Source: Marinomonas arctica (lineage in GTDB: Bacteria; Pseudomonadota; Gammaproteobacteria; Pseudomonadales; Marinomonadaceae). From it: a DNA stretch of 64,000 nucleotides. A model generated the notes under the pieces. The model searched no databases. It was not told the DNA's origin and worked only from the letters and a program-made list of their open reading frames with translations. Shown one piece after another: positions 1 through 64,000 of the stretch. The stretch covers positions 62,001-126,000 of the forward strand of contig NZ_QHJF01000016.1 of assembly GCF_003259225.1 (NCBI RefSeq), read 5' to 3'. Positions within the stretch are counted from its first letter, which is position 1. Every line of letters begins with the position of its first letter. The position numbers and the translations under genes are program-made.

Positions 1-1109
1 CCGCTCGTGTTTTTGTGTGACCCTTGGAAGAAACTAGTATCCCAACCTTTTCGCTTCAAAATCTCAGGCAAGCACTCGTAATCAAAAGACTCTAATTGAG
101 TGTGAGCAACGGATTTTCCTAATGGGTTTTGTGAACTACAAAAAATGGAATAAATACCTTCAGATGTCCTATGACCACCAGCTATCATCAGGTCAGCAGA
201 AAACGACTTGGCTTTTAGCTGTTGAAAAAAAGGCGTGACGACTTGACCTTCTGGCGAAATTTGGTTCTCCTGAGACCAGCTTTCCAGCAAAATAAACACT
301 AAATTGTAGTCTTTAATATTGTCTATATTTAACGTCAGCTTATCGTCGGGGTACAGATGAGAAAGGTTGCCTTTATCATGATTAATCACCACTTGCTGAA
401 GCTTATTATGAGCGCTAATGATAGAAAAAGCGGTGCTATAAGCACCATTAAGGCTTAACATCGCCTTTTTACTATCGCCAATAGTGTACGCAAAAGAAGG
501 CTTCAAAGGTAGATCAGAAAACCCTCCACGAAAGAAGAACACCGTTGAAAGCAAAATAACAAAAAGCTCAACGGGTAACATTAATAATCCGACTTTTCCT
601 GCATTATGCCTACTATTCACATTCACTTTAAACGACAGATAAAATAGCACTACGGCAATGACAGCAATAGGAAGGGTTTTATCTGAGTCGAAAAAGATAT
701 TCGAGCCCTGTGTCATCAACGAAAAAGGCGTGGCAAGAAAGCTGGTCACTTCGTAGGAGGTATGCCGGTGTGCATCAGCGAAATACAACATATCAGAGAA
801 TTGCATCGACATTAACGCGACTTGTAAAAACACCAGAACCAAGCGACTAAACCGATTCAATAAAAGATAATTGATAACTAAAAAAGCAAAAGCAAAAAAA
901 GCCGCAACAGCAAGATCAAATCCTCCCCAGAAAAATGCATGCAGAAGGCCTGTCGCCTCTAGGTCTTTAAAGTAATCAAAGTTGAAGTATAAAAACGCCG
1001 CTTTAAGAATCAGAGTCGAAAAATAAAAAAAGACAAAGACCTTATAGAATAAAAACACTTTACTGCTTGAAAAAAAGGTATTCATAAATTCATCTATATT
1101 TGTGTGCAT
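1..1109 (-). CDS. LTA synthase-like sulfatase family membrane protein (partial, C-terminus outside window)
   Basis: The reverse-strand frame is open from about 1136 to the window edge and encodes the N-terminal ~370 residues. It begins with several hydrophobic membrane segments, followed by the start of an extracytoplasmic alkaline-phosphatase-fold domain. Family-like motifs are LESWSQEN, GGHRTSEGIYS and the GW-TSFFQG segment just before the edge. In this family the Thr/Ser after the Gly-Gly segment is the nucleophile, and enzymes such as LtaS, OpgB and phosphoethanolamine transferases move phospho-head groups onto envelope glycans. The substrate cannot be told here. No clear ribosome site marks the start; ATGs at 1136, 1109 and 1085 are all in frame. 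The family is secure, the specific role is not. Confidence 0.8.
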   Translation of the reverse strand, partial: MHTNIDEFMNTFFSSSKVFLFYKVFVFFYFSTLILKAAFLYFNFDYFKDLEATGLLHAFFWGGFDLAVAAFFAFAFLVINYLLLNRFSRLVLVFLQVALMSMQFSDMLYFADAHRHTSYEVTSFLATPFSLMTQGSNIFFDSDKTLPIAVIAVVLFYLSFKVNVNSRHNAGKVGLLMLPVELFVILLSTVFFFRGGFSDLPLKPSFAYTIGDSKKAMLSLNGAYSTAFSIISAHNKLQQVVINHDKGNLSHLYPDDKLTLNIDNIKDYNLVFILLESWSQENQISPEGQVVTPFFQQLKAKSFSADLMIAGGHRTSEGIYSIFCSSQNPLGKSVAHTQLESFDYECLPEILKRKGWDTSFFQGSHKNTS

Positions 1110-1271
1110 GCTCGATTGAGGTAGGCGGCAAAGCATTGCCAAATAATATTTCCGGCGAAATAACGCGGCATATTTTAAATCAACTAGACATCTTGTGACC
1201 AGTTTTTTGAACGCACAAACATGATGGCGGCTCGATAATATGCCATGAGGATGAAATAGATCGACATGAAA

Positions 1272-1303
1272 ATGGCGCTAAATCTGGTTTGATCAAGCGC
1301 CAT
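1272..1303 (-). terminator. Weak stem-loop after the dioxygenase gene
   Basis: ATGGCGCT (1272-1279) pairs perfectly with AGCGCCAT (1296-1303) across a 16-nt loop. It lies just downstream of the dioxygenase stop on the minus strand. There is only a short T stretch after it, so termination is uncertain. Confidence 0.35.
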
Positions 1304-1333
1304 CACAAGGTGAATAAAAGTAAGAAAAAAGAC

Positions 1334-2125
1334 TCAATCAAAACGGAAGCTAGACGCGGTCCAACCACCAAAAAGTCCTTCATCGTGATAAACGCAAGTT
1401 GCTTTGCCATTTTCTGCGGCACCAAGAGCGACCATCAACGGAATAAGATGATCTTCCCTTGGGTGACAAAGGCGAGCATAAGGCGCTTTGTCCCACTCAA
1501 CAATACTTGCGCTGCGTTCAGCAGGCTCGGATTCTAACAAGGTTTCTTGCAACCAAGCATCAAACGCACTCGAAGGTACTTTCGCTTGCGGCCCTCTTAA
1601 GCCAAGGTTGTGAAAGCTCAAACCGCTGCCGACAATTAATATGCCTTCTTCACGCAATGGTGCCAAGGCACGGCCTAACGCCATGTGTTCTTCTGGGTTT
1701 AGGTTCGATTTAAGTGACAACTGAACCAATGGCATGTCAGCCTTTGGGTACATCACGGCCATTGGCGCAAACGCGCCGTGGTCGAAGCCTTTTTTATCAT
1801 CCAGATCCACAGCAAAGCCTGCGCTTTTAATGAGTTCAGCCACACGAGCGGCGACATCTGGTGCGCCCGGAGCTTGGTATTTCACTGCATAGGTATGAGC
1901 GGGAAAGCCGTAATAATCGTATTCCATGCCCGGAGCTGGGCTGTATTGAACGCCGAAAGTTTTGCGTTCCCAGTGACCAGAAATCATCAAAATCGCTTTG
2001 GGGTTTTCGGGCAAGTCTTGCGTCATCTTAACCAAAGACGCTTCAAGATTCGAAAACATAGCGCGCATATCTGGCATATAAGGCCAAGGGCCGCCGCCGT
2101 GGGAAATAAAATAAGTGGGTAACAT
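1334..2125 (-). CDS. DODA-type extradiol ring-cleavage dioxygenase (LigB superfamily, YgiD-like)
   Basis: A 263-residue protein of the class III extradiol dioxygenase (LigB) fold. Bacterial members such as YgiD open the ring of DOPA-like catechols using one non-haem metal ion. The metal-site histidine motifs are visible: ISHGGGP near the N-terminus, ISGHWE, DHGAF in the middle and SFHNL in the last third. Length is typical. Three ATGs are stacked at 2131, 2128 and 2125; the GAGGTG ribosome site at 2133-2138 is best spaced for 2125, so I use that one. It stands alone between a sulfatase and a regulator gene. The physiological substrate is not indicated by neighbours. Confidence 0.88.
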   Translation of the reverse strand: MLPTYFISHGGGPWPYMPDMRAMFSNLEASLVKMTQDLPENPKAILMISGHWERKTFGVQYSPAPGMEYDYYGFPAHTYAVKYQAPGAPDVAARVAELIKSAGFAVDLDDKKGFDHGAFAPMAVMYPKADMPLVQLSLKSNLNPEEHMALGRALAPLREEGILIVGSGLSFHNLGLRGPQAKVPSSAFDAWLQETLLESEPAERSASIVEWDKAPYARLCHPREDHLIPLMVALGAAENGKATCVYHDEGLFGGWTASSFRFD

Positions 2126-2284
2126 CATCATTCACCTCGAAAACTGGAATAATTAGCCAACTCACTAAAAGCTGAATTGGCTTTATTTGATATCAGCAGT
2201 CTAGGCTTGTGACCTTGCTTGATCAATATGCGTCCAGTTAACCCATCATTTCATTTAAATTAATAATGTAGATAAAAATACTGT

Positions 2285-2722
2285 TTATATTTCCTTTTGA
2301 TTAAGCGGATAATCCGCAAAACCAACAGCTAATACATCTAATGTGACATCTCGGAAGCGTTCGAGTAATAAGGCTTCAGCTTCAATCAATACGTCACTAA
2401 TGGCTTGATTAACGGCGATCTCAATGGGGCACGACGTGTGTTCATCAGACAGGCCAATAGTAAACACGGAGCTTTCACCAAGCGCGTTATGAATATCCAG
2501 CAGGGTAATGTTTGATAAGGGCGTTGCCAAGGACCAGCCGCCGCCATGGCCTTTGACCGAGGTAACGTAACCTTTGTCTCGCAAACCCGCCATGGTTCGA
2601 CGCACTACAACAGGATTGGTATTGAGCATACTAGCAATTTTTTCGGAGGTAGCAGGCGCATTCAGCTGATCCATGTGAATCAGTACGTGCAACATGCGGG
2701 ATAAACGGCTGTCTTTTCTCAT
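2285..2722 (-). CDS. Rrf2-family transcriptional regulator
   Basis: A small winged-helix regulator; the N-terminal segment MRKDSRLSRMLHVLIHM and the helix-turn-helix around NPVVVRRTMAGLRDKGY are typical of Rrf2 proteins. Iron-sulfur members (IscR, NsrR) carry three clustered cysteines. Here only one cysteine (TSCPIEIAV) is seen, so cluster binding is unlikely and the sensor chemistry is unknown. I start at the ATG at 2722, which begins the family-like sequence; ATGs at 2734 and 2755 would add 4 or 11 residues, and none has a strong ribosome site. It is divergent from a flavoprotein gene, with repeated TGTTTCAT motifs between them, so it probably controls that gene and itself. Confidence 0.87.
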   Translation of the reverse strand: MRKDSRLSRMLHVLIHMDQLNAPATSEKIASMLNTNPVVVRRTMAGLRDKGYVTSVKGHGGGWSLATPLSNITLLDIHNALGESSVFTIGLSDEHTSCPIEIAVNQAISDVLIEAEALLLERFRDVTLDVLAVGFADYPLNQKEI

Positions 2723-2767
2723 CAGTAATCTCATAGCGAATAACGATGCGTGCATTCTAACTCAGTT

Positions 2768-2832
2768 TTTCATGAAACATTAAAAGTATCGTGAGTTGAC
2801 TTCAGTGTTTCATGTAACTTATGATGTTTCAT
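2768..2832. promoter_or_regulatory. Intergenic operator: three TGTTTCAT repeats over the flavoprotein promoter
   Basis: TGTTTCAT occurs at 2806-2813 and 2825-2832 on the plus strand and inverted at 2772-2779, where it is part of the palindrome TTTCATGAAA (2768-2777). A sigma70-like promoter for the plus-strand gene is visible: TTGACT at 2796-2801, a 17-base gap, TTATGA at 2819-2824. One repeat lies in the spacer and the next touches the -10 box and start region, a layout expected for repression. The likely ligand is the adjacent Rrf2 protein. Confidence 0.65.
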
Positions 2833-2868
2833 AATGTCATTGTGTTTAACTAAACTAAGGAACAACTC

Positions 2869-3765
2869 ATGCAACTTGACGTTATTGTGATTGGTGGAAG
2901 TTTTGCGGGCCTATCTGCCGCCATGCAGCTCGCAAGAGGACAAAGAAAAGTCACCGTAATAGACGCCGGCGAACCCAGAAATAGATTCGCAGATGAATCC
3001 CATGGTTTTTTCGGGTTGGACGGCGTATCTCCATTGGCGATTCAACAAGAAGCCTATCGCCAACTCTTAAAATATCCGACAGCAAATATTATTAAAGATA
3101 AGGCTGTCGCCGTTAATAGGCAGACATCGGGCTTTCAAGTTGCTCTTACGGACGGCACTTACCTTAATAGTAAGAAGCTCATATTAGCAACGGGCTTAAG
3201 GGACGAGTTGCCCAATATCCCTGGCTTAAAAGAACGCTGGGGGGCGACCGTTATTCACTGTCCTTATTGCCATGGTTATGAAGTGCGTAATCAACCACTC
3301 GGCGTTATCGCAACCAGTCCTTTGTCTGCTCATCAGGCAGGCATGATTCCAGATTGGGGACCCACCACTTACTTTACTCAGGGCCTTTATGAACCGGATG
3401 AGGAGCAACGTACATTTTTATTAAAACGCGGCGTCACCATTGAAAGCACCCCTGTATTAGAAGTACTGGGACGAGCACCAGAAATTACTTCCGTTTACCT
3501 TGCCGATGGTCGCACCCTCCGCGTCGCCGCGCTTTTTATTGGTCCAAAAACTCATATGATGAGTCCGTTTGCAGAACAGCTTGGATGCGAATTTGAAGAA
3601 GGGCCGCTTGGTTTGGTGATTAAAACCGATGCTTTTAAACAAACGTCAATAGAAGGCGTGTTTGCCGCCGGTGATGTGTCTAACCCGATGCAAAATGCCA
3701 CACTGGCATCGGCTTCTGGTGTCATGGCGGGTGTAGGTGCTCACCAAGCATTAATACGAGAGTAA
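2869..3765 (+). CDS. NAD(P)/FAD-dependent oxidoreductase, thioredoxin-reductase-like, with CPYC motif
   Basis: A 298-residue two-dinucleotide-fold flavoprotein. The FAD-binding motif GGSFAGLSAA is at the N-terminus, a redox pair HCPYCHGYE near residues 129-137, and the FAD-closing motif [11 protein letters not shown] near the C-terminus. This resembles the thioredoxin reductase fold and the related thiol oxidase group (GliT/HlmI-like), some members of which lack NADPH binding. No thioredoxin gene is adjacent. AAGGA at 2857-2861 supports the ATG. It is divergent from an Rrf2 regulator whose probable operator overlaps this promoter. The redox partner is unknown. Confidence 0.83.
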   Translation: MQLDVIVIGGSFAGLSAAMQLARGQRKVTVIDAGEPRNRFADESHGFFGLDGVSPLAIQQEAYRQLLKYPTANIIKDKAVAVNRQTSGFQVALTDGTYLNSKKLILATGLRDELPNIPGLKERWGATVIHCPYCHGYEVRNQPLGVIATSPLSAHQAGMIPDWGPTTYFTQGLYEPDEEQRTFLLKRGVTIESTPVLEVLGRAPEITSVYLADGRTLRVAALFIGPKTHMMSPFAEQLGCEFEEGPLGLVIKTDAFKQTSIEGVFAAGDVSNPMQNATLASASGVMAGVGAHQALIRE

Positions 3766-4097
3766 ACGCTACTTTTCTGTGTTTGAGGTGATGATTTTTA
3801 TCTAGCACCTCTTATTTTTGATGTTTTATGTGAAAATCTCGTGTAATGAATATCTCCTTTTATACGCTTTTAAGAAGCGACTTAACCTCTAAACAGCGCT
3901 GAAAATGCCTTCTGAGTCAACACTCTGTCAGGATTGAGCAATACCGTATGAAGTAAGTCGTGATAAATGTTAATAAGCCGTTACAATCGGCCATTCCCCC
4001 ATTTTTCACGCTGTAGAAAAACGAGTGACAAACGCGCTATGCTGATTAAAAGAACAAGCAACAAAGAAAAACATCATTATTTATCAGGAGATAAAAT
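3766..4097. other. Intergenic region, 332 bp
   Basis: It contains a weak terminator-like hairpin for the upstream gene (GAGGTG 3785-3790 with CACCTC 3806-3811, followed by TTATTTTTG). It ends with the CAGGAG ribosome site of the OmpA-like gene. A short open frame that runs into the downstream gene in another phase has no coding character. I see no other structure. Confidence 0.5.
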
Positions 4098-5144
4098 ATG
4101 TCTTTTAACATCGCAAAACGCACGCTTCTCAGCAGTATTATTGCAGCGTCTTCACTGTCCACATTGGCACTTGCACAGCAACAGGAAGGTTTTACCATTA
4201 CACCAAGTATTGGTCATTACAATATGGATAATGATCGTAACACTGAAGACGATACGTCTTATTCATTAGGCCTAGGTTACCAATTTAATAACCCATGGGC
4301 GGTCGAGTTTGTTTACCTAAATGCCGACTCTAAACAATCTGGCGGTGGTGACGTAGATGTGGACCAATATCGACTAGATGGTTTGTATCATTTACCGAAT
4401 GTAAGTTCACTTAACCTGACACCTTACTTAGCTGCCGGTGTTGGTACAGCCGACTTCAGCAATGGCGAGGATAACAACACACAGGTCAACGCGGGTGGTG
4501 GTTTGAAATACGCGATTAATGACGCAGTGTCATTACGTGCGGACTTCCGTCTAGTCAACGACGTTGAAGATCATCATTTAGATAATGTCACCTCACTTGG
4601 TGTACAAATGACGTTCGGTGGCTCGTCATCCAATTCATCCTCTGACGACCAGGGTTACACTCCTGTTGAACAGACTTACACACAAGTAGAACCACAAACC
4701 GCTCCCAAGGAGCCTGTGGAACAAGTGAAAGAAGAGCCTATTGCGGCAGCTCCTGTGGTAGAAGAAGCCCCTAAACAGGTTGACGTTGTGGCTGAACCAC
4801 CAGGTAAAATTAATATTCAATTTGGTATTAACAAAACCAACGTAGAACAGAAGTATTATCCTGAAATCGCGAAAATTGCTGACTTTTTGAAAGAAAATCC
4901 AGGCAGCACTGTCATGATAGAAGGCCACACTGATGACACTGGGACAGCAAGCTACAACCAGATGATTTCAGAAAAACGCGCCAAAGCGATTGCCGATGTG
5001 CTCACGCAAACCTTTCAGGTTTCAGCGTCACGAGTGAATTCGGTCGGTTACGGTGAGGAAAGACCTTTCGTAGAGAACGATAGCGAAGAGAACCGTCAGA
5101 TCAATCGTCGTGTTGTCGCTATTATTTCAACCAGCGAAGCCTAA
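4098..5144 (+). CDS. OmpA family outer-membrane protein with peptidoglycan-binding domain
   Basis: A 348-residue protein. Residues 1 to about 26 form a Sec signal peptide ending ALA. Residues about 27-175 are an eight-strand type beta-barrel with alternating aromatic/polar strands. Residues about 180-235 are a Pro/Glu/Gln/Val-rich periplasmic linker. From about 235 follows an OmpA C-terminal domain containing INIQFGINKT, IEGHTDDTG and NRRVVAII, the region that grips diaminopimelate of peptidoglycan. It therefore tethers the outer membrane to the wall. The next gene is a close paralogue of its barrel half, without the wall-binding half. A strong terminator follows directly. Confidence 0.92.
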   Translation: MSFNIAKRTLLSSIIAASSLSTLALAQQQEGFTITPSIGHYNMDNDRNTEDDTSYSLGLGYQFNNPWAVEFVYLNADSKQSGGGDVDVDQYRLDGLYHLPNVSSLNLTPYLAAGVGTADFSNGEDNNTQVNAGGGLKYAINDAVSLRADFRLVNDVEDHHLDNVTSLGVQMTFGGSSSNSSSDDQGYTPVEQTYTQVEPQTAPKEPVEQVKEEPIAAAPVVEEAPKQVDVVAEPPGKINIQFGINKTNVEQKYYPEIAKIADFLKENPGSTVMIEGHTDDTGTASYNQMISEKRAKAIADVLTQTFQVSASRVNSVGYGEERPFVENDSEENRQINRRVVAIISTSEA

Positions 5145-5551
5145 GCGTTTGATTCACCCTCCCAAATAGCCTGCTGCTAAGGCAACGCTCGATATTTTAT
5201 ATCGGGCGTTTTTTTTGGCTTGTCGCTCTGACTTTAAAGCGTTCTTATAAAATAGCAAATTTGAACCGCAGCTTTTATGAAAACAGCGTACTTACTTTGA
5301 TCACAATAATTTTTGGCATTTTTAAAGTGAAAACTTACTGTAATAAACAGCGCATTTCCTACACCCTTTAGGGTAGGTTTTGATCAGCTAATTGCTTGAA
5401 TATACACACTTTGGTAAAGCTTACGTCATGATTGAGCAGCCGAGGTTCATGTCCCATTTTTTGCGCATTTTTCGAGGGGTTTTCAATCGAAAAAATCAGC
5501 GTAATCTGGATAGCGAACAACAAAACGTTATGTTCATTAGGAGAAATTAAC
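5145..5551. other. Intergenic region, 407 bp, with long leader
   Basis: Holds the terminator of the upstream gene (5184-5217). A possible weak promoter is TTGATC at 5380-5385 with TATACA at 5401-5406, only 15 bases apart. A leader hairpin pairs TTTTTCGA (5468-5475) with TCGAAAAA (5487-5494). No coding sequence is convincing here; the open frame extending upstream of the ATG at 5552 lacks any start signal. Confidence 0.5.
5184..5217 (+). terminator. Rho-independent terminator
   Basis: A 12-bp stem (5184-5195 with 5199-5210, one G-U pair), a 3-base loop and a run of eight or more Ts, 39 bases after the stop of the OmpA-like gene. Confidence 0.88.
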
Positions 5552-6097
5552 ATGTCTACATCTTTTAAAAAACGTACTCTTTTTAGCGGTGTTCTGATTG
5601 CTTCATCCCTTACAACAATGGCATACGCAGCACAACCTGAACAAGGCATCACAGTCACTCCAAGCATCGGCTACTACAACGCTGACAGTGATCGTCAAGC
5701 AGGCAATGACACGTCTTACTCTATCGGCGTTGGCTATCAAACCAACAGCGCACTAGCCTTAGAGGCGGTGTATCTTCACTCCGATGCCAGCAAGCGAGGA
5801 CGCGAGAATGATCTAGACCAATACCGAGTGGATGGCCTATACAGCCTACCAGCCTTCACCATGGTCAACCTAACGCCTTATGTTGCAGCTGGTGTGGGTG
5901 TTATGGATGTCGATGGCGATTCAACTAACCTACTGGTGAACGCAGGCGGTGGTGTTAAATATGCGATCAACAGTGATGTGGACCTTCGTGCCGATTTCCG
6001 TCTAGTAAAAGACATCGAAGATAACCATTTGGATAACATTACTTCTGTCGGTGTACAGTACAACTTTGGTATGCCAAATCAACAAGCCTCGAATTAG
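5552..6097 (+). CDS. OmpA-like beta-barrel outer-membrane protein (barrel only)
   Basis: A 181-residue protein with a signal peptide (to about residue 25, ending AYA) and one eight-strand barrel domain. It is clearly a paralogue of the gene before it: LDQYRVDGLY, VNAGGGVKYAI and RADFRLV line up with the equivalent strands there. The peptidoglycan-binding domain is missing and the protein stops right after the last strand. The ATG at 5552 is chosen because AGGAGA precedes it and the signal peptide starts there; an in-frame upstream extension to 5432 has no such support. The role is probably structural or a small porin; nothing indicates a specific ligand. Confidence 0.88.
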   Translation: MSTSFKKRTLFSGVLIASSLTTMAYAAQPEQGITVTPSIGYYNADSDRQAGNDTSYSIGVGYQTNSALALEAVYLHSDASKRGRENDLDQYRVDGLYSLPAFTMVNLTPYVAAGVGVMDVDGDSTNLLVNAGGGVKYAINSDVDLRADFRLVKDIEDNHLDNITSVGVQYNFGMPNQQASN

Positions 6098-6165
6098 GCT
6101 TAGGCGATTAACAATCCCATCATCGAACATGAGTCGATGTTCTTAGGTTAGAAGGTTCAAATTAA

Positions 6166-6197
6166 AATAATGCCCAATGGCAACATTGGGCATTATT
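6166..6197. terminator. Bidirectional terminator
   Basis: A perfect 14-bp stem (6166-6179 with 6184-6197) with GCAA loop, AT-rich at the base on both sides, between convergent genes. Confidence 0.75.
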
Positions 6198-6231
6198 ATG
6201 CGCACAATACTTAAGACACTAATTCAGCTCG

Positions 6232-7467
6232 CTACGCTAAGAATTTATTCACACCCTGAGCGGCCCAATGCCCCGTAGCAAAGCACGCGGTTAACAAATA
6301 ACCGCCCGTTGGCGCTTCCCAGTCCAGCATTTCACCCGCACAGAACACACCGGGCATGGCTTTTAACATGAGCATGTCATTCAGACTGCTTTCACACACC
6401 CCACCCGCACTGGAAATCACCTCTTCAATGGGTTTCGTTTTATAAAAGTGAACTGGCATGGCTTTTAAGCATCGCGCGAGCGTCTCTGGCGTCTGGAAGG
6501 CGTCTTTAGGAAAAGATTCATGTAACAACGCCGTTTTTACACCTGTTATGTTCAGTGTACGTTTTAAGTACTTGCTAAAAGATTCTTTTGGCTTGATGTG
6601 ACGCAATTTCTTGATTACTTGCTCTTCGCTTTGCAAAGGCAAAAGATCCATCAATAAAGACGATTGGCCCGAGCTGTTAATGCCATCACGCAGATATTTA
6701 GAAAACGCATAAATAAGACTGCCTTCCATACCGTCCTGAGTGACAATGCATTCTCCCTTTTTCGTCACCACTTGTCCGTCTTCAAATGTAAAAGAAAACG
6801 CCACATCTTTTAATGGACTGCCTGCAAATTTCGTTTGTAAATGCTCACTCCACTCACTGTAAAAGCCACAGTTGGCACTCTGTAGGGGAGCAACCACTAC
6901 GCCTTTTTCAGACAACAGTGGAAGCCAAGCCCCGTCTGAGCCCAACTTTGGCCAACTGCCTCCCCCCATTGCAAGGACAATGGCATCGGCCTGAACAACA
7001 ACACTATCGCCTGCATGATCAAACACCACTTCATTAGCCGACAAGCCAACCATTTTATGACGCATATGAAACTGCACACCGGCGTCTCGTAATCGTTTTA
7101 ACCAGTTACGCAACAGTGGTGCCGCTTTCATGTCTTTGGGGAACACTCGCCCAGAGGTACCCACGAATGTTTCTATGCCTAAACCATGAATCCATTCGCA
7201 CAAGGCATCCGCATTGAACTGACGAATGGCCGTATCCAACCACTCGGCTTTATCGTAATAGCGTTGAATAAAATCGGGGTAGGCTTCCGAGTGGGTGATA
7301 TTCATGCCCCCCACACCGGCTAAGAGGAATTTACGACATGCACTGGGCTTGGCATCGTATACATGAACCTGATGGCCTGCGGCACAAATGCCTTCGGCGG
7401 CCATCAAACCCGCAGGACCCGCACCGACAACAACGACTGTTTTCTGCGTTTGTAACGCCTTTTGCAT
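6232..7467 (-). CDS. BaiN/HI0933-type NAD(P)/FAD-dependent flavoprotein
   Basis: A 411-residue flavoprotein of the HI0933/YhiN family. The FAD-binding motif VVVVGAGPAGLMAAEGI starts near residue 8. AGVGGMNITHSE (a family hallmark), VLAMGGGSWPKLGSDG and the C-terminal GEMLDWEAPTGGYLL follow. The family is widely conserved but its reaction is mostly unassigned; a gut relative, BaiN, reduces bile acids. An open frame extends 32 residues upstream, but the segment is hydrophobic and unlike the family, so I start at the ATG at 7467. It is monocistronic and convergent with the porin gene. Confidence 0.87.
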   Translation of the reverse strand: MQKALQTQKTVVVVGAGPAGLMAAEGICAAGHQVHVYDAKPSACRKFLLAGVGGMNITHSEAYPDFIQRYYDKAEWLDTAIRQFNADALCEWIHGLGIETFVGTSGRVFPKDMKAAPLLRNWLKRLRDAGVQFHMRHKMVGLSANEVVFDHAGDSVVVQADAIVLAMGGGSWPKLGSDGAWLPLLSEKGVVVAPLQSANCGFYSEWSEHLQTKFAGSPLKDVAFSFTFEDGQVVTKKGECIVTQDGMEGSLIYAFSKYLRDGINSSGQSSLLMDLLPLQSEEQVIKKLRHIKPKESFSKYLKRTLNITGVKTALLHESFPKDAFQTPETLARCLKAMPVHFYKTKPIEEVISSAGGVCESSLNDMLMLKAMPGVFCAGEMLDWEAPTGGYLLTACFATGHWAAQGVNKFLA

Positions 7468-7696
7468 ACTTACCAACATCAATTCAAAGAGACACTTAAA
7501 AAAGAAGTGCATGATAAAGAACTTAGGCGTAATCACCAATGCTTTCAACGCAAATGAAACCACTTTACCAATTAAAATAGCACTCTAGCAGACAAAATTT
7601 CGATGTGACTCGCTTTTTATAGATGCTACTATTTAACCCTACGAAACTTAATAAAGTTGGTATGCGAATCACTAGCTTTGACATGAAGGATGTTAA

Positions 7697-8515
7697 GTGA
7701 AGGTCAGTTTAATCGTTGCAGTCTACAAAGACATAGAAGCCTTGTCGTTGATTGTAGAGTCTCTCAGAACACAAACCTATAAGAACTTTGAACTTATTGT
7801 CGCCGAAGACAATAATAGTGATGAGGTGCGTGCCTTTGTCAGCACGATTAAAGATCTTGAGGTAATACATACGACTCAAGAAGACATTGGTATTCGCAAG
7901 TCGCGATCACAAAATAATGCGATTTTAGCGTCAACGGGGGAATATATTATTTTCATCGATGGCGATTGTTTACCCTACAGTACCTTTATCGAAAGTCATG
8001 CTTTGCTAGCAAAAAAAGGTCAAGCTCTTGCTGGGCGTAGAGTCAATTTAGGGCCTAAATACAGTAAAAAAATCCGTACTGGGAAAATGAGTGCCTTAGA
8101 ATTAGAGCGTAAGTATATCCAAAAACTACCTAGTCTTTGGAGAGATTGCGAAGAAGGCCATATCGAAGCTGGCATTTATCTTAAGCCTCATAGCAATCTA
8201 TTCCAAAAATGGATCTACCCTAAAAGTACCTCTATTGTTGGCTGTAATTTCTCTTGCTTCAAAAGCGACTTGATCACTATTAATGGTTTCGATGAAAGCT
8301 ACGGAGAAACATCCATTCCCGATGATACGGACATAGAATGGCGACTTAGGGCTTTAGGTTTGCAAGTCAGAGCTTGTAAGTTTTCAGCCAATCAGTTCCA
8401 CCTTTATCATACCCGCTCTTCCAGAGACTACTCCGGTAGCCAGTATGAAACTGATATGTTGGAGCGAAAGTCAAAGGGCATGTTTAAAGCAAGACAAGGC
8501 TTAGATACCCACTAA
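7697..8515 (+). CDS. Family 2 glycosyltransferase
   Basis: A 272-residue GT-A fold transferase. The N-terminal nucleotide-sugar domain has SLIVAVYKD, LIVAEDNNSD and the metal-binding DGDCLP. A C-terminal galactosyltransferase-like segment has NGFDESYG and PDDTDIEWRLRALG. It lacks membrane segments, so it acts in the cytoplasm on a lipid-linked or soluble acceptor. The start is GTG with GAAGGA six bases upstream. No other polysaccharide gene is nearby, so donor and acceptor are unknown. Confidence 0.88.
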   Translation: MKVSLIVAVYKDIEALSLIVESLRTQTYKNFELIVAEDNNSDEVRAFVSTIKDLEVIHTTQEDIGIRKSRSQNNAILASTGEYIIFIDGDCLPYSTFIESHALLAKKGQALAGRRVNLGPKYSKKIRTGKMSALELERKYIQKLPSLWRDCEEGHIEAGIYLKPHSNLFQKWIYPKSTSIVGCNFSCFKSDLITINGFDESYGETSIPDDTDIEWRLRALGLQVRACKFSANQFHLYHTRSSRDYSGSQYETDMLERKSKGMFKARQGLDTH

Positions 8516-8534
8516 TCATATGATGAAAGTAGAG

Positions 8535-8568
8535 AAAACGCTGACGTCTCATGATCGCCAGCGTTTTT
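8535..8568. terminator. Bidirectional terminator
   Basis: AAAACGCTG (8535-8543) pairs with CAGCGTTTT (8559-8567), with two more pairs inside after a mismatch. T-rich on both strands, between convergent genes. Confidence 0.75.
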
Positions 8569-8573
8569 ATTTT

Positions 8574-9155
8574 TTAAGCCTTTTTCGTCGCCTGCACACC
8601 AGCGGTCAAAGCAAGGCGCATGGCTTCTTCAACACCGATATCTAATTCCGTCAAACGATCGCGAGAAATGTACAGCGTCATACCGCCGATCTGATAACTC
8701 AATGGCACATAGACCCCTACCAGATCTTGCTCTTTAAATAGCCGCTTTCCGGTTTGCTCTCCGGTGATAAAACCAATCACTTGCGCACCATTCCATTCGA
8801 TGGATACGACACTCTTCATTTCTTTTTTTTCCGCGAGATTGAACACCATCATCATGTCTTTGATGGCGCCATAAATGGACTTTACTAACGGTATGCGTTC
8901 AAAAATGTTATGACTTAATTTCACCAAATAACGAAAGCCATATAGATTCACTAAAAAGCCAGTGAGAACCAGCAGAGCCAAACTGGCCAGTAAACCTAAT
9001 CCGGGAAAATACAGTGCCTCCGGAATCAGCAACAACAATACAGGCTGAGCAATGGCCTCACCCGTCGCTAACAACCAATAAATCAAATACACAGTCAAAC
9101 CAATCGGTAAAACCGCTACCAACCCTTTCAGCAATAATGCAATCAATTTGTTCAT
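8574..9155 (-). CDS. DUF502 family inner-membrane protein
   Basis: A 193-residue protein with two predicted transmembrane stretches: residues ~4-28 (with the family-like GLVAVLPIGLTVYLIYWLL) and ~46-70. A cytoplasmic domain follows with PLVKSIYGAIKDM and a GVYVPLSYQIGG segment typical of DUF502. The family is broad in bacteria and plants with no settled biochemical role. It is monocistronic, convergent with the glycosyltransferase and divergent from a LysR gene. Confidence 0.87.
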   Translation of the reverse strand: MNKLIALLLKGLVAVLPIGLTVYLIYWLLATGEAIAQPVLLLLIPEALYFPGLGLLASLALLVLTGFLVNLYGFRYLVKLSHNIFERIPLVKSIYGAIKDMMMVFNLAEKKEMKSVVSIEWNGAQVIGFITGEQTGKRLFKEQDLVGVYVPLSYQIGGMTLYISRDRLTELDIGVEEAMRLALTAGVQATKKA

Positions 9156-9316
9156 GATTAAAATGATCCTATAAAGATGCGTATAGCATACCGCAAGCTT
9201 TATGCCACTCCTATGACTCTAATAAGACTTCAGGAAAAGATTGCTGAAATCTGATTAGCCTTATACCCTTTTGAGTTATCTTACTATTTTTTCATGACTC
9301 TAGAGGTAACCACAAC

Positions 9317-10222
9317 GTGAACTACAAACGCCTTGAAACTTTTGTTTGGGTTGCCTCACTAGGAAATTTTCGCAAAGCGGCAGAACGCTTACATACTACA
9401 CAGCCCGCTATTTCCGCTCGAATTTCTGGATTAGAAGCCGAGTTAGGCGTTAAGCTTTTCGACAGAGAAGGCGGTTCTAGCCCCATTACGTTGACCTCAA
9501 AAGGCAAGGAATTACTGCCTTATGTGGAAAAAATTCTTTACCAAACCGAGCAATTACGAAAACGCGCCGGTCTTTCTACTGCCTATTCGGGCATATTACG
9601 CTTAGGGGTTTCAGAAACCATAGTGAACACTTGGCTACCCGACTTTCTATCTCGACTGAATAAAGACATGCCCAACCTCGACGTCGAAATGACGGTCGAC
9701 ATCACCGCCAATTTAAGCAATGGCATCAAGGATAGGTCACTGGATTTGGGGTTATTAATGGGGCCAATTTCCGAGCCAAACATCGTTAACCGAGAGCTTT
9801 GTACGTTTTCCCTGTCTTGGGTGGCGAGCCCAAATTTAGACCTACCTGATCGACTTTTATACTTAGAAGAATTAGCCAAATGGCCCATCATTACTTATGC
9901 TCGCGCCACCAAACCTTATGTCGAAATCAGTCAAAAATTCCGCGAACTCGATGGGCCACCAGCGCACTTTTTTGCATCAACATCATTGGCCGCCTGTCGT
10001 AGCTTAGCGATTGACGCAGTGGGTATTTCCACATTGCCTAACATCATGATTGCAAAAGAATTAGAAGCGGGAAGCCTGCGAAAAATCAGGGCCGTTTGGA
10101 CCCCCAACGATCTCACCTTCACCGCGTCTTATTCAGACGAGCCTTTTAACCCTATTGCCGAAGTGGCCACCAACATTGCCGTCATCGCCGCCGAAGAATA
10201 CAACAAGAGACAAGCGCCATGA
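9317..10222 (+). CDS. LysR-family transcriptional regulator
   Basis: A 301-residue LTTR with an N-terminal winged helix (FRKAAERLHTTQPAISARIS, ELGVKLFDRE) and a C-terminal periplasmic-binding-like effector domain (ILRLGVSETIVNTWLPDF onward). The start is GTG, with GAGG nine to ten bases upstream. It is followed tail to tail by an amidase, with the two stop codons exactly adjacent. Beyond that lies the 5-oxoproline operon, whose upstream region has a T-N11-A box. Control of that operon is a reasonable inference, not shown. Confidence 0.88.
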   Translation: MNYKRLETFVWVASLGNFRKAAERLHTTQPAISARISGLEAELGVKLFDREGGSSPITLTSKGKELLPYVEKILYQTEQLRKRAGLSTAYSGILRLGVSETIVNTWLPDFLSRLNKDMPNLDVEMTVDITANLSNGIKDRSLDLGLLMGPISEPNIVNRELCTFSLSWVASPNLDLPDRLLYLEELAKWPIITYARATKPYVEISQKFRELDGPPAHFFASTSLAACRSLAIDAVGISTLPNIMIAKELEAGSLRKIRAVWTPNDLTFTASYSDEPFNPIAEVATNIAVIAAEEYNKRQAP

Positions 10223-11494
10223 TTAGCCTTTTATAATAGACGCTAATTGTTTCGCTAAATCCAATAGCACCTGATCCTTACCGTTGCCAGCCGTTAACAT
10301 CAATCCCATGGGCTCTTGCTCAAAGCAAAACGGCAAGGAAACACTGCAACCGTTTAACACATTGGCCAACGACGTATTGCGTAAACACAGCAAGTTTAAG
10401 CGATCGTATTCTGAATCTTGGACTAAATCGGACAATTTTGGCGCAACAACAGCCACCGTCGGTAGCAAGAAAACGCTATGCGGCTCCTCTTTGGCCATTC
10501 GCTCAATAAAAGCCTGCCTAGCCGCTTTTGTCTGCTGAAAATCCTCTGCATGAATGGTTTTCGCGCGAGCGATACGAGACGCCACGCGCGGATCAATGTC
10601 AGCGGTTTCCAAATCATAGTTCTGACTATAAAACGCCTGACTTTCAAAAGCCGAAAACTGCCAAACAGGTAAGGTTTTGTAGGTTTCTAGCGCTTCAATA
10701 AAGCGTCTTTCAATCACCACTCCTGCCGCCTCAAGCTGAGCGATCTGCTCGGCAAAGCCTTGTTCTACCTGCGTATCTAAGTCATTCATACCAAAGTTGC
10801 TTGGCACGACAATGCGCAGTCCATCCGCGTTCGTACTGTTTTTTATGTCTGCTGACGGCGCAGCGCCAGACAATACCTGCCAGAGCAACTCACACTCATC
10901 TACTGTTTTCGCTATTGGACCGACTGAATCAAGTGAATATGATAATGGCAAACAACCTTCTCTAGAGACCGTTTGTTGGGAAGGTTTAAATCCTGTCAAA
11001 CCACAAAACGCCGCCGGAATGCGCAGCGACCCCCCAGTATCGGTTCCTAACGCGGCATCCGCCACCCCCAAAGCAACCGACGCTGCACCGCCACTGGTGG
11101 ATCCGCCCGTGATTCGACCCACACGAATTGGATTTTCCGGCGTGCCATAATGAGGGTTTAGGCCTAATCCCGAATATGCCAGCTCTGTCATATTGGTGTG
11201 ACCCAACAAACTCGCACCGGCTTTTCTTAACAACGCCACCGCAGCAGCGTCATGCTCTGCAGGTGTTGCGTCCAAAAAAACCGATCCCGCTTGCGTCTTA
11301 TAGCCTCGCACTTGAAACAAGTCTTTGATCGAGACAATCGCCCCGTTTAATGGGCCTTGCTGAGGCTCAACATAATCAAACAGCTCAGTAAAAACCGCTT
11401 GGCCTTTTGTATCAATAATATCTAAAGCCCCCTTCCACTTGATGACAAGCTCTCTATCCTGCCAAGCAAAATTCGGTAGTGTTGGTTGCGTCAT
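10223..11494 (-). CDS. Amidase signature family enzyme
   Basis: A 423-residue amidase. The Ser-cisSer-Lys catalytic set is visible: Lys in IVSIKDLFQ, cis-Ser in GGSTSGGAA, and nucleophile Ser in GTDTGGSLRIPAAFCG. Family members hydrolyse amides such as indoleacetamide, nicotinamide or allophanate; GatA is longer and has GatC/GatB partners, which are absent here. It is divergent from the DUF1445/TRAP/PxpABC operon, so it may release a carboxylate that enters that pathway, but the substrate is not determined. Confidence 0.88.
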   Translation of the reverse strand: MTQPTLPNFAWQDRELVIKWKGALDIIDTKGQAVFTELFDYVEPQQGPLNGAIVSIKDLFQVRGYKTQAGSVFLDATPAEHDAAAVALLRKAGASLLGHTNMTELAYSGLGLNPHYGTPENPIRVGRITGGSTSGGAASVALGVADAALGTDTGGSLRIPAAFCGLTGFKPSQQTVSREGCLPLSYSLDSVGPIAKTVDECELLWQVLSGAAPSADIKNSTNADGLRIVVPSNFGMNDLDTQVEQGFAEQIAQLEAAGVVIERRFIEALETYKTLPVWQFSAFESQAFYSQNYDLETADIDPRVASRIARAKTIHAEDFQQTKAARQAFIERMAKEEPHSVFLLPTVAVVAPKLSDLVQDSEYDRLNLLCLRNTSLANVLNGCSVSLPFCFEQEPMGLMLTAGNGKDQVLLDLAKQLASIIKG

Positions 11495-11626
11495 ATATTC
11501 GCTCGCTACTAGACGTTTAGGGATGAGTGTTGACCGATAATCGCATGCAATAACAGCCTGATTTGGTCTAGGAAATTACCTCGCTTGATCCGTTCCGTCA
11601 AAGAGAGAATAATCATCACCGCAGAC

Positions 11627-11647
11627 TTGATAAATAAAATTGATCAA
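11627..11647. promoter_or_regulatory. LysR-type T-N11-A box upstream of the 5-oxoproline operon
   Basis: TTGAT (11627-11631) and its inverse ATCAA (11643-11647) are separated by exactly 11 bases, the classic LTTR box geometry. It sits 89 bases before the first ATG of the operon and in the divergent gap to the amidase. A second, shorter arm pair (TTGA/TCAA, 9-base gap) lies at 11585-11601. Confidence 0.5.
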
Positions 11648-11735
11648 AATACCCAAAAAAACACGATTAGACTTTTCATAGGTGCTGGATCTACTCTTAA
11701 TAAAACACATTGTGGCAAAAATAAGGAAAACGTAA

Positions 11736-12536
11736 ATGAACCAATCTCTGTCACCCTTACTGCAACAAACATCTGAATTGCGCCAAGCCATTCGTAGTAA
11801 GGCGCATACTGGCGTTACTAGTGGTTTAGCACAGGGCGCAATGCAAGGTAATGTGGTGATTTTGCCAGCCGATTGGGCGAATGACTTTTTGCTCTATTGT
11901 CAAAAAAACCCAGTATCCTGTCCTTTGATTGGCGTGTCTGAAGTGGGTGATTTTAGAATGCCAGAACTCGGTAACGACATTGATATGCGCCACGATATCC
12001 CTGAATACTATGTGTATCGCAATGGCGTGAAAGTCGAAAGCCGCTCTGATATTGAAGATTTATGGCAAGATGACATGGTGGCTTTCGTACTAGGCTGTTC
12101 TTTTTCTTTTGAGTATGCGTTATCGCAAGCCGGACTCACGCCACGGAACATCGAAGAAGACGTCAACGTGTCCATGTTTGAAACTAATATTGCCACCGAG
12201 CCAGCCGGACGCTTTTTTGGTAATACCGTGGTGACCATGCGCCCTTATGTGCCAAAAGACGCCATTCGTGCCATTCAAATTACCACTCGTTTTCCCAAGG
12301 CTCACGGCTCTCCACTACACTTTGGCTCACCACAAGACATTGGCATCAAAGATTTAGGCAAACCAGATTACGGTGATGCCGTCAGCGTAAAAGACGGTGA
12401 AGTACCGGTCTTTTGGGCGTGCGGTGTGACCCCTCAAGTGGCGATTCGTAATGCCAAACCACCGATTTGCATTACTCATGCCCCCGGAAAAATGCTGGTA
12501 ACGGATATTTTAGACACAGATCTCGCAGTGTTTTAG
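11736..12536 (+). CDS. DUF1445 (YcsI-like) putative hydro-lyase / D-glutamate cyclase-like protein
   Basis: A 266-residue protein of the DUF1445 family, often annotated as putative hydro-lyase. Family features include [43 protein letters not shown] and FWACGVTPQ near the end. The same domain is present in the mammalian D-glutamate cyclase that forms 5-oxo-D-proline, and bacterial copies often sit beside 5-oxoprolinase genes, as here. AAGGAAAA lies just before the ATG. It heads the operon ahead of the TRAP transporter. A role in opening or making D-5-oxoproline is an inference from family and context. Confidence 0.85.
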
Positions 12537-12626
12537 CTCTCCATGGACGGAGTGAAGCAATAAGCGCAGATAACACGGCTTCATTGACAATAAAAAACGC
12601 ATAATACTTAGAAGAGGAACAAAACC

Positions 12627-13604
12627 ATGTCAAAACTTAGCAATGCACTACTAATAGGAGGCGTCGCGATTGGCGGCCTTACGTCGACGGCTAGCTTTGC
12701 CGAAAAATGGCACATGCCAACCCCATACGGTGATGGCAATTTGCCGACTCAAATTGCCTACGACTTTGCCAAAGAAATCAAAGACAACACCAAGGGTGAG
12801 CTGGATATTACCGTTCATTCTGGTGGTGCTTTGGTTAAACACACAGAGATCCCTCGTTCTATTAAATCTGGACAAGTGCAAATTGGCGAGGTCTTCTTAG
12901 GCATTTTAGGCAATGAAAGCCCTATTTATAAACACGACAATATCCCATTTTTAGCGACTTCGTTTGAAGACGCCAAGAAACTATGGGAAGCCGCAAAACC
13001 AGCTGTTTCGCAACAATTGGATAAAGACGGCATGATGCTGCTTTACACCGTTGCTTGGCCAGCGCAAAGCCTTTACAGCAAAGACCCAGTAACGAGTTTA
13101 GCGGATCTGAAAGGCCAAAAAATGCGCGCCTACAGCCCATCGACCTCACGTCTAGCCGATTTAATGGGCACAACGCCAACGACCATTCAAGTGCCTGATA
13201 TCCCTCAAGCAATGAGCACAGGGATTATCCAAGCGATGATCACGTCGCCATCGACAGGCGTGGACAGTCAAGCATGGGATTATGTGAACAACTACACCGA
13301 CATCAAAGCATGGATTCCTAAAAACATCATCGTCGTCAACAAACGCGCTTTCCGTCGTTTGGATAAAGCCACTCAACAAGTAGTACTGGATGCGGCGAAA
13401 AACGCGGAAGCAGCAGGCTGGACAAAAGTGGCCGCGCGTGCAGAAAAAGATAAGGCAACCTTGGTAGAGAATGGTATGACCGTATCGGACCCATCGCCTC
13501 AGTTAGTTGAAGAGCTAAAAGCCATTGGTCAGACCATGACAGAAGAATGGAAAGCCGAAGCACCAAAAGAGATTGGTGACATCCTGACCCGTTACCAAAA
13601 CTAA
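12627..13604 (+). CDS. TRAP transporter substrate-binding protein (DctP family)
   Basis: A 325-residue periplasmic solute receptor. It has a 25-residue Sec signal peptide ending ASFA, then the DctP fold with the conserved ligand-arginine region LADLKGQKMRAYS and the QAMITSPSTG segment. It delivers a carboxylate-type substrate to the DctQM permease encoded next. Bordetella DctP6/DctP7 bind pyroglutamate, and this operon carries the 5-oxoprolinase subunits, so 5-oxoproline is the leading candidate. The ribosome site AGAGGAA precedes the ATG. A long hairpin follows the stop and may protect this more abundant subunit's mRNA. Confidence 0.9.
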   Translation: MSKLSNALLIGGVAIGGLTSTASFAEKWHMPTPYGDGNLPTQIAYDFAKEIKDNTKGELDITVHSGGALVKHTEIPRSIKSGQVQIGEVFLGILGNESPIYKHDNIPFLATSFEDAKKLWEAAKPAVSQQLDKDGMMLLYTVAWPAQSLYSKDPVTSLADLKGQKMRAYSPSTSRLADLMGTTPTTIQVPDIPQAMSTGIIQAMITSPSTGVDSQAWDYVNNYTDIKAWIPKNIIVVNKRAFRRLDKATQQVVLDAAKNAEAAGWTKVAARAEKDKATLVENGMTVSDPSPQLVEELKAIGQTMTEEWKAEAPKEIGDILTRYQN

Positions 13605-13616
13605 GTCTCTATAACG

Positions 13617-13671
13617 AACCCCACCCTAGCCCTCCCCTTCAAAGACATAAGGGGAGGGAACAGTGGGGGTT
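13617..13671. repeat. Long imperfect palindrome between dctP and dctQ genes
   Basis: The inner stem is a perfect 10 bp (13630-13639 with 13649-13658). An outer stem pairs AACCCCAC (13617-13624) with GTGGGGGTT (13663-13671), with one bulged G. There is no T-run after it. It may be a REP-like element or an mRNA-stabilising intercistronic hairpin. Confidence 0.7.
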
Positions 13672-13701
13672 CTCTCATTGCTCCTCAAAAAAGTGAACAC
13701 T

Positions 13702-14220
13702 ATGAGCCAATTCAAAGACAAACTTTATCAATGCTCTGGCCTGTTGTCCGGTTTGTGTATCGTTATTATTACCTTACTTTTATTAGCACAAATCGTCGGT
13801 CGTTTATTCGGTTTTATTGTGCCCTCTGCGGAAGACTTTGCCGGTTATGCCTTAGCCGCGTCCACGTTTTTGGGCTTGGCTTACACCTTTCGTGAGGGCG
13901 GTCACATTCGCGTTACCTTACTCATACAGCGATTTTCTTCCACACCTCGCAAGATACAAGAAGGCATTATTTTGGCCTTATCTTTTGCGTTGCTGTGCTA
14001 TTTGTCTTACGCATGTGGCTACATGGTGTATGAGTCTTATATTTATAATGAAGTCTCTTATGGCTATATTCCGATTCCCCTTTGGATTCCTCAAATCCCT
14101 GTTGCCGTTGGCGTCATTGCGTTAACACTGGCCATCTTGGATGCCTTAGTCATGCTTATCCGCGGTAAAAAACCCACTTACAGCGAACAAGAAGACGCTC
14201 TGTCTTTGGAGGAAATCTAA
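13702..14220 (+). CDS. TRAP transporter small permease (DctQ family)
   Basis: A 172-residue protein with four hydrophobic segments (about residues 12-35, 48-68, 88-110 and 128-150), the normal DctQ topology. The motifs PSAEDFAGYALAASTFLGLAYTFREGGHIRV fit the family (listed here across two helices). I start at the ATG at 13702. A GTG at 13663 is in frame but falls inside the palindrome. Its stop shares one base with the start of the large permease (TAATG), showing translational coupling. Confidence 0.88.
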   Translation: MSQFKDKLYQCSGLLSGLCIVIITLLLLAQIVGRLFGFIVPSAEDFAGYALAASTFLGLAYTFREGGHIRVTLLIQRFSSTPRKIQEGIILALSFALLCYLSYACGYMVYESYIYNEVSYGYIPIPLWIPQIPVAVGVIALTLAILDALVMLIRGKKPTYSEQEDALSLEEI

Positions 14221-15527
14221 TGGACATGATGTGGATCTCTATTTTATTGGCGTTCGCTATGCTCGCCCTTCTGTCACTGGGTGTTTGGGTATCGTTTACC
14301 CTTATTGCTATTGGGGGGTTAGGCTTAATTCTGTCTGAAAATTATCAAGTGGATTTGCTGTTTGCCACCTCTAGCTGGGGCGCTAGCACCGCTTGGTCAC
14401 TGACCGCTTTACCACTTTTCATTTGGATGGGAGAAGTCTTATTTCGCACGCGCTTGTCTGAAGATTTGTTTAAAGGTTTATCACCTTGGCTAGGCGGCGT
14501 ACCGGGCAAATTACTGCATGTGAATATTCTGAGTTGTGGCATTTTTGCCGCCGTGTCGGGCTCCTCGGCTGCAACCGCCGCGACCATTGGTCGCATGACC
14601 TTGCCAGAACTGCGCAAACAGGGCTACAGCGACCGTATGGCCATCGGAACCCTAGCTGGCTCCGGAACCCTAGGGTTGCTGATTCCACCGTCGATTATTT
14701 TAATTGTATATGGTGTCGCCGCAGAAGTGTCTATTGCGCGTTTGTTTATCGCTGGTGCCTTGCCAGGCTTGTTATTAGTGTCTCTGTTTATGGGCTTTAC
14801 CATGATTTGGGGCTATTTACACAAAGATGAATTGCCCAAAACAACAGGTCATGAAACCAGCTGGTCGGCACGCATTAAAGGCTTGCGTAAGCTCTTGCCA
14901 GTGGTGGGCTTAATCGGTTTTGTTCTGGGTTCTATTTATGGTGGCATTACCACCCCAACGGAAGCAGCGGCCATTGGCGTCACAGGGGCTTTGGTGCTTG
15001 CCGCTTGTACCGGATCCCTGAGCCGTCATAGCTTTATGGACAGTTTATTAGGCGCCGTAAAAAGCTCTTGTATGATTGGCTTCATCCTAGTTGGCGCACA
15101 TTTTTTAACACTCGCGATGGGCTTTTTAGGCATACCTAAAGCGTTAGCATCGTGGATTTCCGGCATGTCGTTATCGCCGATGGAATTGATCTTATACCTC
15201 ACCGTATTGTTTGTGATTTTAGGTTGTTTCTTAGACGGCATTTCTGTTGTGGTGCTCACTGTGGCAGTGATATTGCCTATGGTACAAGCCGCCAATATTG
15301 ACCTGTTATGGTTCGGTATTTTCATTGTGTTAGTGGTGGAAATGTCACAAATCACCCCGCCGGTGGGCTTTAATCTCTTTGTGATTCAGGCACTGACAGG
15401 GAAAAACATCTTGTATGTGGCAAAAGCGGCACTTCCTTTCTTTTTGCTCATCGGTCTGGCTATTCTGTTGATCAGTCTCTTTCCTGGAATAGTCACTTAC
15501 TTACCAACGACCATGTCTCAAAACTAG
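14220..15527 (+). CDS. TRAP transporter large permease (DctM family)
   Basis: A 435-residue, roughly 12-helix membrane protein, the ion-coupled transport channel of the TRAP system. Typical segments are SGSSAATAATIGRMTLPELRK, GTLGLLIPPSIILIVYG, ITTPTEAAAIGV and ITPPVGFNLFVIQ. It forms the permease with the DctQ subunit just upstream, with which it overlaps by one base. It takes substrate from the DctP receptor using a sodium gradient. Position inside a 5-oxoprolinase operon points to 5-oxoproline or a similar small carboxylate. Confidence 0.93.
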   Translation: MDMMWISILLAFAMLALLSLGVWVSFTLIAIGGLGLILSENYQVDLLFATSSWGASTAWSLTALPLFIWMGEVLFRTRLSEDLFKGLSPWLGGVPGKLLHVNILSCGIFAAVSGSSAATAATIGRMTLPELRKQGYSDRMAIGTLAGSGTLGLLIPPSIILIVYGVAAEVSIARLFIAGALPGLLLVSLFMGFTMIWGYLHKDELPKTTGHETSWSARIKGLRKLLPVVGLIGFVLGSIYGGITTPTEAAAIGVTGALVLAACTGSLSRHSFMDSLLGAVKSSCMIGFILVGAHFLTLAMGFLGIPKALASWISGMSLSPMELILYLTVLFVILGCFLDGISVVVLTVAVILPMVQAANIDLLWFGIFIVLVVEMSQITPPVGFNLFVIQALTGKNILYVAKAALPFFLLIGLAILLISLFPGIVTYLPTTMSQN

Positions 15528-15547
15528 ACAAGAGAAAGGAGTCAATT

Positions 15548-16315
15548 ATGAAACTAAATTGCGATATGGGCGAGGCGTTCGGCGCGTGGAAAATGGGCTT
15601 AGACGACAAAATTATGCCCTTTATTGATCAGGCAAACATCGCCTGCGGCTTTCACGCTTCTGATCCGCTCACTATGGCGAAAACCGTTGCCTTGGCAAAA
15701 CAACACAATGTCACTATTGGCGCACATCCCGCTTACCCAGATTTGGTTGGCTTTGGTCGTCGCAATATGGACATCGCGCCAGCGGAGCTAAAAGCCATTA
15801 TTCAGTATCAAATTGGTGCGTTAAAAGGCCTCTGCGAAAGCCAAAATACTCAAGTAGATTACGTCAAACCCCATGGCGCCTTGTACAACACCATGATGGC
15901 GGACTTCACCGTATTAGACACCGTCATGCAAGCGGTAAGCGAACTCGACGCCACTTTGCCATTAATGGTGATGGCGGTGCCAGAAGCGCCAGAGATCAAA
16001 GCGATGGCGAAGAAATATGGCCTACGTGTTTGGTTCGAAGCCTTCTCTGATCGTTTATACACTGACGAAGGCCGACTCACGCCACGCAAAGAGCCCAATG
16101 CGGTTCACGCCAGTTTTGATTTGATCGAAAAACAAGTCGAGCAATTATGTGAAACAGGCACCCTGACGACCGCGTCAGGTAAACGGTTGGCCATTCACGC
16201 TGATACCATCTGCGTGCATGGCGATGGGGCTCATGCTGTAGATGCCGTGACCCGTATTCGCACTCTGGTTGATCATCTAATGCTTAATCAGCCAAGTAAC
16301 ACAAGCGCGAACTAA
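15548..16315 (+). CDS. pxpA: 5-oxoprolinase subunit PxpA (LamB/YcsF family)
   Basis: A 255-residue LamB/YcsF family protein. The N-terminal MKLNCDMGEAFGAWKMG, the IACGFHASDP motif, AHPAYPDLVGFGRR and VKPHGALYN are diagnostic. With PxpB and PxpC it forms the ATP-dependent 5-oxoprolinase that opens 5-oxo-L-proline to L-glutamate in the cytoplasm. The ribosome site AAAGGAG stands seven bases before the ATG. The order pxpA-pxpB-pxpC directly after TRAP permease genes makes the pathway complete from uptake to glutamate. Confidence 0.95.
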   Translation: MKLNCDMGEAFGAWKMGLDDKIMPFIDQANIACGFHASDPLTMAKTVALAKQHNVTIGAHPAYPDLVGFGRRNMDIAPAELKAIIQYQIGALKGLCESQNTQVDYVKPHGALYNTMMADFTVLDTVMQAVSELDATLPLMVMAVPEAPEIKAMAKKYGLRVWFEAFSDRLYTDEGRLTPRKEPNAVHASFDLIEKQVEQLCETGTLTTASGKRLAIHADTICVHGDGAHAVDAVTRIRTLVDHLMLNQPSNTSAN

Positions 16316-16318
16316 ATC

Positions 16319-17023
16319 ATGAAAAATGACGATTTTCCGAACATTGAAATGGTCAGTAATCAGGCCTGCTTGTTGACCTTTAGTCAGGTAATCAGCGAAG
16401 CAACATCGAACGACATTGCTCAGGTTACGCAACGTTTGAAAAGCTTGGCTGGTATCGTCGATTTGGTCCCGTCTTACACCACACTGTTGGTGGTGTTTGA
16501 CGACGATCATTTTGATCGTTTCGCCATTTTTAAAACCATCCGCCAAACCATTGAAGCCATTGATCCCAACGATTTTTCAATCAAAGATCAGCGCGAGGTG
16601 GTCATTCCTGTGTATTACGACAAAGAAGTCGGGCCTGATATTGAGGACGTTGCTCGCCATTGTCAGCTGAGTATCGATGAGGTCATTAGACGCCACCACG
16701 AAACGACTTATCGAGCCTACGCGATTGGTTTTACACCTGGATTCGCCTTTTTGGGCAATACGCCAGATGAACTTCATGTACCAAGAAAAACCACACCACG
16801 CTTAAAAGTGCCGGTAGGCAGTGTGGCGCTCGCAGAGAATCAAACAGCGGTTTATCCCAGTGTGACGCCCGGTGGCTGGCAAATAATTGGTCGTACGCCG
16901 GTGAACCTTATCGACTGGGGCAGCAAAAACCTTGCTCTTATCGCCATGGGGGATTCGGTGCGATTCGACCCTATTTCTCGCGATGAATTCTTAGTGTTGG
17001 GAGGTCAGCTCGATGGCTTTTAA
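16319..17023 (+). CDS. pxpB: 5-oxoprolinase subunit PxpB (KipI-like)
   Basis: A 234-residue protein matching the allophanate hydrolase subunit 1 / KipI family. The family signature AIGFTPGFAFLGN is near residue 140, followed by PRKTTPRLKVPVGSVALAE and YPSVTPGGWQIIGRTP. In Bacillus the same protein was first known as the kinase inhibitor KipI, but with PxpA and PxpC it is a catalytic component of 5-oxoprolinase. It begins three bases after pxpA and overlaps pxpC by 11 bases, so the three subunits are co-translated. Confidence 0.94.
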   Translation: MKNDDFPNIEMVSNQACLLTFSQVISEATSNDIAQVTQRLKSLAGIVDLVPSYTTLLVVFDDDHFDRFAIFKTIRQTIEAIDPNDFSIKDQREVVIPVYYDKEVGPDIEDVARHCQLSIDEVIRRHHETTYRAYAIGFTPGFAFLGNTPDELHVPRKTTPRLKVPVGSVALAENQTAVYPSVTPGGWQIIGRTPVNLIDWGSKNLALIAMGDSVRFDPISRDEFLVLGGQLDGF

Positions 17024-17936
17024 AGTAATCAAACCCGGCTTATTAGCACTGATTCAAGACTTAGGACGGCATGGTCATCAATCCATTGGCCTTACCACAG
17101 GCGGCCCGATGGACGAAGTCGCCTTCCGTTGGGGCAATGCATTACTGGATAACGACAGCAATAGTGCGCAGATCGAAATTACCTTTGGCATGTTCGCGTT
17201 AGAAGCGCAAGACGATACCAGTATTGCCATCACAGGGGCGGATCTTGCCGCCACGCTAAACGATAAAAGCATTACGCCTTGGCAAACCTACGCCATTAAG
17301 CAAGGCGACGTCTTGGCCTTCCACCAACCAGTTTGGGGCTTGCGAGCTTATCTTGCAGTAAAAGGTGGTTTTCATTGCGAACCGACACTTGGCAGTGTCG
17401 CGACGGTGGTGCGTGAAAAAATTGGCGGGCTCACCGGCAAAGGCGACAAACTGCAAAAAGGCGACGTATTAGTGTATAAAGCTTGCTCTGATCATCAGCA
17501 ACGATCGGTTCCACGCTTAGCGATCCCTCATTATGGCAACAAAGAAATCCCCGTCATTTTGGGCTATCAATGCCAATCATTTTCTTCTTTGGAGCGAGCG
17601 AACTTTTTCTCCAGCGACTACAGAGTGTCGTCAAACTCGGACCGTATGGGTTATCGACTAGAAGGTAAAGCGGTACACAGTGACCTTAAAGGCATTATCT
17701 CTGAAGGCATTGCCTATGGTGCCATTCAGATTCCAAAAGATGGTCAGCCAATTGTCTTACTACAAGACAGACAAACCATCGGAGGTTATCCGAAAATAGG
17801 TTGTGTTACCCGCGTTGGCGGCAGTATCTTGGCACAACAAAAACCGGGCGATATTATTCAATTTACGCCCATTACCGTAGACCAAGCCGAACGGGAACGT
17901 CATTTGCAAATGGCCCGACTCGCTCAATGGCGTTAA
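17013..17936 (+). CDS. pxpC: 5-oxoprolinase subunit PxpC (KipA-like, biotin-independent carboxyltransferase family)
   Basis: A 307-residue protein of the allophanate hydrolase subunit 2 / KipA family. Landmarks are LIQDLGRHGHQSIGLTTGGP, FRWGNALLDND, ITGADLAATLN, LAVKGGF and RMGYRLEG with PIVLLQDRQTIGGYPKIG. It completes the PxpABC complex. The start lies within the end of pxpB. A symmetric hairpin 21 bases downstream probably ends the operon. Confidence 0.94.
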   Translation: MAFKVIKPGLLALIQDLGRHGHQSIGLTTGGPMDEVAFRWGNALLDNDSNSAQIEITFGMFALEAQDDTSIAITGADLAATLNDKSITPWQTYAIKQGDVLAFHQPVWGLRAYLAVKGGFHCEPTLGSVATVVREKIGGLTGKGDKLQKGDVLVYKACSDHQQRSVPRLAIPHYGNKEIPVILGYQCQSFSSLERANFFSSDYRVSSNSDRMGYRLEGKAVHSDLKGIISEGIAYGAIQIPKDGQPIVLLQDRQTIGGYPKIGCVTRVGGSILAQQKPGDIIQFTPITVDQAERERHLQMARLAQWR

Positions 17937-17957
17937 CCTTTCCATAATAAGGCCTAA

Positions 17958-17990
17958 AAATCTCCTCTTTCATTACAAAAGAGGAGATTT
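17958..17990 (+). terminator. Terminator of the 5-oxoproline operon
   Basis: AAATCTCCTCTTT (17958-17970) pairs with AAAGAGGAGATTT (17978-17990) across a 7-base loop. The T-tail is short but the stem is long. Confidence 0.72.
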
Positions 17991-18159
17991 CGCCAATAAG
18001 ATATAAACCCTTTCCTATTCACAAGATAACAAATCCAGACAATTTCCACACACAGCCCACCATGCTATTTTCGAAAAATCTCCTACACTGAAGTAAGTCA
18101 CGAAGAATATAAATAAGCACTCATAGAGTTAGTGCTACACTAAGGAGTGAAGCAACATT

Positions 18160-19380
18160 ATGATTCGCTTTCGCCAAATCATTGCCCCTTTTTTGGTTGG
18201 CATGATGACTCTATATAGCTCGATCCACGGTCATTCAGCTCAAACGATAACGCTGGGAATGAGCAGTGCTTTTTCAGGGGACAATGCGTCAATGGGAGAA
18301 GATTTTCTTGCAGGTGCGCAAGCAGGATTTGTACGCTTTCATGACAGAACTGGGCACACTATTCAGCTAACAACCCTAGACGATGCTTATGACCCAAGGC
18401 AAACAGCGCCTAACACTAGGCGTCTTATTACAGAAGAAAAAGTTATCGCTCTGTTCGGAAATATTGGCACGCCCACTGTGGCCGTCAGTGCCCCTATCTC
18501 GACAGAAACAAAAACGCTGCTTTTTGCGCCAGTTACAGGATCAGCCCTGATTCGCCCCAAAACCCCCGACCGCTACATCATCAACTATCGGGCCAGTTAT
18601 GAGGAAGAAATAACCGCTGCTTTCGATGCTTTGATGCAAGAACATTCCTTAAAAGAAAGCGATATTGCTCTTTTCAATCAACAAGATATGTTTGGCAGTG
18701 CAGGAAAAACCTATCTCAATAAATTAATGCAAAAACATGGTATTCAACGCCAAACAGGCCTATTTCAAATGGAGTATTCTCGTAATACTCTCGCGGTAGA
18801 GCATGCGGTTGCAGACTTATTAATACGCCACCCCACGCCCAAAGTGATTTTTATTGTGGGGAGCGCGGCACCCAGTGCAAAATTCATTCGCTTAACTCGC
18901 CAATACGGTCTGAACCCTTTGTTTATCGGCATTTCCTTTATGGGCAGTCGTTTATTCCTAGAAGAACTACAAGATGTGCCTGCCAACATCATTATTTCGC
19001 AGGTTGTGCCGCATTTTGAAGAAAAAAGCTTACCCATCATTGTCGATTTTCATCAAGATATGACTCGATTTTCGCCTCAGAGCAAGTTAAACCCTTTAAG
19101 TCTTGAAGGCTATATTGCTGCCAGAATATTCACAAAAGCACTGCCTAAAACGGTACAAATGAACCGCGAAACCATTATCGACGCGCTTGAGTCATTGGGC
19201 CAATTTGATATTGGTCTTGGTGTGCCTTTAACTTTGTCCCTAGAAGAACATCAGGCTAGCCACTCGATATGGCTAACGCATTTAAAAGACGGTAAATTGA
19301 TCCCTATTCCCTTTACAACCGTACCAAAACTCTACTTAAGTAACATGATGAGTACAGAAACCACAGGAAAAGCACAATGA
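18160..19380 (+). CDS. Periplasmic ABC-type (LivJ-like) substrate-binding protein linked to a sensor kinase
   Basis: A 406-residue type I periplasmic binding protein with a signal peptide (about residues 1-27). Family-like features are [40 protein letters not shown] and a late [12 protein letters not shown]. Such proteins normally bind amino acids or amides, but no ABC permease or ATPase gene is present. Instead it overlaps by four bases (ATGA) with a large hybrid histidine kinase that has a periplasmic domain. It is therefore more likely a signal receptor for that kinase than a transport subunit. Confidence 0.87.
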
Positions 19381-22300
19381 AGACATGGATCACATGGCCA
19401 CATTCAAGCATAAGATCCCTAGTATGGCTTCTAACCTGCGTCGCTTTAACGATGACCATAGCCTTCACCATCATGTTATCAACGGCGTTAACAGACTTAA
19501 AAGACACCTACTACAAAACACGCACCTCCCAAGATGAATTACTCTTCGCCTCAGCGGAATTACGAGAGCTCTTACCGGCTCATCAGTACCGTCTTCGCCA
19601 AGCGCTAAAAGAAAACTCCGAAGCTATCTACCCACCTGCAACGCAAGTTAAGCGCATTGATAATGCCATCAAATCACTCAATCAATCGGATAACAGAGAT
19701 CCCCAGCTAAAAAGCTTGTCCATGGCGCTAAACAAAAATTTCACCCAAATATTGCAATTAACCATAGACACGCAAATATGGAATCAACAACGTAATACGT
19801 TCCAACAAAATTATATCGATTCTGTTTCTTATAAAAAAAATACCTTAACGGCACTGGAAAATATTCGAGAACTCCTTAATAGCCTAGAAGGACGGATGCG
19901 TCTTGATGAAGCGGTTATCTTACATCGTTTTAATAACAGTCCAGACAACAGCAGCAAAAATACGCTGGCGCTAAAATACATTGAATTGAATCATCAGCGA
20001 ATTAATTACCAGATGCAGCAAATTCTCCTGAGCCTGTCGGATTTAAGAGTGCTCATCAATTTTATGCTCACCGAAGCCAACCAAGACAATCTCATCGACA
20101 TTAAAGACAATGGCATAAAACCTCTGTTAGAACGCCTTAACGCCCTACCAGAACAACTCAATAAAAACGCCAACAATTCTTCCCAAGAACTTACTCTGCT
20201 CACTAAACAGTTGGCTCATAGCCTGTTTGGCGAAGATTTTTACATCAATCAACAGCGCGGCATTATTGTGCCTTCTGGATTCAGTCTCTACCAAATGCGC
20301 ATTAACGAGTTACAGCTTGAAGCGGACCGAATTCGCTTAGAGCAGCGCTTTTACACCGCCTTTCAAGACCTCCCTAAGATGCTCGATTCGATTGGCGAAA
20401 AAGTACAAAAACAATCGGAAAATTTAAATAACACCGTTGAAAACCGCCTCAACGATTTTGCGCAGAAAATGACTACCACGGCATTTATAGGCATTTTATT
20501 ACTCTTGGCCTTGTCTTGGTTAGTGTCTCGCCGCGTCAAAAAACAACTGTCTGATCTCGTCGACAGCGAAAACCGTTTCCGCTCCATGTTTGAATTGTCT
20601 CCCGACCCTGTGTGGATAATGTCAGGACACCGTATTGTCGAATGCAATAAAGCCGCCTTTGAACAGCTAGGATTCGACCATGAACAAGCCATACAAAACA
20701 AAACCATGGACGAACTCAGCCCATTGCTCCAAGCCAATGGATATCGCTCTTCTCACAAGTTAGAGGCCCTTATAGAGCAGGTTGAAAAACAAGGCTATCA
20801 TCGCTTTGAATGGCTATTTAATGATGCCAATCAACAACCATTAATTGCTGAAATCACCATGGCGAGTATCGCCATTTCAAACCACCCAGCCACCTTATGC
20901 ACTTGGCATAACATACGCCAACGTAAACTGGTTGAAAACGCCTTAATCGCTCACCAAGAACAACTTGAGATAGAAGTCAAAAGCCGTACACATGAACTGG
21001 AAATCGCCAAAGATGAAGCAGAGCAAGCAAATCGAGCGAAAAGCGATTTTCTTGCCAACATGAGCCATGAAATCCGAACGCCAATGAACGCCATTATTGG
21101 TATGTCCCATTTAGCTCTATTAACAGACCTAAATGACAAACAACGGGGCTACATCGAAAAAGTCAGTCACTCCGCCAACTCATTACTCGGCATTATTAAT
21201 GACATACTCGACTTTTCAAAAATCGAAGCAGGCATGTTAAACATCGAAAAAATTGACTTTAAAATAGATGATGTCTTTAACGAGGTGGCCAATATTTTAT
21301 CGTTAAAAGCCGAAGAAAAGTCCCTTGAGTTATTATTCGACCTTGCGCCTAACTTACCTGCCAATTTAACCGGTGATCCGATGCGTCTACGGCAAATCTT
21401 GCTTAATTTAGGCAACAATGCCATCAAATTCACCCAGCAAGGGGAGGTCATCATTGCCGCCCATTTGCTCAAACAAAATGCGGATGGCTTGCTGTTACAT
21501 TTCAGTGTCAAAGATACGGGCATTGGCATTACAGAAGAACAGCAATCGCGCCTATTTCAATCTTTCTCACAGGCCGATTCATCGACGACACGTAAGTTTG
21601 GTGGAACGGGGCTTGGGTTGGCCATTTCTAAGAAAATCACCGACTTAATGGGCGGCAGTCTTTGGGTGGAAAGCAAAATACATCAAGGCAGTATTTTTCA
21701 CCTTACTTTGCCTTTTGAGTCCAGCCAATCCATTTCTCACAATCAACCTAGCTTATCCATAAAACACCGTGTACTGATTGTGGATGATAACGACTCAGCA
21801 CGAGAGATTTTACACAATATCATCGATAACTTTGGGATCAGAGTCACCTCAGTGAACAGCGGTGAAGACGCGCTTAACATGATCAAAGCCAATAAAACAC
21901 TCGACCCATTCTCACTTGTACTGGTTGATTGGCAAATGCCTGACATGGACGGCGTCGAAACTTGTCGAGCACTACATGCGCAATGCCAAGAGGAAGAGGG
22001 TTTCCCGACCGTGCTCATGGTGACAGCGTACAGCATCGAAGAAGCCAGAAGGGCCAGCCAAGGTGTCGATATTGCTGGTTTTCTAACCAAACCAGTGACA
22101 CCATCTTCTTTATTTGACGCAATGATTCAAGCGCTAAATCTAGATCATATGATGCCGATTAAGCACACCTTGATCTCTCAGATCGATACTCGAACACTAG
22201 TAGGAGCACGCATTTTATTGGTAGAAGACAACCTCCTTAACCAAGAGCTGGCGCAAGAACTACTAATGGGTCATGGGCTCATCGTAGAAACCGCCAATAA

Positions 22301-23249
22301 TGGCCAAGAAGCCTTGGATAAACTTGAGCAACACACTTACGATGGCGTTTTAATGGATTGTCAAATGCCCGTAATGGATGGTTATACCGCCACTCGAATC
22401 ATCCGAAAAAATCCGAAATATACTGATTTACCCATTATATCCATGACAGCCAACGCTTTGGCGGGAGATAAGGAAAAAGTTATCGAAAGCGGTATGAACG
22501 ACCACATTTCAAAACCTATTCAGGTTCACTATCTATTTGATACATTAAAGAAATGGATCAAACCTAGCCAACCTGTGGATACGATTATTCATCTACAACC
22601 TGCCTCTTACAAAAAGACATTAAGTGCAGAAGATCAGCAGGACTTAGAGCAATTGATTGGTGTTGATGTGGCAATAGGGCTCGCGGTTACACAATACGAT
22701 GTCGCGTTTTTATGGCGTCTTCTATTCCGTTTTTATGACTCTCAGCAAGACTTTATAGCTCAATTTAAACGCTTAATGCATCAAGCAGAGACGCGAGAGG
22801 ATGGCCTACGTTTGCTACATACACTAAAAGGCAACGCAGGCAATATCGGTATGCTGGATATAATGAAAAAATCCGCAGAGTTAGAGACTGTTTGCCAACA
22901 CCCTGAGGCCGATTATTCGAGCGCCCTTGCCAACTTAGAGGCTGAGCTATTACGTGTTCTACCGCCGATAAAGGCGCAAAAAGAGAAACAAAAAGAGACA
23001 TTAACACTCGCAAAAGTAACACAACAACCCGTGTCCGCTGAGTATTATCAAACACTCCTAACGAAACTATACGAATTTTTATCAAACGATAAACTAGACG
23101 CAGACATTGTTGCTGTTGAACTAGAAGCAATACTAGAGGGAACAGACAAAAGCCATATTATTCACGCCATACGTCAAGCCCTTACGCGTTATGACTTTGA
23201 CACGGCAATGAATAAACTCAACATCTTGATGAACGATCAAAACTCATGA
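19377..23249 (+). CDS. Hybrid sensor histidine kinase (PAS, HisKA, HATPase, two receivers, HPt)
   Basis: A 1290-residue membrane kinase. TM1 is about residues 13-37, a coiled periplasmic region runs 38-366, and TM2 is 367-385. A PAS domain is at about 398-515, then a short coiled coil. The HisKA motif [11 protein letters not shown] carries His564. ATPase N- and G-boxes are [16 protein letters not shown] and GTGLGLAI. Receiver 1 has phospho-acceptor Asp851 ([10 protein letters not shown]), receiver 2 has Asp994 ([10 protein letters not shown]), and a C-terminal HPt has His1148 ([13 protein letters not shown]). This is a BarA-like phosphorelay. It overlaps by four bases with both its neighbours, a binding protein and an HD-GYP regulator, so input, kinase and output are co-made. 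Confidence 0.95.
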
Positions 23250-24298
23250 CTGATAGAGACTTTATGCCTGAACAAAGCCAGCAAAGACCTATAATTCTCA
23301 TTGTAGATGATACACCCGATAACATTGATGTATTAGCGGCGACGCTACGCAGCGACTATGATCTTAAAGTGGCGACCAATGGCAAAAAAGCCCTTCAGAT
23401 CGCCCAAAGCGTTCCCAAGCCAGAAATGATCTTATTGGACGTGATGATGCCAGAAATGGATGGTTACGAAGTCTGTCGCCAGTTAAAAGCCAACCCCATT
23501 ACGTCTGATATTCCCGTCTTATTCGTGACCGCTAAGGCCAACCCTTGCGATGAAGAGCAAGGTTTTGCATTGGGTGCCGTTGATTACATCACCAAACCCA
23601 TTAGCCCTCCTCGCGTCAAAGCTCGAGTTCGTACTCACATTGCCCTATATAACCAAAATAGACAGCTACAAGAGAAAGTCAAAGAACGCACGCAGTCATT
23701 AGAACGTAATCGCTTGCGCATCATTCACCATCTAGGCCGCGCTGTAGAATACAAAGACAATGAAACGGGCGCCCATGTGATTCGCATGAGCCACTACTCG
23801 CGACTGCTTGCTGAAGTTTATGGTGGTAACAACGAATGGGTGGAAATGCTTTTTAATGCCGCTCCCATGCACGATGTAGGTAAAATAGGCATTGCCGATT
23901 CTATTCTATTGAAACCCGGAAAGCTCGATCCAGATGAGTGGGAGATCATGAAACAGCACACTCTTTTTGGCGCCGAAATTTTAGGTGATTGTGATGACGA
24001 CCCAATGTTAAAAATGGCCGAAGTCATTGCCTTAACCCATCATGAAAAATGGGATGGAACTGGCTATCCATATGGTCTAAAAGGAGACAGCATTCCGTTA
24101 GAAGGCCGCATTGTTGCCATCGCCGACGTATTGGATGCCTTGTTATCAAAACGCCCTTATAAGGAAGCATGGTCACTCAAAGACGCAATGCAGTACATGA
24201 ATGAAAACACAGGAAAACACTTTGACCCAAAACTCATCGCGCTGCTGCCGTACATTTTGCCTGACATAGAAAAAATCCGTACCGCCTATCCTGACTAA
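23246..24298 (+). CDS. Response regulator with HD-GYP cyclic-di-GMP phosphodiesterase domain
   Basis: A 350-residue two-domain regulator. Residues ~15-135 form a receiver with acidic pair DD (21-22), phospho-acceptor Asp65 in [11 protein letters not shown], and the conserved Lys in ITKPISPP. After a short coil ([19 protein letters not shown]) comes an HD-GYP domain with MHDVGKIGI, the [11 protein letters not shown] signature and [11 protein letters not shown]. The expected activity is hydrolysis of cyclic-di-GMP under phosphorylation control. It is the natural target of the overlapping hybrid kinase upstream. No DNA-binding domain is present, so the output is second-messenger level. Confidence 0.94.
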
Positions 24299-24306
24299 AC
24301 ATATCG

Positions 24307-24343
24307 ATAGTTTTTCGCAATCACAACTTTAGTTATTAACAAT
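24307..24343 (+). promoter_or_regulatory. OxyR-like binding site upstream of ahpC
   Basis: ATAG-N7-CAAT-N7-TTAG-N7-CAAT matches the OxyR pattern ATAG-N7-CTAT-N7-ATAG-N7-CTAT in 13 of 16 positions with perfect spacing. A -10-like TACTAT is at 24367-24372; the -35 position beside the site is poor, as expected for an OxyR-activated promoter. Confidence 0.6.
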
Positions 24344-24415
24344 TTTATCTATTTGTTGTTTTTCCTTACTATGAGTCTCGTTGGTAACGCACTCAAACAC
24401 ATTAGGAGAAACACA

Positions 24416-24973
24416 ATGATCAACACTCAAATCAAACCATTCAATGCAACAGCTTTCAAAAACGGCGAATTCGTAGAAATTTCTGAAAAAGACGTGCTAG
24501 GCAAATGGGCTGTATTCTTCTTCTACCCAGCTGACTTCACTTTCGTTTGCCCAACGGAACTAGGTGACGTGGCAGACAACTACGCTGAGCTTCAATCTCG
24601 CGGTGTCGAAGTATTCTCTGTTTCTACAGACACTCACTTCACTCACAAAGCATGGCACGCAAGCTCTGAAACAATCGGTAAAATCCAGTACTACATGGTT
24701 GGCGATCAAACAGGCAACATCACCAACAACTTCGGCGTAATGCGCGAAGGCCAAGGTCTTGCTGACCGTGCGACATTCTTGATCGACCCACAAGGTACAA
24801 TCCAAGCAATGGAAATCACGGCTGAAGGTATTGGCCGTGACGCTCAAGATCTACTTCGCAAAGTAAAAGCAGCGCAATACGTTGCCGCTCACCCAGGTGA
24901 AGTTTGCCCAGCGAAATGGAAAGAAGGCGAAGCAACATTGACACCTTCTCTAGACCTAGTTGGCAAAATCTAA
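24416..24973 (+). CDS. ahpC: Alkyl hydroperoxide reductase subunit C (peroxiredoxin)
   Basis: A 185-residue typical two-Cys peroxiredoxin of the AhpC type. The peroxidatic Cys45 lies in [13 protein letters not shown] and the resolving Cys164 in [10 protein letters not shown], positions matching enterobacterial AhpC. It reduces hydrogen peroxide and organic peroxides in the cytoplasm and is recharged by AhpF, encoded next. The ATG at 24416 has AGGAGA six bases upstream; an upstream in-frame ATG at 24353 has no ribosome site. Codon use looks strongly optimised, as expected for an abundant protein. An OxyR-like site lies upstream. Confidence 0.97.
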
Positions 24974-24993
24974 GCTGACTGAATAAAGAACCC

Positions 24994-25019
24994 AAAAGGG
25001 GTCAAATCAGACCCCTTTT
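24994..25019 (+). terminator. Attenuator-like hairpin between ahpC and ahpF
   Basis: AAAAGGGGTC (24994-25003) pairs perfectly with GACCCCTTTT (25010-25019). It is 21 bases after the ahpC stop and 47 before ahpF. It could partly stop transcription so that AhpC exceeds AhpF. Confidence 0.75.
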
Positions 25020-25065
25020 ACTCTCAGCACAGTAAATCACTCAATCAAACACAGGTTTCATCATC

Positions 25066-26613
25066 ATGTTAGAAGCAAACTTAAAACAGCAGTTGGGCAC
25101 ATACCTGCAGAATATCGTTAATCCGATTGAAATTACTGTGTCCACAAATAGTTCCGCAAAATCACAAGAATTACTCGAATTGGCTCGTGAAATCACCGAG
25201 CTAAAAAGCGACAAAATCACCCTAACGGTTGACGAAAACGCATCAGGTCGTGCACCGCAAATGGCCATCGCGCCAAAAGGCGAAGCAGCACGTGTGCGTT
25301 TTGCAGGCATCCCAATGGGCCACGAATTTACCTCTCTTGTGCTAGCGCTATTACAAGCGGGTGGTCATCCATCCAAAGCAGCACAAGATACGATAGAGCA
25401 AATTAAGTCGTTAGACGCTGAATTGAATTTTGAGGTGTACATTTCCCTCTCTTGCCACAACTGTCCAGACGTTGTGCAAGCGGTCAACCTAATGGCCGTG
25501 TTAAACCCTAAGATTACAGCGACCATGATCGACGGTGCGTTATTCCAAGACGAAGTGAATAACCGCAATATCATGGCCGTGCCTTCCGTGTACCTAAATG
25601 GCGAATTATTTGGCCAAGGCCGCATGACATTGGCAGAAATAGTAAACAAAGTGGACACTGGCGCCGCGAAAAAACAAGCTGCGGCCTTAGCCGAAAAAGC
25701 CCCCTATGACATGCTTGTGGTAGGTGGTGGCCCAGCGGGCGCAGCGGCCGCTATTTACGCCGCTCGTAAAGGCATCCGCACTGGTGTGGTCGCAGAGCGT
25801 TTTGGTGGCCAAGTCGCCGACACCATGGCGATTGAAAACTTTATTTCCATGAAAGCCACAGATGGCCCGAAATTAGTCGCCGGTCTTGAACAGCACGTAT
25901 TGGATTACGATGTTGACCTGATGAAAACGCAAAAAGCGGTTCGTCTAGAGAAAAAAGAATTCATTGAAGTCGAACTAGAAAACGGTGCGATACTAAAAAG
26001 TAAATCTGTCGTGCTTGCCACAGGTGCACGCTGGAGAGAAATGAACGTACCGGGTGAACAAGAATACCGCGGTAAAGGTGTCGCTTACTGCCCGCACTGC
26101 GATGGCCCATTGTTCAAAGGCAAGAAAACCGCGGTTATTGGTGGGGGCAACTCAGGTATTGAAGCGGCTATCGACCTTGCCGGTATCGTAGAACACGTTA
26201 CTGTGTTGGAATTTAGTGACACTTTACGTGCCGACGATGTGTTGGTGAAAAAAGCCAAATCCTTGCCGAACGTCACCATTATTAAAAATGCCATGACCAC
26301 GGAAGTGATGGGCGATGGACAACGTGTTATTGGCCTTAAGTACACTGATCGCCTAACTGACGAGTCACACCTTGTTGACGTTGCAGGGATCTTCGTACAA
26401 ATCGGCTTGGTACCAAACAGTGAGTTCTTAAAAGACACATTGCAATTAACAAACAGAGGCGAAATCGTCATCAACGCCCACGGTGAGACATCAATTCCTG
26501 GCGTCTTCGCAGCAGGTGACGTCACCACAACGCCGTACAAACAGATCATCATCTCCATGGGATCTGGCGCGACAGCGGCTCTTGGCGCGTTTGATTACTT
26601 GATTCGTAACTAG
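25066..26613 (+). CDS. ahpF: Alkyl hydroperoxide reductase subunit F
   Basis: A 515-residue flavoprotein disulfide reductase. The N-terminal tandem thioredoxin-like domain carries the CxxC pair Cys130/Cys133 (SCHNCPD). Then comes an FAD domain with [10 protein letters not shown] (220-229), the second redox pair Cys342/Cys345 (YCPHCDGP), an NAD(P)H motif [15 protein letters not shown], and the C-terminal [10 protein letters not shown]. It passes electrons from NAD(P)H to AhpC. Length and cysteine positions agree with the E. coli enzyme. It follows ahpC after a hairpin and ends at a strong terminator. Confidence 0.97.
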
Positions 26614-26634
26614 GCAAACAACGAAAATCCTATA

Positions 26635-26670
26635 AACCGCTCTCTGGCTTAGCGAGAGGGCGGTTTTTTT
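26635..26670 (+). terminator. Rho-independent terminator of ahpCF
   Basis: An 11-bp stem (26635-26645 with 26655-26665, one G-U pair), a 9-base loop and seven Ts. Confidence 0.88.
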
Positions 26671-26694
26671 GTCTCGAAACTCTGCTTGCAAGTC

Positions 26695-26760
26695 AGAAAC
26701 AAACCACCCGCCTCGCTCCACGCGCAAGCGCGTAAAACCGCTCAGCGTGAGTTTGTTTCT
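26695..26760. repeat. 66-bp imperfect inverted repeat at the island edge
   Basis: AGAAACAAAC (26695-26704) is the exact inverse of GTTTGTTTCT (26751-26760). A second perfect palindrome, ACGCGC-AA-GCGCGT, is nested at 26720-26733. It lies between the ahpF terminator and the 3' end of the large ATPase gene, where the accessory island begins. Confidence 0.6.
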
Positions 26761-26784
26761 ACTTGATTTTACAGTTAAGCCAAC

Positions 26785-29700
26785 TTATGAATTACTAAAT
26801 CGCTCTCTTTCTAACAAATCAATAACGATTATTTCTATCTCCTGAACTCCGGGATAGTTTTCAGCAATACTCAGCCAGTAGGTTTTAAGTGCTCCTGAAA
26901 GCTCTTTCAAATTGACTAATTTACCGTCAATACTCCATCGCTTTGTAGGTTCTATATCTTGAGAAACTAATAGAAAGACACCACACCCAGCACCTTCCTC
27001 TCGAAGGTAATCCCCAGCAAGCTGGTTTCGTAAGCGCTCACATAATTTAGGGCCAGACCACGCTTTATCTAATAGCTTTAGCTCAACTGGAACCGGAGAT
27101 TGTACACTTGTATTATGAAGCCAAATATCCATGCGTTGACCGTTTGCAAGTTCAGACTCTTGGGCCGTTGTGTATTGACCATGACTGTTTTGATTGAGCC
27201 AGCCAGCGATCAAAGTTCGCATTTCTGTTTCGCCATCCGCTTTTTTCCAAGTTAGCCACGGGCTGTCATTACCTCGCTCTAACCAATGTTTCAAATCAAT
27301 TATCCTATTAACCGTATGATCAAAAAGTTGGCGGTGTGTTGCAGGTGTTATTGTCTGATTTTTATCAAATTGGCCAAACTGATCGACCGTCCACAGTTCT
27401 AAATCACCATCTTCGACAGCTCTTCTATAGGCTTGTTGCGCCATCCATTTTCGATATGCCGGTTCTGGATGTTCTTCGATCAATTGTTTGATCGAAGTAT
27501 AACTAGCAACACCAGTAATGTTGCATAGGAGAGAAAATAGTGTACTCCGAGCACTTTGTGCTTCATCACGTAAGTCTTCGGAATGATACACTCTCCCATC
27601 AGCTCGGTTTATATCATCTTTAGACGGAATGTATTTATGCATGAGGACATAGAGCTTTCTCAAATACTCTGGGGTCTTGAAGCAACCTACATTAGGTACA
27701 CTAAATGATCGATGACTTGCGCCAACAAGTGCGGTAACAAAAATTTGAGCAGCTCGGCTGACGATCTCATGATCAAGCCCCGCTAACCATTGCTCAAGGT
27801 GAGGAATGCCATAAGCTGGATCACAATCAACCAAAAGAGCAAACCAGCAAGCAATATTATCTAAATCGTTACTTTGATCTATCTCTTGTTTTGCAACATT
27901 TGCAAGACGCTTCGGATCACTATTCCCAGAAATTAAAAGTTGAATACAATCTCTTCTATTATTCCCTTGAAGTGTATTTGGATGAGCTTCAACCCATTCT
28001 AAAAGGCTAACCGCGATATCCTCATGCAACCAAGAGGCACCGAAAACAAGTGAACTCAGAATACGGTAATTCAAATCTAAATCTGCGCTTTCCAGCTCCC
28101 AGATAAGCTCTTGAATAATGGCTTCAGCAACTAACGAAGGAAATGCTCGGTACATGCTCTCAAACCAACTAGGAAAACCATTTATCTCCCAAGTGAGATA
28201 TCGTAATGCATGACGAACTTCTGATTCATTTAGGTTAATAGGAAAATTGGCAGACTCTATGGCCTCAATCTCTAAGCCAGATAAAGCGAAAGATATTGAA
28301 TAATAAGGAAAGTTGTTTGACCTTATGCCACTCTCAGATTGCAGAGTTGGCTTATAATTTCTCCAGTACATCATTGCAGCATCTCGATAAGCATGTGCAA
28401 CATCCTCACCAAAATCGGGAATAAGCAGTCTCCAATCAGAACCTTCACTTCGACGTGTTTTTAAGGAACTTCCACTTATTTCATTTAGCAGGCTACATTG
28501 ATCCTCACTAATGTCAGCCTGCTTATTAGGTATGATCCATTGATGAAAGTTGCTTCTCAGATCTACTATCCAAGCATCACGGGACGTTTTTTTCTGCTCT
28601 TGTACAACATCGAGTTTTTTTCTTCGTTTTTCATTCTCTTCTTTGCGCTTTTTTTCCCCATCTGATTCAGGAGGGTCAATCAGCATGTTCAATTTATTAG
28701 TCAAAATAGAACTATGCTCTACGCTTGCTTTTAACTTTGTCAGCATATCCGATGGTTTATCGAGCTTGGTGTAAAGACGAAAGGCGGTACTTAGCGCAAT
28801 AGACTGATCACTTTCTGATTCACGAGAACGGATAAATGAAAGCAATCGTTGAAAACTCTCAACTGTACTAAATGCCCAAAAATGCCCTTGCCAAGAAATA
28901 GGCCAATCTGAAGTCAAAGGTTCGCTTTTAGGATCTGAAAGTAGCTTTATTTTTTCCTGTTCAATACAAGCCCAATAAAGCCGATCATTCAATTCACTCC
29001 AATGCGGTATCAGTTCGGCTAAGTTACTTTCATAATCATCAAAGTGTTCTCCACCATAAGAATTGTATAGCGGTAGCATCATAAGAATGGATAAACTTTC
29101 ATCGGAAAATGAAAATGAATGCCTTATCTCAATTACGCGCTCCACAAGATGAACAGCGACACCAAGAAGCCATGAATGAGCTTCAGAAATTTTACACTCA
29201 CTCTTCTCGATATACGGCGGGTCATTTAGATAACCGATTAAGCCATGTATTAACGTTTGATAAATCTGTATGTTTGCAGCAATAGGCATTCGCGTAACAA
29301 ACTGATGAAGTGCTCGTCGCAAACCATTCGCCTCGAAGCTCTCATTGGCAGATAGTTTTAATTTGCTAACTGATAAAAGTATATTTTGAATATTCTCACT
29401 GGTTGGCTCTGCATCTTCGATTAGTTCTGCTAGCAATCGACGTGGAATTTTTTCCTCGCTTTGGTTGAACCTTTGCCATAAGGATTGTATTTGTTCATTA
29501 GTGCCACAGGTTATGACAGCCCGAGCAGAGGTTAATCGAGCATAATTGCCTAGGATGGGGTTAAGAGCTATTTCCAGCAAAGGCGCAACACAGTCTGTCA
29601 TTTTTCCTTGCCAGACCAATCGAGCAAGAAAGAAAATGGCATCATCATTTTCGTTATGTTGATTAATAAGTAACAAGGCATCTTTTGTCAGGGCAACATC

Positions 29701-31137
29701 CGAAATTCTTGCAATTGCGCTATTATCCCCTCCGGTACTATTGTTTTCATCCTGTGCAATACGGTGAACTATATTTTTAAGAATGGTTTTTCTTTCTGAT
29801 AAAGGCAGTTTAGATGGATCTCCACCTTCAATAGCAACCTCAGGATCAATACTTAGTACAGTGTTTCTGATGTTGGTATCCCACAATATTAACCAAGGCA
29901 AAATGGATCGAAGTCTTGGCCTAATGATTGTCTCGCCATATTGTTCACCAATAAATAAACGCTCTATAGATAAACGACTGTCGCCATTAGCTATCAGGTA
30001 AGCAAACCATTTTGCTGCGAGCAGTTCTCTGATATCACGATGCCTGAATCGAACCGCTCCATATATAACATCGCTGAAAACACTGCGCTCCAAAAGAGCA
30101 TTCACATCATTCGGACGCCAATCAGACAGCACGGCTTTTGCGTCTATTCCCAATTTATCGAGCGAGGCATCGGGAATGTTGATACTTGATTGGCCACTCA
30201 TAACTACGGCAGCGGCCAAACGTTGTACTCCCTCTTGAGCTTTATTTAGGTTTAACGGCTGACGCTGTGCTCTATCTATATTATGTTCATCGCTTAACTG
30301 CTCATTTATACTGTGTTCTAGTAGATCTAGACGGCTACCAAGTTTTTTATCCTTTGTCCATTTGGATAAAATACTATCTAAATCAAGAGGCCGTTGAGCC
30401 AAGCTCCAAATACTCGCTCTATCAATTTCCCTTAAAAGTTCATCAATGTCATTCACTGATCTTTTTTCACAGAAACAGCGAATTCTTTCCTCATCCAAAG
30501 GCCGCATTCCGTAAACCGTCAAAGCACTTTGAGGCTGATCTTCAGTCTTATCACTTTCTTGCTTTGGTGCAACTAAAAATAAATGTCTGTTCAACAGCTC
30601 ACGATCAGCTTCTGGTCGCCAAGAGTAAGGACGGCTTGAAACATAAAGATGCGCTCTATGTGCACCTTTTTTGATACCTTTAGCGAATCGCTTTAACGCT
30701 AATTCAAAAGCTCTTGGGGTTTCTAACCTTGCTTCATCGACCGAATCTAAAAAGAACCAAGCTTCCTCTATCGATTCTAGCCAAGCGTTAAATTCATCTT
30801 CTGTTCCAACCTCAAAGGCGTCATAAAAATCTTGCTCGATATCTTCAATACGAATAAAAAAAGACGGTCTGCCTTGTTCTAATAAGGCTTTGGCTTTATT
30901 GAGTAATTCTTCCGTCTTGCCAGCGCCGGCTTCAGCTAAAATGACACAGCGATACTCACCTTCTAAATCAACCCAAGTTTTTAGCGCTGAATGACCTAAA
31001 GAAAAGAGTAGCTCATTATTTTCTAGATCTTCTTGGTCTTCCGAAATAATTGAAAATTGACGATCTAATAGAATGTACTTTTCTTTAGTCATAGACGATA
31101 AGTTCGCTTCACCAACAAAAAAACAAAGAGGTTTCAT
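26785..31137 (-). CDS. NACHT/STAND ATPase with C-terminal PD-(D/E)xK nuclease-like domain, putative anti-phage protein
   Basis: A 1450-residue protein. The NTPase near the N-terminus has Walker A EAGAGKTEE (Lys74), Walker B FFLDSVDEA (Asp131, Asp134-Glu135) and the NACHT-type sensor SSRP (167-170). A following helical segment ends in FRHRDIRELLAAKW, typical of the NACHT winged-helix/helical arm. The long middle (about 400-1290) is alpha-helical and repeat-like, suiting a ligand sensor. The last ~150 residues have a nuclease-like pattern: Asp1337 in QRMDIWLH, then Glu1352-x-Lys1354 in PVELKLL, and Gln1372/Tyr1377 in NQLAGDYL. Avs proteins have nuclease first and sensor last; here the nuclease is last. 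The start may be 31137 or the ATG at 31092; neither has a good ribosome site. The function is inferred. Confidence 0.8.
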   Translation of the reverse strand: MKPLCFFVGEANLSSMTKEKYILLDRQFSIISEDQEDLENNELLFSLGHSALKTWVDLEGEYRCVILAEAGAGKTEELLNKAKALLEQGRPSFFIRIEDIEQDFYDAFEVGTEDEFNAWLESIEEAWFFLDSVDEARLETPRAFELALKRFAKGIKKGAHRAHLYVSSRPYSWRPEADRELLNRHLFLVAPKQESDKTEDQPQSALTVYGMRPLDEERIRCFCEKRSVNDIDELLREIDRASIWSLAQRPLDLDSILSKWTKDKKLGSRLDLLEHSINEQLSDEHNIDRAQRQPLNLNKAQEGVQRLAAAVVMSGQSSINIPDASLDKLGIDAKAVLSDWRPNDVNALLERSVFSDVIYGAVRFRHRDIRELLAAKWFAYLIANGDSRLSIERLFIGEQYGETIIRPRLRSILPWLILWDTNIRNTVLSIDPEVAIEGGDPSKLPLSERKTILKNIVHRIAQDENNSTGGDNSAIARISDVALTKDALLLINQHNENDDAIFFLARLVWQGKMTDCVAPLLEIALNPILGNYARLTSARAVITCGTNEQIQSLWQRFNQSEEKIPRRLLAELIEDAEPTSENIQNILLSVSKLKLSANESFEANGLRRALHQFVTRMPIAANIQIYQTLIHGLIGYLNDPPYIEKSECKISEAHSWLLGVAVHLVERVIEIRHSFSFSDESLSILMMLPLYNSYGGEHFDDYESNLAELIPHWSELNDRLYWACIEQEKIKLLSDPKSEPLTSDWPISWQGHFWAFSTVESFQRLLSFIRSRESESDQSIALSTAFRLYTKLDKPSDMLTKLKASVEHSSILTNKLNMLIDPPESDGEKKRKEENEKRRKKLDVVQEQKKTSRDAWIVDLRSNFHQWIIPNKQADISEDQCSLLNEISGSSLKTRRSEGSDWRLLIPDFGEDVAHAYRDAAMMYWRNYKPTLQSESGIRSNNFPYYSISFALSGLEIEAIESANFPINLNESEVRHALRYLTWEINGFPSWFESMYRAFPSLVAEAIIQELIWELESADLDLNYRILSSLVFGASWLHEDIAVSLLEWVEAHPNTLQGNNRRDCIQLLISGNSDPKRLANVAKQEIDQSNDLDNIACWFALLVDCDPAYGIPHLEQWLAGLDHEIVSRAAQIFVTALVGASHRSFSVPNVGCFKTPEYLRKLYVLMHKYIPSKDDINRADGRVYHSEDLRDEAQSARSTLFSLLCNITGVASYTSIKQLIEEHPEPAYRKWMAQQAYRRAVEDGDLELWTVDQFGQFDKNQTITPATHRQLFDHTVNRIIDLKHWLERGNDSPWLTWKKADGETEMRTLIAGWLNQNSHGQYTTAQESELANGQRMDIWLHNTSVQSPVPVELKLLDKAWSGPKLCERLRNQLAGDYLREEGAGCGVFLLVSQDIEPTKRWSIDGKLVNLKELSGALKTYWLSIAENYPGVQEIEIIVIDLLERERFSNS

Positions 31138-31232
31138 ACAGATACTAGCTTTAACAATAGCGCTAACGCGTTAAGGCTCCAAGCTGAATTTCTTCCGTCT
31201 AAACCACAACGTTAAAATAGCTGTACAGATTC

Positions 31233-31248
31233 GTACCATTTATGGTAC
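31233..31248. promoter_or_regulatory. Palindromic operator upstream of the toxin-antitoxin pair
   Basis: GTACCA-TTTA-TGGTAC is a perfect inverted repeat ending 10 bases before the toxin start codon. A site here suits autorepression by the HTH antitoxin, and it lies in the divergent gap to the ATPase gene. Confidence 0.6.
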
Positions 31249-31258
31249 AAATCAATTT

Positions 31259-31615
31259 ATGAATAACATAAAACACAAGAAAGTGTCTGTTCACTTTTTC
31301 CGAACTGCGTCGGGAAGTGAGCCTGTCAGGGAATGGTTATTATCTCTTGCAAAAGAGGATAGAAGCGCCATAGGACAAGACATAAAAACAGCAGAGTATG
31401 GTTGGCCCGTCGGTATGCCCATATGTCGTTCTATGGGTGACGGACTGTGGGAAGTACGAACCAATTTGGAAGGTGGTCGTATTGCTAGGGTATTATTTTT
31501 CTTTAGAAACAACGAATTAATTTTACTGAATGGCTTTATGAAGAAAACCCAAAAGACACCTAAATCTGAATTAGATTTAGCTAGAAAACGAAAGCGAGAG
31601 GCTGAAAATGGCTAA
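31259..31615 (+). CDS. HigB/Gp49-like (RelE superfamily) toxin
   Basis: A 118-residue protein of the phage-derived Gp49-like / HigB group (RelE fold). Typical features are VREWLLSLAKEDR, the core MGDGLWEVRTNLEGGRIARVLFF and LLNGFMKKTQKTPKSELDLA. These toxins cut mRNA on the ribosome. It overlaps by eight bases the HTH antitoxin gene that follows, the reversed toxin-first order usual for higBA. A palindrome precedes it. No strong ribosome site is visible. It is divergent from the large NACHT gene. Confidence 0.9.
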   Translation: MNNIKHKKVSVHFFRTASGSEPVREWLLSLAKEDRSAIGQDIKTAEYGWPVGMPICRSMGDGLWEVRTNLEGGRIARVLFFFRNNELILLNGFMKKTQKTPKSELDLARKRKREAENG

Positions 31616-31889
31616 TAAACATATCGGCTCTTCCTTTGATGATTTCCTAGAAGAGGAAGGCACACTGGCTGAAACCAATGCCGTCGCTATAAAGCGAGTG
31701 GTGGCTTGGCAAATTCAGCAGAAGATTGAGCACGAGCACTTGTCCAAAACAAAGATGGCACAGTTGATGAAAACAAGCCGCTCTGGATTGGATCGACTGC
31801 TTGACCCAAACAACACGTCTGTCACGCTTCATACCTTGGATAATGCCGCGAAAGCGTTAGGTAAAAAGCTAAAATTAGAGCTTGTTTAG
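31608..31889 (+). CDS. XRE-family (HigA-like) antitoxin
   Basis: A 93-residue protein with one helix-turn-helix (about residues 40-92: LSKTKMAQLMKTSRSGLDRLL followed by TLHTLDNAAKALGKKL, given as two stretches). It should neutralise the overlapping HigB-like toxin and repress the pair. A second copy about 95% identical at the DNA level lies at 34243-34524, but without a start codon. The start ATG falls inside the toxin's last codons. Confidence 0.9.
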   Translation: MANKHIGSSFDDFLEEEGTLAETNAVAIKRVVAWQIQQKIEHEHLSKTKMAQLMKTSRSGLDRLLDPNNTSVTLHTLDNAAKALGKKLKLELV

Positions 31890-32012
31890 AAAGCTACGTC
31901 ACTATCCTCATTTTAATTATGGCTAAGTGTTGCTTATGCTTCACAGTTTCTAAGACATGCTAAAAAATCTTTGCGTACGGAAAAATTAAACACTGACTTG
32001 CAGGAGTAAAAT

Positions 32013-32267
32013 ATGGATACACTAAGTTACTCAGCTTTTAAAGCCAATCTTGCTAGCACGTTTGATAAAGTGAATAACGATCATAAGCCTGTTCTCATTA
32101 CTCGTCAGGGTGGCAAACCAGCCGTATTGATTAGCTTAGAGGGCTTTCAAGCGTATGAGGAGACGGCCTATTTGATGGCAAGCCCAAAAAACGCTTCTCG
32201 TTTGAACGAAGCCATTGCCGAAGTGGAAGCAGGCAAGACACAGATAAGGGAACTGATTGAGGAATGA
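32013..32267 (+). CDS. Phd/YefM-family antitoxin
   Basis: An 84-residue antitoxin: the N-terminal MDTLSYSAFKANLASTFDKV, the DNA-binding region around KPVLITRQGGKPAVLISLEG, and a C-terminal toxin-binding tail. The ribosome site AGGAG is present. In YefM-YoeB modules the toxin gene overlaps the end of this gene. Here the overlapping downstream sequence still reads as a YoeB start but is broken, so this is an orphan antitoxin. Confidence 0.9.
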   Translation: MDTLSYSAFKANLASTFDKVNNDHKPVLITRQGGKPAVLISLEGFQAYEETAYLMASPKNASRLNEAIAEVEAGKTQIRELIEE

Positions 32268-32358
32268 TGTTATCTTGGACTGAAAATACATGAGAAGATT
32301 ATCTTTACTGACAAAAAAAACACTCAAACGCATCAACACATTAATAAAAGACGGTTAA
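32264..32358 (+). pseudogene. Decayed YoeB-type toxin gene
   Basis: Reading from the ATG at 32267 gives MLSWTENT-stop-EDYLY-stop. After a frame change it continues KTLKRINTLIKDG-stop. Intact YoeB proteins read like M-L-W-x5-W-EDYLYWQ-x-DKK-x-LKRIN-LIKD in this region, so both in-frame TGA codons fall where tryptophan is expected, and a short deletion shifts the frame. The remaining two thirds of the toxin are gone; a terminator follows at once. Confidence 0.82.
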
Positions 32359-32655
32359 ATCACCTCCAATAGAACGCTCTTCCAGTAACATGGAGAGCGT
32401 TTTTTTGTCTATCTAAGCTAAAGACAAAATTTATTACTAAACCAGCACATAGATCAAAAAACAATCAAATAACGTCTAAAGTCTTAGATTAAAGCATTAA
32501 CAAAGCGTATGGTCGATACAACACTAAGAAAAGTGATATTGGCAAACGCTCCGCAAACCTCGTTTAAAAACGCCAATCTTCCCGATTGCACTCTAGTGCA
32601 TAAGTAATACCGATTTTCGTCGCACGACTTAAGGCAACACAAACAGGAGAGGATG
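32359..32655. other. Intergenic region, about 300 bp
   Basis: Contains the terminator at 32373-32406 and a small palindrome TGCACTCTAGTGCA (32587-32600). The AGGAGAGG ribosome site of the next gene is at its end. I see no gene. Confidence 0.5.
32373..32406 (+). terminator. Rho-independent terminator after the antitoxin/YoeB remnant
   Basis: AACGCTCT (32373-32380) pairs with AGAGCGTT (32394-32401), extended by CCA/TGG inside after a one-base bulge. Seven Ts follow. Confidence 0.85.
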
Positions 32656-32844
32656 ATGAAATACAACGTAGGTACAACAGATAGAGTGATCAGAATTGCA
32701 ATGGGTGCCGTCGTCATCGCAATCGGCGTATATTTCAATTCTTGGTGGGGTGCAATCGGCATTGTACTGCTTGCCACAGGCGTATTTAGCGTCTGCCCAG
32801 CGTATCTACCTTTTGGTTTTTCAACGTGTAAAACAGAGGAGTAG
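32656..32844 (+). CDS. DUF2892 (YgaP-type transmembrane) small membrane protein
   Basis: A 62-residue protein with the family N-terminus MKYNVGTTDRVIRI and two hydrophobic helices (about 13-29 and 32-48), then a Cys-containing tail CPAYLPFGFSTCKTEE. The same module forms the membrane anchor of the rhodanese YgaP, but no rhodanese domain is present here. AGGAGAGG at 32645-32652 best fits the second of two consecutive ATGs. Function unknown. Confidence 0.85.
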   Translation: MKYNVGTTDRVIRIAMGAVVIAIGVYFNSWWGAIGIVLLATGVFSVCPAYLPFGFSTCKTEE

Positions 32845-32937
32845 AAAAAATCAGGTGTAAAATGACAGGGTTAAAACATAAAAACCGACTTCAGGACACT
32901 GGTAGTCGGTTTTTTGCTCTTACCAATAAAGCTTATC

Positions 32938-34128
32938 TTACCAAAGATGTGGAAAGAGATATGAAATCGCATCAAAAGGAATACGCTTAATCTTAAGAAG
33001 CTCTTTTGCTTCCCCACTAATCCAGCCTTCCTCGATAAGTTGTTTAACCATCGCGCGGGAATTGGTTTCTCCCATCTTGGTAAATGCTGGAACATCTCCC
33101 CTCATTACCTTAGTGCCGTTTATTATTTCCTTTAGCAAAATAAACGCTTCGACACGCCATTTTTTTAGCTGCTTCCCTTTCGTACTTAAAGCGCCTCCAG
33201 CTACGCGTAAGTCAGCATATTGCTTTAATCGAATATCAAATGATTCTATTTCAAGAACGCCAGAAAGATACTGAATTTGGTCAAGACAGGTTTCAAGAAA
33301 ATAACGCTGGAAAGCCTCAAGCCCTCTGTTTGAAAGAATCCCTCGCCCATCAGTACTGCCTTGTCGAACCATGTCAGCCCCTGCCAGACGAAGTTTGTAT
33401 TCATCAACTGTTCTTGCAAAACCTCGACTTAACGTCCAAAGGCCATAGCCTTCAACCCCTGCAGCTCTCATATAACTATCCGTAAACAAACGACAAACTC
33501 GACCATTTCCATCTAAAAATGGATGAATCCACGCTAGACGGTGATGAGCAGCGGATGCAGCAAGAAGACGACTTTCTCCGAAAAGATGATCCAATCTATA
33601 AGCACTATGGAACCAGTTCAAATATCCATTTAACTCTTCCACACTTGGCGGTAAATGCTTACCGACTTGAACTTGAGTCGTTCTTAGTTGGCCTGGTTCG
33701 ACAACAAACACTTCTCCCGTAGATTCTCGAACATGCGTTCTAGTTGACTCTGATAAGTCTTCAAAAAACCATTTATGTATCAAGCATAGAAATGCTCTGT
33801 CTGTTATATGCTCTGGCTTAACTTTACTATCAGCCAAAGCGGCCTGAGCAGCTAAATGAGCCTCAACTTCTAATAAATCGTTCCGTTTTACAAGATCAGT
33901 TGGTCTAACCTCTTCAGCGTGAATAATGTCAGCAGGCTCTGTGCTGTTTCCTTCAATCCTATTACTGTAGTAACTATTCACAAAACGCAGTAAATGTTCT
34001 ACTGCAGGCTTAAGGCTCGGTCGAATGGAAGCCGATAGGCTAGAGGATTGCTTATAAACCTCCACAACCATATCTCTAATATCTCCAGACGCTTTTTCTG
34101 GCTGAACAAAAGGAGTTATACTGATCAT
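32938..34128 (-). CDS. Fic-domain protein (AMP-transferase type) with N-terminal inhibitory motif
   Basis: A 396-residue Fic protein. The catalytic motif HPFLDGNGR is at 202-210 (His202). The N-terminal helix carries SNRIEG (Ser55...Glu59-Gly60), matching the [S/T]xxxE[G/N] inhibitory motif of class II Fic enzymes, where the Glu blocks ATP. The C-terminal ~130 residues look like a winged-helix module. Such proteins AMPylate target proteins; the target here is unknown. It sits within the toxin-antitoxin cluster but needs no separate antitoxin, because the inhibitor is in cis. Confidence 0.9.
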   Translation of the reverse strand: MISITPFVQPEKASGDIRDMVVEVYKQSSSLSASIRPSLKPAVEHLLRFVNSYYSNRIEGNSTEPADIIHAEEVRPTDLVKRNDLLEVEAHLAAQAALADSKVKPEHITDRAFLCLIHKWFFEDLSESTRTHVRESTGEVFVVEPGQLRTTQVQVGKHLPPSVEELNGYLNWFHSAYRLDHLFGESRLLAASAAHHRLAWIHPFLDGNGRVCRLFTDSYMRAAGVEGYGLWTLSRGFARTVDEYKLRLAGADMVRQGSTDGRGILSNRGLEAFQRYFLETCLDQIQYLSGVLEIESFDIRLKQYADLRVAGGALSTKGKQLKKWRVEAFILLKEIINGTKVMRGDVPAFTKMGETNSRAMVKQLIEEGWISGEAKELLKIKRIPFDAISYLFPHLW

Positions 34129-34242
34129 TTTAACGGCTCAAATAATATAAAAAACACTTAAAAATCAAAATATTAAAATATACTTACATTTAAGTTTAAC
34201 GATTTAATTAAGGACATAATATACCACATGACTTAGCTTTGA

Positions 34243-34524
34243 TAGACGAATAAACATATTAGTTCTTCCCTTGATGATTTCCTAGAAAAGGAAAGCACAC
34301 TGGCTGAAACCAATGCCGTCGCTATAAAACGAGTGGTGGCTTGGCAGATTCAGCAGAAGATTGAGCACGAGCACTTATCCAAAACAAAAATGGCGCAGTT
34401 GATGAAAACAAGCCGCTCTGGATTGGATAGACTGCTTGACCCAAACAACACGTCTGTCACGCTTCATACCTTGGATAATGCCGCGAAAGCGTTAGGTAAA
34501 AAGCTAAAATTAGAGCTTATTTGA
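34243..34524 (+). pseudogene. Second copy of the XRE antitoxin gene, start codon lost
   Basis: From AATAAACAT (about 34249) to the stop, this matches 31614-31889 with about 15 mismatches in 276 bases and no gaps. The first two codons, ATG GCT in the intact copy, are TAG ACG here, so the normal start is gone. Only a GTG at 34333 could start a 63-residue remnant holding the helix-turn-helix. No toxin gene precedes it, and similarity stops at the gene edges. Confidence 0.8.
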
Positions 34525-34569
34525 AGATTTGAAATAATCTTGAGAAAGATGAGGCAAGCACCAACACCA

Positions 34570-34607
34570 AAAAAGCCAATACAAACCTCAATTCGTATTG
34601 GCTTTTT
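34570..34607. terminator. Bidirectional terminator
   Basis: A perfect 13-bp stem (34570-34582 with 34595-34607), a 12-base loop, and A/T tracts on both sides. It ends the acid phosphatase gene on the minus strand. Confidence 0.85.
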
Positions 34608-34622
34608 ATGCTCTATTCAGCG

Positions 34623-35375
34623 TTATTTAACGGCTTTTTCATCCCATGTTTTTAGTTCAGACTTCGACCAAGAACCATACGAGGCATTTGGCATAACAAT
34701 CCAATCGTTACCAAAATGCGCCGCTTCTTTCGCCACGAGTCCACGCTGGTACTCTGTCGATTCCTTATTTTTAAACTCGGCAGCAAAATCATGCAGGCTA
34801 TCGCCAATCAACATAAGAATATCGTGTTCTTTGCGCACGACATCACGACGTGTTTCTTTCGACTCTGTATACAGCAACACATTGTCACTGCTCACTTGGG
34901 CAATATTCAGCTTCTTCAATGTCTTAATCGTGTCGGCTTTGTTCTCTTGAAAACGGTCTGAGATATAGTAAATTTTCACGCCCTGCTGTGTGACAAAATC
35001 GATAAAATCTTTTGCGCCTGGAATCAAGGTCGGTTCGCCTTTTTTCTCCCAATCACTCCAAGTATCCCAAGAAGTATAATCGTGACAGTTGTTTACATCT
35101 CTAACCAATAAAGGTGTGTTATCTATCACGGTTTCATCCAAATCCAACACCACAGCAGGCTTTTTATCGGAATCATGGTTCGCTAAAAGCTGAATAATAC
35201 GCTGTGTCGCAAACTGATAGGCCTGTAGCTGGAGCGCCATTACTTCGGCAGACTGCTGTTGGTAACGTAGCGCCATAGTGTATTCTTTCGGTGCACAAGT
35301 CATATCTTCAGCGGCAAACGTAACACTGCTCAATAGTGGTAAGGCGACAAGAATAGATGCGGTGACTTTTCCCAT
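34623..35375 (-). CDS. Class C (lipoprotein e(P4)-like) HAD acid phosphatase
   Basis: A 250-residue secreted phosphatase. An N-terminal signal peptide (about 1-21, ending VTFA) has no lipobox cysteine, so the protein is probably soluble in the periplasm. HAD motif I is VVLDLDETVIDN, motif II is YYISDR and the late acidic motif is LMLIGDSLHDF. Related e(P4) enzymes dephosphorylate nucleotides such as NMN. I start at the ATG at 35375, preceded by GGAGAG; an upstream ATG at 35414 adds a non-signal-like stretch. It forms the right boundary of the accessory island. Confidence 0.87.
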   Translation of the reverse strand: MGKVTASILVALPLLSSVTFAAEDMTCAPKEYTMALRYQQQSAEVMALQLQAYQFATQRIIQLLANHDSDKKPAVVLDLDETVIDNTPLLVRDVNNCHDYTSWDTWSDWEKKGEPTLIPGAKDFIDFVTQQGVKIYYISDRFQENKADTIKTLKKLNIAQVSSDNVLLYTESKETRRDVVRKEHDILMLIGDSLHDFAAEFKNKESTEYQRGLVAKEAAHFGNDWIVMPNASYGSWSKSELKTWDEKAVK

Positions 35376-35687
35376 AAAAACTCTCCATTTGTGTATAACC
35401 AATAAATGTGACATTTTTATTAAACACGCATTTAATTATAACTCAAAGCTATTTTTTACTTTTTTCTTATTTCAACACCATGAAAAAGACAGCTTTGTAT
35501 AGTATGAATAGTGATAAGAATGCCTGTTTCATTGGACTGAAAGAGCCATCCGTGATTAAAGTGGCGCCTATGAAGCATCCACAACATCATGGATACAGGA
35601 AAGAAATTCAAGCGTATGAGGAAACGCCCTGTCGATCAAACAGGGCGTTTTTTGTTTCATCTTCACGCAACATGGTGGCTAAAGCGT
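35376..35687. other. Intergenic region, 312 bp
   Basis: Contains a terminator hairpin at 35622-35653. Just before it is a 16-base match, TTCAAGCGTATGAGGA, to the Phd antitoxin gene (same sequence near 32144). An open frame crosses the region, but it has no ribosome site and no family resemblance. Confidence 0.45.
35622..35653. terminator. Terminator hairpin
   Basis: AAACGCCCTGT (35622-35632) pairs perfectly with ACAGGGCGTTT (35640-35650). Six Ts on the plus strand; fewer on the minus strand, where the SDR gene ends. Confidence 0.75.
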
Positions 35688-36470
35688 TTAGGCAGTAGGT
35701 ACGGTACCGCCATCCACAATGTATTCCGTGCCTGTGATAGACGACGCTCTCGCTGACACTAGAAAAGTGATTAAGTCAGCTACTTCCGAGGGCTGGGCTG
35801 GACGCCCTAAAGGAATGCCGCCAAGCGAATCCATAATCATTTTCTTGCCTCCCTCATAATCAGTGCCAGCATGGTCAGCAAGCCGCTCAGCGAGTCGGAC
35901 CGATGCTTCCGTTTCTATCCAACCGGGTGATACACGCACAACGCGTATGCCTTTTGGCGCTACTTCTTTCGATAAACTTTTACTGTAAGTGGATAACGCC
36001 GCTTTCGCCGCGGCATAAGCTGTGGTGGACTCAGGTAGTGGCAGTTTATTCTGTATCGATGTGACGTGGACAATGACCCCAGACTTTTTGACCAACATCG
36101 CTGGCAATAATCCCCGATCAATACGCACCGCGGACATCAAATTTTGATTCAGTGCATTTTCCCACTCTTGCTCATCAAGCACAGCAAAACCACCGCTTGG
36201 GGCACTTGAGCCACCCAGAACATTGACAATAATATCAACACCACCAAACTTTTCTAGCACGGTCTTTACAACGGCAGTACAACCAGCAGCGCTTAGCAAA
36301 TCCCCCTCAATGTATGAAATATCTTCTGGCGCATCGCTGGGGACAGATCGAGCAACCGCAACAACACTCACTCCAGCCTCATGTAATGACTTAACGACGG
36401 CAGCCCCCAACCCCTTCGTACCACCAGTAACCAACGCTGTACGCCCCTTTAACTCAAGATCAAAACTCAT
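35688..36470 (-). CDS. Short-chain dehydrogenase/reductase (SDR family)
   Basis: A 260-residue classical SDR. The cofactor motif is [12 protein letters not shown] near residue 16, with NVLGG near 84. The active site is Ser in HVTSIQ and YAAAK (Tyr and Lys four apart), and the C-terminus has VDGGT. It reduces or oxidises a small alcohol or ketone with NAD(P)H; the substrate is unknown. Its start overlaps by four bases the stop of a SnoaL-like gene. The pair is divergent from an HxlR regulator that probably controls it. Confidence 0.92.
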
Positions 36471-36793
36471 AGCGTGATCTCCAATGAGGTAATTTTGTCG
36501 CCATCCAGCGTGAAAGCGTATTGAAGGTTCACAGGGCTTCCAGGGAAATTCCCTGCGACCAAACCCGTGACAATCGTTTGCTCTTCGCTTTCGTTTAAGG
36601 CCTGTGGTTCAACTGTGTAAGTATATTTAGTCGATGAACTCATTTTCCACTGCTTAATTGCGTCCAACCCCGTATAAGTTTGTCCTTCATCTTTTACCAC
36701 TGCCTCATCGGAAAAACAGGCAACAATCGCCTCACTGTCGCCTTCATCTGCCTGAAAATACTTTGCAATGGGTTTTGGAAGATCAATAGCCAT
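36467..36793 (-). CDS. SnoaL-like / NTF2-fold protein
   Basis: A 108-residue protein with the nuclear-transport-factor-2 fold pattern: an opening helix [19 protein letters not shown], then [19 protein letters not shown] and a beta-rich C-terminal half. Such small pockets bind or isomerise hydrophobic metabolites. It overlaps the SDR gene by ATGA, so both are translated together, and they are probably induced by the same electrophile or quinone-type signal through the divergent HxlR regulator. Confidence 0.85.
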
Positions 36794-36901
36794 AATAAAA
36801 CTCCTTCACTTAAAATCAGTTACTTAGGACAAGCCAAATTGCTGTATGAAAAGAATGGCGTTAAGCTACCTGGAAAACAAGAACCGACAAAAAAGTAGGG
36901 T

Positions 36902-36919
36902 ACTTACTAAGAAGTAAGT
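36902..36919. promoter_or_regulatory. HxlR-type operator palindrome
   Basis: ACTTACT-AAGA-AGTAAGT is a perfect 7-bp inverted repeat between the divergent SnoaL/SDR operon and the HxlR gene. TACT...AGTA half-sites resemble those of YodB/HxlR-family repressors. Confidence 0.65.
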
Positions 36920-36953
36920 TTTTGATCTCATAAGGGCTAAGGTCATAAAAAAA

Positions 36954-37277
36954 ATGACAGAAAAATGGACGCCAGCTTCTGCAGCCGATGGCGTAGAGCA
37001 AGTACTAAAGATTCTAGAAGGAAAATGGAAGTTAGTAATACTCTTCCATCTCTTTGGTGGACAAGTAAAACGCTTCTCTGAATTAGAAAAAGCCATCCCA
37101 GCCATCACCCAAAAAATGCTCATTCAGCAGCTTCGTCAGTTAGAAGCGGATGGAATCGTCACACGGACTATTTATCACCAAGTCCCACCAAAAGTAGAAT
37201 ACCGTTTAACGGAATGGGGACAGGAGCTTTGCCCAGCGTTAGACGCCTTACTCAAGTGGGCTGAAAATAAGGCATGA
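36954..37277 (+). CDS. HxlR-family transcriptional regulator
   Basis: A 107-residue winged-helix protein with the HxlR signature: LKILEGKWKLVILFHL, RFSELEKAIPAITQKMLIQQL, DGIVTRTIYHQVPPKVEYRLTEWG (here listed in parts) and the dimer helix at the C-terminus. The cysteine sensor of YodB-like members is not at the N-terminus here; only a late Cys (ELCPAL) is seen. The gene is divergent from a SnoaL/SDR operon with a palindrome between them, fitting autoregulation and repression of that operon. Confidence 0.9.
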   Translation: MTEKWTPASAADGVEQVLKILEGKWKLVILFHLFGGQVKRFSELEKAIPAITQKMLIQQLRQLEADGIVTRTIYHQVPPKVEYRLTEWGQELCPALDALLKWAENKA

Positions 37278-37429
37278 TGTTAATACTCTCTATGTAACTC
37301 AAGAAATGACTCTGCTCACAGGATTCCACACTTTAAATAACTGACCTTGTGATGAAATTAAAATGCTATTCTTGGGTCTGATTAGTGCTTGGTACGTTTT
37401 TCAACACACTTCAACAAAAGAGACATAGT

Positions 37430-37705
37430 ATGAAAATGTTACGTTTTATCTCCATTTTAGAAGGCACATCGCTGCTATTGTTGCTCTTCATTGCTGTGCC
37501 ATTGAAGCGCCTGATGGACATGCCTGAGTATGTGAGCATCATTGGCCCGATTCATGGTGGGTTGTTTATCTTGTTTAATATTCTTCTGGCGTTAAGTGTG
37601 TCTCGCTATGGGGTGTCGTCAAAACACGCCTTGATGGGGTTTGTTGCGTCATTAGTGCCATTTGGTAGTTATGTCTTTAAAGCGAAAGTCTTAAACAAAT
37701 ACTAA
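37430..37705 (+). CDS. DUF3817 family membrane protein
   Basis: A 91-residue protein with three hydrophobic segments and the DUF3817 pattern RFISILEGTSLLLLLFIAVPLK, GPIHGGLFILFN and a C-terminal PFGSYVFKAK (quoted in pieces). The family is of unknown function. I start at the ATG at 37430, with AGAG upstream; the longer frame from 37385 adds an unrelated segment. Ends at a strong terminator. Confidence 0.85.
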   Translation: MKMLRFISILEGTSLLLLLFIAVPLKRLMDMPEYVSIIGPIHGGLFILFNILLALSVSRYGVSSKHALMGFVASLVPFGSYVFKAKVLNKY

Positions 37706-37740
37706 GTTTAAGAAATACATGATAGATAACGTTAGTAAAT

Positions 37741-37771
37741 AAAAGGGCCTTTGTCATTCAAAGGCCCTTTT
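37741..37771. terminator. Bidirectional terminator
   Basis: AAAAGGGCCTTTG (37741-37753) pairs perfectly with CAAAGGCCCTTTT (37759-37771), between convergent genes. Confidence 0.88.
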
Positions 37772-37791
37772 ATTATGTCTAGCTGGCGTGG

Positions 37792-39426
37792 TTACACCTT
37801 GAAAAAGCTAACTTTTGTGGTCAATTTCTTTGATAGTTGCGCAAGTCGTTCGCTCGATTGAGCCACTTGCTCAGACCCTGTGGCGCTTTCCATTGTGGCG
37901 GCGTGCACTCGGGTAATATTCAAGTTCATGTCTTCCGCCACGCGCTCTTGCTCCGCTGACGTTTGGGCGATTTGCGTATTCATGTCATTGATCGCCATAA
38001 CCTCAGTACGAATACTCGCCAAAGCGGCACGGGCTTCTTGAGTTTGTTCAACGGTTTTTTGCGCCCGCTCTCGACTGGTGTTCATGATCTCAGCGGCTTT
38101 GCTTGATCCTTCTTGTAAACGAACGATCATGTTACTAATCTCGCTGGTCGACTGCTGTGTCCGTGTCGCCAATGAACGTACTTCATCGGCCACAACCGCA
38201 AAGCCTCGGCCATGTTCACCCGCTCGCGCCGCTTCAATGGCGGCGTTCAACGCCAATAAATTCGTCTGTTCTGCAATGGCGCTGATAACGTCGGTGATTT
38301 TTTCAATATTGCCGCTATCAACCGACACCTTCTCGACCGTTGTTGCTGCCAATTCTAATGTCTCAGACAGATGCATAATGGCTTCTGCGGTTGAATTGAC
38401 TTTTGTGTTACCACTTTCTACTTCGCGATCCACTTTCTGCGTTGCTTCTGCTGCGTGGCCTGCGTGGCCTGCGACTTCAGAAACCGAGGCCGACATTTCA
38501 TTGATGGCAGCCGCCATTTGTGTGGTATCGGAAGACTGCTGACGAAGACGACGGTTATTTTCATTTGCCGTGGTGTTCAGTTCAGACGACGCAATGTCGA
38601 GTTCATCGGCGGCACTACGCACATCTAGGATAATTTGTTGTAAACGCGACACCATGGTGCGAACACTCCCAATCATGCTGTTGGGATAATTCGTTTCTAT
38701 TTTGACATTCAGATTCCCATCGGCGATTCGCTGCACTAGCTCGGCAACATCTTCAGGTTCGCCGCCAATTCTCGCTTGTATGCTTCGAATCAAAGTAATC
38801 GCCACCAAGACACTGAAAACCGCGGCGATAAGAGTAACGATCAGCATTAACTTAACAAAGGTGCTGGCAACGTTCATCACAACGCCAATGTCTTCATTAA
38901 TGACTTCTTCCTGGTGATTAATAAAAGCATTTATGCGTTTTAGCCATTCCGTATAAGCTGGGGAGACATCTTGCATTAACAGTTGGGTAGCAAGGGTAGT
39001 ATTGCCTTGTTGAGCCAAATCCAGCAAGGCTTTCGTCGACTTCTGTGTCGTGACTTCAATATCTTGAATGGCTTTTAACAGGGCTCGCTCTGCTGTGGAA
39101 GCATCAGATAACATGAGTTGACTCATGGATTTCGCCGATTGCTGATAAAACGAGTCTAACTCTTGAATTAAGGTGAGCTCTTGATTCAGACGCGCAGGAT
39201 CCGAGGCTAAAACCACATCACGAACGGCAATGGCTCTATCATGAACGCTGCCACGAAAGTTAATCGCATAACGTTGCTTCAACGTGGCACCATCGCGCAC
39301 ACTCGTCAATGTGTTATCAATCACATTAACGCGCTGCATACCCACTACTGAAATCAGCAGCAATAGCGCAAAGATAAAAGCAAATCCTAACCCCAAACGC
39401 TGAGAAATTTTAAGCTGACTAAACAT
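37792..39426 (-). CDS. Methyl-accepting chemotaxis protein (4HB ligand domain)
   Basis: A 544-residue chemoreceptor. TM1 is about residues 9-30, a four-helix-bundle periplasmic domain follows (to ~185), and TM2 is about 187-210. The HAMP segment begins near [14 protein letters not shown]. The cytoplasmic signalling tip is [18 protein letters not shown]. It signals to CheA/CheW at the flagellar pathway; the ligand is unknown. The start is chosen at the ATG at 39426 because the AAGGTG site is correctly spaced for it; GTG 39438 and ATG 39435 lie too close. No pentapeptide CheR tether at the C-terminus. Confidence 0.93.
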
Positions 39427-39611
39427 AGTACTCATCACCTTTTAAAAAGAGTCATGATTGACTAAACATCAACCAAGGGCTGGCAGCATAAACCGCTAAG
39501 CAAATAAAAACCAGCTGTGCATTGCGAAGACAAAAAGAATCTAAAAACGTGTAAAAAAAACTAAAAAAATCCATCCAAAAGACACATTGATACGTAGTCA
39601 TATACGATAAA

Positions 39612-39642
39612 AAATGCCTCCTGACTCAATCAGAAGGCATTT
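39612..39642 (-). terminator. Terminator of the zinc-ribbon protein gene
   Basis: AAATGCCT/AGGCATTT with CTGA/TCAG inside and one mismatch (39612-39624 with 39630-39642), followed on the minus strand by a T-rich tail. Confidence 0.7.
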
Positions 39643-39689
39643 CGTTTTAACCAAGTACTATTAATGTCGTCTAATGTATTGTCTGTTGT

Positions 39690-40031
39690 TTAGACCGTAG
39701 ACTTTTTCACGAACTGAGATTTCAGCATCATTTCACCGCCGCCATCCAATTTGCAATCGATGTCGTGATCGCCATCCACAAAACGTTTAATCGTCGCTTT
39801 GGTGCCAATTTTTAGCACTTGAGACGATCCTTTTACTTTGAGGTCTTTTGCCAAGGTCACCTTGTCGCCTTCTTGCAATACGTTGCCGCCCATGTCCTTG
39901 ATAATAAGCGCATCTTCGTCCACCACAACTTCATTTGGATTCCATTCGTGCGCGCACTCAGGGCAAATCAGCATGGCTTGATCTTCGTACACATAAGAGG
40001 AGTTACATTGTGGGCAATTAGGAAGACTCAT
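39690..40031 (-). CDS. PhnA/YjdM family zinc-ribbon protein
   Basis: A 113-residue protein. The N-terminal zinc ribbon has two Cys pairs, NCPQCN and ICPECAHEW. The PhnA C-terminal domain follows with VKDMGG-like [22 protein letters not shown] and [13 protein letters not shown] (in parts). Despite the old name, the family has no proven role in phosphonate breakdown here, and no phn genes are nearby. Monocistronic with its own terminator. Confidence 0.9.
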
Positions 40032-40233
40032 TGTTTATCACTACCTTTGACGTTAACAGAAAAATTTCGCCCATTATAACCCTATTTTTGATATGGTTTT
40101 TATCATCCCCGTAAAATAAACGTGTATTTTTCTATTTTGCTCACTGAAAAAACAAAAAACGATTTAAAACAATCTAATTGTCTCTTAAATACGTACTAGG
40201 CTTGATAGAGAGCAATGTTATAGGAAGTTTATA

Positions 40234-41553
40234 ATGAAAGTGAGCGTCATGTGGTTTGGAAATGATCTGCGTTGTGCTGATCAGGATATGTTGTGGCAAG
40301 CTGCGCAAGAGGTGGATCATCTTGTCTGCCTGTATTGTGACGAGCCCCATAACAATCGTCCCAGTCGATATGCCACGCAGGGCATGTCTGCGAATCGAAG
40401 ACGCTTTTTAAATCAAGGACTTAAAGACCTTGCGCAACAGCTACAAGCATTAGGGCAAACCTTATTCATTAGTTCTATGGATGCGGCCACCAGCTTAAAC
40501 TTGCTGCTAAACGAAGTACCTATCTCTCACCTTTATCGAAACCACCACGGTGGCTGGGATGAACAGCAAGCGCTTAAGCGTATCATCCATCAGTTCCCAG
40601 ACGTTCGCGTTCATTTAGGACATGATTTGAGTTTGTTTAGACCCTCTCAGCTGCCTTTTGAGATAACCGAACTGCCCAGCTCTTTTTCAAAATTTCGCCG
40701 TTTAGTGGAAAACATTCACCCTGCGTCCCCATTACCGTCCGTGGAAACCTTGCCGCCTGCGGCCATTTTCAATATCCAAAAAATTCGTCCTTGGCAAGAT
40801 GTCTCAAGCTTGGAAAACGGCGCCTTTACAGGTGGCGAGCAAGCCGCAATGGATCAATTAAGTGACTACTTTTCGACAAATTTGCCCAGTCTTTATAAAG
40901 AAACTCGCAACGAATTAGACGGCTGGGAAAACTCCACCAAGTTTTCACCTTGGTTGGCACAAGGCAGTGTATCGGCAAGGCAAATCAAAGCCAGTTTGGA
41001 CGCTTACGAGCGTGATCATGGCGCCAGTGAATCGACCTATTGGATTTACTTTGAGTTGCTTTGGCGCGAGTACTTTCACTGGTACGCCACCCGTTACGGC
41101 AAACAGCTTTTTTTACCCGGCGGATTATCGGGTAAGCAAACACAAGCCAGCTATTACGCCGAACGTTTTCGCAAATGGAGTCAAGGCAATACACCTTATC
41201 CCTTAGTGAACGCCTGTATGAAACAGCTCAATCAGACGGGTTTTATGAGCAACCGCGGACGTCAAATAGTTGCCAGTTGTTTGATCTACGAATTAGGCAT
41301 CGATTGGCGTTACGGTGCGGCTTATTTTGAGCAGCAATTGATCGATTATGATGTCGGCTCAAACTGGGGGAATTGGCAATACATAGCGGGCGTTGGCGCC
41401 GATCCAAGAGGTGGACGTCACTTCAATTTGCAAAAGCAAAGCGAACAATACGACCCAAACCAACATTTTATTCATAAATGGCAAGGCCAAGTATTTGACA
41501 CCCAATTGGACTCGGTCGACGCCGCCGACTGGCCGATTTACCCTCATTCATAA
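40234..41553 (+). CDS. Cryptochrome DASH-type photolyase
   Basis: A 439-residue flavoprotein. The N-terminal photolyase antenna domain starts [18 protein letters not shown]. The FAD-binding C-terminal half has [20 protein letters not shown], the [16 protein letters not shown] segment and [14 protein letters not shown] members repair CPDs mainly in single-stranded DNA and may also signal light. The last base of its stop codon is the first of the next photolyase's ATG (TAATG), so expression is coupled. It is the first of three photolyase-family genes in a row. Confidence 0.9.
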
Positions 41554-43043
41554 TGTTGTTATCTACTAACCCAGTCGTCGTTTGGTTAAAGCGCGATCTG
41601 CGCCTTACAGATCATGAGCCACTTGCCAATGCGATCGCACAAAATAGGCCGCTCATTGTACTGTATGCTTTTGAGCCGAGCTTGGTGGCAGACCCACATT
41701 ACGATGTACGCCATTGGCGTTTTGTGTGGCAATCTTTAGAGGACATTAACCAACAACTGGTTGAGGTCGGTGGACGTTTGTACATTGTCTATAAAGAAGC
41801 CTTAGAGGCGCTAATAGAACTCCACCAGCAAACTCAATTCGATCAACTGTTCAGCAGTGAAGAGATCGGTATAGATCTAACGTTTCAGCGCGATAAAAAA
41901 GTAAAGCACTGGTGTCGACTCAACCATATTCACTGGCAAGAGTCGCCAACGGGTGCGGTCATTCGTGCGCTCAAAAATAGAGTGTCATGGGACGATGCTT
42001 GGCAAAAAGTGATGCGCTCGCCCATTGTCGACATCAAACTCAACCATCTTTCTTGGTATCCGTTAGAGCATGTGGACATCAGCTTACCGGCGTCATGGAA
42101 AACACCTCAAAAGGGCATGCAGACTGGCGGCCCAACGCTGGCTTGGCGCACCCTAGAAAGCTTTTATAACGGTCGAGGTAAGGATTATTATCGCTCTATT
42201 TCAAGCCCTCTGAGTAGTCGTTCCGCCTGTACTCGGCTATCACCTTATTTGGCTTGGGGCAATATTAGCCTAAGAGAAGTCTATCAAGACTTGTTATCTC
42301 GCTGGCAAACACCCGGCTGGCGTCGAACGCTCATTGCCTTAAGCTCTCGATTGCATTGGCATTGTCATTTTATGCAGAAATTCGAAAGCGAATGCGCGAT
42401 GGAGTTTCGACCCGTCAATCGGGCCTACGACGCCTTTCCTTACCGCCAAGATGCACAAGTCGATACCGATTTACAGGCTTGGCAACAAGGTCAGACTGGC
42501 TATCCAATCATTGATGCGTGCATGCGCGCTGTCAACGCAACGGGCTATATGAATTTTCGTATGAGAGCCATGATGGTGAGTTTTTTATGCCATCATATGA
42601 ACATTGATTGGCGACAAGGTGTGCATCATCTGGCTCGCCTATTTTTAGACTTTGAGCCCGGTATTCATTACCCGCAATTTCAAATGCAAGCCGGCGTGAC
42701 GGGCGCCAATACAATACGCATCTACAACCCACTTAAACAAGCCCAAGACCAAGATCCCGATGGCGAATTTATTCACCGTTGGGTGCCAGAATTAAAAGAA
42801 GTACCCGCTCCTCTTGTTCATGCTCCTTGGGAAATGACGCCCATGGAAGAAGCCTTATATCAATGTCATATTGGCGTCGATTACCCAGCTCCTATTGTTC
42901 CGCTAGTAGAGGCCGGAAAAGCGGCGAGAGACAGACTGTGGGGGTATCGTCAGCAATTTGAGGTGAAACAGGAAAAGCAACGCATCTTAGCCACACATGT
43001 TAGACCCTCTAAACGGCCTAAAAAAATCAAAGGATCCCCATGA
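41553..43043 (+). CDS. Deoxyribodipyrimidine photolyase / cryptochrome family protein
   Basis: A 496-residue photolyase homologue of a different lineage from its neighbours. The Rossmann antenna domain begins [19 protein letters not shown]. The FAD domain has [40 protein letters not shown], the [27 protein letters not shown] region (listed in pieces) and [11 protein letters not shown]. Its exact damage substrate (CPD or other) cannot be assigned by eye. It overlaps the DASH gene by one base and the following iron-sulfur photolyase gene by four (ATGA). Confidence 0.87.
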
Positions 43044-44590
43044 CTCAGTACCACACCTTACGTTTCATCCTTGGCGATCAGTTAAACGCAGCGCATTCTT
43101 GGTTCAAAGAACAAGACCAAGGCGTATTGTATGTCATCGCCGAGCTGCATCCTGAAGCCACCTATGTAAAACATCATATTCAAAAGCTCTGTGCGTTTTT
43201 CCTAGCGATGGAAACCTTTGCCAATGAGCTTATGGCGGCGGGACATCAAGTTCACTATCTCACCTTAGACGATACAAAAGACCACACTCTTGACTCACTT
43301 ATTTTTTCTATCGTCGCTCAAGAGAAGATTCAAACAATCGAGCTCATGAGGCCAGACGAGCACCGCGTGTTAATGCAATACAAACACCTGTTTGAACACG
43401 CAAAACAACCTGTCACCCTATTCGATACAGAACATTTTTTATTGCCATTCGAAGACATCCCACTGTACTTCAAGCCCCAGCACAGTGTGCGGATGGAGAA
43501 TTTTTATCGCAAAATGCGCCAACGCTTCAATATATTAATGGACAGCGATGCTCAACCCGAAGGCGGGAAATGGAATTATGACAGTGACAATCGCAACAAA
43601 CTCAAAGCCCAAGACCTCAACGCTATCCCCGCCCCTTTGTGTTTTCAATACAATGTTCAACACCTGCTTGAGCGTATAGAACGTCACCACATTGCGTCTA
43701 TTGGCAACCCTCAAATCAGCTTACTCTGGCCTGTCAGCCAGCAAGATGCATTGGTTTTATTGGCGTATTTTTGTGAGCATTTATTGCCAAACTTTGGTCG
43801 CTTTCAAGACGCCATGACCGACAAAACACCTCATAGCTGGAGTTTGTACCATTCGCGTCTGTCTTTTGCGCTTAACGCGAAACTGATTAGCCCAAAACAA
43901 GTGATCAACGCGGCGATCGCGGCGTACCAAGAAAACAACGCCATCGACATTGCGCAAATTGAAGGCTTCGTCAGACAGATACTTGGCTGGCGTGAATATG
44001 TGCGCGGCATGTATTGGATCAATATGCCCGATTACCAAGAACAGAATGCGTTAGAAGCCCATCGAGATTTACCTCACTATTTCTGGCATGGGCAGACCAA
44101 AATGAAATGCCTAGCCAGCGCCATTGGACAATCACTCGATTATGCGTACGCCCACCATATTCAACGACTGATGGTCACGGGAAACTTCTGCATGTTAACG
44201 GAGATTGAGCCGCAACAAGTCGACGAATGGTATTTAGGCATTTATATCGATGCCCTAGAATGGGTAGAATTACCCAACACACGTGGCATGAGTCAATTTG
44301 CTGACGGTGGCTGGATCGCGTCCAAGCCTTATGCCGCGAGCGGCAGTTACATGCAAAAGATGAGCGACTATTGCAGCGATTGCCATTACAAAGTGAAAGA
44401 AAAAACCAGTGAGGCATCTTGCCCACTAAACAGTTTATATTGGCGCTTTATGGTCAAACACAGAGAACGTCTCGCAACAAACCCGCGCATCGGCATGATT
44501 TACGGCAACTGGGACAAACAAAACGACGCGCAAAAGCACGCCGTCTTACAACGAGCAGAATGGTGTTTAGATAACATCGAATCGCTATGA
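43040..44590 (+). CDS. Iron-sulfur bacterial cryptochrome/photolyase (FeS-BCP, (6-4) photolyase type)
   Basis: A 516-residue protein of the DPRP family. The N-terminus [17 protein letters not shown] is typical. Four cysteines, Cys357, Cys445, Cys448 and Cys461, have spacings of 88, 3 and 13 residues. This is exactly the pattern of the [4Fe-4S] ligands in Agrobacterium PhrB and Rhodobacter CryB. PhrB repairs (6-4) photoproducts, so this gene may add that repair activity to the operon. FAD-region features include [15 protein letters not shown] and [11 protein letters not shown]. Starts inside the previous gene by ATGA overlap. Confidence 0.93.
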
Positions 44591-44605
44591 TGACCCAGTG
44601 CAAGC

Positions 44606-45547
44606 TTAACGAATTGACGCGGCTTCTTGGCGATTAACACGTTGTTGCTGCCATTTAGCCAACCTTGGCAGCAACAAACCGGCAATCACAATCGCCACAC
44701 CGAGCAGCTGCAGTTGGGTTACACTTTGTCCATAAGCAAAGGCCGTCAGTGCGGCAAATACAGGCACAAAATTGAAGAACAAAGATGCATTGGCCGCGCC
44801 GAGTTGCGTCACTCCAGAAATCCACAACAAATAGCCACCAACCGTACCAAACACGCCAATAAATAATAAATCGCCCAACACATAACCACTAATCGCCAAG
44901 CTTTCTTGCCATGGATGAACCTCAGGGCTAAACGCGGTCACCAAAGAGATCACACCCAAACCGGATAACATGCCCACCAAAGTATAAGGAATCATCGGCA
45001 TCCAACGGCTCACACCTTGGGTCAAGTAGGTATAAAGACTCCAGCACAACATGCCTAGAAAAATCATTTGATCACCATGATTGAACTGAAAGCCTAGTAA
45101 GCGTTTCATCTCACCATTGGTTAACACCAATAACACACCGGATAAACACACCACCAAACTAAACACGGCGCCGCGAGCGGGCAGTTTGCGTTGTAACAAA
45201 GAACCTATCAAAGACGTAGCCAATGGGCTAAGCGCCATAATAAGGGCGCCATTACTTGCATCGGTATGAGCCAGTCCAGTAAACAAACCAAGGTTTAAGC
45301 CGCCCACCCCAACAATAGAAACGCCAAGCGCCCACGCCCATTGTTTGGTCGTAAGGCTAGGCATGGGCAGATTTTTCCATTTAGCATAAATAAACAAGCA
45401 TAAGGCGGCGATAGCAAAACGCCAAATAACCAAGGTCAGTGCATGCACCTCTCCCAACGCATGTTTACCCACAGGGAAACACGCCCCCCAAAAAAACGTA
45501 CACAACAGCAGTAGCAATACGGCATTCATATTCGCCGAACGATTCAT
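44606..45547 (-). CDS. EamA-family (DMT) transporter
   Basis: A 313-residue membrane protein with about ten helices in two EamA repeats. The start region has LLLLLCTFFWGACFPVGKHAL; a second repeat has DLLFIGVFGTVGGYLLWISG. DMT exporters move amino acids or other small metabolites out of the cell. I start at the ATG at 45547, preceded by GGAGAAAGG; an upstream frame lacks a signal. The divergent LysR gene 98 bases away is the likely regulator. Confidence 0.88.
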   Translation of the reverse strand: MNRSANMNAVLLLLLCTFFWGACFPVGKHALGEVHALTLVIWRFAIAALCLFIYAKWKNLPMPSLTTKQWAWALGVSIVGVGGLNLGLFTGLAHTDASNGALIMALSPLATSLIGSLLQRKLPARGAVFSLVVCLSGVLLVLTNGEMKRLLGFQFNHGDQMIFLGMLCWSLYTYLTQGVSRWMPMIPYTLVGMLSGLGVISLVTAFSPEVHPWQESLAISGYVLGDLLFIGVFGTVGGYLLWISGVTQLGAANASLFFNFVPVFAALTAFAYGQSVTQLQLLGVAIVIAGLLLPRLAKWQQQRVNRQEAASIR

Positions 45548-45645
45548 ACCTTTCTCCACTAAAAGGACACTTGAAAATATGATCCTTAGTGTATAGATTT
45601 TAAATTCGGCATAAATAGACAAAAATGAGATAGTAAATTCCAGAT

Positions 45646-46554
45646 ATGAAATTTAATTATTCCCTTGATGACATGCGTTGTTTTTGCGCGGTTGCACAAC
45701 ATGGCAGCTTTAAACAAGCTTCCGCTGCGTTAGAAATACCACTGTCCACATTGAGTCGACGTATTGCCAAACTCGAAGCAGACTTGGCCATTAGATTATT
45801 AAATCGAGATGCGCACAGAGTACAGCTTACTCACTCGGGACAACGCTATTACGAAAGAAGCTTGCCCCTATTTGAAGAGTTAAACGACGTCGCCGTATGT
45901 CTTTTACAAGACAACACCCAAGCCAAAGGCACCATTAGAATATCGGCACCAGTGAATTTCGGCGTTCACGTTTTAGCTCAGCACTTTAATGCCTTTTTAA
46001 ATCAATACCCTGATATCCATTTGGATTTACGGCTATCGAATCAAACCATCGATATTGAGGAAGAAGCCATCGACATTGCATTTCGCGTCGGTGATCATAA
46101 TGCCGACCATTGGATTGGTAGACATTTAACCAACATCCGTTTTGTCATCTGTGGTTCCGTCAATTTGAACCTATATAGCATAAAAACGCCCAGCGACTTA
46201 GACGGCTTTCCCACGGTCTTGTGTTCGCCTATGTCTACATGGAAGCTGCAAAACACTGTCTCTGGAGAGATGCAAGACCACAAGCCAAACAGCAACATTC
46301 GCCTAAAAGTAGACGACATGAGTTTGCTGACTCGCGCGATTCAAGACGGCTTAGGCGTCGGATTCATACCTGATTATCACGCGCAACCCCTAATAGATTC
46401 AGGTGAACTGGTACAAATTCTACCGCAATGGAGCAATCAACCACGAGGCTGCCAGATGCTTTATCGTGACCGAGACAATATGCCTTTTCGGCTACACCTC
46501 TTGATTGACTTTATGCTCAAGCGCTTTGATAGCCATCGCTGTTACGCTCAATGA
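45646..46554 (+). CDS. LysR-family transcriptional regulator
   Basis: A 302-residue LTTR: the N-terminal winged helix has DMRCFCAVAQHGSFKQASAAL and TLSRRIAKLEADL, and an effector domain starts near GTIRISAPVNFGV. This sub-type often regulates a divergent transporter or oxidoreductase, and a DMT exporter lies divergently here. Its 3' end overlaps the end of the convergent GcvR-like gene by seven bases. Confidence 0.9.
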   Translation: MKFNYSLDDMRCFCAVAQHGSFKQASAALEIPLSTLSRRIAKLEADLAIRLLNRDAHRVQLTHSGQRYYERSLPLFEELNDVAVCLLQDNTQAKGTIRISAPVNFGVHVLAQHFNAFLNQYPDIHLDLRLSNQTIDIEEEAIDIAFRVGDHNADHWIGRHLTNIRFVICGSVNLNLYSIKTPSDLDGFPTVLCSPMSTWKLQNTVSGEMQDHKPNSNIRLKVDDMSLLTRAIQDGLGVGFIPDYHAQPLIDSGELVQILPQWSNQPRGCQMLYRDRDNMPFRLHLLIDFMLKRFDSHRCYAQ

Positions 46555-47060
46555 TCAGTGGATAATTCAACAATCAAATCGCTGCTTATTTTCTCTAGGG
46601 CAGCTTCTAAATCAGATAATGGCAAACCCTTTGGCACGGCTAATACCATATCGGTTTTAAACAACATCTCGGAACTCATCGGCGCAGGCTCGCAAGTGGT
46701 AGTGAGCTCTTTGACATTGACCATCAAGGAATGCAGTACTTGCGATACTTCTTTCACAATCCCAGGGCGATCGTTACCGACCACAGACAATGACAAAATC
46801 GACCCTTCGGTGACGTTCTGGTTCGCCATTTCTACCGTCACATGCAAGCCCAGTTGCTCAAAGTTACGCAATGCGTTAACTAGGGCTTCTTGATGCTCCA
46901 ACGGAACGGTTACGGTTAAAATACCGGCAAATTTGTCCGCCAGATGCGCCATGCGGCTTTCTAACCAATTACCATGATGTCGGGCAATCGTGTCAGACAA
47001 ACGCTCAACAATACCGGGACGATCTTCACCAATAAAACTCAATACCAAATGCTGTGACAT
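46548..47060 (-). CDS. ACT-domain protein, glycine cleavage repressor GcvR-like
   Basis: A 170-residue protein built of two ACT domains, each starting with a GxDRPGIV motif (FIGEDRPGIVERL near residue 9; VVGNDRPGIVKEV near 95). GcvR binds glycine through ACT domains and antagonises GcvA; no gcv gene is in this window, so the assignment is to the family only. Start at the ATG at 47060 after AAGGAG; the longer frame from 47132 is not supported. Confidence 0.83.
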   Translation of the reverse strand: MSQHLVLSFIGEDRPGIVERLSDTIARHHGNWLESRMAHLADKFAGILTVTVPLEHQEALVNALRNFEQLGLHVTVEMANQNVTEGSILSLSVVGNDRPGIVKEVSQVLHSLMVNVKELTTTCEPAPMSSEMLFKTDMVLAVPKGLPLSDLEAALEKISSDLIVELSTDH

Positions 47061-47147
47061 AGATTTCTCCTTCGATATTTTTAGACTTATGCAAAAGAAT
47101 ACACCGTTTTTAGCAAGAGCATCTTGAGTCACTTAGACTACTGCAAT

Positions 47148-48389
47148 TTATCGTGAGACTCCATCATCTAACGGCGCTTTGGCTTGCCGACGCAAAAACC
47201 AAAAGCCTAACGCTGCCGCCATCATGCCCGATAAACTGCCCATACCGATTGCCCACCGAGCCCCAAACACATCGGCCACCCAACCAACCAACGGCGCACC
47301 CAACGCAGTACTTCCCAACGCCGTCGCCAACACTACCGCCATGACTCGACCACGATAACGCTTCTGCGTTGCCACCTGCATGTATGACGTTGTGGACGTG
47401 GTAAACAATTGCAAACTAAGACCAAGGAAAATCAGCAATACAGCAAAAGACCAAAACGACGGGCTAATGGCGACGAAAAGACAGCTGACGGAAAACATAA
47501 CGGCCACATAAATCATAAAGCGAAAAGTCGGCGAAGAGCGGCGACTGGCTGTCACCATGGCGCCCGTAATAGAGCCAATCGCCATCATTGAGATCAAAAA
47601 GCCATATTGATCTGCGTGCCCTTGGAACACATGTACCGTCATAGCGGACAAGTACACCGAGAAGTTCATTCCTAAACTGCAAATCAAAAACGACATCACC
47701 AGAATCACGGCCATTTCTCGATGTTGCCAAATATAACGAAAACCTTCTAAAAATTTTGTCATATCTGGAGTCGCTTTGCTGTTATCAGAAACGACCGCTG
47801 GTAAACGTTTCTTAAATTGGTGTAAAGCGAATAACAAGGGGATAAAAGACAGCACATTGATCATGAACACCCAGCCACTGCCAACCGACGCAATTAACAG
47901 ACCCGCAATAGCCGGACCAACAAGGCGAGCCGAATTAAACGACACAGAATTAAGCCCAACGGCATTGGACAACTCTTTTTCACTGACAATATCTGAAACA
48001 AATGCGTGTCTCGCGGGGGCATCAAAGGCTGCCACACAACCCAGAGCAAAGGCGCAAGCACACACCTGCCAAAGCACCACATGACCACTCAACACCAACA
48101 AACCTAATATCAGAGCCAGCCCCGCCATCAAACATTGTGTAATGAACAATAGCTTACGACGATCCATACGATCGGCCGCCCAGCCCGTAATAGGCAACAA
48201 CAAAATCTGCGGGGCAAATTGCAAAAACACCACCAACCCAACGGCCGAGGCATTTTTGTCTGATAACTCGGCAATAACAATCCAATCCTGAGCGGTACGC
48301 TGTAACCAAGTACCAATATTAGAGATGACTGCCCCACCAAACCAAAGTCGATAATTTGGATTGGCAAGAGACCGAAACGTCTTACTCAA
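47148..48389 (-). CDS. MFS transporter (EntS-like, MFS_3 group)
   Basis: A 413-residue, 12-helix major facilitator. LANPNYRLWFGGAVISNIGTW at the N-terminus and the loop motif GWAADRMDRRKLLF are typical of the EntS/MFS_3 group, which exports siderophores and other small molecules. The start is an unusual TTG at 48389, supported by AAGGAG six to seven bases upstream and by lack of any in-frame ATG that fits the family start. No siderophore genes are nearby, so the cargo is unknown. Confidence 0.88.
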   Translation of the reverse strand: MSKTFRSLANPNYRLWFGGAVISNIGTWLQRTAQDWIVIAELSDKNASAVGLVVFLQFAPQILLLPITGWAADRMDRRKLLFITQCLMAGLALILGLLVLSGHVVLWQVCACAFALGCVAAFDAPARHAFVSDIVSEKELSNAVGLNSVSFNSARLVGPAIAGLLIASVGSGWVFMINVLSFIPLLFALHQFKKRLPAVVSDNSKATPDMTKFLEGFRYIWQHREMAVILVMSFLICSLGMNFSVYLSAMTVHVFQGHADQYGFLISMMAIGSITGAMVTASRRSSPTFRFMIYVAVMFSVSCLFVAISPSFWSFAVLLIFLGLSLQLFTTSTTSYMQVATQKRYRGRVMAVVLATALGSTALGAPLVGWVADVFGARWAIGMGSLSGMMAAALGFWFLRRQAKAPLDDGVSR

Positions 48390-48613
48390 TATGCGCTCCT
48401 TCGATGATTCATAAAAAATGCGTCTCTATTCGCTAAAAAGTGTCATTTAGTAGACGTAACATAATAGGCTCATAACGCTACACAAAAAACACATTTATTC
48501 TAGGAAGTTCCTTGTATAATTGAGGAAATACATCCTACTCTGTAATAACGTTAAAGGGTTGAAGCTCTTACACTAATTGCATAACCAAAAAAAACAATAG
48601 CAGGTAATACATC

Positions 48614-50263
48614 GTGATTTTTAATAAACTGTCTCTAAAAGTGCAATTTGTCCTTGTTATTGCCCTACCATGCCTTGCTCTGTTTCTCGTCAGCTGGGCT
48701 GGATTACAAGGTCTGTCAAGCGTACAGGAACAAACCAAACAACTCGCTCAAAACACCAGCGCACCCATGCGCTCGCTTGCCGAAGTGGCCTCTCGTATTC
48801 CCCGCATGCGCGTCGGTATCGACATTATTTTATTGCAAGAAATCCCCGCCATGCAGGATAAAAAAGGGGTTATTACTCGCATAAAAGAAACGCGTACTGA
48901 AGACATTCCTGAAATGGACATGGCGTTAAAACAAGCGTTAGAGGCACAAGTAAATCCTCTCATGCGTGCAGAAGTGCAAAAAATTATCGACATTTTCGCT
49001 AAGGTCAAAAGCGATGAACTCGCTCCCATGCTAACCGCCATGGAAAATAACGACCTAACCACAGCACAAGACATATACAAAAACCAATACGCCAGTAGCT
49101 ACGGCGTGATGCGCATCGCGGTTAATAAAATACTGGATGAATTATTAGAACAAGGCAAACAGGGTTACACCCAGAGTCAAATCAACTACGAAGCAAGCCG
49201 CAACAATATGATTATATTAATCGTCATTGCCTTATTTGCGTCTATTGTCTTAGCTTGGTTAATGTTACGTCGTCTTAACAGTCGCGTATCTTATCTTCAG
49301 CAACATATTTCCAGTGCCAGTGACAAGCTGGATCTTGGCACCGTCATCACACTGGATGGCAAGGATGAACTGAGCGACATCGCTCAACACTTCAATCAAT
49401 TTATCGCCAAAGTGCGTACCGCGATTGAAAATGTGGCTGAAAACTCTCGCCAGCTCGCTCGTACGGCAAACGATGTCGCAGCCAAAGCCAAAGCGACACA
49501 TACCAACTGTTTAAATGAACGTGACCGTACCACGCAAATTGCTACGGCGATTCATGAAATGGGCGCAACGGTTGAGAATATTGCAGAGAATGCTTCTCAA
49601 GCCGCAAAAGCCGCTCAAGAAGCAGACAAGCAAGCCCATCAAGGGGCTGGATTGGTCGCCCGAGCTCGCCAAGGCGTCAGCACACTGTCCACAGAAATTC
49701 AGCACATCAGCTCTGACATTGGCTCATTGGCAACACAAACAGACTCTATTGGTAGCATCCTCGATACCATCCGCAGTATCTCAGAGCAAACCAATTTATT
49801 GGCTTTAAATGCCGCCATAGAAGCCGCTCGTGCCGGTGAACAAGGTCGCGGTTTTGCCGTGGTTGCCGATGAAGTACGCAACCTAGCCAGTCGTTCTGCT
49901 GCTTCTACGGATGAAATACAAAAAATGATCGATCAGCTACAAGAGCAATCGGCCAAAACCGTTTCCACGATCAAAACCGGCCAAGACCAAAGCAATACCG
50001 TGGTAGGACAAGCCAACGAGGCCAACACCTCACTTGAGCAAATCACCAAGCATATTGGTCAAATCAGTGACATGAACATACAGGTGGCAACAGCCACCGA
50101 AGAGCAAGCGCTTGTGGTGAATGACATGAGTAAAAACGTCGAAGAGATTAACCAGCTCACCACGGAAACCTCAGAAATTGCCGATGAGCTAACGGCTTCC
50201 AGTAACAATTTGCAAAAACTCTCTGTCCAACTGGATAAATTGGTGACCCAGTTTAAGCTTTAA
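48614..50263 (+). CDS. Methyl-accepting chemotaxis protein
   Basis: A 549-residue chemoreceptor. TM1 is about 10-30, followed by a helical periplasmic sensor (31-195). TM2 is about 196-216. A HAMP segment with [18 protein letters not shown] follows, and then a methyl-accepting domain with the tip motif [18 protein letters not shown]. The start is GTG, with AGGTAA upstream. The ligand is unknown, and it is paralogous to the receptor at 37.8-39.4 kb only in its cytoplasmic half. Followed by an exceptional 19-bp stem terminator. Confidence 0.92.
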
Positions 50264-50276
50264 ACTAGACAACCAT

Positions 50277-50319
50277 AGAAACAAGAAGGGGAAGCCAATT
50301 GCTTCCCCTTCTTGTTTCT
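50277..50319. terminator. Bidirectional terminator with 19-bp perfect stem
   Basis: 50277-50295 pairs without mismatch with 50301-50319 across a 5-base CAATT loop. It separates the convergent chemoreceptor and SstT genes. Confidence 0.85.
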
Positions 50320-50343
50320 GCTCTACCGCTGATATGGAGCTAA

Positions 50344-51579
50344 CTAGTTCTTATCATTAGCAAGACAAGCGGCCGCGGTAAACAACACATCGGTCGAGCT
50401 GTTTAATGCCGTTTCAGCGGAGTCCTGCAATACGCCGATAATAAAGCCCACAGCGACTACTTGCATGGCAATCTCATTGGGAATATTGAATAAGCTACAC
50501 GCCAATGGAATCAATAATAACGAACCACCCGCCACGCCTGACGCACCACACGCCGACACGGCCGCTATCACGCTTAACAACACAGCCGTTCCAAAATCCA
50601 ACGAAATACCTAGCGTGTTTACCGCCGCTAACGTCAACACCGTGATGGTAATCGCCGCGCCCGCCATGTTAATCGTCGCCCCCAGCGGAATCGACACAGA
50701 ATACGTGTCTTCATCCAAATCCAAACGCTTACATAAATCTAAATTGACGGGAATATTGGCCGCTGAACTGCGAGTAAAAAAGGCCGTAACGCCGCTCTCT
50801 TTGAGGCACTTAAACACCAAAGGGTAAGGGTTGCGACGAATCTTCCAAAATACCAATAAGGGGTTAGTAATAAAGGCAATAAACAACATCGCGCCTATAA
50901 GCACCGCTAATAAATGCGAGTAGCCAAATAAAGCATCAAAACCCGTTGCAGCAATAGTACTGGCAACCAGACCAAAAATGCCAAACGGAGCCAAACGAAT
51001 AATAAAAGACACCATGGCTGTGACACTGGTCGACAAATGATGAAGCAAAGCTTTAGTCGCCTCGGAGGAATGGCGCAACCCTAAGCCAAAACCAATCGCC
51101 CAGGTTAAAATGCCCACATAATTGCCTTGTACCAGCGCGTTAACAGGGTTATCAACCATTTTGAAGACCAAGGTATGCAAGACTTCATCAATACCTTGAG
51201 GTGCGCTCTGGCTCAAATCTGGAGACACCAAGTTCAAATGTGTAGGAAATACAAAGCTAAACATGACGGCCGTTAACGCCGCCACAAACGTGCCCGCAAT
51301 GTAAAGCACGATCACTGGTCGAATATGACTCTGTTGAGCCTGTTTGTGATTGGCGATTGAGGCCATCACCAATAAAAAAACCAAAATGGGGGCAATGGCT
51401 TTTAAGGCTTTTACAAAGAAATCGCCCAACAAACTGGTGGACAAGGCGGTACTGGGTGAAACGTAAGCCAATACCACACCACAAAGAATTCCGATGGCAA
51501 TGTGTAGTACCAAACTGCCGCGTAAATAGCGCTGTAACAACGATGGTTTTTGAGCAAATGTCATTAGAAGGGGGTCCAT
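50344..51579 (-). CDS. sstT: Serine/threonine:sodium symporter SstT
   Basis: A 411-residue DAACS-family symporter. Typical are [54 protein letters not shown] and [22 protein letters not shown] (given in fragments); the serine-rich hairpin and NMAG motif form the substrate site. It imports serine and threonine with sodium. It begins at either of two ATGs (51579 or 51564), with no decisive ribosome site. Monocistronic. Confidence 0.92.
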
Positions 51580-51786
51580 TGAAATTTTCGAGATCGCACC
51601 TTACTGCATACCAGCACAAAAATGAACCATTTTAGGGCGTTATTAAAGAAAATATCGCACTATATCAACCAAGTTAGCCTTTAACCGATCATTCAACTTT
51701 CTCATTCCTTGCTGAAATCACAACTTGTACTGCACTGACATTGGCCTCATATTGTTGGCATAAACATACTTTACTAAGGAATGAAC

Positions 51787-52425
51787 ATGTCGAATTTGTT
51801 AGCAAAATTAAACTGGCGCTATGCCACCAAAAAAATGGACACAAGCAAAGCCGTTGAGCAAGAAAAAGTAGATCGAATTTTAGAGGCCATTCGCCTAACC
51901 GCAACCTCAAGCGGCCTGCAACCATACGAAATCATCGTGGTGAAAAACAAAGCGTTGCGTGAAGCCATCGTGCCTCATGCTTGGAACCAAGCCCAAATCA
52001 CCGATGGTTCTCATCTGTTGGTGTTTGCCGCATGGGACAACTACACGGAAGAACGCATCAACAAGATGTTCGACTTAGTAAACGACGAACGTGGCTTTAA
52101 AAACGAAGGTTGGGAAAACTATCGCCAAATGATCTTGGGCGCTTACCCTCCACGTGACGCAGAGGTGAATTACCAGCACGCGGCTCGTCAAGCTTACATT
52201 GGTCTTGGCACCGCATTGATTGCTGCCGCTGAAGAAGGCGTAGACAGCACGCCAATGGAAGGCTTCGACCCTGCTAAAGTTGACGAAATTCTCGGTCTAA
52301 CTGAACGCGGACTGCGCTCTGTTATTCTACTGCCATTGGGTTATCGTGCGGAGGAAGGCGACTGGCTAAAAGATCTGAAAAAAGTGCGCCGAGCTAAAGA
52401 AGACTTCATCATTGAAATGAACTAG
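51787..52425 (+). CDS. NAD(P)H-dependent nitroreductase family oxidoreductase (NfsB-like)
   Basis: A 212-residue FMN-dependent nitroreductase. Conserved points are RYATKKMDTSK near residue 12, RLTATSSGLQPYEIIVV, NQAQITDGSHLLVFAAW and GLTERGLRSVILLPLGYRAEEGDW. It reduces quinones or nitroaromatics using NAD(P)H. Two ATGs are in frame; AAGGA at 51776-51780 spaces best to 51787. Single gene with its own terminator. Confidence 0.9.
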   Translation: MSNLLAKLNWRYATKKMDTSKAVEQEKVDRILEAIRLTATSSGLQPYEIIVVKNKALREAIVPHAWNQAQITDGSHLLVFAAWDNYTEERINKMFDLVNDERGFKNEGWENYRQMILGAYPPRDAEVNYQHAARQAYIGLGTALIAAAEEGVDSTPMEGFDPAKVDEILGLTERGLRSVILLPLGYRAEEGDWLKDLKKVRRAKEDFIIEMN

Positions 52426-52451
52426 TGTGTTATTAAGATCAAATAACCTCT

Positions 52452-52478
52452 AAAACGCCAGTTCACTGGCGTTTTTTT
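52452..52478 (+). terminator. Rho-independent terminator
   Basis: AAAACGCCAGT (52452-52462) pairs with ACTGGCGTTTT (52465-52475), tight loop, seven Ts. Confidence 0.88.
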
Positions 52479-52603
52479 ATTGCTTGGTTGAACTGCGCAA
52501 AAATCGTGGAATCCACTCGCTAAGCAAAAAATAATGACCCAAGGACACTCAAAATTGCGTATCTTAATTCACACAAAACATTTTAACCGTACAAGGATAA
52601 AGC

Positions 52604-53143
52604 ATGACAAGGTTTCTAGGGCTCCTTTTTATCACGCTATTTTTAAGCGCCTGCTCTTCAAACGATAATTGGCGAACCGCCAGCCGCGAACCCGCCGGAA
52701 TCGCGCCATCGCCAGAAACAGAAAAAGAGGCCGTCATCGAATTTTACGCGGCCGATGCGTTTAGCTGGCGCGGCTGGTTTGCCGTTCATACCTGGGTCGC
52801 AGTGAAAGCTAAGAATGCCGCAGAATATACTGTTTATGAAGTGGTCGGATGGCGTGTAGAACGGGGCTTACCGGCACTGTACGAATACCAAACGGCCACA
52901 CCAGATCGCTATTGGTTTGGCGCCAAACCAGAGAAAGTGCTTTCCATCACAGGTGAAAAAGCACAAACACTGATTCCTAAAATAGAAGACGCGGTAAAGC
53001 GCTACCCTTGGGCCAACGAATACACGGTTTTTCCAGGACCAAACAGCAATACCTTTCCCGCTTGGATTGGACTACAAGTCCCTGAATTAGACCTTGATAT
53101 GCCTTTCAGTGCCATTGGCAGTGGCTACGCAGATAACGAGTAA
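52604..53143 (+). CDS. DUF3750 family lipoprotein
   Basis: A 179-residue protein. The N-terminus has a lipoprotein signal peptide with lipobox LSAC (Cys at residue 17), and the following Ser suggests outer-membrane targeting. The DUF3750 domain is recognised by AFSWRGWFAVHTWVAVK, EVVGWRVERG and YPWANEYTVFPGPNSNTFPAW. The family is of unknown function. A 15-bp hairpin follows at once. Confidence 0.87.
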   Translation: MTRFLGLLFITLFLSACSSNDNWRTASREPAGIAPSPETEKEAVIEFYAADAFSWRGWFAVHTWVAVKAKNAAEYTVYEVVGWRVERGLPALYEYQTATPDRYWFGAKPEKVLSITGEKAQTLIPKIEDAVKRYPWANEYTVFPGPNSNTFPAWIGLQVPELDLDMPFSAIGSGYADNE

Positions 53144-53158
53144 TTTTGCATTTTCACC

Positions 53159-53195
53159 CTTAATTTCCGAGGCGCTGACTGCCTCGGAAATTAAG
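53159..53195 (+). terminator. Strong hairpin after the DUF3750 gene
   Basis: A perfect 15-bp stem (53159-53173 with 53181-53195), a 7-base loop, then TCCGTTTTT. The T-run is slightly displaced. Confidence 0.7.
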
Positions 53196-53348
53196 TCCGT
53201 TTTTAGAAAGTCCGCATATTGACCCGCCCCAGTCCTTACGCTACGTTTTCCAGTGGCAAACGAGGAACACAAGTCTGTTCAACGATCCAACCAAAATAAC
53301 AACTTAACTCGAACTTAACGGTGCGAGCCTCTCTCAAAAGGCAACTAT

Positions 53349-55274
53349 ATGGTCATGGATTTCTCTTTCGAAGCACAAAAAACACAGCAACGCCTGTTAT
53401 CCGAATTGGATTTTAGTCCGCTCACTTCGCAACAAAAAACCACGTTCATCTCACGCTTAGAAACGAATTTTCAACCATTGTTTGAGCAAGTTTTTCCACT
53501 CTATCAGCACTGCTTTGATCTGCATTTTCACCTCAAAACCTTACTGCAATCTTTTATTGATTTTCAAAAGAAAAAACGCCCCGCACAAATCAAAGACAAA
53601 TCAGAGTTTTGGTTCGAATCCAATCAAAATGTTGGTATTGCGGTATACGTTGATTTGTTAGCCGATGACCTAAGTTCTCTGATAGACAAGATTCCGTATT
53701 TTGAATCGTTAGGCATTAATTACGTGCATTTAATGCCACTGTATCTATCACCAGAAGGTAACAGTGACGGCGGTTATGCGATTTCAGATTATCGTACTGT
53801 GTCTCCTAATTTAGGCACCAACAAAGACTTAAAAGATCTCGCTGCCGCGCTGCACAAAAAAGGCATTCGCATGGTGTTGGACTTTGTGTTCAACCACACT
53901 TCCGATGAGCATCGTTGGGCCGAAGCCGCCAAATCTGGCGATAAAGAGTATCAAGAATATTATTACTTCATGGGCGAACAAGACGCCATGGAATACAACC
54001 AAACCGTACGCGAAATTTTTCCACAAATTCGTCGCGGTAGTTTTACCTATTTACCCGAATTAGACCGCCACGTCTGGACGACTTTTAACTCATTCCAATG
54101 GGATTTGAACTACTCCAACCCAGCTGTGTTTGTCGCCGTCGTAGAAGAAATGCTGCATCTTATTTTAAACGGCTGTGATGTCTTGCGACTCGATGCCTTA
54201 GCCTTTGTTTGGAAAGAAAAAGGCACAGTATGCGAGAACTTGCCGAAGGCCCACAATTTAATCAAGGCATTCAAAGCCTGCTTAGACATTGCCGCACCAC
54301 AAGTGGTGTTTAAATCCGAAGCCATAGTTCACCCAGACGAAGTGAACAAATACATTGGTGCCGACGAATGCACCCTGTCTTACAACCCCTTGATGATGGC
54401 ATTATTGTGGGAAAGCCTAGCGACACGTCAAACCAGCTTGCTTTATCAGTCCCTGGAGCGCAGTTTCAAGATCCCAGCACACACGACTTGGATTAACTAC
54501 ATTCGCTGTCACGACGACATTGGCTGGTTGTGGGACGACGCGCTCTCAGACCGTCTTGGTATCGATGGCATCGGCCATCGTCGCTTCTTAAACCAATTCT
54601 ATACGGGACAGTTTGAAGGCTCTTTCGCGGCCGGCGTCCCCTTTCAAGAAAACCCAGTCAATGGCGACTGCCGAGTGTGTGGTACCTTAGCATCGCTGGC
54701 CGGTGTCGAAACCGCTATCGCCGCAGACGATCCGCTGCTACTGGATCATGCCATCAAACGTATTCGCGTACTAAACGGTATTAACTTCGCTATGCCAGGT
54801 ATTCCATTGTTGTATCAAGGCGACGACCTTGGCGTGCTTAACAATAATGATTACTTAAATGATCCAACAAAAGTCGATGACAGCCGCTGGGTACATCGTA
54901 AGAAGCTCACCAACGACGATTTCGCGTTGGCTGAAGACATCAGTACCCCTCAGGGCAAAATTGCTCAGTTGATCCGAGAAATGATTCAAATCCGCAAAGC
55001 CAACCCACTTTTTGCGGCGCAAGAGTTTGAGCTGGTTTCTTTGGGCAGCGAACACCTATTCGCCTTTAAGCGACAACAAGGGGACAAGACACTCGTCGTC
55101 ATCGCCAACATGAGCGAACACCTAATACCGCTGGAACGCCTTCCTCTTGGGAAATCACTCAGCGAATTAATGGGTCAAGACACCGCCATTAACTTACTCG
55201 ACAAATCGTTGATTGATTTACCATCCCTGAACCTTATCGAGCCACTAGATGTACTTTGGTTAATCAAGGCTTAA
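53349..55274 (+). CDS. GH13 subfamily 4 amylosucrase-type alpha-glucan enzyme
   Basis: A 641-residue glycoside hydrolase with the helical N-terminal domain of amylosucrases (1-85) and a TIM barrel. The catalytic residues are nucleophile Asp282 (VLRLDALAF), acid/base Glu324 (FKSEAIV) and Asp389 (RCHDD). Their spacing, 42 and 65 residues, equals that in Neisseria amylosucrase (286, 328, 393). Expected: transfer of glucose from sucrose to a glucan, or sucrose hydrolysis. No signal peptide is seen, so it is cytoplasmic, and no sucrose transporter or regulator is adjacent. The start is ATG 53349 or the ATG two codons later. Confidence 0.9.
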   Translation: MVMDFSFEAQKTQQRLLSELDFSPLTSQQKTTFISRLETNFQPLFEQVFPLYQHCFDLHFHLKTLLQSFIDFQKKKRPAQIKDKSEFWFESNQNVGIAVYVDLLADDLSSLIDKIPYFESLGINYVHLMPLYLSPEGNSDGGYAISDYRTVSPNLGTNKDLKDLAAALHKKGIRMVLDFVFNHTSDEHRWAEAAKSGDKEYQEYYYFMGEQDAMEYNQTVREIFPQIRRGSFTYLPELDRHVWTTFNSFQWDLNYSNPAVFVAVVEEMLHLILNGCDVLRLDALAFVWKEKGTVCENLPKAHNLIKAFKACLDIAAPQVVFKSEAIVHPDEVNKYIGADECTLSYNPLMMALLWESLATRQTSLLYQSLERSFKIPAHTTWINYIRCHDDIGWLWDDALSDRLGIDGIGHRRFLNQFYTGQFEGSFAAGVPFQENPVNGDCRVCGTLASLAGVETAIAADDPLLLDHAIKRIRVLNGINFAMPGIPLLYQGDDLGVLNNNDYLNDPTKVDDSRWVHRKKLTNDDFALAEDISTPQGKIAQLIREMIQIRKANPLFAAQEFELVSLGSEHLFAFKRQQGDKTLVVIANMSEHLIPLERLPLGKSLSELMGQDTAINLLDKSLIDLPSLNLIEPLDVLWLIKA

Positions 55275-55323
55275 CGTTATATTGACTGTAAGCTTGATTT
55301 AACATGTAAAAAGCAAAAAAAAA

Positions 55324-55352
55324 CGGACCGACGGTGAAGTAGGTCCGCTTTT
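55324..55352. terminator. Terminator hairpin
   Basis: CGGACC (55324-55329) pairs with GGTCCG (55342-55347), flanked by an A-tract on one side and a T-run on the other; between convergent genes. Confidence 0.7.
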
Positions 55353-55372
55353 TTGTGTTCAACATCACACAA

Positions 55373-56188
55373 TCAGTGCTTCGCAAATTTCTCAATAGCT
55401 GCTTTATTCTGAATATCGACTAATTCACCAATATTGCTCAACTCACTTTTAACAATAGACCAAGCCTCATCAGCTTCTTTCGTCCTATTTTCGCTCAAAA
55501 AAAACGGGAGAAGGACTTTCTTGGGAAGCAATTCTAAGCTAGCCATACGATTTAAACGTACTTCATTACCATCAACCACTTCAAAAATTTCTTTTGGAGT
55601 AAGTCGATCACTTAGCTCAATAGGTTGAATTAGCTTTAATGGTTCGCCTTTTTCTCCTAATTGCGTAAAGTTATAAGTTGCTTCGAACCCACTTTTTGCA
55701 AACCTATGCTGCCTAAACGGTCTTTCTAGGTGCAATAAGTCTAATTGGGACCTTAAAAGGCCGCTGAGTTTTTGCCTACTTTTAGCCTGAGAACTTGAGC
55801 TGTGGCTAACCATACGAGCAAATATACTATCAAGTGTTCCGTCAATTGAGTCCGTTATAACGGTTCGAACTTCGCTAAAACGCAGCAAGGTTGCACGAGG
55901 CTTCACCAAGAAATCAAAAGCCTCTTGTGCGGTCATGTGATGGTGAGCTACTTGCTCTTGAATAAAAGCCAACTCTTTCTGATAAGAAGCCATGGCAAAT
56001 TTAAAAACCTGCTTATCATCAATACGAAAAAATCTTGATACCCTAGCACCAATATCAGTAGTATCTAACTTGAACACAAAGAAATTATGGCTTTTTGAAT
56101 AAAGAAGTACGCCCACATTGGCAAACTCGCCAGTTTCACTGTAGGGAGCAAAGCGTAGAACAACGTATTTGCAAGCATATTTTTTCAT
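55373..56188 (-). CDS. DUF3037 family protein, partner of the HipA-like kinase
   Basis: A 271-residue protein. The N-terminal half matches DUF3037 (YVVLRFAPYSETGEFANVGVLL, VLRF and NVGV being characteristic); the rest is mainly helical. The gene starts at the ATG at 56188, whose ATGA overlaps the stop of the HipA-like kinase gene upstream, so the two are translated together. The family is of unknown function but commonly paired with this type of kinase. It could be a substrate, regulator or antitoxin-like partner; sequence alone does not decide. Confidence 0.83.
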   Translation of the reverse strand: MKKYACKYVVLRFAPYSETGEFANVGVLLYSKSHNFFVFKLDTTDIGARVSRFFRIDDKQVFKFAMASYQKELAFIQEQVAHHHMTAQEAFDFLVKPRATLLRFSEVRTVITDSIDGTLDSIFARMVSHSSSSQAKSRQKLSGLLRSQLDLLHLERPFRQHRFAKSGFEATYNFTQLGEKGEPLKLIQPIELSDRLTPKEIFEVVDGNEVRLNRMASLELLPKKVLLPFFLSENRTKEADEAWSIVKSELSNIGELVDIQNKAAIEKFAKH

Positions 56189-56901
56189 ACAAAAAACCAA
56201 AAATCATCGTCAGTATAACGGCTTAAAGTGTTCTCTATTGCAACAAGATCAACATCTGCTTTAAGGGTGTTGATAGGTGAATCACTATACTGCCACTCTT
56301 CTGGCAAAGAACCAATAATGTTATTTAAATTAAGTAAAATATCCTCAACCTGTCCAATAAACTCGGCTCTAAACACCAAATCATTGAGCCATTTTTTGTT
56401 AATCTGATCATAAAAAAGATGATTTAAAGCATCACTTTTCGTGTATTTTTTATCAAAAGCATTATTGTGATCGATTACTCTAATACGCTTATCACTAACC
56501 AAAAGGTTCGTGTTATCACTATTTCTATCAGCATTTTTCACCCAATAATCAAAAAGGAAAATCTTTAACTTTTCCTCTTCAGTGACGATATGCTGCATCG
56601 TTTTAGGCTCAAACCACTGCGCCAACTGGATCTTCTTCGAACCAAAAATAGGGCCGCAACCTAGATCAAACTGAGTATCAAAATCTAATTCAAAATATAA
56701 CTCTTCAGGTATTTCAACCAGCTCGTATTCTGCAATAGGAAGACCAAATGCCGTTGCTAAGTTAGCACATATCCACTCATTAATTTGACTCGAGCGAGGC
56801 AAGCCTTTAACAATAAAAGAATTCCCATCCTCATCCAAGCACTCATATGGATTGCTATAACCTTGTTCAACCTTTCCAATCACTTCCACTATCATTTTCA
56901 C
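56185..56901 (-). CDS. HipA-family kinase (HipA_2 type)
   Basis: A 238-residue minimal HipA-like kinase, about half the length of HipA. Candidate ATP-binding Lys32 is in SFIVKGLP. The catalytic loop is NADRNSDNTNLLV (123-135, Asp125, Asn130), and the metal-binding motif is RVIDHNNAF (Asp144). HipA itself phosphorylates glutamyl-tRNA synthetase; whether this short form does is unknown. No HipB-like repressor gene is present. Instead it overlaps a DUF3037 gene. The first ATG (56901) and the third codon ATG are both possible starts. Confidence 0.83.
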   Translation of the reverse strand: MKMIVEVIGKVEQGYSNPYECLDEDGNSFIVKGLPRSSQINEWICANLATAFGLPIAEYELVEIPEELYFELDFDTQFDLGCGPIFGSKKIQLAQWFEPKTMQHIVTEEEKLKIFLFDYWVKNADRNSDNTNLLVSDKRIRVIDHNNAFDKKYTKSDALNHLFYDQINKKWLNDLVFRAEFIGQVEDILLNLNNIIGSLPEEWQYSDSPINTLKADVDLVAIENTLSRYTDDDFWFFV

Positions 56902-56929
56902 AATAAAGATCCCTCTAACTTGTAATAAT

Positions 56930-57190
56930 CTAGTGCTTGGTCATACCCGGATTCGGTATAAAGTTAATCACCATTTCTTCCGCTTGCGGCGCACTGCTGT
57001 GCGGTTTATTGACGCGAGTCGGAATCTCGGTTGGCTGTGCTTGCACCACAGTCGACTGCTCATCCGTGTAACCACACACTATGCATTCGCGATATTGCTT
57101 TTCAACCTCATCATCGCGCCATGCACGAATCTTATCCATCTCACTACAACGAGGGCACACTGCCCCTGCGATAAAGCGTTTTACAGTCAT
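56930..57190 (-). CDS. YheV family zinc-ribbon protein
   Basis: An 86-residue protein with two Cys pairs, AVCPRCSEMD and CIVCGYTDEQ, in the YheV arrangement with the N-terminal MTVKRFIAGA. The C-terminal ~40 residues are low in structure. Function unknown. The start is taken as the ATG at 57190; a GTG four codons upstream overlaps the AAGGTG site. It follows prlC on the same strand but is separated by a terminator. Confidence 0.88.
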   Translation of the reverse strand: MTVKRFIAGAVCPRCSEMDKIRAWRDDEVEKQYRECIVCGYTDEQSTVVQAQPTEIPTRVNKPHSSAPQAEEMVINFIPNPGMTKH

Positions 57191-57237
57191 AACCCTAGCC
57201 ACCTTTAAAAAGTGACGCCCTTAACGACGTCATAAAA

Positions 57238-57279
57238 AAGCAGCGTCTCACCTGATAGCCATCAAGTGAGACGCTGCTT
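57238..57279 (-). terminator. Terminator of prlC
   Basis: GCAGCGTCTCAC (57240-57251) pairs perfectly with GTGAGACGCTGC (57266-57277), extended by AA/TT at the base and TGAT/ATCA in the loop. T-tail on the minus strand. Confidence 0.82.
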
Positions 57280-57296
57280 CCTTGAAAAAACAAAAC

Positions 57297-59327
57297 CTAC
57301 GCCGCGATGCCGCTGTGTCTCAATAAGGCATCGGTACTTGGCTCACGACCACGGAATTCCGCGAATAATTCTGCGGCTGGACGAGAACCGCCATTGGCCA
57401 ATATGGTATCACGGAAGCGTGCACCGGTATCCCTATTGAAAATACCGTCCTCTTCGAATTTCGAGAAGGCATCGGCCGACAAGACTTCCGCCCATTTATA
57501 GCTGTAGTAACCCGCCGCGTAACCACCAGCAAAAATATGCGAGAAGCTGGTTTGGAAACGGTTAAACTCAGGTGGCGTTATCACGGCCACTTTGCTGCGT
57601 ACGTCGTTAATAACGGATTGCACAGAAATGCCTTTTTGGTATTCCATGTGCAAACGGAAATCGAACAAAGAAAATTCAAGCTGACGCATCATCTGCATGC
57701 CCGATTGGAAATTCTTCGCCGCCAGCATCTTGTCTAACAAGTCTTGTGGCAATGGTTCGCCCGTTTCGTAATGACCTGCGATATGGGCCAGCGCCTCTGG
57801 CTCATAGCACCAGTTTTCCATAAATTGACTTGGCAATTCCACCGCGTCCCACGCGACACCGTTAATACCTGATACGGATGAAACATCCACTTGGGTCAAC
57901 ATATGATGCAAGCCATGGCCAAACTCATGGAACAAGGTGGTGACTTCGTCATGGGTTAACAAAGCTGGTTTGTTACCGATAGGTGGCGTAAAGTTGCATA
58001 CCAAATACGCAATGGGTAGCTGTAAACGGTTGTCGCTCAAGCGACGACGAGTACGACAAGAATCCATCCATGCGCCACCGCGTTTTGCTTCGCGCGCGTA
58101 AGGATCTAGATAAAAGCGAGCAATGTCCTCACCGTCTTTGCTGATAGTGAAAAGTTGCAAGTTCTTGTTATAGCTATCAAATTCTTTTTCTTCGCGAATA
58201 TCCACACCAAATAAGGTTTGTGCCACGTGAAACAATCCAGACAAAACCTTGTTCATTGGGAAGTAAGGGCGCAGCTCTTCTTGAGAAATACTGTACTTAT
58301 GCTGACGCAATTTTTCTGCGTAGTAAGTCATGTCCCAAGCATTCAATGTTTCAACGCCATTTTCGTCTTTCGCAAACGCTGTTAGCTGTGCAAGATCTTG
58401 TTCTGCCGAGCTTTTTGATTTTTTAGCAAGATCTTCCAAGAAGTCGATAACTTGCTGTCCGTTGTCCGCCATTTTTGTCGCGACGGACAATTCAGCGTAG
58501 TTTTCAAAACCGAGAATATGCGCCATTTCATGACGCAATGCCAAAATCTCGTCGATCAAAGGCGCGTTATTGAATTTGATGTCGCCACCTTGATCTGAGG
58601 CGCGTGTGGCGAAAGCACGGTACATTTCTTCGCGTAACTCAGCGTTGTCTGCGTAGCTCATCACAGGCATGTAAGATGGAAAGTCTAAGGTAAACAGCCA
58701 GCCGTCTTTTTCTTTGGCTTCGGCCATTTGTTTCGCTTGCGCCAAAGCCGATTCAGGTAGACCAGACAGCTCGCTTTCGTCGGTGATTAACTTGCTCCAC
58801 GCTTGTGTCGCATCCAACACATTCTCACCAAACTGACTACCCAACTCAGACAAACGTTGGCTAATCTCGCCATAACGTTTCTTGCTCTCGCCTTCTAAAC
58901 CCACACCCGATAATTCAAAATCCCGAATGGTTTGCGTTAAGGCTTCGGTTTGTGCTGCGGTCAGAGTGTTGGCCGCATCGCTTTGCGCCAGAGTTTTATA
59001 GGCTTGGTACAAGGCTTTATTTTGCCCAAGATCTGTGTAGTACTGGGTCAGTTTTGGCAAACAAGCATTATAAGCGGCTCGCAATTCAGGTGTATTTTTG
59101 ACTGAATTCAAATGGCCAATCGGCGACCAAAAATTGTTTAGGTCATCGTGCAATTGATCCAGTGGCAACACTAGGCTTGCCCATGTTGGGTGAGTGTTTT
59201 CACTGACACAAGCATCGATGGCTTCTTGATTGCGCTTTAGCAGTTGCTCTAGATCCGCTTCGATGTTCGCAACATCGACGTCGGTAAAATTCGGTAAGCT
59301 GGTCGCGTCCCATACAGACTGTGACAT
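57297..59327 (-). CDS. prlC: Oligopeptidase A (M3 family)
   Basis: A 676-residue M3 zinc metallopeptidase. The active site HEFGH is at 467-471 with the third zinc ligand Glu near 497 (AVELPSQFMENW). Length equals that of E. coli oligopeptidase A (about 680). It degrades short peptides and cleaved signal peptides in the cytoplasm. The ATG at 59327 is chosen since AAGGA lies upstream at the right distance and the protein start MSQSVWDATSLPNF fits the family; the frame extends 16 residues upstream. Confidence 0.95.
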   Translation of the reverse strand: MSQSVWDATSLPNFTDVDVANIEADLEQLLKRNQEAIDACVSENTHPTWASLVLPLDQLHDDLNNFWSPIGHLNSVKNTPELRAAYNACLPKLTQYYTDLGQNKALYQAYKTLAQSDAANTLTAAQTEALTQTIRDFELSGVGLEGESKKRYGEISQRLSELGSQFGENVLDATQAWSKLITDESELSGLPESALAQAKQMAEAKEKDGWLFTLDFPSYMPVMSYADNAELREEMYRAFATRASDQGGDIKFNNAPLIDEILALRHEMAHILGFENYAELSVATKMADNGQQVIDFLEDLAKKSKSSAEQDLAQLTAFAKDENGVETLNAWDMTYYAEKLRQHKYSISQEELRPYFPMNKVLSGLFHVAQTLFGVDIREEKEFDSYNKNLQLFTISKDGEDIARFYLDPYAREAKRGGAWMDSCRTRRRLSDNRLQLPIAYLVCNFTPPIGNKPALLTHDEVTTLFHEFGHGLHHMLTQVDVSSVSGINGVAWDAVELPSQFMENWCYEPEALAHIAGHYETGEPLPQDLLDKMLAAKNFQSGMQMMRQLEFSLFDFRLHMEYQKGISVQSVINDVRSKVAVITPPEFNRFQTSFSHIFAGGYAAGYYSYKWAEVLSADAFSKFEEDGIFNRDTGARFRDTILANGGSRPAAELFAEFRGREPSTDALLRHSGIAA

Positions 59328-59495
59328 ATCATGATATCCTTTTATATTAATTGAACGCTGTATTGCATTGATCAATACTATGCTTACTAAGATAGGTTGT
59401 CTTAATACTTTTTCAATGCATAAAACCCTATTGTGCTAATAGTTCCCTCATTTATTAACACATTTTACTAACAAGCTCCCTTTAAGAGAGAATTT

Positions 59496-60050
59496 ATGGT
59501 GATGAAATCTTTCCGTGGTAAAACACCACAATTAGGCGACCGAGTTTGGGTCGATGACAGCGCGGTGCTTATTGGCGATGTCACCATAGGCGAAGACAGC
59601 TCGGTTTGGCCATTGGTCGCTATACGCGGCGATATGCACCGCATTCGCATTGGTGCGCGCACCAGCATCCAAGATAATTCTTGCCTGCATATTACCCACG
59701 CTAGCGCATACAAGCCAGAAGGTCATCCTCTGACCATTGGCGACGACGTCACAGTAGGTCATATGGCTATGTTACATGGCTGCACCATTGGCAGCCGAGT
59801 CTTGGTTGGCATGGGAACCACCATTCTGGATGGTGCGGTGATTGAAGACGAAGTCATTATCGGTGCGGGCTCTTTGGTACCACCGGGCAAGCGTTTGGAA
59901 ACAGGCTTTATGTACATGGGGTCTCCAGTGAAACAAATCCGGCCACTTAACGACAAAGAAATCGAATATTTTCAGTACGCTGGATTGAATTACGTCAAAT
60001 TAAAAGATGAATACTTAGCGGAGGCACAAGCGAGCTCAAAAAATACATAA
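59496..60050 (+). CDS. Gamma-carbonic anhydrase family protein (YrdA-like)
   Basis: A 184-residue left-handed beta-helix protein. Hexapeptide repeats run from about residue 20 to 135 (VWVDDSAVLIGDVTIGEDSSV and on). Metal-site histidines are in LHITHASAYK, VGHMAMLHGCTIG. Family members are carbonic anhydrases or, as YrdA/PaaY types, related enzymes. Zinc or iron would be bound between subunits of the trimer. ATG at 59496 follows AGAGAG. It lies directly before the ECF sigma operon but has its own transcription start region. Confidence 0.92.
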   Translation: MVMKSFRGKTPQLGDRVWVDDSAVLIGDVTIGEDSSVWPLVAIRGDMHRIRIGARTSIQDNSCLHITHASAYKPEGHPLTIGDDVTVGHMAMLHGCTIGSRVLVGMGTTILDGAVIEDEVIIGAGSLVPPGKRLETGFMYMGSPVKQIRPLNDKEIEYFQYAGLNYVKLKDEYLAEAQASSKNT

Positions 60051-60066
60051 AAAACACATTTGAAAC

Positions 60067-60092
60067 GTAATAAAAGCCACACTCACAGCGTC
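60067..60092 (+). promoter_or_regulatory. Putative ECF promoter of the sigma factor gene
   Basis: GTAATA (60067-60072), 16 bases, CGTC (60089-60092). The same elements with the same spacing and a shared AAGCCA segment occur before bufA at 60957-60982. The layout resembles the GTAACC-N16-CGAA promoter reported for Caulobacter sigma-F. Confidence 0.62.
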
Positions 60093-60120
60093 TAAACACG
60101 ACAAATACCGCGAGGCTGAA

Positions 60121-60750
60121 ATGACTAACGCGCATCTTTCTATTGATAGGGACCATTCAGAGGCAGAAAACATCTTTCAAGATGCCGCTTTTATGGAAGC
60201 ATTGCGTGTTCAGATGCTGAAATTTGCCAAACTGCAAGTACGAGACAGTCAATTAGCAGAAGACGCGGTGCAAGAAGCCATGTTGTCCGCTTATCAGCAT
60301 ATTGACCGTTTCGCGCGCCAAGCGGCATTTAAGACTTGGGTGTTTTCTATTTTAAAGAATAAATTGATTGATCTACTACGCAAAGAAAAGCGCCACACGG
60401 CTGCCAGCCAACTAGAAGAAGGCCCAAACCTAAGTGGTGACGCCTTGATCGAGCATCTTTTTGAAGAAAATGGCCACTGGCAGCAAGACGAGCGCCCTAA
60501 AAAATGGGATCAACCAGATCATAATGTAGAAAATGACGATTTTTGGCGTATTTTCGATGCATGCTTGGAGGCCTTGCCCGCAAAATATGGTCGGTTGTTT
60601 ATGATGCGCGAATTTCTCGAAATGGATACGCCTGAAATTTGTCATAACGAAGAGGTGTCAGTAAGCAGCCTAAATGTCACCTTATATCGCGCTCGCCTGC
60701 GCTTGCGCGAATGCTTAGAAGATCACTGGTTTCAAAAGGAGACGTCGTAA
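60121..60750 (+). CDS. ECF (sigma-70 family group IV) RNA polymerase sigma factor
   Basis: A 209-residue sigma factor with only regions 2 and 4. Region 2 is about residues 25-95 (LAEDAVQEAMLSAYQHIDRF, FKTWVFSILKNKLIDLLRK). Region 4 is about 140-200 (ALPAKYGRLFMMREFLEMDTPEIC, VSSLNVTLYRARLRLRECLE, each quoted in part). The gene for a small zinc anti-sigma factor follows with no gap, and then the bufferin operon. Its own promoter and that of bufA share a motif, so it probably activates both. Confidence 0.92.
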   Translation: MTNAHLSIDRDHSEAENIFQDAAFMEALRVQMLKFAKLQVRDSQLAEDAVQEAMLSAYQHIDRFARQAAFKTWVFSILKNKLIDLLRKEKRHTAASQLEEGPNLSGDALIEHLFEENGHWQQDERPKKWDQPDHNVENDDFWRIFDACLEALPAKYGRLFMMREFLEMDTPEICHNEEVSVSSLNVTLYRARLRLRECLEDHWFQKETS

Positions 60751-60942
60751 ATGATGAAGTGCAAACAAGCAACCCAAATGCTCTCTGAGAAGCTAGACCG
60801 CCCACTCAGTACCAAAGAAAAAATAAATTTGGCGATGCACACCGCCATCTGCTCACCTTGTCGCCAATTTGGTCAACAAATGGAGACTTTACGTACGCTG
60901 TCGCAAGCTTACACAAAAACAAAAGAATCCGATGAAAAATAA
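60751..60942 (+). CDS. Small zinc-finger anti-sigma factor (zf-HC2 type)
   Basis: A 63-residue protein with the ZAS-like zinc motif: Cys4 in MMKCKQA and HTAICSPC (His-x3-Cys-x2-Cys, residues 30-37). It should hold the preceding ECF sigma factor inactive and release it on a metal or redox signal. It starts on the base after the sigma stop codon. It has no membrane segment, so it is cytoplasmic. Confidence 0.88.
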
Positions 60943-60956
60943 TTTTCATTTTTTGT

Positions 60957-60982
60957 GTAATAAAGCCAAGATCTCTCACGTC
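60957..60982 (+). promoter_or_regulatory. Putative ECF promoter of the bufferin operon
   Basis: GTAATA (60957-60962), 16 bases, CGTC (60979-60982), matching the motif before the sigma gene including the AAGCCA after the -35-like box. It is 61 bases before the bufA start codon. Confidence 0.62.
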
Positions 60983-61042
60983 AAAGACAATGTAATATCA
61001 AGATATACGCGTTTCCCTTTATACAACACCGAGGATCCACCC

Positions 61043-61324
61043 ATGAAAAGCTCTAAACTCTCTTTGTCTCTTGCTCTTGGTTCAGCCATCGCTCTTTCTG
61101 CTGTGGCGGTAACCTCACCTGCCGAAGCCGCCAGTAAAGAAAAATGTTACGGTGTGGCACTTGCAGGTCAAAACGACTGTGCTGCAGGTCCAGGCACTTC
61201 TTGCGCTGGCACGTCGAAAACAGACTACCAATCTAATGCATGGAAATTAGTCCCTGCCGGCACTTGCGTGGAGATGGAATCTAAAACCTCTTCAACTGGC
61301 CATGGCCAATTGAACGCCTTCTAA
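61043..61324 (+). CDS. bufA: Bufferin BufA1-type RiPP precursor (DUF2282)
   Basis: A 93-residue precursor. A long Sec signal peptide runs to about residue 29 (AEAA). The mature part has four cysteines, Cys35, Cys46, Cys54 and Cys75, in the DUF2282 pattern [28 protein letters not shown] and PAGTC. In bufferins, core cysteines are turned into thiooxazoles by the BufB/BufC enzymes encoded next, giving copper-chelating periplasmic peptides. The start is the ATG at 61043 after GAGGA; the frame continues upstream but without signal. Symbol given by family. Confidence 0.9.
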
Positions 61325-61339
61325 GGCAACTGATACACC

Positions 61340-62227
61340 ATGGTATTTACGCCAAAACAAAGCCAAGGCGCGTCAGCGCCTTCGAGCTTTATTGAAACCA
61401 CTGGCATCAGCCTAAAACCTTCCTATTACCATGACATTTTAGACCGCCGTCCAGAACTTGGCTTTTTCGAGATCCATGCGGAAAATTATCTAAGCTTAGG
61501 TGGACCAGCACGCTACTATTTGCAAAAAATCAGAGAGCATTATGCGTTCACCATACACGGTGTCGGCTTGTCTATTGGCGCAGACGTACCGTTAGATCCG
61601 TCCCATTTACAGCGCATCGCACGGCTTGTTGATGAGGTGCAGCCCGAGGTCTTTTCCGAGCATCTCGCATGGTCGACCCACGATAATGTTTTTTTAAACG
61701 ATCTATTACCCGTGGCTTATAACCAAGCCACATTGAACCGTGTATGTGAACACATAGATCAACTGCAATCGACACTAAAACGCCAAGTTTTAATTGAAAA
61801 TCCGTCCACCTATTTTGAGTTTCACCGCAGTGATCGCAGTGAAATTGATTTCATTGCTGAAATGGCTCATCGAACAGGCTGTGGGCTGTTGCTAGACATT
61901 AACAACGTGGAAGTGTCTTGTTTTAACCATAGAAGTAACCCATTCGATTACATTAATCGCTTTCCAAGTCGCGCGGTGGGGCAAATTCACCTTGCAGGTC
62001 ATAGCTTGGACGAAAACACCACAATACCACTAAAAATAGACAGCCACGACACCCCAGTTTCCCATGAAGTTTGGGACTTATATCAGCATGCCTTAACCAC
62101 AATGGGTGACCGTCCGACGTTAATCGAACGCGACGGCCATTTGCCCACGCTATCGGTTTTACTGGCCGAAGCACGACAAGCGGACCACATACGCACAAAC
62201 ATAAGACAGGAAAGCCGTCATGAATAA
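61340..62227 (+). CDS. bufB: Multinuclear non-haem iron oxygenase BufB (DUF692, MNIO)
   Basis: A 295-residue TIM-barrel DUF692 enzyme. Likely metal ligands are His46-x-Glu48-Asn49 (EIHAENY), His73 (TIHGVG), His108 (SEHLAWS), Glu153-Asn154 (LIENPSTY), Asp186/Asn188 (LLDINNV), His217/His221 (QIHLAGHS), and Glu263 (LIERDG). It oxidises cysteines of the precursor peptide with partner BufC. It begins 16 bases after bufA and overlaps bufC by eight bases. Confidence 0.94.
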   Translation: MVFTPKQSQGASAPSSFIETTGISLKPSYYHDILDRRPELGFFEIHAENYLSLGGPARYYLQKIREHYAFTIHGVGLSIGADVPLDPSHLQRIARLVDEVQPEVFSEHLAWSTHDNVFLNDLLPVAYNQATLNRVCEHIDQLQSTLKRQVLIENPSTYFEFHRSDRSEIDFIAEMAHRTGCGLLLDINNVEVSCFNHRSNPFDYINRFPSRAVGQIHLAGHSLDENTTIPLKIDSHDTPVSHEVWDLYQHALTTMGDRPTLIERDGHLPTLSVLLAEARQADHIRTNIRQESRHE

Positions 62228-62975
62228 GGCTTTTAGAGACGCATTATTTCATCAAGATATGGCTTTTTATGAAGAAATCAAAGGCCATTCTGATGAGGAA
62301 AAAGCCATTCGTTTTAACGTCTATCGCAACAATGTTTATGTGTCTTTAATAGACGCGTTAGCCGATATTTTTCCGGTCTCGCAAACGCTTGTTGGAGACG
62401 AATTTTTCCGCGCGATGGCACGGGAGTACCTTCAAGAAAACCTCCCTAAAACCCCAATTATCGGAGAATACGGGGCCACGTTTGCTGATTTCATTCGTGC
62501 ATTTGAACCGTCGAAAAGCGTGCCATTTTTAGGCGATCTTGCTGACCTAGAACACAAACTCTTAACACTGACTCATGCACAAGAATACCCAACGCTTGAA
62601 CATGAGCAAATCTCAGCGGCATTTAATAACACCTCAGACCCAACGAGATTGCTACTGGGTTTATCACCAAACACGAGTGTGATGTCTTCTTGCTATGCAA
62701 TTGGTTCGCTGTATTTAGCCCATAAGCAACCTCGCAGACAAAATGTAGCCCAAATCCAGCCGTATAATAGCGAGTACTTACTCCTATCAAAGCGCTCTAT
62801 TTATGGTGAGGTGTATATTATCAGTGAAGCCGAAGCGGTTTTTATTCAACGCCTTATGCAAAATAAAACACTTGAACAAGCCATTCCGGACGACGCGATG
62901 TTTGATACTGGAAGCAGTTTGGCAAAACTCATTCAATGGAAATTAATCACTCACGTGTCGGAAGCCGATGCCTAA
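62220..62975 (+). CDS. bufC: MNIO partner protein BufC (DUF2063)
   Basis: A 251-residue protein of the DUF2063 family (annotated as putative DNA-binding in databases). The N-terminus has FRDALFHQD, RFNVYRNNVYVSLIDALADIFPVSQTLVG (in pieces) and YLQENLPKTPIIGEYG, all typical. In bufferin systems it acts as the recognition and binding partner delivering the precursor to BufB. Overlap of eight bases with bufB ensures equal synthesis. Confidence 0.92.
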   Translation: MNKAFRDALFHQDMAFYEEIKGHSDEEKAIRFNVYRNNVYVSLIDALADIFPVSQTLVGDEFFRAMAREYLQENLPKTPIIGEYGATFADFIRAFEPSKSVPFLGDLADLEHKLLTLTHAQEYPTLEHEQISAAFNNTSDPTRLLLGLSPNTSVMSSCYAIGSLYLAHKQPRRQNVAQIQPYNSEYLLLSKRSIYGEVYIISEAEAVFIQRLMQNKTLEQAIPDDAMFDTGSSLAKLIQWKLITHVSEADA

Positions 62976-63001
62976 AAGCAAACAGGCTAAAGGAGAAAAT
63001 T

Positions 63002-63475
63002 ATGGTGTCGTCTATGTTACAAATCAGTGAACGCTTATTTAACAAAATCCCCGAGTCGATGGTCTTGTTTATCGCACGGTTCGCCATTGCGGCCGTCTTT
63101 TGGCAGTCAGGACAAACGAAAATAGAGGGCTTTTCCTTAGATATTATCGCTATGCAAGCCCAATTAGGCTGGCCTCATCTCAAAGAAACAACCTTGTTTC
63201 TGTTTGAATACGAATACAACTTGCCGCTGATTCCTCCTATGGTCGCCGCTTTATTGGCCACGTTGGCCGAACATATTTTACCCATCCTCATCTTAACGGG
63301 CCTGTTAACCCGCTTCGCCGCATTCGGTTTAGCGGGCATGACATTGGTGATTCAACTGTTTGTCTATCCTGATGCCTACCCAACCCACGCCACATGGCTA
63401 GCCATCACGCTTTTGCTTATGTACCGTGGCGCAGGTGTTTTTTCTTTGGACCATGTCTTATCCAAACACAAATAA
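63002..63475 (+). CDS. DoxX family membrane protein of the bufferin operon
   Basis: A 157-residue protein with four hydrophobic segments (about 22-42, 77-97, 102-122 and 132-148) and the DoxX pattern LFIARFAIAAVFWQSGQTKIEG, LATLAEHILPILILTGLLTR (in part). DoxX proteins commonly end bufABC operons; some act in thiol redox chemistry at the inner membrane. Start at ATG 63002 after AAAGGAG. It ends only 12 bases from the end of a convergent chemoreceptor gene, with no terminator in between. Confidence 0.9.
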   Translation: MVSSMLQISERLFNKIPESMVLFIARFAIAAVFWQSGQTKIEGFSLDIIAMQAQLGWPHLKETTLFLFEYEYNLPLIPPMVAALLATLAEHILPILILTGLLTRFAAFGLAGMTLVIQLFVYPDAYPTHATWLAITLLLMYRGAGVFSLDHVLSKHK

Positions 63476-63487
63476 AAAGTTCACCCG

Positions 63488-64000
63488 TTACGCGGGCAAG
63501 GTAAACGTAGACGTTGCGTCATGGGTTTGCTCGGCCGCACCCGATAACGCGTCGGTAAGCTTGCTCAAGCGTTTTGATGTTTGCTCATTGCTCGTCGTAA
63601 CGTCAACAATACGAGTAATGTGCGCCGCCATATCTTGCGCTTCTCTTGCCTGTTGCTGAGCCAATTGTGAGAGACCATCAAGGCTTTTCAGCGAATTGGC
63701 TGAATCGGCTTCTAATTGGCTAAGAGGCGCCACCACCGCTTCAATTTGCGTCACACCGTGACGCATCTTCTCCTGCCCTTCAACCATTTCATTAGCAATC
63801 TGCATAGACAAACTGCTAATAGTGGTAATTACCTTATCAATAGACGCCGTGACTTGTGCGGTATTAGTCGCCAAGTTACGTACCTCGTCCGCCACCACAG
63901 CAAAACCTCGACCACTTTCCCCAGCACGAGCCGCTTCGATAGACGCATTCAGCGCCAACAAATTGGTTTGCTCAGCCACACTACGAATGCTGTTTACAAA
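63488..64000 (-). CDS. Methyl-accepting chemotaxis protein (partial, N-terminus outside window)
   Basis: The C-terminal ~170 residues of a chemoreceptor. The signalling tip [18 protein letters not shown] (with the variant Ser) and [15 protein letters not shown] are seen, followed by a coiled-coil arm to the stop. The frame stays open to the window edge. It is shorter after the tip than the two other chemoreceptors here, so it may belong to a different length class. Ligand domain not visible. Confidence 0.92.

Follow-up and report, generated by a model that had tools for sequence, protein, structure and literature searches.

HyoA of Marinomonas arctica, a probable NACHT-type antiphage protein with a C-terminal PD-(D/E)xK-like domain that is absent from two lineages

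The Marinomonas arctica DNA analysed here (the window, 64,000 nucleotides) contains a long open reading frame on the reverse strand, which begins with ATG and would encode a protein of 1450 amino acids. A first-pass annotation proposed this protein as a candidate for an undescribed anti-phage effector. Is it a new kind of defence protein, a member of a known family, or neither? The protein looks like an orphan, because neither Pfam nor PADLOC-DB 2023 contains a model that matches it; a sequence search of the PDB also gave nothing useful. The features of the locus are as follows.

26785..31137, reverse strand: hyoA, 1450 amino acids (NF058534, 1581 bits), with a possible start at Met16 (31092)
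29698..31092, reverse strand: predicted NACHT/STAND ATPase module and helical arm, about residues 16-480 (boundary estimated), with Walker A, Walker B, sensor R169 and FRHRD
30913..30927, reverse strand: Walker A GAGKT, residues 71-75 (K74), by motif reading
30730..30750, reverse strand: Walker B LDSVDEA, residues 130-136, by motif reading
27358..29697, reverse strand: probable sensor, a helical and partly HEAT-like middle section spanning about residues 481-1260 (weak HEAT matches, highest within-genus dN)
28363..28662, reverse strand: residues 826-925, the patch where variability in the genus is greatest (51-64% identity with five relatives)
26788..27285, reverse strand: predicted C-terminal PD-(D/E)xK-like nuclease domain, about residues 1285-1450 (invariant active-site set; HyoA/EruA-like profile alignment)
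27127..27129, reverse strand: codon of D1337, predicted active site (motif and conservation)
27076..27084, reverse strand: codons of E1352-x-K1354, predicted active site (motif and conservation)
31259-31889, divergent from hyoA: Gp49/HigB-like toxin and HTH antitoxin genes, neighbours in the window
32938-34128, same strand as hyoA and upstream of it: Fic gene (Pfam Fic; PADLOC SoFic, 86 bits)

NCBIfam release 20.0 holds an equivalog model, NF058534, whose label, 'NACHT domain-containing antiphage protein HyoA', we take to be the name of the family. The window protein scores 1581.2 bits against this model (cut-off 1200), with residues 24-1444 aligned to positions 1-1430 of the 1430 in the profile. 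The effector is thus not undescribed: the Marinomonas copy is a full-length match, nothing was found that would mark it as a new type, and the same release has a separate model for a second family, EruA (NF058535). The names HyoA and EruA were not found in a literature search; among the papers listed by a search with looser terms neither name appears, which excludes little. An apparent orphan is now placed in a named antiphage family, one that Pfam and PADLOC-DB 2023 miss. Judged as one joint explanation, we hold it very probable that the window gene is hyoA and that its product, a NACHT-type (STAND) antiphage protein, is a one-gene system with the nuclease as a separable effector module. The protein may start at Met16, since the profile match opens only at residue 24 and six homologues from outside the genus (L069, L070, L071, L079, L081 and L083) start near residue 18-20.

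The N-terminal part reads as a NACHT ATPase in which every catalytic motif is present. The two Walker motifs, an SSRP motif at residue 167 and FRHRD at residue 364 are all there, as the first reading had noted. K74, D131, D134 and E135 are invariant in all 27 aligned sequences (the window protein and 26 relatives, down to 19% identity), a pattern that we do not attribute to chance, and R169, H366 and R367 are likewise invariant in the alignment. Profiles add little here. The Pfam NACHT family (PF05729) does not match the window protein and gives weak matches in five of the 27 sequences, the best with an E-value of 0.00079; NACHT and nSTAND matches in Pfam are weak and confined to relatives.

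The hallmark of the PD-(D/E)XK superfamily is D ... (D/E)-x-K with a flanking E and a Q-x4-Y helix. This set (D ... E-x-K, flanking E, Q-x4-Y) is present in the window protein, as ETEMR at 1303, D1337, E1352-x-K1354 (D-x14-E-x-K) and Q1372-x4-Y1377. The tail pattern was already part of the first reading, and it extends across the family: E1303, E1327, D1337, E1352, K1354, Q1372 and Y1377 are invariant in 30/30 full-length sequences with the domain, which again appears not to be chance. The 30 are the window protein and 29 others; left out are three of the 27 aligned sequences that have no such domain, the fragments L047 and L051, and a broken-up copy in genome G234 (L014/L025), where the Asp position is His. 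Tail-domain profiles of HyoA and of EruA-like proteins align with 98.7% probability, with E, E, D, E-x-K and Q-x4-Y in register. Searching the PDB with profiles A1 and A2 matched neither a nuclease nor a NACHT protein, the AlphaFold models were too poor for a call of the fold (mean pLDDT 57.8 and 55.4), and Foldseek with these low-pLDDT models gave no match at E <= 0.001. The assignment of the tail as a PD-(D/E)xK-like nuclease with a complete, invariant predicted active site is well supported by sequence.

The helical middle between these modules is the probable sensor. HEAT_2 matches weakly in four of the 27 sequences, the window protein not among them, and a profile search of the PDB gave alpha-Rep/HEAT matches at residues ~470-600 with E-values of 0.016-0.6. 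Within the genus hyoA is under purifying selection (dN/dS 0.16-0.24). dN is highest in the middle, and it is lower in the NACHT and nuclease modules in five of five comparisons. The middle is also the most variable and mosaic part. The L003 copy has a dS of 0.077 over residues 16-480 and 0.675 over residues 481-1260; recombination may have contributed to the variability as much as selection on a sensor, because dS is also raised there. These close, partly mosaic Marinomonas alleles should be useful for sensor mapping, with the patch at residues 826-925 as the variable part.

Avs1-Avs4 are antiviral STAND NTPases with the effector at the N-terminus and the sensor at the C-terminus. HyoA differs from them, with its NACHT module at the N-terminus (Walker A at 71) and its nuclease motifs at 1303-1377, and it has no PADLOC match. 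The reversed order that the first-pass annotation pointed out is therefore real, but it is not unique to this protein, being a property of the named families HyoA and EruA. EruA has a similar layout and a homologous tail domain; the window protein scores 150.2 bits over residues 57-1389 on its model, far below the cut-off of 1000, and so belongs to a separate family. The clade 6 proteins bNACHT25 and bNACHT32 are described as a NACHT module with a PD-(D/E)XK DNase that degrades DNA upon infection, with the nuclease at the N-terminus and the C-terminus as sensor (PMC12169576). Against that description the order in HyoA is reversed, and with only 70 residues ahead of its Walker A motif HyoA lacks the N-terminal PD-(D/E)XK domain of that clade.

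The motifs, their conservation and the curated family name support reading the protein as a STAND ATPase of the NACHT type that carries a PD-(D/E)xK-like domain at its C-terminus and probably acts against phages. Most likely, the variable helical middle would, on infection, recognise a phage product; binding of ATP would let the NACHT modules assemble, and assembly would gather the tail nucleases and switch them on. The active nucleases would then cut DNA, and the infected cell would die or stall ahead of phage release, aborting the infection. The strongest alternative is that the tail has a nuclease-like fold and is not a killing effector; it could act like a restriction enzyme on phage DNA only, cut RNA or sense nucleic acid, giving defence without abortive death. 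No result here points to a particular substrate, be it DNA or RNA, of phage or of host, and two lineages do without the domain, which would also fit an accessory that is not the effector. We consider this unlikely, as the E/E/D/E-x-K/Q/Y set is fixed as expected of a catalyst, and in one nuclease-less lineage a gene for another enzyme is coupled to hyoA, like an effector replacement.

The absence of the nuclease domain from two HyoA lineages (3/27 aligned sequences) is new here, and our preferred reading of the nuclease as a separable module rests on it. Both lineages stop at about the same domain boundary. In two Rhizobium plasmids the nuclease-less HyoA and a Fic gene are coupled as a common two-gene unit, and this HyoA is under purifying selection, so that at least one nuclease-less lineage has been maintained. 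In one gammaproteobacterium the tail of HyoA is a short motif that recurs where the following gene begins; a shuffle test of this motif was done post hoc, after the likeness had been noticed. The adaptor of L075, which has no nuclease and scores 833.7 bits on NF058534, was found in its own genome only (1/229 searched). Annotators should note that the Rhizobium protein L066, also without the nuclease, is still above the HyoA cut-off (1244.7 bits). These variants suggest an exchangeable effector slot. We propose tentatively, and with rather more doubt than belief, that HyoA is a NACHT sensor platform whose C-terminal slot may be filled by a fused PD-(D/E)xK nuclease in most members, including that of the window, by a translationally coupled Fic protein in trans in the Rhizobium cassette, where HyoA ends at the nuclease boundary, or by the gammaproteobacterial tail motif, which possibly brings in a partner through a homotypic contact, perhaps of an amyloid-like kind. 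Whether the tail nuclease is the effector, and whether Fic can substitute for it, are testable questions.

In the window hyoA is a lone gene that borders a toxin-antitoxin cluster, as the first reading had it, and comparison of 206 neighbour ORFs from 27 loci with each other revealed no constant operon partner. HyoA in this genus could still be part of a larger unit that acts through the Gp49/HigB-like toxin and HTH antitoxin or through the Fic gene. The toxin and antitoxin are full length beside hyoA in 4/6 Marinomonas loci, and in L004, a fifth, the antitoxin is there and the toxin ORF is shortened. The pair is a genus-level neighbour: neither L005 nor any of the 23 loci outside the genus (some flanks short) has it. 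Fic genes lie upstream of hyoA on the same strand at 4/27 loci (window, L066, L067 and L083), and the window Fic matches the Fic coupled to nuclease-less HyoA in Rhizobium with 189 bits. However, the window Fic gene sits in a removable insert: direct repeats of 274 nt, made of antitoxin-gene DNA and 95% identical, flank the yefM-Fic segment, which L077 lacks although it is collinear elsewhere. Fic matches number 10 in the window genome, and the window hyoA retains its own nuclease domain. We therefore regard a larger unit as improbable, and the SoFic-like Fic protein as a neighbour rather than a part of HyoA; only in the Rhizobium plasmids is it coupled to a HyoA that has no nuclease.

The neighbourhood, which the first reading had used to infer a defence role, is weak evidence. 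Several of 18 homologue-neighbour proteins read from their sequences as housekeeping (for example polA, nth and pdxH). A PADLOC scan of 94 neighbour proteins, covering 23/27 loci (all but the window, L002, L003 and L077; some neighbours dropped by hand), gave 74 families, among the matches listed SoFic, MkoA/B/C, HerA, MzaA and LmuB; the scan had no control, so we draw no defence enrichment from it. Such ordinary-looking neighbours and the missing PADLOC-DB model would fit a housekeeping or stress-signalling STAND protein without a phage-defence role, which is nevertheless very improbable given the curated antiphage name, the intragenic mosaicism and variable middle, the plasmid-borne relatives and a distribution that is patchy even within the genus. 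NF058534 is above its cut-off in 6/48 genomes of the genus, 6/369 of the class sample and 8/398 of the phylum sample. Among the matches listed in viral contigs are only L096, an N-terminal part with 28% identity, and L097, an EruA.

Fic was rejected as a constant partner of HyoA for the window, since just 2/23 genomes (G000 and G523), each with 10 Fic matches, have it no more than a few kb from hyoA, and the Fic of G523 shows only distant similarity (31.9 bits). As a counterpoint, no neighbour family other than Fic recurs at over two loci from different genera. In plasmids of Shinella and Mesorhizobium (L100 and L101) hyoA remnants have no Fic match within 12 kb each (0/2). A lone, about 98% identical Fic occurs in Rhizobium beringeri, where two of eight such records were examined. 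One of these two, L092, has no hyoA remnant. In the other, L091, the first 32 codons of hyoA remain after Fic; this locus therefore probably descends from a Fic-hyoA pair, and the lone gene does not serve as proof that Fic is independent.

The first-pass annotation placed a NACHT ATPase with a C-terminal PD-(D/E)xK-like nuclease at 26785-31137; the 1450-residue reading frame, on the reverse strand of the window, is present and intact. The protein matches NF058534 at 1581.2 bits (cut-off 1200; NCBIfam release 20.0) across the entire profile, an equivalog model titled 'NACHT domain-containing antiphage protein HyoA'. The proposal that it was an undescribed antiphage effector is therefore not upheld: the protein is a genuine, intact and unremarkable representative of an antiphage family that already has a name. 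Against EruA (NF058535), a related antiphage NACHT family, it scores 150.2 bits, far below that model's cut-off of 1000 (release 20.0). The presumed antiphage role of the window HyoA rests on the curated family name. Neither Pfam nor PADLOC-DB 2023 matches the protein, and a PDB sequence search with it gave nothing of note. The names HyoA and EruA were not found in full-text literature; a looser search, inspected in small part, showed neither name and excludes little.

Each motif that had been read from the protein is found at its position in an alignment of relatives:

Walker A, including K74
LDSVDEA, residue 130
SSRP, residue 167
FRHRD, residue 364
D1337, fourteen residues, then E1352-x-K1354 (C-terminal tail)
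Q1372-x4-Y1377 (tail)

K74, D131, D134 and E135 are unchanged in all 27 aligned sequences, the window protein and 26 relatives with identity as low as 19%. Weak Pfam matches occur among these 27 (NACHT in five, nSTAND3 in ten, HEAT_2 in four), none of the three in the window protein. Met16 may be the true start, since several homologues from outside Marinomonas begin near residue 18-20.

In the tail, E1303, E1327, D1337, E1352, K1354, Q1372 and Y1377 are unchanged in 30 of 30 full-length tail-bearing sequences (24 from alignment A2 and six new; fragments L047 and L051 and a broken-up copy in genome G234 excluded). The G234 hyoA (L076, 7554-11970) lies in four overlapping pieces with His at the position of the tail catalytic Asp, and is a decaying copy. 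Eight EruA-like tails align to the HyoA tail with a probability of 98.7%, their consensus active-site residues in register; of three of these proteins scanned with NCBIfam, L097 and L048 exceed the EruA cut-off and L049 falls below it (859 bits). Two AlphaFold models of the tail are of low confidence (pLDDT 57.8 and 55.4) and have the helix and strand order expected for a PD-(D/E)xK core. Their structural matches are non-significant, and include the restriction-endonuclease-like proteins Kpn2I, Cap4, MspJI, PaqCI and HamA together with many unrelated proteins. A PD-(D/E)xK fold is likely for the tail. At L088 (9485-10855) a 3' fragment of hyoA, the nuclease part, is fused in frame with a nicotinate phosphoribosyltransferase reading frame.

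The added value of this analysis is the evidence, from loci beyond the window, that the HyoA nuclease may be an exchangeable module. Three of the 27 aligned sequences have no nuclease: L066 and L067, which come from Rhizobium plasmids and form a single lineage, and L075 of genome G032, a gene also listed as L012. In all three the matching ends near one common boundary. A tree of the pre-nuclease part requires two or more changes to explain the missing nuclease, and a single change is allowed by 0 of 200 bootstrap trees; L075 sits on a long branch, which makes its own position uncertain. The loci concerned are:

L066 6712-11615 and L067 6727-11612: Fic gene and nuclease-less hyoA, overlapping by 4 bases
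L075 8900-9559: end of a nuclease-less hyoA and beginning of the next gene (112 residues), alike across 19 positions

Compared over 9 kb, L066 and L067 have only the stretch 6613-11693 in common, containing the Fic gene and hyoA, and their flanks differ. This pair seems to move as one unit. Between the two plasmids dN/dS is 0.03 for Fic (0.0067/0.218) and 0.10 for hyoA (0.024/0.236), so both genes are under purifying selection, which maintains the shortened HyoA. The sequence after it yielded no remnant of a nuclease. Of two Rhizobium beringeri copies of this Fic gene that were examined, one retains hyoA codons 1-32 and the other lacks them.

At L075 the last residues of HyoA, NFNDPVMVQAIGNGNTIHN, are similar to the first residues encoded by the gene that follows, NFNAPVTTQVVGDGATIIN; none of 5000 shuffles matched the score, in a test made post hoc, after the likeness had been noticed. 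The common stretch may be a motif for pairing, either homotypic or amyloid-like. The arrangement is reminiscent of bacterial amyloid signalling motifs, which in the account of PMC8086366 are common to adjacent receptor and effector genes; those lie at the receptor N-terminus, whereas the L075 motif is at the HyoA C-terminus. A 207-residue protein elsewhere in G032 (L099) is related to the 112-residue one. Apart from these lineages shortened forms are rare: in a class sample with nine strong HyoA matches, none of the nine is shortened.

Within Marinomonas, hyoA has a dN/dS of 0.16-0.24. In five of five comparisons dN is lower in the NACHT and nuclease regions than in the helical middle. Residues 826-925 have just 51-64% identity to the window protein in all five relatives, and residues 526-700 have 65-73% in four of the five. 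Since dS is likewise raised in the middle, recombination contributes to this divergence. The Marinomonas hwangdonensis gene (L003, 10001-14359) is an intragenic mosaic with a nearly identical NACHT part and a diverged middle (dS to the window gene 0.077 over residues 16-480, 0.675 over 481-1260). The pattern of variability would suit a sensor located in the middle.

The motifs, their conservation, selection on the gene and the separability of the tail are established by this analysis. In the most likely mechanism, the helical middle would bind a phage product, ATP-driven assembly through the NACHT domain would switch on the tail nuclease, and the activated tail would cut DNA, leading to abortive infection with presumed cell death. 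Bacterial NACHT proteins so far, as portrayed in PMC12169576 and PMC13092281, typically carry an N-terminal effector and a C-terminal sensor. HyoA and EruA thus have the inverted order, a trait of the named families rather than new here.

Next to hyoA the window carries:

31259-31889: divergent Gp49/HigB-like toxin and HTH antitoxin, adjoining hyoA
31614-31887 and 34249-34522: 274-nt direct repeats, 95% identical, of antitoxin-gene DNA
31894-34245: YefM antitoxin and Fic gene segment, between the repeats
32013-32267: YefM-type antitoxin

Toxin and antitoxin are both full length at four of six Marinomonas hyoA loci; L004 keeps the antitoxin with a shortened toxin frame and L005 has neither. The pair was found at none of 23 hyoA loci outside the genus, some with short flanks. 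Among Marinomonas loci both proteins are more alike than hyoA is. The yefM-Fic segment is flanked by the repeats and missing from the collinear locus L077, and so is a removable insert. No recognisable toxin frame follows yefM on the same strand (frames of at least 40 residues, up to 32960). Among 206 neighbouring frames at 27 loci, Marinomonas synteny aside, no family but Fic recurs at three or more loci; Fic is at four (the window, L066, L067 and L083), always upstream of hyoA on the same strand. This recurrence hints at a broader connection with Fic, a hint weakened by the fact that the window genome and G523 have ten Fic matches apiece.

HyoA exceeds its cut-off in 6/48 genomes of the genus, 6/369 of the class sample and 8/398 of the phylum sample, with the window genome counted where sampled. 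The figures are 2/78 in the class of G523 and, among matches of 1e-40 or stronger, 9/385 in that of G723. These samples partly overlap. Relatives occur in 59 plasmid records, every one below 60% identity, and in two phage-collection records. A complete EruA gene (L097, 8016-12035) lies on the IMG/VR viral contig IMGVR_UViG_2883423733_000004.
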